Positions 1-53,963 are shown, counted from the stretch's first letter. The stretch is DNA of 53,963 nucleotides from Clostridia bacterium (GCA_012840485.1 DULG01000029.1:1-53963), one strand, 5' to 3'. Notes: generated by a model from the letters alone, not told the origin. Numbers and translations are program-made.

Positions 1-539
1 ATAAAGAAGAATTTTTTATGCTAATGTTTTATTCTAATTCTTCACAAAAGAGTCTTGAAGCTTTAGAGGTCATGAAGAAATTCAGTGAAGACAATCCTAA
101 AGTGCCCGTTTATGTAGTAAATGCTTCAGAGATAAGAGATATTCATCCACAATACGGAATAAAAGTAGTTCCTTCAGTAATACTTTTTAAAGATAAGGAA
201 CCGTGGCAATTTATATTTGGGCTTCAGAGCAAGGAATATTATGAAAAACTTTTAGTTGTCGCTCCTTCCAAAGTCTCTGATGGAAAAGGTCAAAAGACCC
301 ACAGAGTAACAGTTTACACTACACCTTCTTGCCCATGGTGTAATGCTACAAAGGCCTATTTGAGACAGCATAACATACCTTTTAGAGAGGTAGACGTAAG
401 CAAAAATCCAAGTGCAGCTGCAGAATTGGTAAGGCGCAGCGGTCAAAGAGGAGTTCCTCAGACAGATATTGATGGCACAATTGTAGTTGGATTTGACAAA
501 GCGAGATTAAATCAATTGCTTGGAATTACTGATCGATAA
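1..539 (+). CDS. Thioredoxin-like/glutaredoxin fusion protein, 5' end outside window
   Basis: Redox protein with two thioredoxin-fold halves. The C-terminal half is a glutaredoxin of the YruB/NrdH-like class with the active-site motif CPWC (around residue 107 counting from the ATG at 18) and the glutaredoxin signature RGVPQTDIDG. The N-terminal half keeps the fold and its cis-proline segment (VVPSVILF) but has SNSSQKS where a CxxC would sit, so it is probably redox-inactive. The reading frame is open upstream of the ATG at 18 to the window edge (codons for KEEFF precede it) and no ribosome site lies before that ATG, so the true start is probably upstream of base 1. It likely reduces disulfides or mixed thiols in the cytoplasm; the electron donor is unknown. 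Confidence 0.8.
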   Translation, partial: KEEFFMLMFYSNSSQKSLEALEVMKKFSEDNPKVPVYVVNASEIRDIHPQYGIKVVPSVILFKDKEPWQFIFGLQSKEYYEKLLVVAPSKVSDGKGQKTHRVTVYTTPSCPWCNATKAYLRQHNIPFREVDVSKNPSAAAELVRRSGQRGVPQTDIDGTIVVGFDKARLNQLLGITDR

Positions 540-548
540 GTTTTTATA

Positions 549-578
549 TTGTACCTTTTCTCATAATTGAGGTATAAT
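549..578 (+). promoter_or_regulatory. Sigma-A promoter for the groES-like gene
   Basis: TTGTAC at 549-554 and TATAAT at 573-578 with an 18-bp spacer, about 60 bases before the Cpn10 start. No CIRCE-like inverted repeat is seen here, so HrcA control is not supported. Confidence 0.6.
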
Positions 579-639
579 AAAAAGGTGTAATAAATGTGCA
601 AATAAAAGGCTAAAAATAATAAAAGAAAGGAGAAGGATT

Positions 640-921
640 ATGACAAAAATACAACCAGTAAATGGCCATGCACTCATTAAGTTAGAGAAAGAACCTGAGA
701 AAAAGATAGGCGGAGTAATAATTCCTAAAACTGCTGAAGAAAAATTAAATCAAGGAGTAGTTGAAGCTCTTGCAGCTGGTGCAACTGATGAACTTGCTGT
801 AGGGGACAGAGTTATATATAAAGAGTTTTCTGGAACCAAGATAAAGCATGAGGGAGAGGAATATCTCATAATTCCAGTAGACGACATACTGGCTAAGTTT
901 GTAGATGTCGACGAAATATAA
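640..921 (+). CDS. GroES-like Cpn10 co-chaperonin, not beside groEL
   Basis: A 93-residue protein of the Cpn10/GroES family (usual length about 90-100). The N-terminal strand (VNGHALIKLEKE), the mobile-loop region (KKIGGVIIPKTAEEK) and the barrel motif VGDRVIYKEFSGTKIK followed by YLIIPVDDILA are all recognisable. GroES normally caps GroEL. Here no groEL follows; a terminator closes the gene and the suf operon begins next. It is either a second, specialised Cpn10 or the sole copy displaced from groEL; the window cannot decide. The start ATG has a good AAAGGAGA ribosome site. Confidence 0.85.
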   Translation: MTKIQPVNGHALIKLEKEPEKKIGGVIIPKTAEEKLNQGVVEALAAGATDELAVGDRVIYKEFSGTKIKHEGEEYLIIPVDDILAKFVDVDEI

Positions 922-960
922 GAAGTCGGGGAAATTAAAGTCCCGACTTCTTATATTTTT
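918..960 (+). terminator. Rho-independent terminator after the Cpn10 gene
   Basis: A perfect 13-bp stem (918-930 with 942-954, ATAAGAAGTCGGG arm) and an 11-base loop, followed by ATTTTT. The stop codon of the Cpn10 gene lies inside the left arm. Confidence 0.85.
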
Positions 961-971
961 GTACATAATTA

Positions 972-1005
972 TTGACATATGTTTATTAAATGAAAATAAT
1001 TATCA
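972..1005 (+). promoter_or_regulatory. suf promoter P1 overlapped by a Fur-type box
   Basis: TTGACA (972-977), 17-bp spacer, AATAAT (995-1000). Bases 991-1005, TGAAAATAATTATCA, match the 7-1-7 Fur consensus TGATAATnATTATCA at 13 of 14 specified positions and cover the -10 element. Seen: the sequence match and its overlap. Known: Fur represses iron-uptake and some Fe-S genes by binding over promoters. Inferred: iron-responsive control of suf. Confidence 0.6.
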
Positions 1006-1023
1006 ATTTTGTACCTTTTTCTA

Positions 1024-1052
1024 TTGATTTGGGGATATAGGTGGTGTATAAT
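1024..1052 (+). promoter_or_regulatory. suf promoter P2
   Basis: TTGATT (1024-1029), 17-bp spacer, perfect TATAAT (1047-1052), giving a leader of about 50 bases before sufC. It lies just downstream of the Fur-type box, so P1 and P2 may respond differently to iron. Confidence 0.7.
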
Positions 1053-1108
1053 AGTATTGCTTGAGTATTCCTATTAAAATAGTCGGAATTAAAAAGGAGT
1101 TGTAAGGA

Positions 1109-1855
1109 ATGAGGGAAACATTGTTGGAAATAAGGGATTTACATGTAGAGGTTGAGGATAAGCATATCCTTAAAGGCCTTGATTTAACAATAAAAAGAGG
1201 AGAAGTCCACGCAATTATGGGACCCAATGGCAGTGGCAAAAGCACTTTATGCCATTCCATAATGGGTAACCCTAGATATAAAGTTACAGGAGGAGAAATT
1301 TTTTTTGAAGGTAAAGACATAACAAATCTAAAAGTCAATGAAAGGGCTAAAAAAGGCATATTTTTATCTTTTCAATCCCCAGAAGAGATACCTGGCATAA
1401 CGGTAGATAATTTTATAAGGACATCTGTTAATATTGTAACAGGTCAAAACATGTCTATGCTTCAATTTGCAAAAGAAATGAAAAACACATTGGAACTTTT
1501 AGATATGGATTCGGAGTACAGAACTAGGTATTTAAATGTAGGTTTTTCTGGCGGAGAAAAGAAAAAAACTGAAATACTCCAGATGGCTTTTTTAAAGCCT
1601 AAACTTATAATGCTTGACGAAATTGACTCAGGGCTTGACATAGATGCTTTAAAAGTTGTTGCAGAAGCTGTTAAAAAGCTAAAAACTGAAGATATGTCTA
1701 TTTTAATTGTTACCCACTACAATAGAATACTGGATTACTTGGAACCAGATGTAATATCTGTCTTAATGGATGGAAGAATCGTAAAAAGTGGGGATAAAGA
1801 CCTTGCAAAGATTCTTGAAGAAAAGGGTTATGATTTCGTAAGGAACGGTGTCTAA
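1109..1855 (+). CDS. sufC: Fe-S cluster assembly ATPase SufC
   Basis: ABC-type ATPase of the cytosolic SufBCD scaffold, which assembles iron-sulfur clusters. Length 248, typical of SufC. Walker A GPNGSGKST at residues 38-46, the SufC-type signature LNVGFSGGEKKKTE, and Walker B LIMLDEIDSGLD followed by the H-loop VTHYNR. There is no membrane partner; the next genes are sufB and sufD, its known partners. It is the first gene of a five-gene operon, with AAGGAG (1094-1099) 9 bases before the ATG. Expression probably follows the two upstream promoters and the Fur-type box. Confidence 0.96.
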   Translation: MRETLLEIRDLHVEVEDKHILKGLDLTIKRGEVHAIMGPNGSGKSTLCHSIMGNPRYKVTGGEIFFEGKDITNLKVNERAKKGIFLSFQSPEEIPGITVDNFIRTSVNIVTGQNMSMLQFAKEMKNTLELLDMDSEYRTRYLNVGFSGGEKKKTEILQMAFLKPKLIMLDEIDSGLDIDALKVVAEAVKKLKTEDMSILIVTHYNRILDYLEPDVISVLMDGRIVKSGDKDLAKILEEKGYDFVRNGV

Positions 1856-1874
1856 CCCATAGGAGGGGAAAACA

Positions 1875-3278
1875 ATGAAAAAAGACGAAATAAGAGAGAT
1901 AGATTTTAGTATATACGATATAAGGGATGATGTAAAATATGAATTTCAAACAGGAAAAGGACTTTCTAAAGAGGTAGTTTTAGAAATATCAGAACAAAAA
2001 AATGAGCCTTCTTGGATGAGAGAATTTAGGTTAGAGGCTTTGGCGATATACCAAAAAATGCCCATGCCCACATGGGGTGTTGACTTAAGTGAACTGGATA
2101 TAGATTCTATTATTGCTTATATACGGCCAAGTGCAAAAATGCAAAGGTCATGGGAAGAAGTTCCAGAAGAGATAAGGCGCACTTTTGAAAGATTAGGAAT
2201 TCCTGAAGCTGAAAGAAAGGGATTGGCAGGAGTAGGTGCTCAATACGATTCTGAGGTAATATATCACAATATTAAAGAAAGCCTTACCAAGCAGGGTGTA
2301 ATATTTGAAGACATGGATACAGCAGTAAAGAAATATCCAGATATAATAAAAGAGTACTTTATGACAAAAAATGTCCTCCCTACTGACCACAAATTTGCAG
2401 CATTGCACGCAGCAATATGGAGCGGGGGTACTTTTGTATATGTTCCACAAGGAGTTAAAGTTGAAGTTCCACTCCAAGCTTATTTTAGAATGAATGCGCC
2501 AGGAAGTGGTCAGTTTGAACACACTCTCATTATTGCTGACAAAGGCAGTGAGGTTCATTTTATAGAAGGCTGTTCTGCACCCCAGTATTCTGTCTCAAAC
2601 TTACACGCAGGTTGCGTAGAGCTTTTTATAAATGAGGGAGCTCGCATAATTTACTCTACTATAGAAAATTGGAGTAAAAATACTTATAATTTAAACACTA
2701 AAAGGGCAATAGTTGAAAAAGATGGCATTATAGAGTGGATCTCCGGTTCTTTTGGAAGCAAAAAAACAATGCTTTATCCTGCCTCTATACTAAAGGGAGA
2801 AGGAGCAAAAGCAGAGTACACAAGTGTCACTTTTGCTGCAAAGGGTCAGCACTTAGACACAGGCTCAAAGATGATACACTTAGCGCCTAATACTTCATCA
2901 AAAGTTTTGGCAAAGAGTATATCAAAAGATGGTGGCATATCAAGCTATAGAGGGCTTTTAAAAATAGGTACTAATGCAGAAGGCGCGAAGGCTTCTGTTC
3001 AATGTGAAGGATTGATGTTAGACGATATTTCAAGGTCCGATACAATGCCAGTTATTGATATAGAAAATGACAATGTAGACATTGGACATGAGGCAAAGGT
3101 GGGTAGAATAAGTGAAGAACAAATATTTTATTTAATGTCTAGAGGATTAAGTGAAGACGATGCAAGAGCCATGATTGTAAGAGGTTTTGTAGAGCCTATT
3201 GCTAAGGCGTTGCCATTGGAATATGCGGTGGAGATGAACAGATTAATAAAGCTTGAGCTGGAAGGCGCAATAGGATAG
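1875..3278 (+). CDS. sufB: Fe-S cluster scaffold protein SufB
   Basis: Core scaffold subunit of SufBCD, where sulfur and iron are assembled before transfer to apo-proteins. Length 467, normal for SufB. Recognisable blocks are WMREFRLEALAIYQKMPMP near the N-terminus, GTFVYVPQGVKVEVPLQAYFR, the beta-helix core with EGCSAPQYS and the NTKRAIVEKDG segment, and the C-terminal IGHEAKVGRISEEQIFYLMS. It starts 19 bases after sufC with AGGAGGGG ahead of the ATG. Very conserved family; the assignment is secure. Confidence 0.96.
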   Translation: MKKDEIREIDFSIYDIRDDVKYEFQTGKGLSKEVVLEISEQKNEPSWMREFRLEALAIYQKMPMPTWGVDLSELDIDSIIAYIRPSAKMQRSWEEVPEEIRRTFERLGIPEAERKGLAGVGAQYDSEVIYHNIKESLTKQGVIFEDMDTAVKKYPDIIKEYFMTKNVLPTDHKFAALHAAIWSGGTFVYVPQGVKVEVPLQAYFRMNAPGSGQFEHTLIIADKGSEVHFIEGCSAPQYSVSNLHAGCVELFINEGARIIYSTIENWSKNTYNLNTKRAIVEKDGIIEWISGSFGSKKTMLYPASILKGEGAKAEYTSVTFAAKGQHLDTGSKMIHLAPNTSSKVLAKSISKDGGISSYRGLLKIGTNAEGAKASVQCEGLMLDDISRSDTMPVIDIENDNVDIGHEAKVGRISEEQIFYLMSRGLSEDDARAMIVRGFVEPIAKALPLEYAVEMNRLIKLELEGAIG

Positions 3279-3289
3279 GAGTGAAATAT

Positions 3290-4330
3290 ATGTTAAAAAG
3301 AATTGCTTTAGAAGAAATAGAAAAGCCTTCATATAAGGAATATAATTCAGTTATTATAAAAGATGCTACACAAGAAGGTATAACGATAGAAAAGGTGAAG
3401 CAATCTATTTTAAATAACTTTTCTTCTTTGAATAGGCCTGTTGGGATAGAAAAAGAATTGGTAAAAGAAGTGGAAGGATTTTTTAACACAGGTTTTTATA
3501 TTAAAACCTCTCAGAATAGCGATATTAAAAAGCCAATCATACTTGACTATATGGCCAATGAACAAAATGACACATTGATTGACTACAATATAATTGAAGC
3601 AGAAGCTAATTCAAAAGTTACAATTGTTTTTGACTACAATTCAGGAGTAAAGGGCTTTCACAATGGCATAACCAAACTCATTGCAAAAGAAGGTTCTACT
3701 GTAAATGTAGTGAAAATACAGAGATTAGGGGATGAATTTAACGATTTTGACAGTTGCCTTGTAGTTGTAGGTAAAAATGCTACAATAAACTGGTCAAATG
3801 TAGTTATAGGTTCAAAAATAAGTGCCTTTGACGTAGCAGTATATCTTGAACAAGGAGGAGGAACCTTTACCTCTAAATCCATTTTTTTAGGAGTAGATAG
3901 TCAAAAATATGACATGGCTTATAAAGTGTACCACCAAGCTCCTAAGACTACCAGCAGTGTGGATTTAAAAGGAGCTTTAAAGGGAAGCGCAAAAGCCACT
4001 TTTATAGGAAATATTGACATTAAAAAGGGTGCCAAAAAGGCAAAAGCAGAAGAAAATGAGACAGTCCTTTTATTAGACAAAACTGTTAGGTCTATTGCGA
4101 TTCCTGCTCTTTACTGTGCAGAAGATGATGTGCAGGCAAATCACTCTGCTAGTGCAGGCCAAATAGATGAAGACAAACTCTATTATGTCATGAGCAGAGG
4201 TTTTAGCTTAGAAGAGGCAAGGCTTTTAATGGTGCAGGCTATATTAAATCCGGTGATAGACTTGATTCCTTATGACCCTGTAAGAGAAATCATCATAAAA
4301 GGTCATATAGGGAGGAGGATTATAAAATAA
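3290..4330 (+). CDS. sufD: Fe-S cluster assembly protein SufD
   Basis: SufD-type paralogue of SufB that forms the SufB-SufD heterodimer on two SufC ATPases. About 346 residues. The C-terminal half carries the family beta-helix and the motif HSASAGQIDEDKLYYVMSRG. An in-frame GTG at 3281 touches the TAGGAG ribosome site (3276-3281), so the ATG at 3290, 8 bases after it, is the better start. It begins 11 bases after sufB and its stop shares a base with the sufS start, so the genes are co-transcribed. Confidence 0.92.
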   Translation: MLKRIALEEIEKPSYKEYNSVIIKDATQEGITIEKVKQSILNNFSSLNRPVGIEKELVKEVEGFFNTGFYIKTSQNSDIKKPIILDYMANEQNDTLIDYNIIEAEANSKVTIVFDYNSGVKGFHNGITKLIAKEGSTVNVVKIQRLGDEFNDFDSCLVVVGKNATINWSNVVIGSKISAFDVAVYLEQGGGTFTSKSIFLGVDSQKYDMAYKVYHQAPKTTSSVDLKGALKGSAKATFIGNIDIKKGAKKAKAEENETVLLLDKTVRSIAIPALYCAEDDVQANHSASAGQIDEDKLYYVMSRGFSLEEARLLMVQAILNPVIDLIPYDPVREIIIKGHIGRRIIK

Positions 4331-5553
4331 TGGATATTGAAAAAATAAAAAAGGACTTTCCTATATTATTAAGTGTTAAGCCTCATGGGAAAAGACTTTC
4401 ATACCTTGATAATGCTGCTACAACACAAAAGCCAATTGAAGTAATAAAGACTATGGATAAATATTATGAAGAATTAAATGCCAATGTATACAGAAGTCCC
4501 CATTATTTAAGTGTACTTTCTACACAAGCCTATGAAGAGGCAAGAGAGAGAGTAAAAAAATTTATAAATGCTAAAAGACAGGAGTCCATAATTTTTACAA
4601 GAAACACTACAGAGTCCATAAACTTTATAGCTTATACTTGGGGTATGAAGCATATAAAGGAAGGGGACGAGATACTACTTACTATAGCTGAACACCACAG
4701 TAATATACTTCCATGGCAGATGGTAGCAGATGCCAAAGGAGCGAAGTTAAAATATGTCTACCTTGATGAAAATTTCAGGCTTTCAATGAAGGATTTTAAA
4801 GAAAAAATCTCTGAAAAAGTTAAATTAGTTGCTGTACAGCATATGTCAAATGTTTTGGGGATAATAAATCCTGTAGAGGAGATTACAGAAATTGTCCATA
4901 AATATGGGGCAAAAGTGTTAGTGGATGGGGCGCAGAGTGTACCTCATATGAAAGTTGATTTGCAAAAAATAAATTGCGATTTTTTTGCCTTTTCTGGTCA
5001 TAAAATGTTAGGACCTATGGGGATTGGGGTTTTATATATAAAAGAAGACATATTAGAGGATATACCTCCCTTTTTAAGAGGAGGAGAAATGATAGACGAA
5101 GTCTATGAGGACCACTCTACCTTTGCACCTCCTCCTCTAAAATTTGAAGCAGGTACTCCTAATGTAGAAGGGGCTTATGTTCTTGTTTCTGCCATAGATT
5201 ATCTTGAAGAAATTGGAGTTGACAATATATACGATCATGAGACAAAACTTTTAAAATATGGACTTAAAAAGATTGGGGAATTAGACTTTGTGAAAATGTA
5301 CGGCCCAAAAGATGCAAAAGATAGAGGAGGAATAATCTCTTTTAATGTGGAAGGAGTCCATCCCCATGATGTTGCTACAATTTTAGATGAAGAAGGAGTT
5401 GCTGTAAGAAGTGGGCATCACTGCTGTCAGCCTTTAATGAGATATTTGGGTGTTCCTGCAACAGTGAGAGCAAGCTTTTATCTCTACAATGACTTTGAGG
5501 ATATTGATGTCCTAGTGGAGGGACTTAAAAAAGTCAGGAAGTGGTTTAAATGA
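4330..5553 (+). CDS. sufS: Cysteine desulfurase SufS
   Basis: PLP enzyme converting cysteine to alanine and passing persulfide sulfur to SufU and then the SufBCD scaffold. Length 407, typical. PLP lysine is Lys225 in FSGHKMLGPMGIG; the persulfide cysteine is Cys365 in RSGHHCCQPLMRYLG. An extra adjacent cysteine (Cys366) follows, where B. subtilis SufS has alanine. The NAAT and N-R-S-P-H-Y segments near the N-terminus match the group II desulfurase fold. The start overlaps the sufD stop by one base, and the end overlaps sufU in an ATGA junction. Confidence 0.96.
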   Translation: MDIEKIKKDFPILLSVKPHGKRLSYLDNAATTQKPIEVIKTMDKYYEELNANVYRSPHYLSVLSTQAYEEARERVKKFINAKRQESIIFTRNTTESINFIAYTWGMKHIKEGDEILLTIAEHHSNILPWQMVADAKGAKLKYVYLDENFRLSMKDFKEKISEKVKLVAVQHMSNVLGIINPVEEITEIVHKYGAKVLVDGAQSVPHMKVDLQKINCDFFAFSGHKMLGPMGIGVLYIKEDILEDIPPFLRGGEMIDEVYEDHSTFAPPPLKFEAGTPNVEGAYVLVSAIDYLEEIGVDNIYDHETKLLKYGLKKIGELDFVKMYGPKDAKDRGGIISFNVEGVHPHDVATILDEEGVAVRSGHHCCQPLMRYLGVPATVRASFYLYNDFEDIDVLVEGLKKVRKWFK

Positions 5554-5963
5554 GGGATTTAAATCAACTTTACTCAGAAGTAATAATGGAACATTATGAA
5601 AACTCACCCCATAGGAAAGAATTAAAAGATGCAACTCATAAAGAAAGAGGACACAATCCTCTTTGTGGAGATGACATAACCCTATATCTCAAGATGAATG
5701 GAGATATTATAGAGGACGCATCATTTACAGGGCACGGTTGTGCCATAAGCCAGGCTTCAACATCTATGATGATAGACTTAATAAAGGGAAAAGACAAAAA
5801 AGAAGCTTTAAGACTTGTCCAAGAATTTATAGATATGATATACAAAAAAGACGTAAATTTAGATGAATTAGGGGATGCTCAGGTATTGCAAGGAGTGTCA
5901 GATTTCCCTGCCCGCATAAAATGTGCTCTGCTTGCATGGAAGACACTTCAGGAGATGCTATGA
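5550..5963 (+). CDS. sufU: Zinc-dependent sulfurtransferase SufU
   Basis: Accepts persulfide sulfur from SufS; the Firmicute counterpart of SufE. Length 137. Predicted zinc ligands Cys39, Asp41, Cys64 and Cys125 (NPLCGDD, GHGCAIS, ARIKCALLAW) are in the same arrangement as B. subtilis SufU. The family also resembles IscU, but the residues GHGCAIS and the position beside sufS favour SufU. Start overlaps sufS; a strong hairpin follows, ending the operon. Confidence 0.93.
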   Translation: MRDLNQLYSEVIMEHYENSPHRKELKDATHKERGHNPLCGDDITLYLKMNGDIIEDASFTGHGCAISQASTSMMIDLIKGKDKKEALRLVQEFIDMIYKKDVNLDELGDAQVLQGVSDFPARIKCALLAWKTLQEML

Positions 5964-5973
5964 CTTCTAAAAC

Positions 5974-6012
5974 TGCGCCACGAATTATCTTCGTGGCGCA
6001 ATTGAGTCTTTT
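5974..6012 (+). terminator. Terminator of the suf operon
   Basis: Perfect GC-rich 11-bp stem (5974-5984 with 5990-6000, arm TGCGCCACGAA) and a 5-base loop, followed by a short T-containing tract (ATTGAGTCTTTTA). The weak T-tract makes termination efficiency uncertain. Confidence 0.7.
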
Positions 6013-6304
6013 AATACTTCCCATACATAATCTTTTATAAGTCCTAATTGCCAAAGGGCTGTTTTGTTTAGTCTATTACATGGGCCAGCATTTCTGATTT
6101 TAAATTAGGCCTTTTCATCTCTTAAAGTGTAAAAACACGAAGGGGCAACAAAAATTATTAAAACTTTTTCAAAATTTAAGAAAGGAAAAAGGAAATTAAT
6201 GTAGAATTATATACATATATCTAAAACAGAGTTGACAATATAGACAAAAGAACCGTCCCCTTTTATGTTGTATTTTGAAAATATTGAGATGTGGAGGATA
6301 AATT
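6013..6304. other. Intergenic stretch with sigma-H site and a repeat-like motif
   Basis: No protein-coding frame seen. It contains the sigma-H-like promoter described separately and, at 6246-6260, AAAAGAACCGTCCCC. From memory, similar GAACCGTCCCC words are frequent intergenic repeats near IS200/REP-type transposases in Firmicutes, so this could be a decayed element end. No transposase frame adjoins it. Confidence 0.35.
6183..6207 (+). promoter_or_regulatory. Sigma-H-type promoter before the acetyltransferase
   Basis: AGGAAAA (6183-6189), 11 bases, GTAGAAT (6201-6207). This fits the B. subtilis sigma-H pattern RnAGGAwWW-N11/12-RnnGAAT. The same layout with the same 11-base gap occurs at 20903-20927 and 48027-48051. 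Confidence 0.55.
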
Positions 6305-6820
6305 ATGAGAATACGAGAGGCAATTTGTGAAGATGCCTCAAAAATTAGCGTAGTTCATGTTGATACGTGGCGATCGACATATGATGGGATTATTAGTAGT
6401 AATTACTTAAATAACTTATCATATAGTAAAAGTGAAGCCATGTGGAAAGGTATATTATGCGACAAAAAAAATGACCAATTTGTATATGTTTTAGAAAATG
6501 ATTCGAAAGATGTAGTAGGATATGTATGCGGTGGTAAAGAAAGAGAATATGGAATTTATGGAGAAATTTATGGAATATACATTGATAAAAGATATCAGAG
6601 GAAAGGTTATGGGAAGAAACTTTTTAAAAAGGCTTTAGAAGCGTTAACTAATAGAGGATACAATTCTGTGATTGTTTGGGTTTTAAAAGATAATCCATCA
6701 TATAAATTTTATGAAAAACTAGGAGGAGTAAGGGCAAATTGTAAAGAAATAAAAATAGGTGATTCTATATTAATAGAGGTATGTTATCAGTGGGATAATA
6801 TTCATGTTTTGGATATTTAA
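6305..6820 (+). CDS. GNAT-family N-acetyltransferase
   Basis: Transfers an acetyl group from acetyl-CoA; the acceptor is unknown. 171 residues. The acetyl-CoA loop is RYQRKGYGKKLF at residues 96-107, preceded by the beta-strand GEIYGIYID and followed by SVIVWVLKDNPSYKFYEKLGG, a typical GNAT motif B. A GGAGGATAA ribosome site lies before the ATG. It sits alone between the suf terminator and a methyltransferase in an accessory-looking stretch; a sigma-H-like site about 100 bases upstream suggests transition-phase expression. Confidence 0.85.
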   Translation: MRIREAICEDASKISVVHVDTWRSTYDGIISSNYLNNLSYSKSEAMWKGILCDKKNDQFVYVLENDSKDVVGYVCGGKEREYGIYGEIYGIYIDKRYQRKGYGKKLFKKALEALTNRGYNSVIVWVLKDNPSYKFYEKLGGVRANCKEIKIGDSILIEVCYQWDNIHVLDI

Positions 6821-6984
6821 ATAATTTTATGCTACAGGCGAACAAGGTTTAGTAGTTTAATAATATGAGCCTATTTTGAGACCTAAAAGCGGAAAACAAT
6901 TAAAGTCTTGAAAACATAAGATAATACATTAAATTATGGAAAATTAGATAAAAAGCATGAATGTAGTCATGGAGGGTTATCATC

Positions 6985-7656
6985 ATGGATAGGAAGTTAT
7001 GGCTTGCTGAGAAACGAAAGATGACTGAATACCGATATGATTCCATTTTTTCTAAAAACTACGATGAAAAATATGGTCAAATAGACCCTACCCACAGACG
7101 ATATGTGGAAAGGCTATTGTCTGTTTCTCCTGTCGGATGCATAGTACTTGATGCTGCCTGTGGTACAGGCAAATACTGGACGATGATACTGGCGAGTGGA
7201 CGAATGGTATTTGGCATTGACCAGTCTGATATGATGTTGAAACTGGCAAATAGAAAATATCCGGAAGTACCAACAGCGAAACTTGGTCTTCAGGAGATGC
7301 ATTTTACTGACCAATTCTTTGCAGCCATGTGTGTGGATGCTATGGAAAATATCTGCCCTGAAGATTGGCCTTTAGTGCTTGAAAATTTCTATTGTGCATT
7401 GAAGTCTGGTGGCCATATTTATATTACCGTCGAAATTGCTGAAGAAAGAGAGATAAACGAAGCCTACCGTCGAGGAATAGAGATGGGCTTGCCGGTTGTT
7501 TACGGCGAATATGTACATCATGGTGGTTATCACTATTATCCACAGCCTGTACAAGTAAAGACTTGGCTTGTCAAAGCCGGTTTACATGTTGTAGAGGAAT
7601 CTCCAGGTGATGGGTATTTTCATTTCTTAGCGCAAAAATATGGCCCGAAAAAATAA
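6985..7656 (+). CDS. Class I SAM-dependent methyltransferase
   Basis: 223 residues with a Rossmann methyltransferase core. Motif I is VLDAACGTGKY (residues 54-64), followed by the acidic strand end MVFGIDQS and the motif NFYCALKSGGHIYITVE (motif III). The substrate is not evident; small-molecule methyltransferases of this kind are diverse. Codon choice is richer in G and C than the neighbours (for example GCCTACCGTCGAGG near 7460), suggesting acquisition. The ribosome site is GGAGGG about 8 bases before the ATG. Confidence 0.82.
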   Translation: MDRKLWLAEKRKMTEYRYDSIFSKNYDEKYGQIDPTHRRYVERLLSVSPVGCIVLDAACGTGKYWTMILASGRMVFGIDQSDMMLKLANRKYPEVPTAKLGLQEMHFTDQFFAAMCVDAMENICPEDWPLVLENFYCALKSGGHIYITVEIAEEREINEAYRRGIEMGLPVVYGEYVHHGGYHYYPQPVQVKTWLVKAGLHVVEESPGDGYFHFLAQKYGPKK

Positions 7657-7699
7657 ACCATATAAATCAAATAAAATATGTGGAAGGGAGGTTGTTTTT

Positions 7700-8335
7700 G
7701 TGAAAATAATTGACTTATCTCATGTGATTAAGGAAGGGATGCCACAATATCCCGGACAACCAGATATAAAAATAAGTCGTATTGCGGAAGCTGAAAAAGA
7801 TGGATATCAAGTTACAGAAGTTCAATGTGTTGTACACGTTGGAACCCATTGCGATGCACCAGCTCATTTTATTGCAAAAGGAGAAACTATTGAAAATCTG
7901 CCAATAGACCTTTTTGTAGGGGAAGCAGTCATGGTAGATGTACCTCATTTACCAGGTAGGTTAATGAGTCCTGAACTTTTGGAGGGGATAAAAATAAAAG
8001 CAGGTGATATAATTATTTTCCGCACAGGAATGAGTAAATTATGGGGTACTGATAAATACTTGACAGAATTTCCCTATTTGACAGAAGAATTGGCAAATCT
8101 TTTGGTAGAGAAAAAAGTAAAAGCAATTGGCTTAGATAGTTTATCGCCTGAACCTGTCGAAACACAGGATTTTCCAATACATCATATTCTTTTAGGAAAT
8201 GGCATTGGAATAGTAGAAAACTTGACTAATCTAGAAGCAATTGATAGAAAAAGAGTTTGGTTTGCTGCCCTTCCATTAAAAATAGATAAAGCTGACGGAA
8301 GTTTTACAAGAGCGGTTGCTATAATACTGCCTTAA
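7700..8335 (+). CDS. Cyclase-family metal hydrolase (kynurenine formamidase-like)
   Basis: 211 residues of the PF04199 family, which includes kynurenine formamidase, isatin hydrolase and related amide or ester hydrolases. The metal-binding signature HVGTHCDAPAHF lies at residues 46-57, and the N-terminus MKIIDLSHVIKEGMPQYPG is typical. An open frame runs upstream to an ATG at 7640, inside the methyltransferase, but the GTG at 7700 has GGAAGGGAGG at 7682-7691 and gives the family N-terminus, so it is chosen. No tryptophan-degradation genes adjoin, so the substrate is open. Confidence 0.85.
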   Translation: MKIIDLSHVIKEGMPQYPGQPDIKISRIAEAEKDGYQVTEVQCVVHVGTHCDAPAHFIAKGETIENLPIDLFVGEAVMVDVPHLPGRLMSPELLEGIKIKAGDIIIFRTGMSKLWGTDKYLTEFPYLTEELANLLVEKKVKAIGLDSLSPEPVETQDFPIHHILLGNGIGIVENLTNLEAIDRKRVWFAALPLKIDKADGSFTRAVAIILP

Positions 8336-8517
8336 AAATAGTAAGACTCACGGTAATATGTCAATACCTTTAAATTGGAAAATAAAATTATCAAAGCAAA
8401 AAAAGACAATAATACCCTTCACCAATTAACATGGTAAAAATTGGCTTCAAAAGTAGCAATTAATAGGTTTTAAAAGACAAAATTAACTCTTCACCGCCCC
8501 TTTGTAGATTTGGCCTT
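8336..8517 (-). mobile_element. Non-coding flank of the IS110 remnant with direct repeats
   Basis: No coding frame. Two related 23-24-base segments, at 8401-8423 and 8472-8495, share AAAAGACAA at one end and CTTCACC at the other. The stretch abuts the 3' end of a truncated IS110 transposase. IS110-family elements carry non-coding ends that can encode a bridge RNA; which end this would be is not determined. Confidence 0.35.
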
Positions 8518-9006
8518 TTAAAGCAGTGCAAAGACCAGCCTAACAAGTTTGCGGGCAGTCAATACCAGCGCTCTCTTATGCTGGTGCTTTTGAACCTCCT
8601 GATACTTGGTCTGATAATAGGCCTTGTATTCCTCGTTGTGCACCCGCAACGAGTTTGCGGCCATGACCAAGTAATAGCGGAGGTATTTGTTCCCACTCTT
8701 TGTCAAACGACGCTCTTCAGCATCAAAGTCGCCCGACTGATAACGGGTCCAGGTGAGGCCAGCATACTGAGCAAGAGAAGCTTCGTTTTTAAAACGCTTA
8801 ATATTGCCTATTTCAGCGATTATTCCTGCAGCCGACACATCGCCTAAACCCTTAACTGTAGTAAGTGTTTGAGGGATAGCTTTAAACTCTCTGGAAATAA
8901 CCTTAAGGCTTTTAATCTGCCTTTTGAGATGCTCAATGTTTTGAAGAGTTAAAGAAAAGCTTTGCACAGGCCTGTTCCATTTTAGTTTTCGCAAAGGCAC
9001 GCTCAA
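8518..9006 (-). pseudogene. IS110-family transposase, C-terminal fragment
   Basis: 162 residues matching the C-terminal Tnp_20 domain of IS110 transposases: the helix-hairpin-helix segment TVKGLGDVSAAGIIAEIG, then LAQYAGLTW and RLTKSGNKYLRYYLVMAA. The N-terminal DEDD (RuvC-like) catalytic domain is absent, so the element cannot transpose on its own. The break lies within a few bases of a strong inverted repeat (9005-9038). Base composition is clearly richer in GC than the neighbours, consistent with a mobile origin. Confidence 0.88.
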
Positions 9007-9038
9007 TTATCAAGAAGTAAAAAAACTTCTTGATAATT
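9005..9038. repeat. Perfect inverted repeat at the IS110 truncation point
   Basis: 14-bp perfect arms (9005-9018 and 9025-9038, AATTATCAAGAAGT) around a loop of six A. It lies exactly where homology to the transposase stops and 32 bases before the next gene. It may be an old terminator or a recombination point. Confidence 0.7.
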
Positions 9039-9069
9039 TCCAAATCATATTATACGAGGGGAGATATAT

Positions 9070-9330
9070 ATGCTAAAAAAGACCATATTTCTACTTAATT
9101 TTATGGAATTCAATAAATCGTTATTAATAAAATTCATAATATTTTTGTTTCTTCTATATTATTTAGTATTTGGAAAACCAATTTCATTAGAAATGTTTGT
9201 TTATTTTTTAATTTCTGCAATACTTTTTTCATTTGTTTCATTTATAGTTGTTAAAATAATTGTCAATTTAATATATAATATTTTTGGGAGAAGTATAAAT
9301 AAATTTTTATCAAATATTCTTCCTTTTTAA
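9070..9330 (+). CDS. Small membrane protein of unknown function
   Basis: 86 residues with two long hydrophobic segments (about 18-36 and 44-70) and short basic ends, so an integral membrane protein. No family is recognised. The ribosome site GAGGGGAG is 8 bases before the ATG. The gene ends 17 bases before the start of a membrane-anchored AAA ATPase, which suggests the two are co-expressed and may form a complex. Confidence 0.65.
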   Translation: MLKKTIFLLNFMEFNKSLLIKFIIFLFLLYYLVFGKPISLEMFVYFLISAILFSFVSFIVVKIIVNLIYNIFGRSINKFLSNILPF

Positions 9331-9347
9331 ATAAGAGGGGGATGAAT

Positions 9348-10652
9348 ATGAATAGGGTAGAGAAAAACACTTTTTTTAAAAATCCTGTTCCTTTAATTTT
9401 CATACTTGTTTTACTTTTATTGGATTTATATGCTTTTACTAATTTAAAAAATATATGGTTACCTATTAAAGATAGAATAGAAATGGTTAATGATGGGAGT
9501 TTAGCACTTTCATGGGATAATTTAGTTTTACTTATATTTATGACTTTAGGTTTTTTAAGCCTTTTACAATTTAATGCTATAAGTGCTTACATATATGGAT
9601 TATACCTTACACCATCAGCTGGAGGAGCTTTCAATGCTTATATATATAATGTATTGCTAATTAAAGTATTTCCAGGAACACAAAATTTAAATTATATACA
9701 TATACTATCAATTGCAATTTCCTTTTCAATTTTTGTAATTGCCGGTGGATTATTTAATTTGTTATTTGATAAAATTATATTCACGTCTAAAAATTATATA
9801 AGTTACTATTATAAGAGAAAGGAGGTAAATAATTTACAAACAACCCAAGTACAAGTTTCTAATAATCATATCGATAATAGAGTACTTATAAAAAAGAGAG
9901 ACAGTTTTAATGATTTAGTAGGTGTAGACCATGTAATAAATACTATAAAAGCTTCATTGGAGATTCCCTTGTTGTATCCAGAAAAAGCTCAAAAGTTTAA
10001 TATTGAACCTTTAAAAGGATTGTTATTATATGGTCCTCCAGGTTGCGGGAAAACGAGTATTGCAAGAGCGATGGCAGAATATTTTAACTGTGCTTTTTAT
10101 TTGGTAAAAGCCTCAGATTTGCTAAAACCTTATGTGGGTAATACCCAAGAAGCTATTTCTCAGCTTTTTGCTCAAGCTAAAAGAACAGCTCCTTCAATTA
10201 TTTTTATTGATGAAATAGATTATATTGCTAAAAAAAGAACAGGTGGCGACTTAAACACTCCAACAGATTTAGTATTACAACCTCTCTTAACTGAGATGGA
10301 TGGTTTTTATAAAAATCAAAAAATTGTAGTAGTAGCGGCAACTAATAGAATTGACATTTTAGATGAGGCTATACTAAGGCCAGGACGTTTTGACAAAATA
10401 ATAGAAATTCCATTACCAGATAAAAAGGGTAGAAAAGAACTCTTCAAATTATACTTAAAAAATAGACCTGTAAGTAGTGATATAGATTATGAAAAATTAG
10501 CTGAATTGACAGAGAATTTTAGTCCTGCTCATATAAAAGAAGTCTGTAATCAAGCAGCACAATGGGCATTAGAGAGAGAAATATATTCTGGAGTAGAGGA
10601 GAAAATAACTGTAAAAGACCTTGAAAATGCTATTTTACAAGTGAAAATATAA
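9348..10652 (+). CDS. Membrane-anchored FtsH-like AAA ATPase without protease domain
   Basis: 434 residues. The N-terminal third has three predicted membrane segments (about 13-30, 58-85, 120-145). The AAA module then shows Walker A GPPGCGKT (about 229-236), Walker B IIFIDEID (about 284-291), and the second region of homology ending LRPGRFDKIIEIP with arginine fingers, followed by the lid. It resembles the AAA part of FtsH and Cdc48, but the M41 zinc protease (HExxH) is missing. ATG at 9342 touches the AGAGGGGG ribosome site; ATG at 9348 has normal spacing. It probably unfolds or remodels membrane proteins; target unknown. Confidence 0.8.
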   Translation: MNRVEKNTFFKNPVPLIFILVLLLLDLYAFTNLKNIWLPIKDRIEMVNDGSLALSWDNLVLLIFMTLGFLSLLQFNAISAYIYGLYLTPSAGGAFNAYIYNVLLIKVFPGTQNLNYIHILSIAISFSIFVIAGGLFNLLFDKIIFTSKNYISYYYKRKEVNNLQTTQVQVSNNHIDNRVLIKKRDSFNDLVGVDHVINTIKASLEIPLLYPEKAQKFNIEPLKGLLLYGPPGCGKTSIARAMAEYFNCAFYLVKASDLLKPYVGNTQEAISQLFAQAKRTAPSIIFIDEIDYIAKKRTGGDLNTPTDLVLQPLLTEMDGFYKNQKIVVVAATNRIDILDEAILRPGRFDKIIEIPLPDKKGRKELFKLYLKNRPVSSDIDYEKLAELTENFSPAHIKEVCNQAAQWALEREIYSGVEEKITVKDLENAILQVKI

Positions 10653-10737
10653 AAATTTATATAATTTAAGTCTTTTTTGTGTCGAATAATAATTATGAAC
10701 ATAATTTTAAAACTTACAGCTAAAAAGGAGTGATAAC

Positions 10738-12663
10738 GTGGAATTTACAAAACCTATTAAACTTGGCACTTTAGAATTAAAAAATAGAGTAGTTATGGCA
10801 CCTGTAAAGACCGGATACTCTACGATTGATGGCCAAGTTACAAATGAATTAGTGCAGTATTATGTGAATAGGGCAAAAGGTGGGGTAGGGCTAATTGTTT
10901 TAGAGTCAGCGTATGTAGATCCTTCTGGTAAAGAAATTCCAAGACAATTAGGAATATATGATGATTCTATGGTAGAGGGACTTCGCCGACTCATAGCCCC
11001 CCTACAGGAGGCTGGTAGTAAGGTTGCTGTTTATATTAACCATGCTGGACGTGTAGCCAATACCATGGCAACAAAACTGCCTTTAATAGCTCCGTCGTCA
11101 GTAGCATGTCCTAGTATTGGGGTGGAGCCTCAGGCTATACCTCATGATGAAATTAAAAAGTGGCAAAGGGCTTATATAGATGCTGCTATTAGGGCTTATA
11201 AAGCAGGAGCAGATGCATTGGAAATTCAATTTGGACATGGATATCTGATACATCAGTTCTTGTCGCCTCATACCAACAAAAGAGAAGATGAGTATGGGGG
11301 CAGTTTTGAAAATAGAATAAGATTTGGTATAGAAATTTTAGAAGGGATACAAAAAGAAATAGGGAGAAATTTCCCTATAATTGTTAGAATCAGCGCAAAT
11401 GAATTTTTACCTGATGGTTGGACACTTGAGGATGCTATAAAGTTAGCTAAGATATTGGAGAAAAAGGGTGTTCAAGCTATTGATGTGTCTTTAGGTTCTA
11501 TGTGCGAGTTTGCACCAGTTACTATGCAAACATTAGGTACAAATAAAGGGCAGTCCTGGGAATATGCATCTAAAATAAAGAAAGAACTAGATATTCCTGT
11601 TATAGCTGTTGGAAGGATTAACTCTCCTGAATTAGCAGAGGAGATTTTATCGTCAGACAAGGCTGATTTAGTAGCTTTAGGAAGGCCATTAGTAGCAGAT
11701 CCTCTATTTATCGAAAAAGCTGTTTCTGGAAGGACAAAAGAAATACGCCGCTGCCTTGCTTGTCATCAAGGTTGTTTTGATGAACTAAGAGGAGGACGTA
11801 GATTTGGCTGCAACATAAATCCATCAGTAGGCAAAGAGGACGAAATTGAGATACCCAAATCTCCAACTCCTGGCAAGAAAGTGGTTATAATTGGAGCAGG
11901 TCCTGCGGGATTAGAAGCAGCTTATACTGCAGCGTTAAGAGGTCACAAAGTAACTCTTTATGATGAGAATGAAGAGATGGGCGGTCAATTGATATCAGCT
12001 TCCATACCTCCTCACAAAGAGGAATTAAAAGGAATTGTAGAGTATTACAAAGAAGTACTTCCAAAGGTTGGTGTTGAAATCAAGCTTGGCCATAGAGTGA
12101 CACCTAAAGAGTTGGCAAAATGGGAAGCAGATGAAATTGTGTTTGCTACTGGAGGTCAACCTATTGTGCCTACAATACCAGGGCTTAAAGAACACGGATA
12201 TTTAACTGCTGTAGAGGTATTAAAAGAAGGAAAAGAAGCAGGAGATACTGTAGCGATAATTGGCGGTGGATTGATAGGTATGGAAACGGCTGATTACCTC
12301 TCACAAAAGGGCAAAAAAGTAATGGTCATAGAGCTTTTAGAAGAGGTTGCGAGAGACATGGGGGTATTTGAAAAAAATCTTCTCATGAAGCGGTTGAAGG
12401 AAAGGGATGTTGAAATTTATGTTAAGACAAAGTTAAAAGAGGTTAATAACGCTCTTGTCACTGAAACGGAAGAGGGAGAAAAGAAATTACCACTTCCTGA
12501 TATTATAGTTTTGGCTGTTGGAGTAAAGCCTGAAGCTTCTTTGTATGAGGAAGCTAAAAAAATATTGCCAGAGGATAAATTACATGTAATAGGTGATGCG
12601 AAGCAGGTTCGCAAGATTGTCCATGCTATTTCTGAAGGACGAGCCTTAGGACTTTCATTGTAA
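10738..12663 (+). CDS. NADH:flavin oxidoreductase / 2,4-dienoyl-CoA reductase-like enzyme
   Basis: 641 residues with the three-part layout of 2,4-dienoyl-CoA reductase, trimethylamine dehydrogenase and related enzymes. An FMN-binding TIM barrel of old yellow enzyme type occupies about 1-330 (FGHGYLIHQFLSPHTNKREDEYGG). A 4Fe-4S site is formed by Cys339, Cys342, Cys346 and Cys358. An FAD domain starts at GAGPAGLEAA (about 386) with a nested NAD(P)H domain at IIGGGLIGME (about 507). Likely reduces an activated C=C bond; substrate unknown. Starts with GTG behind AAAAAGGAG. It depends on Fe-S clusters, which suf could supply. Confidence 0.88.
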   Translation: MEFTKPIKLGTLELKNRVVMAPVKTGYSTIDGQVTNELVQYYVNRAKGGVGLIVLESAYVDPSGKEIPRQLGIYDDSMVEGLRRLIAPLQEAGSKVAVYINHAGRVANTMATKLPLIAPSSVACPSIGVEPQAIPHDEIKKWQRAYIDAAIRAYKAGADALEIQFGHGYLIHQFLSPHTNKREDEYGGSFENRIRFGIEILEGIQKEIGRNFPIIVRISANEFLPDGWTLEDAIKLAKILEKKGVQAIDVSLGSMCEFAPVTMQTLGTNKGQSWEYASKIKKELDIPVIAVGRINSPELAEEILSSDKADLVALGRPLVADPLFIEKAVSGRTKEIRRCLACHQGCFDELRGGRRFGCNINPSVGKEDEIEIPKSPTPGKKVVIIGAGPAGLEAAYTAALRGHKVTLYDENEEMGGQLISASIPPHKEELKGIVEYYKEVLPKVGVEIKLGHRVTPKELAKWEADEIVFATGGQPIVPTIPGLKEHGYLTAVEVLKEGKEAGDTVAIIGGGLIGMETADYLSQKGKKVMVIELLEEVARDMGVFEKNLLMKRLKERDVEIYVKTKLKEVNNALVTETEEGEKKLPLPDIIVLAVGVKPEASLYEEAKKILPEDKLHVIGDAKQVRKIVHAISEGRALGLSL

Positions 12664-12690
12664 GGGGAGGGTTTTACCCTCCTTATCTTT
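12664..12690 (+). terminator. Short terminator after the flavin oxidoreductase
   Basis: GGAGGG (12666-12671) pairs with CCCTCC (12677-12682) around TTTTA, with wobble extension, followed by TTATCTTT. Confidence 0.6.
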
Positions 12691-12713
12691 ATAATAGGGA
12701 TGGCAGCGCTGAG

Positions 12714-12722
12714 TTATCCACA
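12714..12722 (+). promoter_or_regulatory. Single DnaA-box match
   Basis: TTATCCACA is a perfect DnaA box; a variant on the other strand (TGTGAATAA) lies at 12818-12826. Two boxes without a cluster or dnaA nearby do not make an origin. Confidence 0.35.
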
Positions 12723-12869
12723 ATTACATGTTAATATGTTAATAACTTGATGCTAAAGACTTATTGGTTAAGCAATGAGAAATTTTTATGTAATGAAAAA
12801 TTTGCACACAGCTTGGTTGTGAATAATTTTATTTTCTTTTAAAAATTTCTTCATTTATGTTATAAAAAT

Positions 12870-12921
12870 TGGTATAATTTATTTGTACAAAAAAGAAAGG
12901 GGGATACCCCGCTAGGGGTAT
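12870..12921 (+). promoter_or_regulatory. Extended -10 promoter and start-site hairpin of walJ
   Basis: TGGTATAAT (12870-12878) is an extended -10 element. The leader then carries AAAGGGGG (12896-12903), directly followed by a 7-bp hairpin ATACCCC-GCTA-GGGGTAT (12904-12921), seven bases before the ATG at 12929. Folding would either hide the second G-rich run or bring the first one into ribosome-site distance of the ATG. Confidence 0.6.
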
Positions 12922-12928
12922 AAAGCCT

Positions 12929-13708
12929 ATGAAGTTTTGTTCATTGAGGTCAGGAAGCAGTGGAAATGCTATTTACATAAATCATAAAGATGTGCATATA
13001 CTTGTTGATGCAGGTTTAAGTGGCAAAACGATTGAAAACGCCCTGCGAAGTATAGGGGTAGATCCACACAGTCTGTCTGCTATTTTAATAACTCATGAGC
13101 ATAGAGACCATATTATAGGAGCAGGGATACTTTCAAGAAGGTATAATATTCCTATATACGCTAATAAGGCTACATGGGAAGCTATGAAAAGGGGAATAAA
13201 AGAGATAAAAGATGACAATAGAAGATATTTTGCGACAGGGGAAATATTTGAAATTGGAGAAGTAAAAATAATGCCCTTTAAAAAACCCCATGATGCGGCA
13301 GAACCAGTAGGTTTTTCTTTCAAAGCTGGTGGTAAGAAAGTTTCCATTGCTACTGATTTAGGATATATGACAAGGGGAGTAGCTAATAATCTCATGGATT
13401 CTGACATTGTGCTTTTAGAGGCGAATCATGATGTACAGATGCTTATAAACGGTTCATACCCCTGGCCTTTAAAAAAGAGGATTTTATCTGATGTAGGCCA
13501 TCTTTCCAATGATGCAGCTGGTGAAACCCTCTTAAAGCTATTTAAAATGAAAACCATAGGAATGGTATTTTTAGGACATTTAAGCAAAAATAACAACAGG
13601 CCAGAACTGGCTTTTTATACAGTTACGAGTATGCTTAAAAAAGAAGGGCTAAAGTTTAATGTAAAAATAGCTTTAAGAGAAATAGAAAGTGAAATAATAG
13701 AAATATAA
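12929..13708 (+). CDS. walJ: Metallo-beta-lactamase-fold hydrolase WalJ/YycJ
   Basis: 259 residues of the YycJ/WalJ family (MBL-fold exonuclease-like protein linked in Bacillus and Streptococcus to the WalRK cell-wall regulon and DNA repair). The N-terminus MKFCSLRSGSSGNAIYI is characteristic, and the metal site is THEHRDH at residues 55-61 with later histidines in DVGHLSN and GHLSKNNN. In many Firmicutes it sits with walRK near the origin; here those genes are absent. The start is ATG 12929, with an unusual hairpin in the ribosome-site region. A shared terminator separates it from the convergent permease. Confidence 0.88.
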   Translation: MKFCSLRSGSSGNAIYINHKDVHILVDAGLSGKTIENALRSIGVDPHSLSAILITHEHRDHIIGAGILSRRYNIPIYANKATWEAMKRGIKEIKDDNRRYFATGEIFEIGEVKIMPFKKPHDAAEPVGFSFKAGGKKVSIATDLGYMTRGVANNLMDSDIVLLEANHDVQMLINGSYPWPLKKRILSDVGHLSNDAAGETLLKLFKMKTIGMVFLGHLSKNNNRPELAFYTVTSMLKKEGLKFNVKIALREIESEIIEI

Positions 13709-13742
13709 TAATAAGGTGGTTTATTAAAAGCCACCTTATTAT
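13708..13742. terminator. Bidirectional terminator between walJ and the permease
   Basis: 12-bp perfect arms ATAATAAGGTGG (13708-13719) and its complement (13731-13742), with an 11-base loop. It lies between convergent genes. Confidence 0.75.
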
Positions 13743-13745
13743 GTG

Positions 13746-15155
13746 TTACCCTTTTTGCTGTTGTAGTTTGCTATTGTATCGGCTATAGGTAAAATAAAAT
13801 ATTATGCCTATTATAAGCCAAACTAAAGCTACAAGCCATGTGATTTTAGATAAATAAAACATCAAAATTATCATAGTAATAATTGCTAATATAGGTGTTA
13901 CAGGAACTCCAGGGGCTTTAAATCTACGTGGTAAGTCGGGTCTTGTATATCTTAATATTATAACTGCTATAGAGATTAATAAGAAAGCCAACATTGTAGC
14001 CATATTTACTACTTCTGCAATAGCATTAATGGGTAAAAATCCTGCTGTTAAAGAAGTTACAATTGCAACGAAAATGATAGTGATGCTTGGTGTCCTAAAT
14101 TTAGGATGCAACTTCGATAATATGGGTGGCACTAAACCATCCCGTGACATAGAGAAAATTATTCTTGTAGCACCATAGGTCATTACAAGAAGAACTGTTG
14201 TAATAGCTGTAAGAGCCCCGATTGAAACCAGACCTCTTGCCCAATTTAAGCCTATTGCTGCAAAAGCTGTAGCCATAGGAGCATCGGTGCCCAAATTGGT
14301 ATAAGAGGTAATACCCGTAAGAATAGCCACAACTAATATATAAAGAAGAGTGCTTATACCCAAAGAGCCTAAAATACCTATTGGCAAATCTCTTTCGGGA
14401 TTTTTTGTCTCTTCGGCAGCGGTGGAAACTGCATCAAATCCAAGATAGGCAAAAAATACAAAAGAAGCCCCTGAGAAAACTCCCTTCCATCCGAAAGGCA
14501 TAAAAGGTTTCCAATTTACAGGTTTAATATAACCTATTCCGACTAATATAAAGAAAATTACTACAAAAATTTTAAAGGCAACAGCGATATTATTGACAGT
14601 AGCACTTTCTCTTGTGCCGATATAGACTAATGTTGAAATGATAAGCAGTATCACTATTGCAGGTAAGTTAATTACTCCTCCTGTACCTTGTAGTGCAGAG
14701 TGTGTTGCCCATGCTGGAATATTGATGCCAAAGGTTGCTAAAAGGTTGGTAAAATATGCCGACCATCCCAAAGCTATAGCGGGTAATGCAAAAACATATT
14801 CCAAGATAAGAATCCATCCTGATATCCATGCTGCAAATTCCCCTAACGTTACATAGGAATAGCTATATAATGATCCCGAGATAGGAATCATTGAGGCAAG
14901 CTCTGCATAAGAGATTGCAGCAAAGGTACAGGCTAGACCTGCTAGTATAAAAGATAATATAAGTGCAGGACCTGCGTATTCGGCGGCAGCTTTACCTGTT
15001 AAAACAAAGATACCTGTTCCTATAATGGCACCCAGTCCTAAAGCTACGAGGTCAAGAACTGACAAAGTTTTTTTCAATTTATACTGTTCTACTTGTGTGT
15101 CAGCTAGTAAGTCTTCAAAAGATTTTTTCTTCATAATTCCATTCCCATTTAGCAT
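13746..15155 (-). CDS. APC-family amino-acid permease
   Basis: 469 residues, about 12 predicted membrane segments, of the APC superfamily (cationic-amino-acid-transporter / YfnA-like branch). The first helix motif GLGAIIGTGIFVLTGKAAAEYAG and helix 6 region FFAYLGFDAVSTAAEETKNPERDLP are diagnostic. It imports an amino acid by proton or sodium coupling; substrate cannot be told. The start at 15155 follows AAGGGGG by 11 bases; an internal ATG at 15133 lacks a better site. A long, structured leader lies between its promoter and start. Confidence 0.88.
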   Translation of the reverse strand: MLNGNGIMKKKSFEDLLADTQVEQYKLKKTLSVLDLVALGLGAIIGTGIFVLTGKAAAEYAGPALILSFILAGLACTFAAISYAELASMIPISGSLYSYSYVTLGEFAAWISGWILILEYVFALPAIALGWSAYFTNLLATFGINIPAWATHSALQGTGGVINLPAIVILLIISTLVYIGTRESATVNNIAVAFKIFVVIFFILVGIGYIKPVNWKPFMPFGWKGVFSGASFVFFAYLGFDAVSTAAEETKNPERDLPIGILGSLGISTLLYILVVAILTGITSYTNLGTDAPMATAFAAIGLNWARGLVSIGALTAITTVLLVMTYGATRIIFSMSRDGLVPPILSKLHPKFRTPSITIIFVAIVTSLTAGFLPINAIAEVVNMATMLAFLLISIAVIILRYTRPDLPRRFKAPGVPVTPILAIITMIILMFYLSKITWLVALVWLIIGIIFYFTYSRYNSKLQQQKG

Positions 15156-15422
15156 ATATAATAATACCCCCTTATTTTTGTATTTTCTTAAAATTCGTTA
15201 ATTTTCCTTTCACCTCCCTCAACAAAAACATTTTATTCGAAATGCTTTAACAAATTAATGTAATGATATTTCATTTTATTACTCTGTTAAAGCAAAAAGA
15301 ACAAAATATATTGGCGTCTCTTAAAGGAAAGGTTAAATTTAATAAATCAATAAATCTATGCCAAAAATTAATTAAAAAAACGCCAAAATGATAGAGATTT
15401 ATGAAGAAATTGATAAATTATT
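15156..15422 (-). promoter_or_regulatory. Long structured 5' leader of the permease
   Basis: From the predicted start near 15422 to the permease start is about 267 bases. Two paired regions stand out. TTGGCGT/ACGCCAA (15380-15386 with 15311-15317) closes a large loop. A perfect 9-bp stem (15285-15293 with 15244-15252, GCTTTAACA arm) encloses a further hairpin, AATGA/TCATT. No T-box sequence or known riboswitch core was recognised, and no terminator-like T-run precedes the gene. Confidence 0.5.
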
Positions 15423-15428
15423 GACTAA

Positions 15429-15457
15429 ATTATATAGAGACTTTTATTTTTTGTCAA
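15429..15457 (-). promoter_or_regulatory. Consensus sigma-A promoter for the permease
   Basis: On the minus strand: TTGACA (15457-15452), exactly 17 bases, TATAAT (15434-15429). A perfect match to consensus, about 270 bases upstream of the gene. Confidence 0.8.
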
Positions 15458-15488
15458 GCTTTTTTGTTTAGTAAACGTAAACTTTCTA

Positions 15489-15517
15489 TTGATTTTTGCA
15501 ATTTAATATGATAAAAT
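15489..15517 (+). promoter_or_regulatory. Promoter of the threonine operon
   Basis: TTGATT (15489-15494), 17 bases, TAAAAT (15512-15517) preceded by TG in extended -10 position. About 50 bases before the ACT-domain gene. No T-box or leader terminator was seen. Confidence 0.7.
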
Positions 15518-15572
15518 GTATATCATATATGGAATATTGTTTATATTATAAATACAATGGAGGTGAAGCTTT

Positions 15573-16013
15573 ATGGGAGAAGATGGGAAACTCTATATAA
15601 TAAGGGAGGAAATACTTTCAGATTCTCTTAAAAAGACTTTAAAAGTCAAAGAACTATTAGAATCAGGTAAGGTTAAGACTATAAATGAGGCAGTCAAGAT
15701 AGTGGGGATATCTCGCAGCGCTTTTTACAAATACAGGGATTATGTATTTCCCTTTTCTAAATTTAGCAAAGGGAAAATCCTCACTTTATCTATGGTTTTA
15801 GAACATATGCCGGGAGTTCTTTCCTCTATCCTCGACATTATTGCAAAGGCTAGGGGAAATGTGGTGACTATAAACCAGAGTATACCTTCCATGGGGGTTG
15901 CAAGTGTCACCATTTCTATTGATACTCAGTATATGGAGATGAGTTTGGAAAATTTCCTTGAAAAATTGTCTGCTCAAAATGGAGTAAGGAAAATAGAAAT
16001 TTTAGGAGAATGA
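15573..16013 (+). CDS. ACT-domain protein, PheB/UPF0735 family
   Basis: 146 residues. The N-terminal third holds a helix-turn-helix-like segment ([22 protein letters not shown]), followed by an ACT domain from about residue 70 ([25 protein letters not shown]), the fold that binds amino acids. The family is named PheB in B. subtilis but lacks a proven enzyme activity. It leads the hom-thrC-thrB operon, 11 bases before hom, suggesting an amino-acid-sensing regulatory role for threonine synthesis (inference). Ribosome site is GGAGGTGA. Confidence 0.88.
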
Positions 16014-16024
16014 GGGGGATATAA

Positions 16025-17281
16025 ATGAAAGTAGGACTAATGGGACTTGGAACAGTCGGAACAGGTGTGGTGCATCTTATAGATCAAAATGGAGAAAGCA
16101 TTGAAAAAAAACTGGGGGAGAAAATAGAGATAAAAAAGATACTTGTCAAAAACCCTATCAAAAAAAGGACACCTCTTGCGGAGGGAAAAATAACTTTTAA
16201 TCCAGATGACATTTTAGAAGATGAAGAGATAGATGTGATAGTGGAGGTTATGGGGAAAGAGCACCCAGCTTTAGAATATATAGTAAAGGCTTTGGAAAAA
16301 GGAAAGCACGTAGTAACTGCTAATAAAGAAGTCATTGCTAAGCACGGGAAGGAACTAATAAAGCTTGCAAGGCAAAATAAAGTTCATTTGCTCTATGAGG
16401 CCTCAGTTGGGGGTGGCATACCTATAATAAGACCCTTAAAGCAATGTCTTGCAGCGAACAAAATATATGAAATCAAGGGAATATTAAACGGGACTACCAA
16501 TTATATATTGACAGAGATGAAAGAAAAAGGCTTAGATTTTGAAGAAGTGTTAAAGAATGCTCAAGAAAAAGGATATGCTGAGGCAGACCCTACAGATGAC
16601 GTAGAGGGCTTTGATGCAGCTAGAAAACTTGCTATACTGTGTACTTTAGCTTTCAATAAATTCATTTTGCCTGAAAAAATTTATACAAAAGGCATAAAAT
16701 TTATTTCCAAGTCAGACATAAAATATGCCCAAGAGTTGGGGTACACGATAAAACTTATAGCTTATGGGAAAGTTGATGAAAAGGATCGTTTAGAAGCGTG
16801 GGTACATCCTGTAATGATAAAAAAGGACAATCCTTTAAGTGGAGTAAAAGGCGTTTTTAATGCTATTTTAGTTGATGGAAATGCAGTTGGAGAGGTTATG
16901 TTTTATGGGCAAGGGGCAGGTATGATGCCTACTGCCAGCGCGGTTGTTGCAGATATAATGGATGTAAAAAATCACATAGTGATTCAAAATGGATGTGAAG
17001 AGGCAGAGCTTCTTCCTATTGTGGATACTGTATCCAAATATTATATAAGATTAATAGCTTTTGATAGGCCGGGAGTGATGAGCAAAATTACCGGTATATT
17101 AGGGGAAAAAGGTATAAGCCTTTTATCAGTAGTGCAGAAAGGGGTTTTAGGGCAGACGGCAGAGATTGTTTTAATCACTCATATTGCAAATACTGGGAAA
17201 ATATTTGAGGCTTTAAAAGAAATACAAAATTTGCAGGAAGTAGAGAGCATAGAAAGTGTCATAAGAGTAGAGGAGGAATGA
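16025..17281 (+). CDS. hom: Homoserine dehydrogenase
   Basis: Reduces aspartate semialdehyde to homoserine with NAD(P)H, at the branch to threonine and methionine. 418 residues, the usual Gram-positive length. The nucleotide site is GLMGLGTVGTGV (4-15); the catalytic block runs HVVTANKEVIAKHG and GGGIPIIRPLK through GILNGTTNYILTEM. A C-terminal ACT domain (from about 345, IRLIAFDRPGVMSKITGILGE) indicates feedback by threonine. It is in an operon with the ACT protein, thrC and thrB, with gaps of 11 and 3 bases. Confidence 0.96.
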   Translation: MKVGLMGLGTVGTGVVHLIDQNGESIEKKLGEKIEIKKILVKNPIKKRTPLAEGKITFNPDDILEDEEIDVIVEVMGKEHPALEYIVKALEKGKHVVTANKEVIAKHGKELIKLARQNKVHLLYEASVGGGIPIIRPLKQCLAANKIYEIKGILNGTTNYILTEMKEKGLDFEEVLKNAQEKGYAEADPTDDVEGFDAARKLAILCTLAFNKFILPEKIYTKGIKFISKSDIKYAQELGYTIKLIAYGKVDEKDRLEAWVHPVMIKKDNPLSGVKGVFNAILVDGNAVGEVMFYGQGAGMMPTASAVVADIMDVKNHIVIQNGCEEAELLPIVDTVSKYYIRLIAFDRPGVMSKITGILGEKGISLLSVVQKGVLGQTAEIVLITHIANTGKIFEALKEIQNLQEVESIESVIRVEEE

Positions 17282-17284
17282 AGA

Positions 17285-18340
17285 ATGAGGTGGGAAGGTC
17301 TAATAAAAGCTTATAGAGAGTTTTTACCTCCTATAAAAGAGGAGAACATAGTTACTTTAAAAGAAGGTAATACACCACTTATAGAAGCTACAAATCTAGA
17401 AAAAATTTTGCCAGGTATAAAAATATATCTCAAATATGAAGGATTAAATCCAACGGGTTCTTTTAAAGACAGAGGAATGACAGTAGCGGTTTCACAGGCA
17501 AAAGAAAAAGGGTCTAATGCGGTCGTCTGTGCATCAACAGGCAATACTTCCGCCTCTGCAGCTGCTTATGCAGCAAAGGCAGGGCTTAAAAGTGTGGTTT
17601 TAATACCAGGAGGGAAAATTGCACTAGGTAAATTAGCACAGGCTATTGCTTATGGAGCCAAAGTTATTGCGATAGACGGCAATTTTGATGCGGCGCTAAA
17701 ACTTGTGAGAGAAATATCACAAAAATTCCCTATAACATTGGTCAATTCTATAAATCCCTACAGGTTAGAAGGGCAAAAGACAGCCTCTTTTGAGATATGT
17801 GATGTGCTAGGGGAAGCACCTTCTTTTTTGGCACTTCCTGTGGGTAATGCTGGAAATATAACAGCTTATTGGATGGGGTTTAAAGAATATCACAAGGCGG
17901 GGAAAATAAAAAAATTGCCCAAGATGTTGGGTTTTCAAGCGGCTGGCGCTGCTCCAATAGTTGAAAACAGGGTAATTAAAAATCCAGAGACCATTGCAAC
18001 AGCGATACAAATAGGCAACCCAGCCAGCTGGCAAAAAGCTGTAGCTGCAAGAGATGAATCAGGCGGACTTGTTGATAAAGTAACCGATGAAGAAATATTA
18101 GAGGCTTATTCTGTATTAGCCAAACAAGAAGGGATTTTTGCAGAGCCTGCTTCAGCAGCCTCTATTGCAGGAGTTATAAAGAAATACAACGAAGGATTTT
18201 TTAGAGAAGGAGATTCAGTTGTCTGTGTATTAACAGGAAATGGGTTAAAAGATCCAGATACTGCTGTAAAATTAGGAGGAGAAATAAAGACAATAGAGGC
18301 AAGCCTAAAAGCATTGGAGGAAGTTTTATATGGAAAGTGA
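17285..18340 (+). CDS. thrC: Threonine synthase
   Basis: PLP enzyme that converts O-phosphohomoserine to threonine, the final step of the pathway. 351 residues, the short bacterial class. The PLP lysine is Lys61 in [11 protein letters not shown]; the phosphate loop is [10 protein letters not shown] and the substrate-binding [14 protein letters not shown] is conserved. It starts 3 bases after hom and overlaps thrB by 11 bases, so all three products are made from one message. Confidence 0.96.
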
Positions 18341-19256
18341 TATGGTAAAAGTGAGGGTTCCTGCTTCTTCTGCCAATTTAGGACCCGGTTTTGACTGCAT
18401 AGGTGTAGCTTTAAACTTGTACACAGAAATTTCAATGGGATTTACAAAAGAAGGGCTATTTATTGAGGTTTATGGAGAAGGAGCCAGTGATATTGAAAAG
18501 GATGAAAATAATCTTGTTTTTAAGGCAGCAAAAAAAGTGTGGGAAGAAATTGGAGCGGATTTTAAAGGGTTAAAAATAGAGATCCACAATGGAATTCCTT
18601 TAGGGAGTGGATTAGGAAGTAGTGCAGCAGCCATTGTTGGGGGAATGGTGGCAGCTAATGAACTGGCAGGTGGGATTTTGTCACAGGAAGAAATTTTAAA
18701 TTTAGCAGCTTCTATGGAAGGGCATGCGGATAATGTAGCTCCTGCTTTAAATGGAGGACTTAATATAACCGTTTTTGATGGAAAGACTGTCTATTATATA
18801 AAGAAGGAATTAGAAGAAGAGTTAAAATTTATCGCTTTTACCCCCAAGAAGATTTTAAAGACAGAAATAGCAAGAAAAGTATTGCCAGAAAAGATAGACT
18901 TTAAAGACGCTGTCTTTAATACAGGAAGGTCTTCTCTTTTGGTTGCTGCTTTGTTCAGTGATAGATACGACTTATTGAAGATTGCCTCTCAGGATATGTT
19001 GCATCAAAAATATCGTTCAAAACTCATACCTGAAATGTACTCTTGTTTTGATAAGGCTTTGGAAGCAGGTGCTTATTCAGTATTTTTAAGCGGAGCAGGC
19101 CCTACAATCATGGCTATTGCATCAATAGACAATGCCAAAAAAGTAGCAAAAGAAGTAGCAACTGTGTATGAAAGAGATAATATAGATTACAAAATTTATG
19201 AACTGCGTTGTGAAAATAATGGGGCTCAAGTAATAAAGGCTTCTCTGCCAATATAG
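18330..19256 (+). CDS. thrB: Homoserine kinase
   Basis: GHMP-family kinase phosphorylating homoserine to O-phosphohomoserine, the substrate of ThrC. 308 residues, normal length. The GHMP ATP loop is [16 protein letters not shown] (90-105), with N-terminal [16 protein letters not shown] and C-terminal [11 protein letters not shown] motifs. The start at 18330 lies inside thrC, 9 bases after a GGAGG within thrC; a second in-frame ATG at 18342 is possible. Last gene of the operon. Confidence 0.95.
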
Positions 19257-19266
19257 AGGAGCCTTT
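19235..19266 (+). terminator. Hairpin at the end of thrB
   Basis: AAAGGCTTCTCT (19235-19246) pairs with AGAGGAGCCTTT (19255-19266), one mismatch. It spans the stop codon. It is followed by A rather than T, so it is more likely an mRNA 3' end or pause hairpin than a classical terminator. Confidence 0.45.
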
Positions 19267-19302
19267 AAAAATTGTCAGACAGCAGTTTTTATGTAGACAA
19301 TG

Positions 19303-19311
19303 TGGTATAAT
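19303..19311 (+). promoter_or_regulatory. Extended -10 promoter of the S41 protease
   Basis: TGGTATAAT with no good -35 at the usual distance. The predicted start is about 40 bases before the chosen GTG start. Confidence 0.55.
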
Positions 19312-19356
19312 TAAACTATGACAAAATTTGTGTATTTGAGAATGGAGGTATATATT

Positions 19357-20730
19357 GTGAAAAAATTTTTATCTATTATTTTGACTTTTGTGATTGTTAT
19401 AAGTCTTCTTTTTGGATTGCCTATCAGGGTTTTAGCACAGCCTTCTACTCCTTTGCAGACAGATGAAGAATTATACAATGACCTTGCAGATATTGGCTCC
19501 ATCATGAAATACATCATAGATAATTACATTGGAGATGTTACATATCAGCAGCTTAAAGAAGCAGCATTAAAAGGCATATTTTCTAGCCTTGATGAATACA
19601 GCACTTATTTTACAAAAGGGGAATTTGGCGATTTTACCAGAGGTACCTCAGGTGTTTTCAGCGGTACGGGTATGGTTTTAACTGAGAAGAACGGTCAAAT
19701 TATTGTAGATTCTGTTATAGAAAGTTCTCCTGCAGAAAAAGCAGGAGTGAAAAGTGGTTACATTATAAAAGCAGTGGATGGGAAAAGTGTGGAAGGCATG
19801 AAAATAAATGAGGTAGTCAATAAAATAATTGGAGAAGAGGGCACAAAAGTAAAAGTTACCTTTGATATTGGAGGCACATTAAAAGAGATTGAACTTACCA
19901 GGCAGATAATCTATGTAAATCCTGTTTCTTACAAAATCACAGATGAAATTGGGTATATAAAAATAACTGAGTTTAATGAAAATACCACTAGCAATATGGC
20001 AAAAGCCCTTGTATATATGGATAAAAATAATGTAAATAAAATTGTTTTAGATTTAAGGAATAATCCCGGCGGTCTTCTTACTGAGGCTGTAAGTGTTGCC
20101 AACTTTTTTATTCCTCATGGGGTAGTAGTTACTGTGGAGAGAAAAAATGGAGAAAAAGATGAGTATTACTCTTATTTAAGTCAGCCGAAATATAAACTGG
20201 CAGTTTTAATCAACAATGGAACAGCGTCAGCTTCTGAAATAGTTGCAGGAGCTATACAGGACACAAAAGTAGGCCTATTAATAGGTGAAAATTCTTTTGG
20301 GAAAGGGACTGTCCAGTCGGTAGTGCCTTTGCCAGAGGGAGATGGATTTAAGCTTACAATTGCAAGGTACAAATTGCCTTCTGGTAGATATATAGATAAA
20401 AATGGATTGACTCCTGATATCATAGTTGTAAATACTACCTATAGTGTCGATTTAAAATTTACGAAAGAATTAAAAATAGGGTCGAGAGGAACAGAAGTAA
20501 AACTTTTGCAATACCAATTAAATTTATTAAAATTTAATGCTGGCATCGAAGATGGAATCTTTGGACCTAAAACAGAAAGGGCTGTAGAAGAATTACAAAA
20601 ACAAACCGGTTTGCCTGTTACAGGAATTTTTGATAAAAATACCTATGATGCAATGGTTAAAATGCTACAAGAATTAAATGCCAAAGATTCTCAATTAGAA
20701 AAAGCCATAGAAGTATTAAAAGGAATGTGA
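19357..20730 (+). CDS. S41 C-terminal processing protease with peptidoglycan-binding domain
   Basis: Secreted or membrane-tethered serine protease of the CtpA/CtpB type, about 457 residues. The order is a signal segment (1-26, LSIILTFVIVISLLFGLPIR), a PDZ domain (about 100-185), the S41 catalytic domain with Ser291 in TASASEI and Lys316 in FGKGT (25 apart, as in E. coli Prc), and a C-terminal PG_binding_1 domain (GSRGTEVKLLQYQL, GIFGPKTERAVEELQ). Start GTG 19357 follows GGAGG by 8 bases; the ATG at 19318 has no ribosome site and lies at the transcription start. In Bacillus, CtpB acts in sporulation signalling, so a sporulation link is possible but unproven. Confidence 0.9.
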   Translation: MKKFLSIILTFVIVISLLFGLPIRVLAQPSTPLQTDEELYNDLADIGSIMKYIIDNYIGDVTYQQLKEAALKGIFSSLDEYSTYFTKGEFGDFTRGTSGVFSGTGMVLTEKNGQIIVDSVIESSPAEKAGVKSGYIIKAVDGKSVEGMKINEVVNKIIGEEGTKVKVTFDIGGTLKEIELTRQIIYVNPVSYKITDEIGYIKITEFNENTTSNMAKALVYMDKNNVNKIVLDLRNNPGGLLTEAVSVANFFIPHGVVVTVERKNGEKDEYYSYLSQPKYKLAVLINNGTASASEIVAGAIQDTKVGLLIGENSFGKGTVQSVVPLPEGDGFKLTIARYKLPSGRYIDKNGLTPDIIVVNTTYSVDLKFTKELKIGSRGTEVKLLQYQLNLLKFNAGIEDGIFGPKTERAVEELQKQTGLPVTGIFDKNTYDAMVKMLQELNAKDSQLEKAIEVLKGM

Positions 20731-20798
20731 GGGAGATATTTGTGAAAATATAATGAGAGTTATTATGGCTTTTGGTTGATAAAAAATTATAATTTTTT

Positions 20799-20830
20799 AA
20801 AAGCTGCATGTTTTTATGCGGCTTTTTTAA
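20799..20830 (+). terminator. Terminator of the S41 protease gene
   Basis: 11-bp stem AAAAGCTGCAT (20799-20809) with ATGCGGCTTTT (20816-20826), one G-T pair, followed by TTTT. Confidence 0.8.
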
Positions 20831-20902
20831 TTGTAAAAAAGATTTGAAATGTTTTTTGCGAGAAAAATTGTTTATAAATAAAAAATTTTAATCTTCCAGA
20901 GA

Positions 20903-20927
20903 AGGAAAAACGTGATTTATGTAGAAT
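20903..20927 (+). promoter_or_regulatory. Sigma-H-type promoter before the SLH subtilisin
   Basis: AGGAAAA (20903-20909), 11 bases, GTAGAAT (20921-20927), preceded by GA as in the consensus RnAGGAwWW-N11/12-RnnGAAT. No competing sigma-A promoter of good quality was found between it and the gene. Confidence 0.6.
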
Positions 20928-21153
20928 AATATGATATATAAATCATAATTTAATTTAAAAATTACTGGCAATTTAATTCGGTAATCTAATATGGATAATA
21001 TTAGTATAGTATATATTAAATTTATCACAATGAATTTCTTTGTAAAGCAAAATTCATTTATATTGACTAAACATGTGCTGTCTAAGGGTTTATTCCCTTG
21101 GAATAAAATTATTTTATAAAATGGGGGGATGCAGAGGAGAAAATTAGATTTTT

Positions 21154-21162
21154 TTGTCGAAA
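21154..21162 (+). promoter_or_regulatory. Spo0A-box match upstream of the SLH subtilisin
   Basis: TTGTCGAAA matches the 0A-box core TTGTCGAA. It lies about 33 bases before the start codon. Spo0A and sigma-H control commonly occur together at transition-phase genes. Confidence 0.45.
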
Positions 21163-21194
21163 ATGCAAAATGAAGATAAGGGGGTTAAGTTTTT

Positions 21195-24100
21195 ATGGCA
21201 AAAAGATTGCTAGTTTTTCTTGTAGCTTTTACTTTAGTATTTAGCACTTTTAGCTCTTTTGGCTATTCTCAACAAAAACCGTTGTCAAATCCTTCAAAAA
21301 TTACATTGGATAACTTAAAAATTGATTATGACCTTTTAAAACAAATAGCTCTGAATAAATTTAAAGAAAATCTTAAGACCTATGAGGGCAAATCAAAAAT
21401 TGAAGAAAAATTTGGCAAAGAAATTGAAATTTCAAGAGATGGTGCTCCACGAGAAATTGAAATATATAATCCAAGTGAAACTGTCAGAGTTATTGTAGAA
21501 TTGGAAAAAGATAGCCTTGCGTCTTTTGCGTTAAAGTCTAACAAGACCCTTAAAACTTTAAGTGAAAGTGAAAAAATGGCTGTTTTAAATGAGATAGATA
21601 AGGAACAGTCATTGCTTCAAAACACGTTGGTCAAAAAATTCAATTTTGAGCCGCGACATACATATAAAACTGTTTTGAATGGCATAAGTGGGAAGGTAAA
21701 AGTTAAAGATATAGACAAAATTAAATTGCTACCGGGAGTAAAAGACGTGCGGATTGCCAATGAGTATTTCCTTGATATAACAACAGCAGTTTATTCTACA
21801 AATGCTCCTACTGTATGGAATGAATTGGGATATAAAGGAGAAGGAATGGTTGTAGCTGTTGTAGATACAGGTATTGACTACAGGCATCAGGATATGAAAG
21901 TTTCAGATCCAAGTCGGGTGAAATTGACTAAGGAAAAAGTGCAGCAAATAGCAGCCCAGACAGACCTTCCTTATAAATATTTCACAGATAAAGTGCCGGT
22001 TGGTTGGAACTGGGCAGACAACAATGACGAAATTATAGACATAGGTGCTACACAGTCAATGCACGGGCAACATGTTGCAGGTATAGTTGCAGCAAATGGC
22101 AATATTAAAGGCGTTGCACCAGAGGCACAGCTAATTGCAGAAAAAGTATTTTCAAACAATCCTAATTTTTCATCAGCTTTTTCTGATGACATAATAGCAG
22201 GTATTGACCATGCAGTAGCCTTTGGTGCAGATGTAATAAATATGAGTTTAGGTGCTCCTGCTGGCTTTGTAAGAGAAGATGACCCAGAAAACTTAGCAAT
22301 TAAAAGAGCTGTAGAAAATGGTGTAATAGTAGTAGTGTCTGCAGGAAATTCAGCATATTCTACAAAGGCAGAGTTTTATCCTTATGCGATGGACCCGGAC
22401 ATAGGTACTGTTGGTTCTCCTGGGCTCTTTCTTGATGCTATTCAAGTGGCTGCTTCTATAAATCCTGGACTTACAGGAAAAAGCTTTTCTGTAAATCCTG
22501 CTCCACAAGATTTTGACAGAGTAGTATATTCTGTAGGAAGTCCTACAGACCATGACCCTATTGACCCTGCAGATGTCTTGAAAGGAGAGTATGAGGTAGT
22601 ATACTGTGGATTAGGTAGACCCGAGGATTTTCAAGGTAAAGATGTAGTAGGTAAAGTTGCCCTTATTTCAAGAGGTTCTATTACATTTAACGCAAAGACG
22701 ATAAATGCACAAAATGCTGGTGCTGTAGCTGCAGTAATTTTCAATAATACTACAGGAACAATTTCAATGGCATTAGGAGAAGGTACGAAAATTCCTTCTG
22801 TGTCTATTTTAAGAGATGCAGGTCTTGCAATTAAAGCTTTGTTAGATCAAGGGCAAAAAGTCACAGTAAAATTTGATGGTGCTATAGGAACAAATAAATT
22901 AGGAGTTCCTCCGGGAGACAATGTAACAGACTTTTCATCCTGGGGTGTTACACCAAGCTTTGACTTTAAACCGGAAATAATGGCACCTGGCGGCGGAATA
23001 TATTCAACACTTAACAAAGATTCTTACGGTTTGATGAGCGGTACATCTATGTCATCACCTCATGTGGCAGGTGCAATGGCGTTAATTGCTGAAGCTCTTA
23101 AAGATAAAGTATCTAAAGGTGAATTGACCTTCAAAGATGGCAGAGACTTTGTTGAAATGGCTAAAATAATGGCTATGAATACAGCCAAAGTTATAATTGA
23201 TACAAACGATAATGCTGTTCCTTATACAGGTAAAATCTTAAGAAGTCCTAAGCCTTATTCACCGAGACAACAAGGGGCAGGTATGATTCAAATAGATAAG
23301 GCAATCAAGACACCTGTGACAATTACAGATGCAAATGGAAAAGCAGGTATTGCACTTGGCAGTATTGGGAACAGTGCGACCTTTACCTTGACTCTTAAAA
23401 ATCATAGCAACAGTGATGTTACGTATACCTTAAAGGACGAGTATGGAGTTTTGACAGATTATGTTCTGTGGGGATTTAACTTTGCTGAAACAACAACCCT
23501 TACAGGGGCGACAGTTAAATTTGATAAAGATACTGTGACAGTGCCTGCAAATGGACAACAGACTGTAAATGTCACACTGATAATTCCTCAAAATGCTCCA
23601 CAAAATATTTTTGCGGAAGGATTTTTAAGCTTTATCCCACAGGATAACAATTTGCCAAAACTAAGTGTTCCATATACCGCCTTTTATGGAAGTTGGGATG
23701 AGCTAAGAGTAATAGATTCACCACTTTGGGAAGATGACACTTATTATGGACTTACAGGTATGGCAGGAATTATAAACAATGAATTATATTTCTTGGGAAA
23801 TCTTGGGGGTAGGATACCTGATTCATCTACAATTGCTATATCTCCTAATAACGATGGTGTATTTGACTATGGACAACCAGTGCTATCTTTTTTGAGAAAT
23901 GCAAGAGAGTTTAAAGTAAGTGTTGTAGATGAGAAAGGGAATGTAATAAGAGAAATATCACAAGAAGAATATTTAAGAAAGAACGTTGCAGAAACTTCCA
24001 AGGCGAGAATTTCCGATTCATGGGTATGGGACGGCAAAGCATTTAACCCTGCAACAGGACAATTTGGAGTAGTTCCTGATGGGCAATATTATATGCGCTT

Positions 24101-27100
24101 TGAATCTAAGATAGATTATCCAAATGCAAGGACACAAGTTCTTGAAATGCCTGTTAAAGTTGACACAATATTACCTGAAGTTATGATAAATGATGGCTAT
24201 GTCGATCAATATGGATATTTAAACGAAAATTACATTTCAAACGGAAAAGCAACAGTGGCGTGGGCAGGTAGTGATAAAGGTTCGGGTATAGAGTCCTATA
24301 TTCTAGTTACGGGGAAAATTGACCCTGTGACAGGCAATGTCACAAATATTGAAACAAAATCACTGCCAAGTGATGCTGTTTCAGCAAAAGTAGACCTTCC
24401 AAACTGCTATACATTTATAGCTGTACTTGGTGTAGACTATGCAGGAAATATTTCCGATATAACACCAAAAAATAGCTGTATTGCGTTTAACCCAGAAATA
24501 AAAGACAATTTTGGACCTGTAATTACTGTAAAAGAACCTCAAGTAGCACAAATATTTAATACAAGAGATATTGTTGTTTCAGGAACCATAGAAGATGAGA
24601 CGACATTTATGGGTGAACTCTATATTAATGATGAAAAAGTAACGGTCAATCCAGACAATACTTTCACAACAACAATACATTTTAACAGTGATGGAAAGAA
24701 ACAAATAAAATTCCTTGCATTTGATAATTTGTATGTCCCAAATGACCCATCAACATATGAACACAAGACAGAATTTGCGATACCCATTTATATAGACATT
24801 ACAACACCCGAAATTACTTTAAATGTAGATAATTTCAAAGGCTTTATTTCATCTGAAGGAGTAAGCCTTACAGTAGCAGGCAATGTGTATGATACAGGAT
24901 TTGGATACAAACTGTTTATCAATGGCAACAATATACTTAACAAAGAAGCTGATGATTACACAACATTTAATGATAACTTTACTGCCAGAGTACCTCTTAA
25001 CGTGGGAAATAATATCATTTCGATAAGTGCAGTAGATGTGGCGACTAATAAAGCCGAAGCTACAGTAGCTGTAAATGTATATACTTCAGATACACAAAAT
25101 TACGTTACAATAACCTACAATGGAACACCAAAGACAATACAACTTGAAAAAGTCATGCTTAAGTTGCTTAATGCTAATCCAAATCCACTTTATATACCAG
25201 TTGGGGGAACAGGCAAAATAACCGTTAATGCAATATATACAGACGATACAACAAAAGATATAACAGATAAAGCAGTATTTGAATCTGTATATGGGGACAT
25301 TGCAAAAGTAGAGGATAATGGAATTGTAGTTGGAATGAAGCCAGGTGAGACTACAATAACTGCCACATATGATAATAAATCTGTTGATATAAAAGTTGTA
25401 GTTTCAGAAGCTGTACCATTGGGGATAAGTGTTGACCCGCCATCTATAACAGTTCCAGCAGGCAAAATGGTGCCAATTGCAGTTTATAATCATTTCTCAG
25501 ATGGTAGTCAAGTAGATGTGACTAAAGATGCTAAAATTATAATTGATAATCCTAAAATTGCTCAATACATTAATGGAGTAGTAATAGGGCTAGTAAAAGG
25601 TAGTACAGTACTTACAGCAGTTTATAATACTAATTCGCTTAATGTTCCAGTTACAGTAACAGATCCAATACTTGAAAATATAACAGCACAACCACCTTCC
25701 ATTGAAATAAAAGTTGGAGACACAGCACAACTAAAAGTTACGGCATCCTATTCTGATGGTACAACAAAAGATGTGACGGCAAATGCTCAGTATAATTTTG
25801 ATTCAAATATTGTTACAGTGGATAAAGGAATTGTAAAAGGAGTCAAAGCTGGAACTACAACAATTGAAATAAGCTATAGTGATAAAACCGGTAATAAAAC
25901 TACCAAAGTTAATGTCACAGTAAAAGAAGTACCTTCTTCTGGCGGAGGAGACTTTGTACCAGTGACTCCACCTGCAAGCACTGAACAGCCAAAAGGTGAA
26001 GAGGTATCACAGGGCAAAGTAGTTGTAGAAGGAAATGCAACAACACTTGTAGTTGAAGAGAATAAAGTAACAAATGAAATTAAAGATCCAACAAAGAAAG
26101 AAATAGTATTTGACTTGACCAATGTAGGAGAAACTTCTTCAAAGGCAATAGAAGTACCAGTTAGTGTTCTTAGCTTAATTGCAGAAAACAGCAAAAACAT
26201 AGAAGTAAAATCTAATGAATTTAGACTTATATTTGATGCAAAGACATTGACATTATCAAAAGAAACATTAGAACAGATAGACAAAGCAGGTTCAGTAAAA
26301 TTAACAATAGAAGATAAAGGCAAAAAGGCAGCAAACTTGTTAACACCAGCATCAAATGCCTATGACATAACAATAAAAGCAGGAGACAGCAAAGTAAAAA
26401 TAGACTCACCAGTAAAACTTACATTTGAAGTAAAAGATGCGAAAGACGTAAGGAAAGTTGGGGTATATTATCTAAATGAAACAACAGGAAAATGGGAATA
26501 TGTAGGAGGCAAAATTGACAAAAAAGCAGGGACAATAACTGCAGAAGCAAAACATTTCTCAACCTATGGAGCATTTGAACATGATAAGCAATTTAAAGAC
26601 GTATCAAAAGATTTCTGGGCATATGACGTAATAAATGTCTTAGCATCAAGATATATAGTAAAAGGAATGGATGATGATACCTTTGCTCCAAATGCAAAGA
26701 TAACAAGAGCAGAATTTGCAGCATTGATGATAAGGGCATTAGGTATAGCGGAAGAGCCATATAAAGGTGAATTCAATGACGTAAAAGAAGGAGCATGGTA
26801 TGCAAACGCGATAGAAGCAGCCTACAGAGCAGGCATAATGTTAGGTGATGGGAAGAGCATGAGGCCGGAGGATCCAATCACAAGAGAAGAGATGACAGCA
26901 GTAATAATGAGAGTGTACAGTAAGCTCGCAGATTATAAAGAAGAGAATATAGGGAACACAACTTTTGCAGACAATGATAAGATAAGCGGATGGGCAAAAA
27001 ATGTAGTAGCTAATGCAACGAAACTTGGAATAGTAGAAGGCTATGAAGATGATACCTTCAAGCCAAAAGACAATGCAACAAGAGCAGAAGCTGCCGCTAT

Positions 27101-27137
27101 GCTTTACAGAATATTAGATAAGACAGGTAATATATAA
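21195..27137 (+). CDS. S-layer-anchored subtilisin-like serine protease (S8, PA, Big-type and SLH domains)
   Basis: Very large secreted protease of 1980 residues. Signal peptide (1-26); I9-like propeptide (about 90-185); S8 domain with catalytic Asp224 (VVDTGIDYRHQD), His290 (MHGQHVAG) and Ser618 (MSGTSMSSPHVAG); a PA insert (about 415-560) with NAGAVAAVIFNN, as in C5a-peptidase-type enzymes; an Fn3-like region after 700; three Big-type repeats (about 1325-1405, 1410-1490, 1492-1576); a threonine-rich linker domain; and three C-terminal SLH motifs (about 1800, 1860, 1923). SLH motifs bind pyruvylated wall polymer, so the protease sits on the cell surface, probably digesting external protein or maturing surface proteins. 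Control by sigma-H/Spo0A is suggested. Confidence 0.95.
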   Translation: MAKRLLVFLVAFTLVFSTFSSFGYSQQKPLSNPSKITLDNLKIDYDLLKQIALNKFKENLKTYEGKSKIEEKFGKEIEISRDGAPREIEIYNPSETVRVIVELEKDSLASFALKSNKTLKTLSESEKMAVLNEIDKEQSLLQNTLVKKFNFEPRHTYKTVLNGISGKVKVKDIDKIKLLPGVKDVRIANEYFLDITTAVYSTNAPTVWNELGYKGEGMVVAVVDTGIDYRHQDMKVSDPSRVKLTKEKVQQIAAQTDLPYKYFTDKVPVGWNWADNNDEIIDIGATQSMHGQHVAGIVAANGNIKGVAPEAQLIAEKVFSNNPNFSSAFSDDIIAGIDHAVAFGADVINMSLGAPAGFVREDDPENLAIKRAVENGVIVVVSAGNSAYSTKAEFYPYAMDPDIGTVGSPGLFLDAIQVAASINPGLTGKSFSVNPAPQDFDRVVYSVGSPTDHDPIDPADVLKGEYEVVYCGLGRPEDFQGKDVVGKVALISRGSITFNAKTINAQNAGAVAAVIFNNTTGTISMALGEGTKIPSVSILRDAGLAIKALLDQGQKVTVKFDGAIGTNKLGVPPGDNVTDFSSWGVTPSFDFKPEIMAPGGGIYSTLNKDSYGLMSGTSMSSPHVAGAMALIAEALKDKVSKGELTFKDGRDFVEMAKIMAMNTAKVIIDTNDNAVPYTGKILRSPKPYSPRQQGAGMIQIDKAIKTPVTITDANGKAGIALGSIGNSATFTLTLKNHSNSDVTYTLKDEYGVLTDYVLWGFNFAETTTLTGATVKFDKDTVTVPANGQQTVNVTLIIPQNAPQNIFAEGFLSFIPQDNNLPKLSVPYTAFYGSWDELRVIDSPLWEDDTYYGLTGMAGIINNELYFLGNLGGRIPDSSTIAISPNNDGVFDYGQPVLSFLRNAREFKVSVVDEKGNVIREISQEEYLRKNVAETSKARISDSWVWDGKAFNPATGQFGVVPDGQYYMRFESKIDYPNARTQVLEMPVKVDTILPEVMINDGYVDQYGYLNENYISNGKATVAWAGSDKGSGIESYILVTGKIDPVTGNVTNIETKSLPSDAVSAKVDLPNCYTFIAVLGVDYAGNISDITPKNSCIAFNPEIKDNFGPVITVKEPQVAQIFNTRDIVVSGTIEDETTFMGELYINDEKVTVNPDNTFTTTIHFNSDGKKQIKFLAFDNLYVPNDPSTYEHKTEFAIPIYIDITTPEITLNVDNFKGFISSEGVSLTVAGNVYDTGFGYKLFINGNNILNKEADDYTTFNDNFTARVPLNVGNNIISISAVDVATNKAEATVAVNVYTSDTQNYVTITYNGTPKTIQLEKVMLKLLNANPNPLYIPVGGTGKITVNAIYTDDTTKDITDKAVFESVYGDIAKVEDNGIVVGMKPGETTITATYDNKSVDIKVVVSEAVPLGISVDPPSITVPAGKMVPIAVYNHFSDGSQVDVTKDAKIIIDNPKIAQYINGVVIGLVKGSTVLTAVYNTNSLNVPVTVTDPILENITAQPPSIEIKVGDTAQLKVTASYSDGTTKDVTANAQYNFDSNIVTVDKGIVKGVKAGTTTIEISYSDKTGNKTTKVNVTVKEVPSSGGGDFVPVTPPASTEQPKGEEVSQGKVVVEGNATTLVVEENKVTNEIKDPTKKEIVFDLTNVGETSSKAIEVPVSVLSLIAENSKNIEVKSNEFRLIFDAKTLTLSKETLEQIDKAGSVKLTIEDKGKKAANLLTPASNAYDITIKAGDSKVKIDSPVKLTFEVKDAKDVRKVGVYYLNETTGKWEYVGGKIDKKAGTITAEAKHFSTYGAFEHDKQFKDVSKDFWAYDVINVLASRYIVKGMDDDTFAPNAKITRAEFAALMIRALGIAEEPYKGEFNDVKEGAWYANAIEAAYRAGIMLGDGKSMRPEDPITREEMTAVIMRVYSKLADYKEENIGNTTFADNDKISGWAKNVVANATKLGIVEGYEDDTFKPKDNATRAEAAAMLYRILDKTGNI

Positions 27138-27145
27138 CAAATAAG

Positions 27146-27185
27146 ATAAAGAGAAATGCGTCCAAATGGGCGCATTTCTCTTTAT
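27146..27185 (+). terminator. Terminator of the SLH subtilisin
   Basis: Perfect 15-bp outer stem (27146-27160 with 27171-27185, arm ATAAAGAGAAATGCG), extended inside by three more pairs, with the T-rich run inside the right arm. Confidence 0.85.
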
Positions 27186-27420
27186 TCTAATAATGTCAAT
27201 GTATCATTCACTACAATTTTTAACATACACTTCTAATTATAGATAATTTTTTTGATGATTCTTACCTTTTGTGAAGACATATTTTCACTTTGCTTATGAG
27301 TAATCGTTATTTTTTTGACAATATACACGTAATATAGACAAATGTATTTTTTAGCTATTGCATTTTTTACTTTATTGATTTATCATATTAAATATATATT
27401 TTGTAGCAAGGAGTGAGAAG
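27186..27420. other. Intergenic stretch before the serine genes
   Basis: A TTGACA occurs at 27315-27320 but no matching -10 at normal spacing. No T-box or serine leader was recognised. Nothing else supportable. Confidence 0.3.
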
Positions 27421-28509
27421 ATGAAAGATATTATATTGATGACGCCGGGACCTACAATGGTGCCGGAAGAAGTAAGAAAAGTTACTGGTATGCAACCATT
27501 ACATCACAGGACACCAGACTTTTATGCTTTATTTTCAAGATTAAATAATAATTTAAAACAAATATTTAAGACAAAAAATGAAGTTATAACTTTAACCTCC
27601 TCAGGGACAGGCGGAATGGAAGCAGTTGTCGCTAATATTTTTTCTACAGGAGACAAAGTCTTAGTTGCAAGTATAGGATATTTTGGTGAAAGATTTTATG
27701 ATATAGCAAAGGCTTATGGTCTTGATGCAGAGCTTTTAGATTTTGGCTGGGGAAATGCCGTAGACCTTAACGTATTAGAAGACAAATTAGGAAATGGTAA
27801 TTACAAAGCCCTTTTAGTTACTCACAATGAAACTTCTACAGGAGTTACAAATAATGTAAAAGAAATTGCAAAAATTGCTAATAGGTACGGCGTGGTAGTC
27901 ATCGTTGATGCTGTAAGTTCTTTAGGTGGTATACCACTTGAAATGGACGAATGGGGTATTGATGCAGTAATAACCTGTTCACAAAAATGCCTCATGGCAC
28001 CTCCGGGACTTGCCTTTGTATCATTAAGCGAAAGAGCATGGCAAATGGCTAAGACCTCAAATCTTCCAAAATATTATTTTAACTTAAAAAAAGCGAAAGA
28101 AGGGGTCTTAAAGTCAAATCCAGATACTCCTGCTACACCTGCTGTATCGACTATAATGGCTGTATCAAAATCAACAGAAATGCTACTTAATACTGGCTTA
28201 GAAGAAGTGTATAAAAGACAGGTTTTATATGGAAGTAAAGTAAGAAATTATATAAAAGATTTGGGATTAGAACTTCTTCCAAGAGAAGAAATTGCCTCCA
28301 ATTTAATAACAGCAATTAAAGTTCCAGAAAAATACAAAGCATCAGATATAATAAATTATATGAAAGAAAACTACAAAGTTTTGATAACAGGAGGGCAGGG
28401 ACTATTAAAAGGGAAGATTATAAGAATAGGGCATATGGGCTATCTGACTGACGAAATGCTTGACAAAACTTTAACAGCTCTAAAAGAAGCTGTAGACACT
28501 TTAAAATAA
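27421..28509 (+). CDS. Class V aminotransferase (phosphoserine / serine-glyoxylate type)
   Basis: PLP enzyme of 362 residues from the alanine/serine-glyoxylate aminotransferase branch. The N-terminus MTPGPTMVPEEVRKVTG, the loop SSGTGGMEAVVANI, VIVDAVSSLGGIPLEMDEWG and the PLP lysine in CSQKCLMAPPGLAF are typical. It is followed 82-106 bases later by serA, so the likely role is making phosphoserine from 3-phosphohydroxypyruvate, as a substitute for SerC, in serine synthesis. Glyoxylate-linked activity cannot be excluded. The ribosome site is AAGGAGTGAG. Confidence 0.88.
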   Translation: MKDIILMTPGPTMVPEEVRKVTGMQPLHHRTPDFYALFSRLNNNLKQIFKTKNEVITLTSSGTGGMEAVVANIFSTGDKVLVASIGYFGERFYDIAKAYGLDAELLDFGWGNAVDLNVLEDKLGNGNYKALLVTHNETSTGVTNNVKEIAKIANRYGVVVIVDAVSSLGGIPLEMDEWGIDAVITCSQKCLMAPPGLAFVSLSERAWQMAKTSNLPKYYFNLKKAKEGVLKSNPDTPATPAVSTIMAVSKSTEMLLNTGLEEVYKRQVLYGSKVRNYIKDLGLELLPREEIASNLITAIKVPEKYKASDIINYMKENYKVLITGGQGLLKGKIIRIGHMGYLTDEMLDKTLTALKEAVDTLK

Positions 28510-28615
28510 GTAGGTTACAAATCCTAAAAAGAGGGTTTTATTAAGCCGTATGGGATAAAAATAGTCCCTATGGTAAAAAAATAAGTTTCAGATGGACTAT
28601 GGAGGAGGGATAAAG

Positions 28616-30220
28616 TTGAAAGTAATTGTATCAGAAAAAATATCTGATAAAGGCATAGAATATCTTAAAAAATATGCGGAAGTTGATATAAAAGCTGGTA
28701 TACCAAGAGAAGAGCTTCTAAATATTATCAAAGATTATGATGCTCTCATAGTGAGAAGTGCAACAAAGGTAGATAGAGAGCTTATAGAAAAAGGAGAAAA
28801 ATTAAAGGTAATAGGCAGAGCAGGAACTGGCGTTGACAATATTGATGTAGAAGCAGCGACTCAGAAGGGTATTTTGGTAGTAAATGCGCCTACAGGAAAC
28901 ACTATTGCTGCGGCAGAACTTACAATAGGTCTTATGCTTGCAATTGCAAGAAATATTCCCCAAGCCTACCATGCCGTTTTAAATGGAGATTTTAGGAGAA
29001 GCAAATTCGAAGGTGTAGAGCTAAACGGTAAAACCGTAGGTATAATAGGGCTTGGCCGTATTGGTTCTTTAGTAGCCTCAAGGCTTGCGGCCTTTAACAT
29101 GAAAGTCGTTGCTTATGACCCTTATATGCCTGATGAACGCTTTGAAAAGAGTGGCGCTAAAAGGGTAAACTTAGATGAATTATTAGAACAATCAGATTTT
29201 ATCACAATACATCTACCTTTAACTTCTGAAACAAGAAAAATGATTGGGGAAAAAGAATTCAAAAAGATGAAAAAGGGTGTAAGAATAGTAAATGCTGCAA
29301 GGGGTGGGCTTATTGACGAACAAGCTCTTTACAATGCAATTAAAGAAGGTATTGTTGCAGCAGCAGGTTTAGACGTATTAGAAGTAGAGCCAAAATTTAA
29401 TATAGAGAAGCAGGATTATCATAATCCACTTTTAGAACTTCCAAATGTAGTATATGTCCCCCATCTTGGAGCTTCAACTTATGAAGCACAGGAAAATGTA
29501 AGTATAGTTATTGCTGAAGAAGTTGCTGATGTATTAAATGGCAATCTATATGGAAACATAGTCAATCTCCCTGCCATAAAGTCAGATGAATTTTTAAGGT
29601 TTAAACCATATATGAAGCTGGCAGAAATCCTAGGCAGTTTTTACTATCATATGAATGACATACCTATAAAGAGCGTAGAGGTAATATACAGGGGCGAAAT
29701 CGCAAAATCCAATACAGAGATTATAACCCTTTATGCCTTAAAAGGACTTTTAAAAAATGTGTTGGAGAGAGAAGATATAAGTATAGTAAATGCTAAATTA
29801 AGGGCAAAAGAGATGGGAATAGAGGTTGGAGAAGAGAAAATAGAAGGAACAGAGCATTATTCCAGCCTTGTAATTATTAAAGTTACAAACACATCCGGGA
29901 AATGGGTAAAATTTGCTGGTACTACTTATGGAGAAGAAATAAGAGTATTGGAATATATGGGACATAAAGTGAATTTTGAGCCTACTGAATATATGCTTTT
30001 TATTAAAAACAAAGATGTACCTGGAGTTATAGGACAAATAGGCAATGTGCTGGGCAATTTTGAAATAAACATCTCTTCCATGCAAGTAAGTCCTGATAAA
30101 ACTGACAAAACTGCTTTCATGATAATAAGTACGGACAAAGAAATTCCTGAAGAGGCAGTAAAATCCTTAAGCAAATTAGGCAGTATAATTAGGGCAAAAG
30201 CAGTGAAAGGATTAATATAG
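28616..30220 (+). CDS. serA: D-3-phosphoglycerate dehydrogenase
   Basis: First step of serine synthesis, oxidising 3-phosphoglycerate with NAD. About 534 residues, the long form: catalytic and NAD domains (GIIGLGRIGSLVASRL; active-site blocks NAARGGLIDEQAL and PHLGASTYEAQ), an intervening ASB domain, and a C-terminal ACT domain (MLFIKNKDVPGVIGQIGNVL) that senses serine. The frame opens at ATG 28592, but TTG 28616 follows GGAGGAGGG by 6 bases and gives the standard N-terminus MKVIVSEKISDKGIEYL, so it is chosen. Confidence 0.95.
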   Translation: MKVIVSEKISDKGIEYLKKYAEVDIKAGIPREELLNIIKDYDALIVRSATKVDRELIEKGEKLKVIGRAGTGVDNIDVEAATQKGILVVNAPTGNTIAAAELTIGLMLAIARNIPQAYHAVLNGDFRRSKFEGVELNGKTVGIIGLGRIGSLVASRLAAFNMKVVAYDPYMPDERFEKSGAKRVNLDELLEQSDFITIHLPLTSETRKMIGEKEFKKMKKGVRIVNAARGGLIDEQALYNAIKEGIVAAAGLDVLEVEPKFNIEKQDYHNPLLELPNVVYVPHLGASTYEAQENVSIVIAEEVADVLNGNLYGNIVNLPAIKSDEFLRFKPYMKLAEILGSFYYHMNDIPIKSVEVIYRGEIAKSNTEIITLYALKGLLKNVLEREDISIVNAKLRAKEMGIEVGEEKIEGTEHYSSLVIIKVTNTSGKWVKFAGTTYGEEIRVLEYMGHKVNFEPTEYMLFIKNKDVPGVIGQIGNVLGNFEINISSMQVSPDKTDKTAFMIISTDKEIPEEAVKSLSKLGSIIRAKAVKGLI

Positions 30221-30310
30221 GAAGTTACCAGGTATTAAAAGAATAATTTTTCAGGTTGATAACAATAATTTTATAGTTAGAGTAAAAACTTTTAACACAA
30301 GAGGCGACAT

Positions 30311-30355
30311 ATATAAATAAAAAAGAGCAGATTATCTGCTCTTTTTTATTTATAT
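30311..30355. terminator. Bidirectional terminator between serA and the PHP gene
   Basis: 21-bp perfect arms (30311-30331 and 30335-30355) with a TTA loop; both orientations end in T-runs. The last codons of the minus-strand PHP gene lie in the right arm. Confidence 0.88.
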
Positions 30356-31168
30356 TTGATACGGAGTTTTATTCCTTTTGTTAAAATAATATAGAGTATT
30401 TATTCCAAAAGATTTCACATATTCATAAGCCTTATCAAATTCAAAAGCGACATGTTCTGGATAGTGAGCATCAGAGTTTATTATAACAGGAATATTGTAT
30501 TCTCTAATCATTTCCATTATCTCTTTTGAAGGATAAATTTCTCCAACAGGTTTTCTAAACCCTGCAGTAGAAACTTCTATTACTATACCTGTTTTTGATA
30601 TTTCTTCAATATTCTTTCTTATTTTATCGAAAGTTTTAGGTCTTGGCCTAAATCCGAAGATTTTTACAAGGTCAATATGCCCAATTACATCAAATAAACC
30701 TGTTTTAGCCATTTTTTCAATTATATCAAAATATTCAATATACACTTCATCAGTATTGCGGCTTTTCCATTCTTCAATCGATTCCTCTAAGTCTATTCCC
30801 CAATCTCCAAGCCAATGGACAGACCCTATAACGTAATCCCAGGGATAGGGTTTTAAAAACATTTCCAATTCCTTCTCTTTATCAGGAAAATAATCTGCCT
30901 CAATGCCCAATTTTACAGGAAGTCCTAATGCTTTTGCTTTTTTTATCAATTCCACGTATTCTTCAATACTTTGGTCCATATAACCTTTTACCCATTCAGT
31001 TCTAAAACCATCACTTTTGTAAACATTATATCCTTCTATAAACCTGTGTCCATGTTCAGAAATTCCTATTTCTTTTAATCCCTTACTTAAACCAGAATTT
31101 ATAAATTCTTTAAGCCATTCAATGGTGCATGGCCCATTTTCTATATGTACATGATAATCTGCAGACAT
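30350..31168 (-). CDS. PHP-domain phosphoesterase, histidinol-phosphatase-like
   Basis: 272 residues of the PHP superfamily. Metal-binding motifs occur in order: ADYHVH (His6, His8), GISEHGH, GIEADY, GSVHW, GHIDLV and NSDAH, as in HisK-type histidinol-phosphate phosphatases. No other histidine gene is nearby, and PHP proteins also act on other phosphate esters, so the substrate remains open. The start at 31168 has a GGAAGAAAGAA purine-rich site just upstream on the minus strand and a good promoter. Confidence 0.85.
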   Translation of the reverse strand: MSADYHVHIENGPCTIEWLKEFINSGLSKGLKEIGISEHGHRFIEGYNVYKSDGFRTEWVKGYMDQSIEEYVELIKKAKALGLPVKLGIEADYFPDKEKELEMFLKPYPWDYVIGSVHWLGDWGIDLEESIEEWKSRNTDEVYIEYFDIIEKMAKTGLFDVIGHIDLVKIFGFRPRPKTFDKIRKNIEEISKTGIVIEVSTAGFRKPVGEIYPSKEIMEMIREYNIPVIINSDAHYPEHVAFEFDKAYEYVKSFGINTLYYFNKRNKTPYQI

Positions 31169-31213
31169 GTTCTTTCTTCCTTTCTTTAATATATTGACAC
31201 GTTAATATTTAAT

Positions 31214-31242
31214 AGTATATAACAATTATAATGTTTTGTAAA
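31214..31242 (-). promoter_or_regulatory. Promoter of the PHP gene
   Basis: On the minus strand: TTTACA (31242-31237), 17 bases, TATACT (31219-31214), about 45 bases before the start codon. Confidence 0.7.
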
Positions 31243-31257
31243 AACTAATGCAATTTG

Positions 31258-31341
31258 TGATATAATAAATAAAAAGAAGATTACTATAAGATCAACAAGC
31301 AATAGACCTCCCTTTACAACCACAGAAAAATTTTATATAAT
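31258..31341 (+). promoter_or_regulatory. Two candidate promoters of the pyrG leader
   Basis: An extended -10 TGATATAAT at 31258-31266, and a better one with TTTACA (31313-31318), 17 bases, TATAAT (31336-31341). The second gives a leader of about 180 bases before pyrG, including the micro-ORF and attenuator hairpin. A third possible -10, TAAAAT (31414-31419), stands 5 bases before GGGA. Confidence 0.6.
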
Positions 31342-31374
31342 AAAAAAGTATTTGTATATACGAGGTGTTTTTTT

Positions 31375-31416
31375 ATGTGCAGATGGCATTATAAAAAATC
31401 AAAAAAAATTATTTAA
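31375..31416 (+). CDS. Possible 13-residue leader peptide before pyrG
   Basis: ATG 31375 to TAA 31416 encodes MCRWHYKKSKKII. GAGGTG lies 8 bases before it and a good promoter just upstream. Only length and ribosome site support it. It might be a leader peptide linked to the downstream attenuator, or a chance frame. Confidence 0.3.
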   Translation: MCRWHYKKSKKII

Positions 31417-31435
31417 AATTTAAAGGGATAGGAGT

Positions 31436-31466
31436 CTCTATTTTTCTCAAAAATAGAGTTTTTTTT
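31436..31466 (+). terminator. Attenuator-type terminator in the pyrG leader
   Basis: Perfect 10-bp stem CTCTATTTTT (31436-31445) with AAAAATAGAG (31449-31458), loop CTC, followed by eight T. It lies 62 bases before the pyrG start and downstream of its promoters. Known: Firmicute pyrG is often controlled by leader termination sensitive to CTP. Inferred: the same general logic here. Confidence 0.75.
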
Positions 31467-31497
31467 ATGGGTTAAAATCCTTAAAATTTATTCATAA

Positions 31498-33127
<1,630 letters not shown>

Positions 33128-33129
<2 letters not shown>

Positions 33130-33153
33130 GGGCGGATGAATATCCAGCCCTTT
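33128..33153 (+). terminator. Terminator of pyrG
   Basis: AAGGGCGGAT (33128-33137) pairs with ATCC-A-GCCCTT (33142-33152) with one bulge, followed by a weak TTTATATA. Confidence 0.6.
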
Positions 33154-33169
33154 ATATATAAAACAAAAA

Positions 33170-33331
33170 ATAGAGGTTATAAAAGAAGACCCAAAAAATA
33201 ATGTTTTCTTAGAGTGTGCTTTAGAAGGAAATTGTGACTTCATCGTCACAGGTGACAATCATTTGCTTCAACTTAAAGAGTATAAAAATATTAAAATAGT
33301 AAAAGCAGAAGAATTTGTAACCATATTGTAA
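33170..33331 (+). pseudogene. PIN-domain toxin remnant (C-terminal part)
   Basis: Translating this frame gives IEVIKEDPKNNVFLECALEG and NCDFIVTGDNHLLQLKEYK, ending at TAA 33331. These match the C-terminal half of PIN-domain ribonucleases of VapC type (DPKDN-x-FLECA and the acidic IVTGDxxLL segment). The frame has no start codon, and a stop at 33137-33139 separates it from anything upstream, so the N-terminal half is lost. No antitoxin gene is present. A decayed toxin-antitoxin locus. Confidence 0.7.
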
Positions 33332-33336
33332 TCCTT

Positions 33337-33365
33337 TTGCAATATAACTGTAACATAAGTATACT
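33337..33365 (+). promoter_or_regulatory. Promoter of the SH3/AMIN protein
   Basis: TTGCAA (33337-33342), 17 bases, TATACT (33360-33365), about 37 bases before the start codon. Confidence 0.65.
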
Positions 33366-33409
33366 ACAATAGGCTTAAGAAGTGCAAAAAACAAAAGAGG
33401 AGGGGAGCA

Positions 33410-35449
33410 ATGGGAAGAAAAGTAAAATATTTAATTGCTTTTTTAGTGATTTTCTTAATCGCTAGCGAAACTTTTGCTTATGCGGATGTAACTTCTATGC
33501 AAAACTTACCTTCTTATTTAATTGCTACTGGTGACTATGTAAATATCAGGAAAGGTCCAGGTACGCAGTATAGCATAATAACACAAGTTAATAAAAACAC
33601 TTTATTAAATGTAATTGATAGGTCAAGCAACTGGTACAAAGTCAGACTTCAAAATGGCACAGTAGGTTGGATTGCAGGATGGCTAACGGCGACTCCTTTA
33701 CCATCTTCTATCAAAGTAACTGCCAATGATGTAAACATTAGAAAAGGCCCGGGCACTAACTACGGAATAATCACACAGGTGAAAAAAGGTACTGTCTTAA
33801 GTGCTCTTGACAAGTCAGGAGATTGGTACAAGGTTAAACTCCAAAATGGCACAATAGGTTGGATTGCAGGATGGCTGGTAGTTCCAAGTGATACTTCTAA
33901 TAATCAATCAAATAGCAATTCTGCAACTCAAAGTTCCAATATAACCCCTAATAATCAGACACCCAAAAATGATACTCCTCCTGCTAATACACAGCCTGGT
34001 TCAACAGTGACAAATAATCAAACTTCGAATACAGATATTTCCCCCTCCAGTTCAAACAATACTTCTGCGAATCAAGACAATAAAACTCCTGCTAAACTTT
34101 ACACTGTTGACAGCGTAAAATTTGATAAGCAAGGCGAATCAAAAGGTGTAATTATTTCTACTGATAGCCCTAATTATACTGTGACAAAGCAAGCAGCCAA
34201 AAGCGTTATTTTTGTGGAATTAAACAATACTGTGTTAAGGGGGGAAGTTCGCGGATTTGGTGTTGATGACGAAATAGTGAGGGGAGTTCTGCCAAATCAA
34301 ATTTCTCCCACTCTGGTTAGAATAGTAATCACCTTAAATAAAGATGCCAATTATTCTGTAACCCGTGAAGAGGGAAAATTGATAATCAATATAAATCCTT
34401 CAGTTACTTTATCCACTTCTTTAATGATAGCAGGAGATGTAGTAAATATACGAAGCGGTCCCGGAACCCAATACGATGTTGTTGCACAGCTCACAAGAGG
34501 ATACATATTAGAAATGCTTGATAAATCAGGGGACTGGTATAAAGTAAAGCTAAAAGATGGAAGAATTGGGTGGGTGGCTGGTTGGCTTGTCACAGTGTAT
34601 CAGATTGGTGATGGTTCTACCAATATTGCTGACAGAAGAACAGGCAATGTGCCTTCAAGAGGAGACCTAGGTCAAGCTCTTTCTAGTTTACCCTACGCGG
34701 GGAAGGGAGTATGGTATAGCATTTATTCTACTATGCCTACTGCTTTGGATTTGAGCCGTTTTGCCAGTTCAAATGTAACTCACATCTACCTTGAGGTTGC
34801 GACTTCCACAGCAGGATTTAAAGATGAATGGAAAGCGTGGCTGGATGACGTAGTACCTGCAGCTCACAGAGCTGGTATAAAGGTTATTGCATGGTTATAT
34901 ACAGACTTAAAAAATCCCGCCTATGATGCTGATTTAACACTTCAGGTTGCTAATTACACCACTCCAAGCGGTCATAGAGTGGATGCTGTTGCTGCAGACA
35001 TAGAAGATTTACCTCAAACAGATCCAATCAAAGCTTCTCAAATGGTAGAAGACTACGCAACGCAGGTTTTAAAAGACCTTCCTGCAGCAATGCCTTTTAT
35101 CGCGATAACTTATCCTCCTCAATATCGACCCAATTATCCTTATTCTACGATGGCGAAATATTTTAATGCAATTGCTTTAATGGACTACTGGCATGTTTCA
35201 AGTAAGGATTATACTTACGATGATTCCAAAAATTTTGTTTCTGAGTCCATAAGAAGGCTAAGAGAGTGGGTAGGGAATGACTATCATATAGAAGTCATAC
35301 TGCATGGCTATGACGAAAAAGGATTTGGGCTCCCGACATTGGAAGAATTAAGAGGAGCTTTGGATGCAGCAAAAGAGGCAACAGGATATTCAATATATAC
35401 CTGGAATACCTTGACTGACGAATTAAAAGATTTATTTGCAAGTTATTAA
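33410..35449 (+). CDS. Secreted cell-wall protein with three SH3 domains, AMIN-like domain and a barrel-like C-terminus
   Basis: 679 residues. Signal peptide (1-25), then two bacterial SH3 domains (about 40-90 and 105-155; repeated VNIRKGPGTxYxIITQV and GWIAGWL), an Asn/Ser/Thr-rich linker (about 163-225), an AMIN-like domain (about 230-330), a third SH3 domain (about 340-400), and a C-terminal domain of about 240 residues with HIYLEVAT, AHRAGIKVIAWLYTD, AVAADIEDL and IALMDYW. That layout resembles glycosidase-type TIM barrels, with Asp/Glu of ADIED as possible catalytic acids. SH3 and AMIN domains target peptidoglycan, so a wall hydrolase or wall-associated glycosidase is likely, not proven. 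Confidence 0.82.
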   Translation: MGRKVKYLIAFLVIFLIASETFAYADVTSMQNLPSYLIATGDYVNIRKGPGTQYSIITQVNKNTLLNVIDRSSNWYKVRLQNGTVGWIAGWLTATPLPSSIKVTANDVNIRKGPGTNYGIITQVKKGTVLSALDKSGDWYKVKLQNGTIGWIAGWLVVPSDTSNNQSNSNSATQSSNITPNNQTPKNDTPPANTQPGSTVTNNQTSNTDISPSSSNNTSANQDNKTPAKLYTVDSVKFDKQGESKGVIISTDSPNYTVTKQAAKSVIFVELNNTVLRGEVRGFGVDDEIVRGVLPNQISPTLVRIVITLNKDANYSVTREEGKLIININPSVTLSTSLMIAGDVVNIRSGPGTQYDVVAQLTRGYILEMLDKSGDWYKVKLKDGRIGWVAGWLVTVYQIGDGSTNIADRRTGNVPSRGDLGQALSSLPYAGKGVWYSIYSTMPTALDLSRFASSNVTHIYLEVATSTAGFKDEWKAWLDDVVPAAHRAGIKVIAWLYTDLKNPAYDADLTLQVANYTTPSGHRVDAVAADIEDLPQTDPIKASQMVEDYATQVLKDLPAAMPFIAITYPPQYRPNYPYSTMAKYFNAIALMDYWHVSSKDYTYDDSKNFVSESIRRLREWVGNDYHIEVILHGYDEKGFGLPTLEELRGALDAAKEATGYSIYTWNTLTDELKDLFASY

Positions 35450-35453
35450 AAGA

Positions 35454-35485
35454 AGGGGAATAGCAAAGGCTATTCCCCTATTATT
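35454..35485 (+). terminator. Terminator of the SH3/AMIN protein gene
   Basis: Perfect 11-bp stem AGGGGAATAGC (35454-35464) with its complement (35469-35479), loop AAAG, then ATTATTTAT. Confidence 0.8.
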
Positions 35486-35567
35486 TATGTAAAACTGTTT
35501 GATAATCAATTAATAATAGAGTATAATAATGGATGTAAAAGAATTAAATAAGGAGATTGGCAACTAA

Positions 35568-37931
35568 ATGAAAAAAACTTCTATTTTTATAGCAGCTTTA
35601 CTAATTGTATCCTTTTTGCTGTGGAGAGAAATTTCCCATATTTCTACAATAAAAGTTTTACAATCCCAAACTCCAAAGACAAATCGCGTCGCTTTTACAT
35701 ATACACCTTTTAACTCCCAAAATGGAGAAATTTCTTTTAAAGAATATAAAGATACTACTTACCTTGAAATTGTAGCTGATGACAATAGTGAAATTGGCAT
35801 ACGCTACAGCGTAGACAAAAAGTTAATTAAAGATTATATTTTAGCTTTTCGTTTTTTATCCCATACGGGATTTGGAGAAGTAACACTTAATGTAAAAGAA
35901 AAGGATAAAAGCCTCATCTATGGTTTTGTAGTGTTTCCTGAAAAGGAAATTGACAAAAATTATGAAATTCTTGAAAATAGTTTTACTCCTAATTATATTG
36001 GTGCAGACAAAAATATAAAGTTAATGGATTTTCTAAAAAGCAAGGGATTAAATCCTGATAAAATTGATGAGGTAGATGTAACAATAACAGTTTCAAATGG
36101 ACAGCATCTAATATTATTACTAAATGGTACTTTTAATGGTAGTGAATCCATACCTCATAACTTTGCTAATTTCAAATATCAATCTATTTATTCTACAAAT
36201 TATCTTGAAAATATTCCTAAAAAAGAAATAACACAAAAAACAACAAATCTTGATATTAAACTGATGCTTTTAGGAATTCCTAAAAGAGAAAGTATATTAA
36301 AAGTGGGAGATAATTTTAAATTAGTAGCATATGTAAAAAATACTTCACCAACATCTATTGAAAATATACGTTTAAAATTGATAGAGCCATATGGTTATGG
36401 TGTAGTTATTCCTTCTGATGAAACTTACGAAAAATATATTGGTGAATTAAAACCTGGAGAAATAAAAAATATAGGGTGGAATTTGAAAGCCAATCGAGCT
36501 AATGAAGTAAATTTTAATAAACCATGGATTGTCAAAGTAATTGTAGAGTCGGATAAATATTGTGGACAAAATCAAATTCCTATCACCATAATTGATAACA
36601 GAGAAGGCAAAATTTTTTATGTTATGACAGAAGATTTAGAACCAATAGATAGTGCGGGATATGTTGGGAAATGGGGTAATAGAAACAGTTGGCTTGACCC
36701 AGAAGAATTTAATATACAATTGGTGGAAAAACCACAGGCTCTAAATGAAATCGCTGATAAATACGGGGCAAAGTGGACTCATTTTATTGCATATCCTGCT
36801 ATTGATGGTGCTAAATGGGTTGCTGATAACCTTATAACCGATGCCAATCACAAAAAAGTTTGGCATGATACATTAGATAAAGTGATATCTTCCATGATAA
36901 ATGGTATAAAAGGAGGACATCAATATACATTGCATCCTCATATGGATTATTCTCCTCAACTCCCGTGGAATTATCTAAGCTACGACTTAAAAACAAATGG
37001 CTTTTGGGCTAACCACAATTTACATGGCTGGGCTCATTCTTTAGCACCTGTTTTAAAAGTTAATGATATGACAACACGAATTGGGGCGATAGCGTTTTAT
37101 CAAGGTCAATTGAATAAACTCTACAGTACTTATTACGGTCAACCTTTGACGTTGAGAATGGGTTCTTTTGATTTTGGTAAAAAGGGAGAAGATAGTTACT
37201 TATCAACAGCTGCCTTACAAAATTTAGGAATATATGCCAGTAGTGATGCGAGAGAGTCACAGAAGAAAATATATTTTGCGGATGCCTCAGATATAGATAA
37301 AAAAGCGGATAATTTTAATGATATTGGAATGGTGGAACTTTCAGTTGACGAATCCAAGATACTTTTATACGATTCTATGGATTTAAAAACATTAAATGAG
37401 AGATTTTATAAATTATACTTAGAGGATGAGAAAAATGGTAGTATAAAACCGGGTGTACATGTTATTTTGGGATTTACACATGCCATGTTTATGATGGGAG
37501 ATGAAGGGTGGCAAAATACAAAAGGAGGCCATTTTCAAATACTTGATGATCACCTTAAATGGGTGACAGAAAATTACGTTAAGAAGGGCAAGGTTGAGTT
37601 TGCTACGGTAGATGAAGCAGTTGCTTCTTACCTTGACTATTATACTCCCAAACCTATTGCGATATATGGAAGAGAAGAAAAAATAAATGATAAAGTTTTT
37701 CAATATCCTTTAAGGATATTAGGCAAAGACATACCCTTTGATGAAAACCATGTACAAGAGGTTTTAGCTTCATACCCAGTTCAGCTTATAGGTCAAGTGA
37801 AATACATTGAAATTTACGGTCACAACACTTTAATAGCTACAATAAATAACTTTAATGATAATTCATCTTTATTTACTTTTAAACTTCATCAGAAAACAGA
37901 GGAAATTTATATGAAGATTTATTTAAAATAA
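35568..37931 (+). CDS. Membrane-anchored protein with CARDB-like and polysaccharide-deacetylase-like domains
   Basis: 787 residues with an N-terminal signal anchor (5-20). A lectin-like or beta region follows (about 40-210), then a CARDB/NEW3-like beta-sandwich (about 230-345, GDNFKLVAYVKNTSPTSIEN). The large C-terminal domain starts with VMTEDLEPID (Thr354-Glu355-Asp356), has His451, His456 and His458 in GHQYTLHPHMD, and later HVILGFTHAMFM. This pattern (an acidic TxD-type motif, then clustered histidines) recalls NodB-type deacetylases and other metal-dependent beta/alpha barrels. The assignment is tentative. Located just before the S-layer gene, it probably acts on a surface glycan. Confidence 0.6.
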   Translation: MKKTSIFIAALLIVSFLLWREISHISTIKVLQSQTPKTNRVAFTYTPFNSQNGEISFKEYKDTTYLEIVADDNSEIGIRYSVDKKLIKDYILAFRFLSHTGFGEVTLNVKEKDKSLIYGFVVFPEKEIDKNYEILENSFTPNYIGADKNIKLMDFLKSKGLNPDKIDEVDVTITVSNGQHLILLLNGTFNGSESIPHNFANFKYQSIYSTNYLENIPKKEITQKTTNLDIKLMLLGIPKRESILKVGDNFKLVAYVKNTSPTSIENIRLKLIEPYGYGVVIPSDETYEKYIGELKPGEIKNIGWNLKANRANEVNFNKPWIVKVIVESDKYCGQNQIPITIIDNREGKIFYVMTEDLEPIDSAGYVGKWGNRNSWLDPEEFNIQLVEKPQALNEIADKYGAKWTHFIAYPAIDGAKWVADNLITDANHKKVWHDTLDKVISSMINGIKGGHQYTLHPHMDYSPQLPWNYLSYDLKTNGFWANHNLHGWAHSLAPVLKVNDMTTRIGAIAFYQGQLNKLYSTYYGQPLTLRMGSFDFGKKGEDSYLSTAALQNLGIYASSDARESQKKIYFADASDIDKKADNFNDIGMVELSVDESKILLYDSMDLKTLNERFYKLYLEDEKNGSIKPGVHVILGFTHAMFMMGDEGWQNTKGGHFQILDDHLKWVTENYVKKGKVEFATVDEAVASYLDYYTPKPIAIYGREEKINDKVFQYPLRILGKDIPFDENHVQEVLASYPVQLIGQVKYIEIYGHNTLIATINNFNDNSSLFTFKLHQKTEEIYMKIYLK

Positions 37932-37934
37932 AGA

Positions 37935-38205
37935 AGGAATTTTCACTGATGTAGAGTATATATATGTATATGGGCAGTAGAAAGAGAAATGTTAAATTAA
38001 TATTACAGAAATATTACAAATTGGTAACAATTATTGACTCATTATATACCTGATGCTATAATATAATCAGGCTATTTAGCCAAGACATACTACTTGAGCT
38101 AAAATGTGCTTACATAGGTAAAAATTTTTGAAAGGCATATTGCCTTTCAAAAAATAAAAAAATAAAAAACTCAAAACAACAAATACAAGGAGGAGGATTA
38201 ACAGT
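37935..38205 (+). promoter_or_regulatory. S-layer gene leader: strong promoter and stabilising hairpin
   Basis: TTGACT (38034-38039), 17 bases, TATAAT (38057-38062) with TG in extended -10 position: a very strong promoter. The leader of about 137 bases carries a perfect 10-bp hairpin (38128-38137 with 38141-38150, TTGAAAGGCA arm), A-rich single strand, and the ribosome site AAGGAGGAGG. Long, stable leaders are usual for S-layer messages. A degenerate sigma-H-like pair (AGGAATT at 37935-37941, GTAGAGT at 37951-37957, gap of 9) lies farther upstream. Confidence 0.7.
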
Positions 38206-40518
38206 ATGAAGAGCCTCAAAAAGTTAATAGCGTTCGTTGTCACCTTCGCATTGGTGTTTGGCGCTATGTCAGTAGGCTTTGCTGCAAGCCCGTTCACCGA
38301 TGTGAAAAGCGATGCACCATATGCATCAGCAGTGGACCGTCTTTATGCATTAGGTATTACCCAGGGTATGGGTGATGGCACATACGGTCCAGACTTACCC
38401 CTTACAAGAGCTCAGATGGTCACATTTATAATAAGAATGAAGGGTTTAGAAGCTGTAGCACAGGCTGCTGCAAGTGAGACACCAGCATTCACAGATATTA
38501 AAGGTCACTGGGCAGTAGGGTATATCAATGTGGCAAAAGACTTAAAAATTACTGATGGTATGGGAGATGGCACATTTGCTCCCGATGCAAAACTTACCTA
38601 TGGTCAGGCACTTGCATTTGCAATAAGAGCGCTTGACTATACTAATGTACCATGGGGCGTTCCTACACTTGCAAAAGCAATAGACCTTGGCTTGACAGCA
38701 GGAATCAATCTTGGCTTCAACGATGTTATAAATCGTGGCGAAGTAGCAATGGTTCTTAACAAAGCTTTAGAAACAGAAACATTCCGTGGATATGATGTGA
38801 ATGGTAATCCAGTTTATGGTCCTAAACTTATCTCAAAAGTAGCAACATATGCAGATTATACTGTAATAGCAACAAATGCTCAAGACAGTACTGTTCCAGC
38901 AGGGAAAGTTAAAGTTTTAGATAAAGATAACAATTTAACAACTATTAATGCAGGTACAGTAGACTTTTCTAAATATTTAGGTAAAAAAGTAACTGTATAT
39001 TCAGCAAAATATGGTAATCCGGTGTATGTTTCAGAGCAAGCAAATGATGTTGTAACATTCAAAGAAGGACTCAATTCAGTAGGAAAAACAGTATATAAAG
39101 ACGACACGAATAATACTTCTATAACAGTTAGCGATCCAGCATATGTACTCTATAATGGTTATTTGACTAAATTGTCTAGTCCGAATGTAACAATTTATGC
39201 AGGTGCTGATGTTACAATTATTAATAATAATTATGTAATAGCAAATAACTCTTATGCAAGATCGACAATTGTATCTAATGATGTAAAGAGCAGTGATAAA
39301 TATATCAATATGTCTTCTAACTACGAATTAAAAGGTACAGTAACTGTAACTGGTGCAGTAAATAAAGTAACAGATATTAAGGCTAATGATTACATTTACT
39401 ATGGTAATCAATATGATGTAAACGGCAATGTAGTTGGAACAGTAATCTATGTAGTAAGAAATCAAGTAACTGGTACTGTTACGGAGAAGTCTGTTAGCGG
39501 AACAACTTATAAAGCGTCTATAGATAATGTTTCTTACAAAGTAGTAAATTCAAATGTATGGGGAAGTCTTGGCGTAGGCAATAAAGCAACAGTTATACTT
39601 GACAAAGACAATGTAATTGTAGGGGTTGTTTCAACAACTACAACATCTGCAAATTACGCAATATATAAGTCAAAGTCAAGTGTTTATGACGAATGGTTTG
39701 CTAAAGTAAATTTGGTAATGCCGGATGGTTCAGTTACTACATTTAATGCAGTGTATAGCAAGGTACCTTCTATAAGTCTCACAGGAGGAGAGATAGTAAC
39801 TTATACAGTTGATTCAAATAATGCTCTAACAAGTCTTACACCGGTTACGACTACGACTGGTTTAAGAGATTTGACAAGTGCTTCTTATAAGGCTTCTACA
39901 AATACGCTGACCGGTGCAAATGGAATATATTACCTTAACGATAAGACAATCATATTAAATCATAAGACAGCAGATAATAGCTATGCAGCATTGAAGCTTT
40001 CTGATTTGAAAGATGCAAGTGGCTTAAATGGTAAGGTAGTAGTTGATAGTTATAATATTGCGAAAGTAGTAGTATTTACTGATGCATCTTTTGTATCAAC
40101 TACAACATCTACAGTTTACGCATATGTAACAGGGGTAGCAACTATTTATGCAAGTGATGGTTCAACATTTACAAGATTAACAGTTTTAGAAAATGCTCAA
40201 ACAAAAACATATGATGCTACATCTACAGCTACATTAACTGATGTTGCACAAAATAAACCTGTTGTATTAACATTAACAAATGGAAAAGTTACAGCAGGAA
40301 ATGCTCTAACTGCTGTCGGGCCAGTAACATTAACAAATATTGACCAAGTTAATTTGAGAGTTACTGCTTCTGACGGGCAAGGATATCTCTTAGATTCTAA
40401 TTTCATAGTAGTAAAAACAGATGGCACACGTATGGGATTAGGTGACATTACATCTAGTACAAATGTTAAACTCTATCGTAATGACATTGGCAAGGTATTT
40501 GTAATAGAAATACAATAA
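38206..40518 (+). CDS. SLH-domain S-layer protein, probably the major S-layer subunit
   Basis: 770 residues. Signal peptide ending AASPFTD (about residue 28). SLH motifs at about 28-75 (FTDVKSDAPYASAVDRLYAL), 88-135 (FTDIKGHWAVGYINVAKDL) and a weaker third at 145-190 ending INRGEVAMVLNKALE. The rest is beta-rich, Thr/Val/Asn-rich and almost free of Cys, as in S-layer proteins. Codon use at the start (ATC/GTC/TTC endings) and the exceptional promoter indicate very high expression. SLH domains bind the pyruvylated secondary wall polymer. It lies beside a surface-glycan operon. Confidence 0.88.
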   Translation: MKSLKKLIAFVVTFALVFGAMSVGFAASPFTDVKSDAPYASAVDRLYALGITQGMGDGTYGPDLPLTRAQMVTFIIRMKGLEAVAQAAASETPAFTDIKGHWAVGYINVAKDLKITDGMGDGTFAPDAKLTYGQALAFAIRALDYTNVPWGVPTLAKAIDLGLTAGINLGFNDVINRGEVAMVLNKALETETFRGYDVNGNPVYGPKLISKVATYADYTVIATNAQDSTVPAGKVKVLDKDNNLTTINAGTVDFSKYLGKKVTVYSAKYGNPVYVSEQANDVVTFKEGLNSVGKTVYKDDTNNTSITVSDPAYVLYNGYLTKLSSPNVTIYAGADVTIINNNYVIANNSYARSTIVSNDVKSSDKYINMSSNYELKGTVTVTGAVNKVTDIKANDYIYYGNQYDVNGNVVGTVIYVVRNQVTGTVTEKSVSGTTYKASIDNVSYKVVNSNVWGSLGVGNKATVILDKDNVIVGVVSTTTTSANYAIYKSKSSVYDEWFAKVNLVMPDGSVTTFNAVYSKVPSISLTGGEIVTYTVDSNNALTSLTPVTTTTGLRDLTSASYKASTNTLTGANGIYYLNDKTIILNHKTADNSYAALKLSDLKDASGLNGKVVVDSYNIAKVVVFTDASFVSTTTSTVYAYVTGVATIYASDGSTFTRLTVLENAQTKTYDATSTATLTDVAQNKPVVLTLTNGKVTAGNALTAVGPVTLTNIDQVNLRVTASDGQGYLLDSNFIVVKTDGTRMGLGDITSSTNVKLYRNDIGKVFVIEIQ

Positions 40519-40526
40519 AACATAGT

Positions 40527-40565
40527 AAAAAAAGAGTCCTCCTCCTTGGGGGGACTCTTTTTTTT
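40527..40565 (+). terminator. Strong terminator of the S-layer gene
   Basis: Long stem with arm AAAAAAAGAGTCCTCC (40527-40542) against GGGGGGACTC (40548-40557) plus eight T (40558-40565). Confidence 0.9.
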
Positions 40566-40577
40566 ATTCTTTTTTTA

Positions 40578-40586
40578 TGTTACAAT
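40578..40586 (+). promoter_or_regulatory. Possible extended -10 promoter of the FAD-lipoprotein operon
   Basis: TGTTACAAT, with no clear -35 because the preceding S-layer terminator supplies a T-run. About 37 bases before the first gene. Weak evidence. Confidence 0.4.
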
Positions 40587-40622
40587 GTCTTTGGTATATT
40601 TTTCAGAATGGGAGAGAATTGT

Positions 40623-42470
40623 TTGTATAGGAAGGTTATTATTTATCTAATTATTATGTCACTCGTTTTTAGTTTGATTGGATGTAGTTATGCTGGAAAG
40701 AGAGATATTCTTTCAGGGAATGAGTATGATGTTATTGTAGTAGGCGGTGAACCTGAGGGAATTGCTTCTGCTTTATCTGCAGCAAAAAATGGTGCCAAGG
40801 TGCTTTTAATAGATAAGCATGACGGTTTGGGCGGGCTTATGACATATGGAATGCTTAATTCGCTTGATATGAGCTATGGTCCTGATGGGACTTTACTCAC
40901 ACAGGGGACTTTTAAGGAGTTTTTTGAAGGAATAGGGTCAAAATATTCTTTTGATGTGGAAGAAGCAAAAAAATTGTTTATGGAGATGATTAAAAGATAT
41001 CCAAATATAAAACTTTTTTTAAAGACAGACTTTGCAAAGCCTATTATGGAAGGCAATAAGATAATTGGAGTTGTTACAATCAAGGAGGGCAAAGAGATAA
41101 AATATTATGGAAAGAGAATAATTGATGCTACACAGGATGCGGATGTTGCGGCATCTGCAGGTGTTCCGTATGCTGTTGGAGCAGAGGATATAGGTTTAAA
41201 AGATAAATTTCAGGCTGCTACATTAATTTTCAAGTTAAAGGGTCTTGACTGGGATAATCTTAAAAAAATAATAAATGAAGAGAAAAAAATCCCTGATACT
41301 CATATAGATGATACCTCTGCATGGGGATTTTTGAAAATAACAAAAAATTATGAGCCACATGATTCTCTATTAAGACTTAGAGGATTAAATCTTGGAAGGC
41401 AGGATGATGGGACAGTCCTTGTAAATGCCCTTATAATCTTTGGTGTAAATGGCCTTGATAAAAAATCTATCGAAAACGGGAAACAAAAGGCAGAAAAAGA
41501 ACTTCCTTATATAATAGACTTTTTTAGAAAAAACATTCCCGGCTTTGAGGAAGTAGAATTGGCAGGAATCGCTCCAGAGCTTTACATAAGAGAGACAAGG
41601 CATATAAAAGGATTGTACACACTTGATATAAATGATGTAGTTTTTAACAAAGATTTTGAAGACAGGATTGCAATAGGTTCTTATCCTGTAGACATTCAAC
41701 CTACTTCGCCGGATAATTATGGATATGTTTATGGTACTCCTGCTGAATATTCCATCCCTTTAAGGTGCATTGTACCACAGAAGGTAGAGAATTTACTTGT
41801 TGTGGGGAGGTCTGCTTCATACAGTCATCTTGCATCAGGTTCTGCCCGGACTATTCCTATAGGTATGGCAGTAGGAGATGCCGCAGGAGTTGCAGCAGCA
41901 TATTCTATAAAACACAATCTGTCTTTTAAAGAAATTGCGGAAGATATAAATGATGTTAAGAATATCCAGAAGATATTAGTAAAACAGGGGGCATATTTAA
42001 AGCCTTTTAAAATACATAATAAGGCAGAAGAGCACTGGTCAATAGAAGGTCTTAAATTTGTACTTCACTGGGGACTTTTTCCTTCTGGTTTTAACCCGGG
42101 GTATGACAATAACTACAGATTTGATGAACCTATAAATGGATATGTGTATAACTATATGATGTCAAATATGATTTTAAGAGCAATTCCTTCTAAAAAAGAG
42201 AATGTGTTAAGAGTAAAGGAGCATTTCGAAGAAAAATTTTCAGATAAAAAGACTCCAATAAATAAGTTAGATGCTATGAGAATGCTTTTATCTTATGCAG
42301 GAGTGAAAATAGACACAGAGAAAAAGGTAGAAGGCCTTTTACATGTTGCTTTTAAAAAAGGCATCATATCGGAGGAAGTATATGGCAGGCTTAAAAATAG
42401 TGATATAGTTACATGGGCAGATACTTATGATATTACTAGGTCTTTATATATTTACCTGAGTGAAAAGTAA
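40623..42470 (+). CDS. FAD-dependent oxidoreductase lipoprotein, copy 1
   Basis: About 615 residues. The TTG at 40623 follows GGGAGAG by 7 bases and begins MYRKVIIYLIIMSLVFSLIGC; the lipobox SLIGC predicts a membrane-anchored lipoprotein. An in-frame ATG at 40608 would add five residues but lacks a ribosome site. FAD-binding fold: VIVVGGEPEGIASALSAAKN and LLIDKHDGLGGLMT; later DATQDADVAASAGVPYAVG, and RETRHIKGLY. This is the FAD_oxidored (PF12831) family, whose members are poorly characterised. No Tat motif is seen, so how FAD is loaded outside is unclear. Closely similar to the gene at 45927-47846. Confidence 0.85.
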   Translation: MYRKVIIYLIIMSLVFSLIGCSYAGKRDILSGNEYDVIVVGGEPEGIASALSAAKNGAKVLLIDKHDGLGGLMTYGMLNSLDMSYGPDGTLLTQGTFKEFFEGIGSKYSFDVEEAKKLFMEMIKRYPNIKLFLKTDFAKPIMEGNKIIGVVTIKEGKEIKYYGKRIIDATQDADVAASAGVPYAVGAEDIGLKDKFQAATLIFKLKGLDWDNLKKIINEEKKIPDTHIDDTSAWGFLKITKNYEPHDSLLRLRGLNLGRQDDGTVLVNALIIFGVNGLDKKSIENGKQKAEKELPYIIDFFRKNIPGFEEVELAGIAPELYIRETRHIKGLYTLDINDVVFNKDFEDRIAIGSYPVDIQPTSPDNYGYVYGTPAEYSIPLRCIVPQKVENLLVVGRSASYSHLASGSARTIPIGMAVGDAAGVAAAYSIKHNLSFKEIAEDINDVKNIQKILVKQGAYLKPFKIHNKAEEHWSIEGLKFVLHWGLFPSGFNPGYDNNYRFDEPINGYVYNYMMSNMILRAIPSKKENVLRVKEHFEEKFSDKKTPINKLDAMRMLLSYAGVKIDTEKKVEGLLHVAFKKGIISEEVYGRLKNSDIVTWADTYDITRSLYIYLSEK

Positions 42471-42513
42471 TTGTACAAAAGGCTTAATACTTTAAATAAT
42501 TTGGAGGTAATTT

Positions 42514-42864
42514 ATGATTACATTGCTGATTTTGATAAGTGTTGGTTTAAGCGCTTCAGCGCAGCTTTTGTTAAAGTTGGGGACGAAAAATGTGAATTTG
42601 TCAGGCGATTTGATACATATTTTGCTTCAATATGTCAATATTTACGTAATCGCGGGGATTGTAAGTTATATTATAAGTATGCTTGTATGGCTGTATGTAT
42701 TAACAAAAGTAGAAGTAGGTTATGCCTATTCTTTTACAAGTTTAGGTTTTGTTTTCGTTATGTTATTTAGTATTCTTCTTTTTGGTGAGAGTGCAAATAT
42801 ACTAAAGATAATCGGTACTTTGTTTATATGCATTGGAATTATATTAATATCAAGAGGAGTATAA
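42514..42864 (+). CDS. Small multidrug-resistance/EamA-type membrane transporter
   Basis: 116 residues with four predicted membrane segments. The N-terminal SVGLSASAQLLLKLGTK is characteristic of SMR/DMT half-size transporters, as are WLYVLTKVEVGYAYSFTSLGFVFV and the final GTLFICIGIILISRGV. Relatives include ArnE/ArnF, which flip undecaprenyl-phosphate-aminoarabinose. Its neighbours are a polyprenyl-phosphate transferase and a GT-C glycosyltransferase, so a lipid-linked sugar flippase is the favoured role. The ribosome site is TTGGAGG. An overlapping frame at 42471 is a shadow. Confidence 0.82.
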   Translation: MITLLILISVGLSASAQLLLKLGTKNVNLSGDLIHILLQYVNIYVIAGIVSYIISMLVWLYVLTKVEVGYAYSFTSLGFVFVMLFSILLFGESANILKIIGTLFICIGIILISRGV

Positions 42865-42910
42865 GAATTTTTGCTTGGAGAAGCAAATGATTAAGTAGAG
42901 GTGATTTACA

Positions 42911-43804
42911 ATAGATAACACTTTTAGAATAACCGGAATAGTAAATAAGTATAAAAATTATGTAACATTAATGAGACCAAAGCAATGGATAAAAAATGTA
43001 TTTGTATTAGCAGCTCTTGTTTTTAGCAGGAAAATGCTGGACGCTTTGTCTTTTGAGAGGGCATTAGCGGGCTTTTTGCTGTTTTGTGCTGTTTCTTCAA
43101 GTGTTTATATTATAAATGACATAGCAGATATTGAAAAGGACAAGCTGCATCCCAAGAAAAGGTTAAGACCTCTGCCTTCAGGTTCTGTGACTAAAAAAGA
43201 AGCAATTGTTTTATTCATAATCCTTCTTTTAATCTCCTTGATTTTCTCCTTTATGCTTGATATAAATTTTGGAATTATAGTATTGCTTTACTTAATTGTA
43301 AATTTGGCTTATTCCTTTTATTTTAAAAATATTATTATAATTGATGTGATGATTATCGCTATAGGATTTGTATTGAGAGTTATTGCCGGCGCAGTGGTCA
43401 TAGACGTCCCCAGTTCTCCATGGCTTTTGCTCTGTACACTTTTGCTATCTCTTTTTCTTGCAATTACTAAAAGAAAGAGTGAAGTTATTTTACTTGAAGA
43501 TAGTGCAAAGGAACACAGGGATGTTTTTGATAAATATAGTGTAGAACTTCTCAATAACATGCTTTCAATAGTGACCTCCTCTACGATAATAGCTTATTCT
43601 CTTTATACTTTTTATTCTGATAAGGGATATTTGATGATGATTACTATACTTTTTGTCATATATGGCATATTTAGATATCAGTATATTTCTGACAAAAAAA
43701 ATTTGGGTGGAAATCCAGAACAGGCTTTTTTTGAGGACAAGCCTTTTCTTATAAATGGGATTTTATATGCTATTACTGTTATTTTGATTCTATATTTTTA
43801 TTGA
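42911..43804 (+). CDS. UbiA-family prenyltransferase, DPPR-synthase-like, likely ATA start
   Basis: Multi-pass membrane enzyme of the UbiA superfamily, closest in style to decaprenyl-phosphate phosphoribosyltransferases (RPKQWIKNVFVLAALVFS). The Mg/pyrophosphate motif is YIINDIADIEKDKLHPKKRL. The first ATG (42971) encodes the M of LMRPKQW, has no ribosome site, and would cut off the usual N-terminal extension. In frame upstream, ATA 42911 follows AGAGGTG (42897-42903) by 7 bases, so it is proposed as the start, giving 297 residues. Probable role: attaching phosphoribose or a similar sugar phosphate to undecaprenyl phosphate as a donor for surface glycans. Confidence 0.8.
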   Translation: MDNTFRITGIVNKYKNYVTLMRPKQWIKNVFVLAALVFSRKMLDALSFERALAGFLLFCAVSSSVYIINDIADIEKDKLHPKKRLRPLPSGSVTKKEAIVLFIILLLISLIFSFMLDINFGIIVLLYLIVNLAYSFYFKNIIIIDVMIIAIGFVLRVIAGAVVIDVPSSPWLLLCTLLLSLFLAITKRKSEVILLEDSAKEHRDVFDKYSVELLNNMLSIVTSSTIIAYSLYTFYSDKGYLMMITILFVIYGIFRYQYISDKKNLGGNPEQAFFEDKPFLINGILYAITVILILYFY

Positions 43805-43818
43805 TGGAGAGGAAAACT

Positions 43819-45687
43819 ATGGGTGTTCTTTTGGATTTGGCTTTGTATTTGGTCTCTACTTTGCTTGTTATACTGACAGCTATAAAATGGGTAAATAGGC
43901 TTAAGCTTGACGGATTTGCTGATAAAATTCTTGCATATTTTCTTTTTTCAATAACTGAAATAGTTATAGTAAATATAGTAATTGGGTTATTGTTGCGTCT
44001 TCTTTATCCTATATACTTATTTTTAATGGTTTTAGTGATATTTTTAGTGACAGGTTTTTATTTCAAAGATTGGTCTGTTAGGATAGGATTTAGTGGGATA
44101 AGGAATTTTTTTAAAGACATAAAACCTGGTTTTCTTTTTATAGTATTGTCACTCACGACAATAATTGGTATTGTATGGGTCCTTTATATCATATTTCTCT
44201 TTCCTCCTTATGCTACAGATGAGATTATGTATCACCTTGCAGGCCCTGTGGAGTGGATAAAACACGGCATGATATATAATATCAATCAAGATCAGATATC
44301 CCAATGGGTAAACTGGTATCCTAAAAATACTGAAATGCTATTTTTATGGAACATGGTGTTTTTAAAAAGCGACAAAATAGCTGGAATAACCCAGTTTATA
44401 TTTGCCTTAGTTGGGATTATAGGGATTTATGGTATAGGGAGAAAGTTGGGTATAGATAACTATTATTCGCTGTGTGGAGGATTGATGTTTTTATTGACGC
44501 CTGTCGTGTTTATACAGGCGAAAACAGCTTACATTGATGTAGCATTTTCTGTAATGGTGATTATGGCTTTAAATTATCTTTTATATTTGTATAAAGAATT
44601 TGACATGAGGTATGTTTATTTGTTTTCTCTTTCTGTAGCTTTTATGAGCGGTATGAAAGGTTCAGGTGCCATATATGCAGTTGTATTTATGTTTTTGTTA
44701 ATTATTGCATTGGTTAGGCATAGAAATACAAATAGTTTAAAAAGCTTATTATTTGGATTATTTGTATATATTTTGTTTGCTGTAACCTTCGGAGCGTTTT
44801 GGTACTATAGAACCTGGTATTATTACGGCAATCCAGTGTATCCTTTTACAATCAGCTTTCATGGTATAACTATATTTAAGGGATTGGGAAATGCAAAAGA
44901 GATGATTTTTGACCCAAATGTACCTTTTGAAATGAAGGATATGGGCAAATTAAAACGTATATTTTTTTCCTGGTATGAAAATTTTAATTTTGCAAGGGGA
45001 TATCATTATGATTCAAGAATAGGGGGATTTGGACCTGTATGGTATATTTTAAGTATTCCTGCAATTATCATATATTTTATAAAGTCTATTTTTGATAAAA
45101 AATGGATTAACATATTTTTCTTTTTTTCAACTGTAATATTATTTTGGATAACTCCTGAGAACTGGTGGACCCGATATGTAATATTTATTTTGGCATTGGG
45201 ATATGTGGCAATATATTATTTGATTGAAAATATAAGATTTACAAGGTATATTGTAGAGCCGATTATACCTATTTTGGTCTTATTTGCTATTGTTATATCA
45301 ATAAGAACTTATTTGCCTCTAGGAATTGAGTCATTCGAAACTTTTGAAAGGTTAAAACAAACTCCCGTTTTTGACAGAAGTGCTTTTATGGCAAATCCCT
45401 TTTATAAAAATGATGTATCCTTTTTAAGAGATGTGAAAAATTCAAGAATAGGGCACTTTACATTGGGACCCATGTATCCTCTTTATGGTTATGGATTGAG
45501 TAATGACCTTTTTTATGTTGGATATATTGAGAATGAATCCGCGTTTTTTAAGTACGTAGAAGAAAATAAAATTGAATATGTAGTTGTTATAAATAATTCC
45601 AAATATAATGAATGGATGAAAGAGGATAAACAGTTTAAATTGATTTATGAAGGAGAAATGCACAATGTCTACAAAGTTTTAAAGTGA
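43819..45687 (+). CDS. GT-C glycosyltransferase, membrane
   Basis: About 622 residues, a dozen or so predicted membrane segments and an extended C-terminal part. The first extracytoplasmic loop contains FPPYATDEIMYHLAGPVEWI, with Asp134-Glu135 in the position of the GT-C catalytic acids (PMT/ArnT type). Such enzymes move a sugar from a polyprenyl-phosphate donor to protein, polymer or lipid outside the membrane. ATG 43819 follows GGAGAGG by 5 bases; the frame also opens at ATG 43804. Overlap with the UbiA stop region suggests tight co-expression. Acceptor is likely a wall polymer or the S-layer protein (inference). Confidence 0.83.
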   Translation: MGVLLDLALYLVSTLLVILTAIKWVNRLKLDGFADKILAYFLFSITEIVIVNIVIGLLLRLLYPIYLFLMVLVIFLVTGFYFKDWSVRIGFSGIRNFFKDIKPGFLFIVLSLTTIIGIVWVLYIIFLFPPYATDEIMYHLAGPVEWIKHGMIYNINQDQISQWVNWYPKNTEMLFLWNMVFLKSDKIAGITQFIFALVGIIGIYGIGRKLGIDNYYSLCGGLMFLLTPVVFIQAKTAYIDVAFSVMVIMALNYLLYLYKEFDMRYVYLFSLSVAFMSGMKGSGAIYAVVFMFLLIIALVRHRNTNSLKSLLFGLFVYILFAVTFGAFWYYRTWYYYGNPVYPFTISFHGITIFKGLGNAKEMIFDPNVPFEMKDMGKLKRIFFSWYENFNFARGYHYDSRIGGFGPVWYILSIPAIIIYFIKSIFDKKWINIFFFFSTVILFWITPENWWTRYVIFILALGYVAIYYLIENIRFTRYIVEPIIPILVLFAIVISIRTYLPLGIESFETFERLKQTPVFDRSAFMANPFYKNDVSFLRDVKNSRIGHFTLGPMYPLYGYGLSNDLFYVGYIENESAFFKYVEENKIEYVVVINNSKYNEWMKEDKQFKLIYEGEMHNVYKVLK

Positions 45688-45728
45688 CTGCATTTATATT
45701 AGTTTATATTTTGTAGGAGATGGTTAAA

Positions 45729-45890
45729 ATGAAGAAAAAATATTTAGACATTTTTTTGGGGATATTGTTTATAATTCTTATATTTTTTATGGCAAATAGA
45801 TTTTTTAAAGATTCTGAAAAAATAGTTTTTTTTAAAGAATCGTGGAACTATGTATATAATCTATTTGAAAAAATAATGGGTTTAAAATAA
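45729..45890 (+). CDS. 53-residue single-pass membrane protein
   Basis: Too short for routine calling, but supported by GGAGATGG 7-14 bases before the ATG, operon position (41 bases after the glycosyltransferase, 36 before the FAD lipoprotein), and a plausible product: basic MKKKY start, one hydrophobic helix (about 8-21, FLGILFIILIFFMA), then a charged amphipathic tail. No family recognised. It may be an accessory subunit of the glycosyltransferase or the flavoprotein. Confidence 0.65.
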   Translation: MKKKYLDIFLGILFIILIFFMANRFFKDSEKIVFFKESWNYVYNLFEKIMGLK

Positions 45891-45926
45891 AATTAAAATA
45901 GTATGATAATTTTTGAGGTGATAGTT

Positions 45927-47846
45927 TTGAAGAAAAAATACTTTGCAATATTGATGACAGTGATTTTTGGTATGGCTATTTTATTAACATCTGTAGCAGG
46001 TTGCAGTTATAGTAAAAAATGGATATCACAGAAAGGGGAAGATAATTCGAAAGCAGAGGTGATTGAAGAAAGAGAACAATTGCCTCCACCTCCTGATATT
46101 ACACCTCCTAAGGAAAAAGGGGATGAATATGACGTCATAGTGGTGGGGGGTGAACCAGAAGGAGTTGCAGCTGCTGTTTCTGCGGCGAAAAACGGTGCTA
46201 AAGTTTTACTCATAGATAAGCATGATGGACTTGGTGGGCTTATGACCTATGGGATGTTAAATACTATAGATATGAGCCGAGGGCCTAAAGGGGAACTCCT
46301 TACAAGAGGTACTTTTGAAGAGTTTTTTAAAGGGATAGGCTCTGTAACTTCTTTTGATGTGGAAAGAGCGAAGAAAGTATTTCTGAAACTGGTCAAAGAC
46401 CAACCTAATATTACTTTGTCTTTGAATACCATTTTTAAAGAGCCTATCATGGAAGGAGATAAAATTGTAGGTGTTGTAGTAGAAAAAGATGGGAAAAATA
46501 TACGTTATTATGGGAAGAGAGTTATAGATGCTACGCAGGATGCTGATGTTGCGGCGGCAGGTGGTGCCCCTTATACCATTGGTGCAGAAGATATAGGGAT
46601 AAATAGAATTCAAGCTTCTACCCTTGTTTTTAAATTAAAAGGAATTAACTGGAGCGATTTGACCAGGATAATAAAAGAAGAAAAGAAAATACCAGGCACT
46701 TATATTGACTCTACTTCAGCAAATGGCTTTGCTACTATCACCAGAAATTATAAGCCGACCACTGAAATGTTAAGGCTAAGGGGACTCAATGTAGGGAAGC
46801 AAGACGATGGCACAGTATTGATTAATGCACTTTTGATATTTGGTGTTAACGGTTTGGATCCTGAGTCCAAAGCAAAAGGGATGGAATTGGCAAAGGCGGA
46901 GCTTCCTCGTATTGTTGAATTCTTGAAGAAAAATATTCCTGGTTTTGAAAATATATCTCTTGCAGGTACTGCACCAGAGCTGTATGTAAGGGAAACAAGG
47001 CATATAAAGGGGTATTACACCTTGTCTATAACTGATGTAGTTTTTAATAGGGATTTTGAAGATAGAATAGCAATCGGGTCATATCCTGTAGATGTGCAAG
47101 CTACTTCTCCCAATGATACAGGATATGTATATGGCAAACCAGTTCAATATGCTATACCTTTTAGGTGCATTGTGCCACAAAAGGTGGAAAATCTTTTAGT
47201 AGTGGGAAGGTCTGCCTCTTACAGTCATCTTGCGGCAGGTTCAGCACGGACTATACCTATTGGAATGGCTGAAGGTGATGCTGCCGGTGTAGCAGCAGTG
47301 TATTCCATAACAAAAAATAAATCTTATAAGGAAATAATGGCCAATATGGAAGACATAAAAAACATTCAATCAATACTTGTGAGTCAAGGAGCTTATTTAA
47401 AGCCATTTAAGGTAGAAAATCCTGCAGAAAAACACTGGTCTTTTGAAGGGTTAAAATTGGTGCTAACTTGGGGACTTGTTGTACCCGGTTATACAAACGA
47501 CTATAAATTTGATCAGGATATTTCTAGCATTTCTTTCTATTATTTAATATCAAATCTTGTAAAACAAGCCATACCTGAAAAGGCAGATGTTGTAACGGGA
47601 AATGTTTCTGAATTACAAAAGTTTATTGTAAGAGAACCTATAACAAAAAAAAGTGCTGCACAGATACTTTTGACCTACGCAGGATACAAGGATGAGATTA
47701 CTGCAAATGAAGGTAAATTATTTGAACTGGCTCATCAAAAAGGATTAATTTCTGACAAGGCTTACGACCATATGAAGGATAAAAAATTTGTCACATGGGC
47801 TGACACTTATGATATGGCACTGACATTGTATAGAAAGTTGAAGTAG
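45927..47846 (+). CDS. FAD-dependent oxidoreductase lipoprotein, copy 2
   Basis: 639 residues. The TTG at 45927 follows GAGGTGAT and begins MKKKYFAILMTVIFGMAILL, with lipobox SVAGC, so a lipoprotein; an ATG at 45903 has no ribosome site. A Pro/Glu-rich spacer (about 35-65, including QLPPPPDITPPKEKG) precedes the FAD domain (VIVVGGEPEGVAAAVSAAKN). It is a clear paralogue of the gene at 40623-42470 over the whole length, including DATQDADVAAAGGAPYTIG and RETRHIKGYYTL. The two copies bracket a lipid-linked sugar module. The substrate is unknown; oxidation of a surface sugar is possible. Confidence 0.86.
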   Translation: MKKKYFAILMTVIFGMAILLTSVAGCSYSKKWISQKGEDNSKAEVIEEREQLPPPPDITPPKEKGDEYDVIVVGGEPEGVAAAVSAAKNGAKVLLIDKHDGLGGLMTYGMLNTIDMSRGPKGELLTRGTFEEFFKGIGSVTSFDVERAKKVFLKLVKDQPNITLSLNTIFKEPIMEGDKIVGVVVEKDGKNIRYYGKRVIDATQDADVAAAGGAPYTIGAEDIGINRIQASTLVFKLKGINWSDLTRIIKEEKKIPGTYIDSTSANGFATITRNYKPTTEMLRLRGLNVGKQDDGTVLINALLIFGVNGLDPESKAKGMELAKAELPRIVEFLKKNIPGFENISLAGTAPELYVRETRHIKGYYTLSITDVVFNRDFEDRIAIGSYPVDVQATSPNDTGYVYGKPVQYAIPFRCIVPQKVENLLVVGRSASYSHLAAGSARTIPIGMAEGDAAGVAAVYSITKNKSYKEIMANMEDIKNIQSILVSQGAYLKPFKVENPAEKHWSFEGLKLVLTWGLVVPGYTNDYKFDQDISSISFYYLISNLVKQAIPEKADVVTGNVSELQKFIVREPITKKSAAQILLTYAGYKDEITANEGKLFELAHQKGLISDKAYDHMKDKKFVTWADTYDMALTLYRKLK

Positions 47847-47871
47847 AAAATTAAATATATTTTTTATTTAG

Positions 47872-47935
47872 GCATATGCTTATTTTGGATTTATTGTTGC
47901 GGAGCTAAATGCCAAAATAGCATATGCTGTATTTG
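47872..47935 (+). terminator. Probable terminator of the FAD-lipoprotein operon
   Basis: GCATATGCTTATTTTGG (47872-47888) pairs with CCAAAATAGCATATGC (47912-47927) with one bulge and a 23-base loop, followed by TGTATTTGTTTT. The large loop makes it less typical. Confidence 0.55.
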
Positions 47936-48026
47936 TTTTAGAGGGCCAAAATAATATTTTGCGGTAAAAATATAAAGAGAACGTGATATACCTTAAAAAA
48001 ATTTTTATTTTTTAAGAAGATTTAGG

Positions 48027-48051
48027 AGGATTTTTAAAAGCAATGTAGAAT
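48027..48051 (+). promoter_or_regulatory. Sigma-H-type promoter before the ROK regulator
   Basis: AGGATTT (48027-48033), 11 bases, GTAGAAT (48045-48051), preceded by GG. Same spacing and -10 as the sites at 6183 and 20903. Predicted leader about 175 bases. Confidence 0.58.
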
Positions 48052-48234
48052 ATATATATTACAAGACAAACTTATTTATTTTAAATTAGTAAGTCTAAGA
48101 TTAAAAATATAATAATGGTTATAGTGATACTGCAGGAAGATAGGTAGAAGAACTAAAAGTAAACAAGTAAACAAAAGAAAATTAATATGCTAGAAATGAA
48201 TGACTAAAATAAAAAACAGTAAAAGGAGGTTACT

Positions 48235-49356
48235 ATGGCTTTTAATAGTAAAGTATCAAAGGAACTGAATAAAGAACTGATTCTATCCTGCATTAAAAAT
48301 GAAGAATTGATTTCAAAAGTTGAAATTTCAAAAATTACAGGAATTAGTTTACCGTCTGTATCAAAAATAGTGGATGAGTTAGTAGAAGAGGGGAAGATAA
48401 TACAATCTGGTATAGGTGATTCATCTGGAGGCAGAAAGCCTGTTCTGTATAAATTTAATAAGAATTTTGGATATTTTAGCACTGTGATTATTAATAAAAG
48501 TGATATGAACATTTATTTGATGAACTTATACGGTGATGTTATTGCAAAAGATAAAATAAATATAAATGGTGCAGATGGTAATGATTTAGTATTTTCTATT
48601 GTTAGCGGAATTACGCGTATTTTAAGCAATTATAACATATTTGTTGACAAACTTTTAAACATTTGCATAGCTGTACCCGGATATTTTGATTATGCTGAAA
48701 ATAAATTCTTAATAAAAGGAATACCATCTCTAAAAGATGTTGATTTACATGAAAAATTAAGTAAAAAATTTCCGAATGTTAAAATTAAATTTACAAGTGA
48801 CATTCATATGATGGCACTTGGGGAATGGTCAAAAATAAAGAATAAAGCCGAAAAAAAGAGGATTGTTGTAATAGATATAGACAGAGATTTGAGAGAGAAT
48901 GCTTGTTTTGCAATTATAGATAGCGGAAACATATTAAAACCGGGAAGAGGATACCTTGGAAGAATCGAAGAAAGTATGATATCTTTAGTTGATATTAATA
49001 TATTGAAAAAAAACGGGTACGAAGAAATCGGGAAATTAATTAATGATTTTAAATCTAAGAAAATAAGGGCTATAAACCTTTTAATGAATTTAGTGGATTT
49101 TTTAACAAAAATAATAAAACATATACAGCATTATATAGATCCAGATTTCATTATATTTCACGGCTATATAGGACATCAAGGCTTAATAGATATTGTTAAA
49201 ACAAGGCTTCAAGGAGATAATTTGTTATGTGATATTCAGAAATCACTGCTAGACGAAGAATCTACATTATATGGTTGTATAGAGGAGACGCTATCATCTT
49301 TATTTAACCAGTATGAAATGCCTATAAAAATCCACAATGTGGATTTTTATAAATAA
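48235..49356 (+). CDS. ROK-family transcriptional regulator with degenerate sugar-kinase fold
   Basis: 373 residues. The N-terminal winged helix is typical of ROK repressors (NagC/XylR): ILSCIKNEELISKVEISKIT and GISLPSVSKIVDELVEEGKI, then the GGRKP linker. The C-terminal ROK fold is recognisable (AVPGYFDY), but the ATP loop that is usually GTGIGAG reads DRDLREN here, and the zinc motif CGxxGCxE is absent. It therefore probably senses a ligand without kinase activity. It is the first gene of the transporter/DUF4127 operon and the likely local regulator. Confidence 0.83.
   Translation: MAFNSKVSKELNKELILSCIKNEELISKVEISKITGISLPSVSKIVDELVEEGKIIQSGIGDSSGGRKPVLYKFNKNFGYFSTVIINKSDMNIYLMNLYGDVIAKDKININGADGNDLVFSIVSGITRILSNYNIFVDKLLNICIAVPGYFDYAENKFLIKGIPSLKDVDLHEKLSKKFPNVKIKFTSDIHMMALGEWSKIKNKAEKKRIVVIDIDRDLRENACFAIIDSGNILKPGRGYLGRIEESMISLVDINILKKNGYEEIGKLINDFKSKKIRAINLLMNLVDFLTKIIKHIQHYIDPDFIIFHGYIGHQGLIDIVKTRLQGDNLLCDIQKSLLDEESTLYGCIEETLSSLFNQYEMPIKIHNVDFYK
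49326..49348 (+). repeat. 23-bp palindrome at the end of the ROK gene
   Basis: AAAAATCCACA (49326-49336) and its complement TGTGGATTTTT (49338-49348) flank one central base, ending 28 bases before the transporter start. It may be an operator for the ROK protein, or a terminator-like hairpin with its own T-run. Both fit the sequence. Confidence 0.55.
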
Positions 49357-49376
49357 AAATTTAAGGGGGTTTTTTT

Positions 49377-50672
49377 ATGAGTTTTCAAGGTATTTTAATT
49401 ATTTTGGTTTTTGGTATTTTTGCGTACTTAATGGTGACGCAGAAAATGCCTGCTCTTCTGGCATTACCTTCAATGGCTATTATCATTAGTATAATAGCCG
49501 GTATGCCAATAAATTACATTTTTTCTAACATAATTGGAGGCGGTGCAGTAAGGCTTCAAGGAGCTATTTCAGCCGGAATATTTGGCGCTATTTTAGCACA
49601 GGTGATTAATAAGACAGGGATATCTGATAATATAGTAAGAACCGCAGCTGAACTTGGAGGTGATAAACCAATTGCAGTTGCATTAGTAATAACATTGGCA
49701 GTTGCAATAATGTTTACTTCTCTTGGTGGACTTGGATCAGTGATTATGGTAGGTACAATTGTATTACCTATTATGATTTCAGTAGGGATTAAACCTATTG
49801 TAGCTGCTTCGCTGTTACTTATGGGCTTGAATTTGGGTGGATTATTTAATATTGCTAATTTTGCGTTTTATCAAAGTGCTTTGAACCTTGATATGGCAAC
49901 AATAAAAAGTTTTTCACTAGCATTTGGAATAATAGCGGCAATTATTACTCTTATATTTATTTTTACCAATGTTCCAGCAAGGAAAACTGTTACTGCATGG
50001 GCAATGCCAACACAAGATTTTGAAAAAAAAGTCAAAGTACCATGGTATGCACTTTTAACACCTATTGTACCTGTTGTATTACTTTTTATATGGCCTTTGA
50101 TTTTCAAGGATGCCAAAGGTAATCCTATTCAAATAGATATTGTATCAGCCATGTTAATAGGTATTCTTTATGGTATTTTAACTACAAAACCAAAAGAGAT
50201 AAAAAATATTCTTACAAGCTCAATTGTGGAAGGAATAAAAGATGTTGCACCGGCAATTGGCTTAATGATAGGGATAGGTATGCTTTTACTTGCTGTAATG
50301 GATAAGTCAACGGCTGCATTGGTTTCACCTATTATTTCAAAAATTTTACCTTCAAGTAAGATTGTATATATACTACTTTTTACTATATTATCGCCTTTAG
50401 CACTTTACAGAGGACCATTAAACTTGTATGGATTGGGGAGTGGTGTTGCTGCTATCATGATTTCTGCAGGGATACTGCCACCGGCAGCTATTATGGGTGC
50501 GATGATTGCTACAGGTAATGTTCAAGGCGTATGTGATCCTACAAATACTTATAATGTATGGATAGGGTATTTCACAAATACAGATACTTCAACAATATTG
50601 AAGAAAACCTTGCCATATATGCTGATTGTTGTTTTGCTAGATCTTGTATATGTAGCATTTTTTAAATGGTAA
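49377..50672 (+). CDS. CitMHS/GntP-like carboxylate transporter
   Basis: 431 residues with about 11-12 predicted membrane segments and a central cytoplasmic loop (about 200-220). Glycine-rich re-entrant-like segments LGGLGSVIMVGTIVLPIMIS and GLNLGGLFNIANFAFYQ are typical of the ion-transporter superfamily of citrate, gluconate and dicarboxylate carriers. Substrate cannot be told; its place before the DUF4127 and hydantoinase genes makes it the likely uptake system for their substrate. AAGGGGG precedes the ATG. Confidence 0.75.
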   Translation: MSFQGILIILVFGIFAYLMVTQKMPALLALPSMAIIISIIAGMPINYIFSNIIGGGAVRLQGAISAGIFGAILAQVINKTGISDNIVRTAAELGGDKPIAVALVITLAVAIMFTSLGGLGSVIMVGTIVLPIMISVGIKPIVAASLLLMGLNLGGLFNIANFAFYQSALNLDMATIKSFSLAFGIIAAIITLIFIFTNVPARKTVTAWAMPTQDFEKKVKVPWYALLTPIVPVVLLFIWPLIFKDAKGNPIQIDIVSAMLIGILYGILTTKPKEIKNILTSSIVEGIKDVAPAIGLMIGIGMLLLAVMDKSTAALVSPIISKILPSSKIVYILLFTILSPLALYRGPLNLYGLGSGVAAIMISAGILPPAAIMGAMIATGNVQGVCDPTNTYNVWIGYFTNTDTSTILKKTLPYMLIVVLLDLVYVAFFKW

Positions 50673-50678
50673 AAAATC

Positions 50679-50698
50679 GGGGGGTTGCATATCCCCCC
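50679..50698 (+). terminator. G6/C6 hairpin between transporter and DUF4127 gene
   Basis: GGGGGG (50679-50684) pairs with CCCCCC (50693-50698). No T-run follows, so partial termination or message protection is more likely than full stop. Confidence 0.5.
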
Positions 50699-50736
50699 TA
50701 TGCTGTTATAGTCATGTTTAAGAGGGGGTAAAAAAG

Positions 50737-52242
50737 TTGTTAAATATAGCATATATTCCGCTTGATAATAGACCATGCAATTGTGATTTTGTGTTAAAAG
50801 CTGCAAAAATTAAAGGAATGAATATTATTGTACCACAAAAAGAAAAACTTGGGGAATTCATGAAGTATGGAAATGTAGATTGTATAAAAAACTGGTTAAT
50901 AAACCTTCGAAATATTGACTATCTTATTTTATCTATAGATATGTTAGCTTATGGTGGTTTAATTGCAAGTAGAGAAATGGAGTTAAATGTTGATCCGTAT
51001 GGGTTTGCAGAATCTGTTAGAGAGTTTAAAAAGAATAATAGTAATTGCAAGGTATATGCCTTTAATATAATTATGAGAACATCTATAAGTGTGAAAGACG
51101 AAAAAACATATGAATATTGGAAACTGATTAATGAATATTCTTCCCTAGCTTATAATGAACACGAAAATTTTAGTAGAATAAAAGAGCTTGAAAAGATAAT
51201 TCCTAAGTCTATTCTTGATGGTTATTTAAAAGCCAGAAGACGCAATCATGAAGTTAATAATATCTCAATTGATTTGGTAAATGAGGGAGTAATAGATTTT
51301 TTGGTTTTAGGTCAAGAAGATTGTGATAAAATAGGAATTCACCTTTTAGAGCAGGAAAGACTGCTTACAAAAATAAGAGAATTAGGTCTTGAAGAAAAGA
51401 TAATGATGATGCCAGGTGCTGACGAGTTTGGTCAGATTTTATTTGTAAGGGTATTGAATGATATTTCAAGAATGAAAATTGGAAGGTTAGTGTATGATAA
51501 TGATCGTCTAAAATATGTAGTAGCACAATACGAAAACATACCAATTTACGAAACTTTAGATTTGCATATCAAAGCCGCTGGTTTTGATATAAATGAAGTA
51601 AATGATCAGATAATTTTATATATAATAACGCCTAAAATATTTGATGACATTATTTGGATTGATGATGACCATTATAAATATCTTGAAGGTGTTAAAGCCG
51701 AAGATGTTTATATAAATGATGAAGAACTAGATGCCTATATAAAAAATCACAAAATTATAATATTTGATTTATGTCATGCCAATGGAGGTTGGAAAGAACT
51801 TATTTATTTTCTTTCGGAAAACGACCTATTGCATGAGATATATGGATATACAGCCTGGAATACGACTTCAAATAGTATTGGGACAGGACTCTTATTTTAT
51901 GCTTTGTTATATGAAGAGAATAAGGACAGTAAATTATTTCTTGAATTTCTTATAGAAAGGTTTTATGATGACTTTTTATACCAAAGCATAGTTCGTTCAA
52001 GGATAAATGAAATCTTACAAAGAGAAGGAGAAAATGTTCATTTCTTTAGATTGTTTAAATACAATTATAATATGATATTATGTGAACTTATGAAAAAACA
52101 TGATGAGATTATTAAGAAATCAATATTAAGTAAACCCATTAAGATTTTAGAAAATTTGCAAATAAAAGATTATCACATTGAATGCTCTTTTCCATGGAAT
52201 AGGACATTTGAAATAAAAGTAGATGTTAAAGTTCAAATATAA
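50737..52242 (+). CDS. DUF4127 family protein
   Basis: 501 residues. Recognised as DUF4127 from the start IAYIPLDNRPCNCDFVLKAA, LSIDMLAYGGLIASRE, VLGQEDCDKIGIHLLEQ and MMMPGADEFGQILFVRVLND. No function is established for this family. Conserved Asp, His and Asn positions (DLCHANGGWKEL, AWNTTSNSIGTGL) suggest an enzyme. It begins with TTG behind AGAGGGGGT and is co-oriented between a carboxylate-type transporter and a TIM-barrel plus hydantoinase gene, so it probably takes part in breakdown of the same compound. Confidence 0.82.
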   Translation: MLNIAYIPLDNRPCNCDFVLKAAKIKGMNIIVPQKEKLGEFMKYGNVDCIKNWLINLRNIDYLILSIDMLAYGGLIASREMELNVDPYGFAESVREFKKNNSNCKVYAFNIIMRTSISVKDEKTYEYWKLINEYSSLAYNEHENFSRIKELEKIIPKSILDGYLKARRRNHEVNNISIDLVNEGVIDFLVLGQEDCDKIGIHLLEQERLLTKIRELGLEEKIMMMPGADEFGQILFVRVLNDISRMKIGRLVYDNDRLKYVVAQYENIPIYETLDLHIKAAGFDINEVNDQIILYIITPKIFDDIIWIDDDHYKYLEGVKAEDVYINDEELDAYIKNHKIIIFDLCHANGGWKELIYFLSENDLLHEIYGYTAWNTTSNSIGTGLLFYALLYEENKDSKLFLEFLIERFYDDFLYQSIVRSRINEILQREGENVHFFRLFKYNYNMILCELMKKHDEIIKKSILSKPIKILENLQIKDYHIECSFPWNRTFEIKVDVKVQI

Positions 52243-52267
52243 ATTTTTTTAGAGGAGTGATATTATT

Positions 52268-52948
52268 ATGAGATTGATTGAAAGGTTAAAAAGCAATAAA
52301 ATGACACTTATTGTAAGCCTTCCTCAAAATACTTTAGAACTTGCTTTGGCTGCAGTCAATGGTGGGGCTGAGGCAATTAAAGTGCACACAAATGTGTTTC
52401 ACAGAGCAAGTGGTAATAGATTCCCTAAGCTATCAGAGCAATTAGATATTCTTGAGGAAATTGTGAGAAAGGTAAACATACCTGTAGGCATTGTGCCAGG
52501 GGGAGATGAATCATGTATTGAAAAAGATGAAATTAAAATATTAAAAGACATTGGCTTCGATTTTATATCAATGTTCGTTCATCACATGCCTTTATATATC
52601 TATAAATCAGGATTTACAATAATGTCCACAATAACAAAAGATTATACAGTTGATGAAATAAGGACATTAAACTATTTAGATGTTGATATAATTGAAGCAG
52701 ATATGTTGCCAGATGATAAAAAAAAGATTATTCATTTGGCAGATTTGCTGAGGTATAGGAAAATAGTTGAATCTGTTAGTAAACCTGTAGTTGTACCTAC
52801 TCAAAGGATTATCCTGCCGGAAGAAGTAGAAGACCTTTATAATATTGGTGTTAGAGGTTTTATGATTGGCGCCATAGTTACGGGTAACAGTCCAAAACAA
52901 GTAGAAAGAGTTACAAGTGAATATAGAAAAGCTATCGACAGGCTTTAA
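52268..52948 (+). CDS. Small TIM-barrel protein of unknown activity
   Basis: 226 residues with alternating beta/alpha pattern of a TIM barrel (LIVSLPQNTLELALAAVNGG, EAIKVHTNVFHR, VPVGIVPGG-like strand, FISMFVHHMP, DIIEADMLP, VVVPTQRI) and a C-terminal phosphate-binding-like loop GVRGFMIGAIVTG. It resembles phosphate-binding barrels such as NanE or KDPG aldolase in outline only; no exact family was recognised. Positions 26 bases after DUF4127 and 28 before the hydantoinase gene indicate one operon. Confidence 0.7.
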   Translation: MRLIERLKSNKMTLIVSLPQNTLELALAAVNGGAEAIKVHTNVFHRASGNRFPKLSEQLDILEEIVRKVNIPVGIVPGGDESCIEKDEIKILKDIGFDFISMFVHHMPLYIYKSGFTIMSTITKDYTVDEIRTLNYLDVDIIEADMLPDDKKKIIHLADLLRYRKIVESVSKPVVVPTQRIILPEEVEDLYNIGVRGFMIGAIVTGNSPKQVERVTSEYRKAIDRL

Positions 52949-52975
52949 TGTGATTTTTAGAAGGAGGAGATAATA

Positions 52976-53963
52976 TTGAAAGTAAGAATCGGGATAGATG
53001 TTGGAGGAACATTTACAGATGCGGTTGCTATAGATAATGACACTTATGAATTAATAGGGACAATAAAGGTACCTACGACACATACTGCGAAAGAAGGTGT
53101 TGCAAAAGGTATTATAGAAGCTCTTATAGAACTCATGAAAGAACACAATATAGGTCCAGAAGATGTCCTATTTATAGCCCATGGTACAACACAGGCAACA
53201 AATGCCTTATTAGAAGGTGACGTTGTTCCTGTTGGCATTATAGCTGCAGGTAAAGGGCTTGAAGGAATTAAAGTAAAAAGCGATACAAATATACAGGATA
53301 TAGAACTTGCGCCAGGCAAGATATTAAAAATTGCAAATCAATATATTGAATTAGAGGACGAATTTGAGGATAACGTGGAAATGAAAATTGAGGACTTCAA
53401 AAGGCAGGAGATAGGAGCAATTGTCGCTGCACAGGCTTTTTCAGTTGATGATCCAACAATTGAGAATAAAATAGTAGACATTGTAGAGCAAAAAGGGCTT
53501 CCAGCGACGGCAACACATGAAATAACAAAGCTATATGGATTAAGAATAAGGACAAGGACTGCAGCAATAAACGCATGTATACTTCCCAAAATGATAGAGA
53601 CAGCAAACATGACAGAAGAAAGCGTAAAAAAATCCGGCATAAAAGCACCTCTCATGATAATGAGAGGCGATGGTGGAGTAATGAATATAGCGGAAGTGAG
53701 GAAAAGGCCCATACTAACACTTCTTTCAGGGCCTGCTGCAGGTGTAGCAGGAGCTTTGATGTATGAAAAAATATCTGACGGCATATTCCTTGAAGTTGGT
53801 GGAACAAGTACAGACATATCTGCAATAAAGACAGGTAAAGTAATGGTAAACTATGCAGAAATCGGTGGGCATAAGACTTATCTTAACTCCCTTGACGTAA
53901 GAACGGTGGGAATAGCAGGAGGGAGCATGGTAAGGCTTGGTGACAAAGACATAGAAGACGTTG
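52976..53963 (+). CDS. Hydantoinase/oxoprolinase family protein (HyuA-type), 3' end outside window
   Basis: The TTG at 52976 follows AGGAGGAG by about 6 bases and opens a frame that runs off the window (at least 329 residues; the family is usually 500-700). The N-terminal actin-like ATPase signature RIGIDVGGTFTDAVAID, then IAHGTTQATNALLEG, GLRIRTRTAAINACILP, LMIMRGDGGVMNIAEVRKRP, LSGPAAGVAGALMY and LEVGGTSTDIS are diagnostic. The family cleaves cyclic amides with ATP (5-oxoproline, hydantoins) or carboxylates ketones. It has no partner HyuB visible; it may lie beyond the window. Confidence 0.9.
   Translation, partial: MKVRIGIDVGGTFTDAVAIDNDTYELIGTIKVPTTHTAKEGVAKGIIEALIELMKEHNIGPEDVLFIAHGTTQATNALLEGDVVPVGIIAAGKGLEGIKVKSDTNIQDIELAPGKILKIANQYIELEDEFEDNVEMKIEDFKRQEIGAIVAAQAFSVDDPTIENKIVDIVEQKGLPATATHEITKLYGLRIRTRTAAINACILPKMIETANMTEESVKKSGIKAPLMIMRGDGGVMNIAEVRKRPILTLLSGPAAGVAGALMYEKISDGIFLEVGGTSTDISAIKTGKVMVNYAEIGGHKTYLNSLDVRTVGIAGGSMVRLGDKDIEDV

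Follow-up and report, generated by a model that had tools for sequence, protein, structure and literature searches.

The window, that is, the whole stretch of DNA analysed here, has 53,963 nucleotides and is one complete contig (G000:C4) of a Clostridia bacterium genome of 2.65 Mb in 91 contigs. Its final part (48235-53963) carries five co-oriented reading frames on the + strand, all of them present at the place where the initial annotation had put them (Table 1). They are separated by gaps of 20, 64, 25 and 27 nt, and each start has a purine-rich (AGGAGG-like) site just 5′. Both the reading frames and the family scans agree with the initial annotation, in which a co-oriented set of five genes with short gaps had been described. 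Likewise, its non-kinase ROK regulator was confirmed, as this protein exceeded the cut-offs for the ROK domain (36.7 bits, cut-off 22.9) and for an N-terminal HTH_24 domain (31.3 bits), and the kinase-type motif CxCGxxGCxE was not found in its sequence. The permease scored 21.5 bits with Pfam DcuC (PF03606; cut-off 23.1) and 52.5 with NCBIfam DcuC_1 (cut-off 100), and by these scores it is related to DcuC yet outside the curated family. A promoter scan of the operon gave no excess over shuffled sequences.

Table 1. Positions of the genes and elements of the operon, its relatives and its surroundings.
Feature	Sequence	Position	Strand	Basis or remark
ROK-family transcriptional regulator, winged HTH and ROK domain	window	48235..49356	+	family scan; also heads the operon in L034
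DcuC/ion-transporter-type permease, divergent	window	49377..50672	+	just below the Pfam DcuC cut-off
DUF4127 (PF13552) protein, 501 aa, no evident signal peptide	window	50737..52242	+	460 bits
(beta-alpha)8 barrel, predicted phosphate-binding superfamily (TrpA/ThiE/RPE/KDPG-aldolase-like), 226 aa, no Pfam family	window	52268..52948	+	predicted structure
HyuA-type ASKHA ATPase, first 329 of about 715 residues	window	52976..53962, open at contig end	+	family scan
24-nt element GGATTTTTAAAAGCAATGTAGAAT	window	48028..48051	+	5′ of the operon; same element 5′ of the sister operon on C87
Copies of the 24-nt element	window; C87; C91	window 48028-48051; G000:C87:33157-33180; G000:C91:28178-28201
Full-length HyuA of the congener	L034	L034:6154-8301
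Secreted 672-aa protein with Ig-like domains	L034	L034:12180-14198
Flavoenzyme gene with large internal deletion (L242)	C22	G000:C22:24856-25076
Third HyuA-zincin operon of the genome (L241)	C8	G000:C8:36000-55999
Paralogous putative lipoproteins with PF12831 domain	window	40608-42470 and 45903-47846
1980-aa subtilase, apparent SLH repeats at its end	window	21195-27137		read from sequence

The match of the DUF4127 protein to PF13552 lies over the curated cut-off and covers model positions 1-488 of 489; a second paralogue is encoded on contig C59 of the same genome. The branch to which the window's protein belongs has about 30% identity to the others, and it is found with a DcuC-type permease and HyuA, not with a sugar ABC transporter. 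Neither a sequence search of the PDB nor a fold search with the predicted structure (pLDDT 86, pTM 0.90; E < 1e-3) gave any match. The best VIA Z, obtained over the first 250 residues with SGNH-type esterases and sugar-binding proteins, was 8.9, which is close to the noise range, and no fold is therefore claimed. Its invariant residues include D10, R12, D195, D229, E230, E266, D344 and N375, which could form an active site. A search of one literature collection found no paper naming DUF4127 or PF13552.

The fourth gene had been annotated initially as an unassigned TIM barrel, which its model (pLDDT 95) bears out, being a (beta-alpha)8 barrel that reaches the cut-off of no Pfam family. A candidate assignment as NanE epimerase (PF04131) was rejected (16.3 bits, cut-off 27). 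The best VIA Z was 22, to the TrpA homologue BX1 (rmsd 2.5, 219 aligned residues), and the model suggests that the protein belongs to the phosphate-binding barrels. It resembles TrpA, ThiE, RPE, KDPG aldolase and NanE in its predicted fold and in a conserved loop, rich in glycine, that follows strand 8. However, it differs from the known phosphate-binding barrels by its low identity (14%), by the lack of a Pfam family and by having invariant residues of its own (K37, H39, H44, E142, D158, G200 and G205; alignment A4).

The first 329 residues of HyuA contain the domains Hydant_A_N and Hydantoinase_A (97.9 and 145.2 bits, cut-offs 25.2 and 22.9). HyuA has in common with CapAB, 5-oxoprolinase and HyuAB the HyuA-type ASKHA ATPase with these two domains and the DxGGTxxD motif, its phosphate-1 motif being DVGGTFTD. 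In the phosphate-2 motif, described as DxGGT with its Asp corresponding to D295 of CapA (PMC8453981), Asp is replaced by Glu (EVGGTSTD); ExGGT was present in 39 of 39 readable HyuA sequences, some of which are the same locus counted twice. In addition, a GxxPGP-type motif was unrecognisable in the HyuA sequences. Both observations suggested that the use of ATP may differ from that of CapA.

HyuA is short in the window because the contig ends within hyuA, where a repeat lies. A sister operon with the order regulator–barrel–permease–HyuA is located on contig C87, and it breaks at the same HyuA residue. The terminal 127 nt are identical between C4 and C87. Likewise, contigs C20 and C22 agree with each other in their first 127 nt, which lie at the end of the zincin gene (see below). 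Shared contig ends of this kind are the signature of a collapsed repeat, and the 127 nt are most likely the assembly word. The flavoenzyme gene is intact on C20, and on C22 the copy directly after the zincin gene has a large internal deletion that leaves 51 codons, so that it is likely to be a pseudogene. Synteny with relatives, judged from the genes that precede the operon on C87 and those that follow the flavoenzyme on C20, places these two contigs together, and the window would thus be continued by C22.

The complete operon was found in a congener (L034), in the order regulator, secreted protein with Ig-like domains, permease, DUF4127, barrel, HyuA (715 aa), a 176-aa protein here called zincin, and a PF12831 flavoenzyme. 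The secreted protein is absent from the window. That the gene set and its order are kept argues against a chance grouping of these genes. The HyuA-type enzymes described as opening highly stable amide rings with ATP have a HyuB partner, and the initial annotation had suggested looking for HyuB and kinases beyond the end of the window. However, HyuB was absent from the complete L034 operon and its family (PF02538) gave 0 matches in the whole genome of the window. Therefore, the classical chemistry of hydantoinases and oxoprolinases cannot be assumed for this operon.

The zincin gene lies beyond the end of the window. In relatives, its product has a HExxH...E arrangement in which the invariant Glu is found 34 residues after the second His of HExxH; H123, E124, H127 and E161 are invariant across 13 diverse members, and there are five invariant residues in total. 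This residue plan is that of a zinc metallohydrolase, probably gluzincin-like, and the Pfam cut-off was reached by no family. Each of the 13 HyuA-type barrel loci whose contig runs far enough has zincin. A search of 398 Bacillota genomes with the zincin alignment gave 21 positives, and HyuA and a DcuC-like permease adjoin zincin in nearly all of the loci fetched from this search. Several HyuA-zincin operons lack the barrel (L241, L249-L251, L253 and L255), and the regulator found with HyuA-zincin may be of the ROK, GntR or LacI type.

The barrel alignment was scanned against 84,980 species genomes and yielded 93 relatives and 80 loci, mostly in Bacillota and also in Spirochaetes, Armatimonadota-like bacteria, Chloroflexi, Margulisiibacteriota and Actinomyces. 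The presence of genes was counted by six-frame HMM searches, because ORF calling misses genes in GC-rich loci. The PF12831 flavoenzyme was found at 60 of the 80 loci. DUF4127 was found at 30, always on the same strand and within 800 nt in 25 cases, and HyuA at 14, all of them with a DcuC-type permease. The barrel and the flavoenzyme are thus common to two modules, barrel–DUF4127–flavoenzyme and DcuC–HyuA–zincin. Barrel and flavoenzyme loci, with or without DUF4127, usually have ABC sugar transporters, whereas HyuA-zincin is accompanied by DcuC and often by sugar-acid genes (KDG kinase, KDPG aldolase). Among the genes at loci of the DUF4127 type are those for sugar ABC transporters, NanE, GH84 and GH3, and hexosaminidase-type genes are often found there. 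The arrangements include two-component system–SBP–barrel–ABC–flavoenzyme in Paenibacillus; LacI–DUF4127–barrel–flavoenzyme with GH3; GntR–SGNH esterase–barrel–DUF4127–flavoenzyme, one of them with NanE; and, in Thermoanaerobacterium-type loci, DUF4127–flavoenzyme with a GH84 hexosaminidase, an ABC transporter, NanE, a ROK kinase and GNAT. At five Armatimonadota/Hebobacteria-like loci (L167, L171, L180, L188 and L191) the barrel gene has a DnaJ-domain gene on one side and a gene of the ABC exporter type on the other, and in these genomes DUF4127 is located elsewhere, where tested.

DUF4127 was detected in 33 of 44 barrel-positive genomes; among the relatives of the window's genome, 38 of 149 have it. 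It was missing from 8 of the 15 barrel genomes with a firm zincin and from 3 of the other 29 (Fisher p 0.003, a kind of value that overstates independence because the genomes are related). Zincin/HyuA and DUF4127 tend to stand in for one another and hence look like alternative inputs to the barrel and flavoenzyme pair. The operon of the window has both. DUF4127 and HyuA share one operon in five lineages: the window's genus (window and L034), Lentibacillus (L122), Caldibacillus (L140), Erysipelothrix (L194) and G369/L259, with gene orders that differ between lineages. The initial annotation, for which a failure of these two genes to co-occur elsewhere would have counted as refutation, is thus not refuted on this point. 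Nevertheless, the main partners of DUF4127 are the barrel and the PF12831 flavoenzyme. As steady partners DUF4127 and HyuA were rejected, HyuA being present at only 3 of the 30 DUF4127-bearing barrel loci.

Regarding the substrate, a third HyuA-zincin operon of the window's genome, L241 on contig C8, contains KDPG aldolase, a KDG-kinase-like kinase, 3-hexulose-6-phosphate synthase and 6-phospho-3-hexuloisomerase, and is adjoined by KdgT, D-threonate-kinase-like and PdxA2-like genes. In L094 and L252, the barrel and flavoenzyme genes are preceded by KDG kinase, aldehyde dehydrogenase, a CuyA-like lyase, an RraA-type aldolase and an amidohydrolase. These sugar-acid genes point to the catabolism of acid sugars. 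The HyuA-zincin-DcuC units thus resemble known acid-sugar operons (KDG kinase/KDPG aldolase, D-threonate DtnK-PdxA2) in lying inside or beside them, although the operon of the window differs in having no KDG kinase or aldolase. The guess of the initial annotation, peptidoglycan or pyroglutamyl material, found no specific support, as the neighbours are the sugar-acid genes at HyuA loci and sugar ABC transporters, NanE, GH84 and GH3 at DUF4127 loci. A search of the same literature collection for muramic lactam with hydantoinase found no paper.

The interpretation in the initial annotation was thus borne out in part: its undescribed catabolic-type operon was supported by these data. The operon combines two modules, neither of them described before, in one hybrid, the HyuB-less HyuA being its most surprising part. 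In the explanation that we tentatively prefer, giving it a little less than an even chance, the operon is inducible and serves for uptake and catabolism, HyuA and zincin work together as an ATP-dependent hydrolase without HyuB, and DUF4127 is an alternative or second entry enzyme. The ROK protein would be the repressor and the DcuC-like permease would import the substrate, most likely a small organic acid, an acid sugar or an amino-sugar derivative. HyuA would spend ATP in activating it, and zincin, not HyuB, would carry out a metal-assisted hydrolysis that opens a lactam or cleaves an amide, in a role comparable to that of the CapB zinc site. The flavoenzyme would oxidise the product and the phosphate-binding barrel would isomerise or cleave it. 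DUF4127, which would usually feed the barrel and the flavoenzyme in sugar-ABC operons, would here be combined with the HyuA route. In caprolactamase, the ATP site is in CapA and an essential zinc site is in CapB, and the activated lactim has been proposed to pass from the former to the latter (PMC8453981). By analogy, activation by HyuA and hydrolysis by zincin would be the simplest reading, and an ATP-driven opening of a cyclic amide, with a zincin-like protein replacing HyuB, is possible. It is more doubtful whether HyuA and the HExxH protein, a zinc protein unrelated to HyuB that would have taken its place, represent a new two-part ATP-dependent hydrolase in an undescribed pathway for acid sugars or amino-sugar acids, with the non-homologous DUF4127 feeding the same barrel and flavoenzyme. 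It counts against the preferred explanation that HyuA, with its altered phosphate-2 motif and without a recognisable GxxPGP-type motif, may use ATP differently, that zincin might be a peptidase or a regulator instead of a subunit, that the sugar-acid context comes mostly from HyuA-zincin operons of a type other than the window's own, and that only the deleted flavoenzyme seems to be left in one sister operon, by synteny the window's copy.

The main alternative, which we regard as rather unlikely, is that HyuA alone phosphorylates the substrate, as do its kinase-like relatives acting on acetone, acetophenone and bicarbonate, with the barrel taking the phosphorylated product and zincin being non-catalytic in this step. 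The HyuA subunits of carboxylases are indeed substrate kinases (PMC8453981), the ASKHA phosphate-1 motif is kept, and the superfamily and glycine-rich loop of the barrel would suit such a product. However, this leaves unexplained the zincin at every readable HyuA-type barrel locus, and some HyuA-zincin operons lack the barrel; it carries somewhat more than half the weight of the reading in which HyuA activates and zincin hydrolyses. Zincin could also be a regulatory or housekeeping metallopeptidase that controls the operon, DUF4127 having been captured by chance. Its HExxH with a downstream Glu resembles the motif plan of ImmA/IrrE, it reaches no Pfam cut-off and, as indicated above, about half of the zincin-positive barrel genomes lack DUF4127. 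Nevertheless, a protein that follows HyuA under ROK, GntR or LacI regulators is unlike a repressor-specific protease, and the fact that DUF4127 has joined HyuA operons in five lineages, with gene orders that differ, argues against chance capture, which makes this alternative distinctly unlikely. Finally, the classical HyuAB pathway proposed initially, which would act on a cyclic amide, on 5-oxoproline or on material from peptidoglycan and have its HyuB immediately beyond the end of the window, agrees with the HyuA domain scores and with the operons shared by DUF4127 and HyuA across several genera. Its HyuB part is largely refuted by the L034 operon and the window's genome, and the neighbouring enzymes belong to sugar and sugar-acid metabolism, so that it is very improbable.

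In relatives, the operon shares with CapAB, 5-oxoprolinase and HyuAB a hydrolase motif of the zinc type in a gene adjacent to that of HyuA, and it differs from them in having zincin, with its HExxH...E, instead of a HyuB/CapB gene. If the preferred explanation is true, a widespread lineage in which HyuA has no HyuB and is always accompanied by a small protein resembling zinc hydrolases would have solved the same chemistry in a new way. DUF4127, a large uncharacterised family, gains two firm partner genes, those of the barrel enzyme and the flavoenzyme, and a sugar-catabolic setting, by which its function becomes directly testable.

A 24-nt element is located 5′ of the operon. It had 9 matches in the genome with up to 2 mismatches, versus 0 for the reversed control, and it was exact at both sister operons and at one further place. 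It contains TGTMGAAT, which resembles the Spo0A box. Further 5′ of the operon, the window encodes two putative lipoproteins that are paralogues of each other and have a PF12831 flavoenzyme domain. They may be exported relatives of the flavoenzyme of the operon, and the operon's copy of that gene may itself be deleted. Elsewhere in the window a large subtilase is encoded (Table 1).
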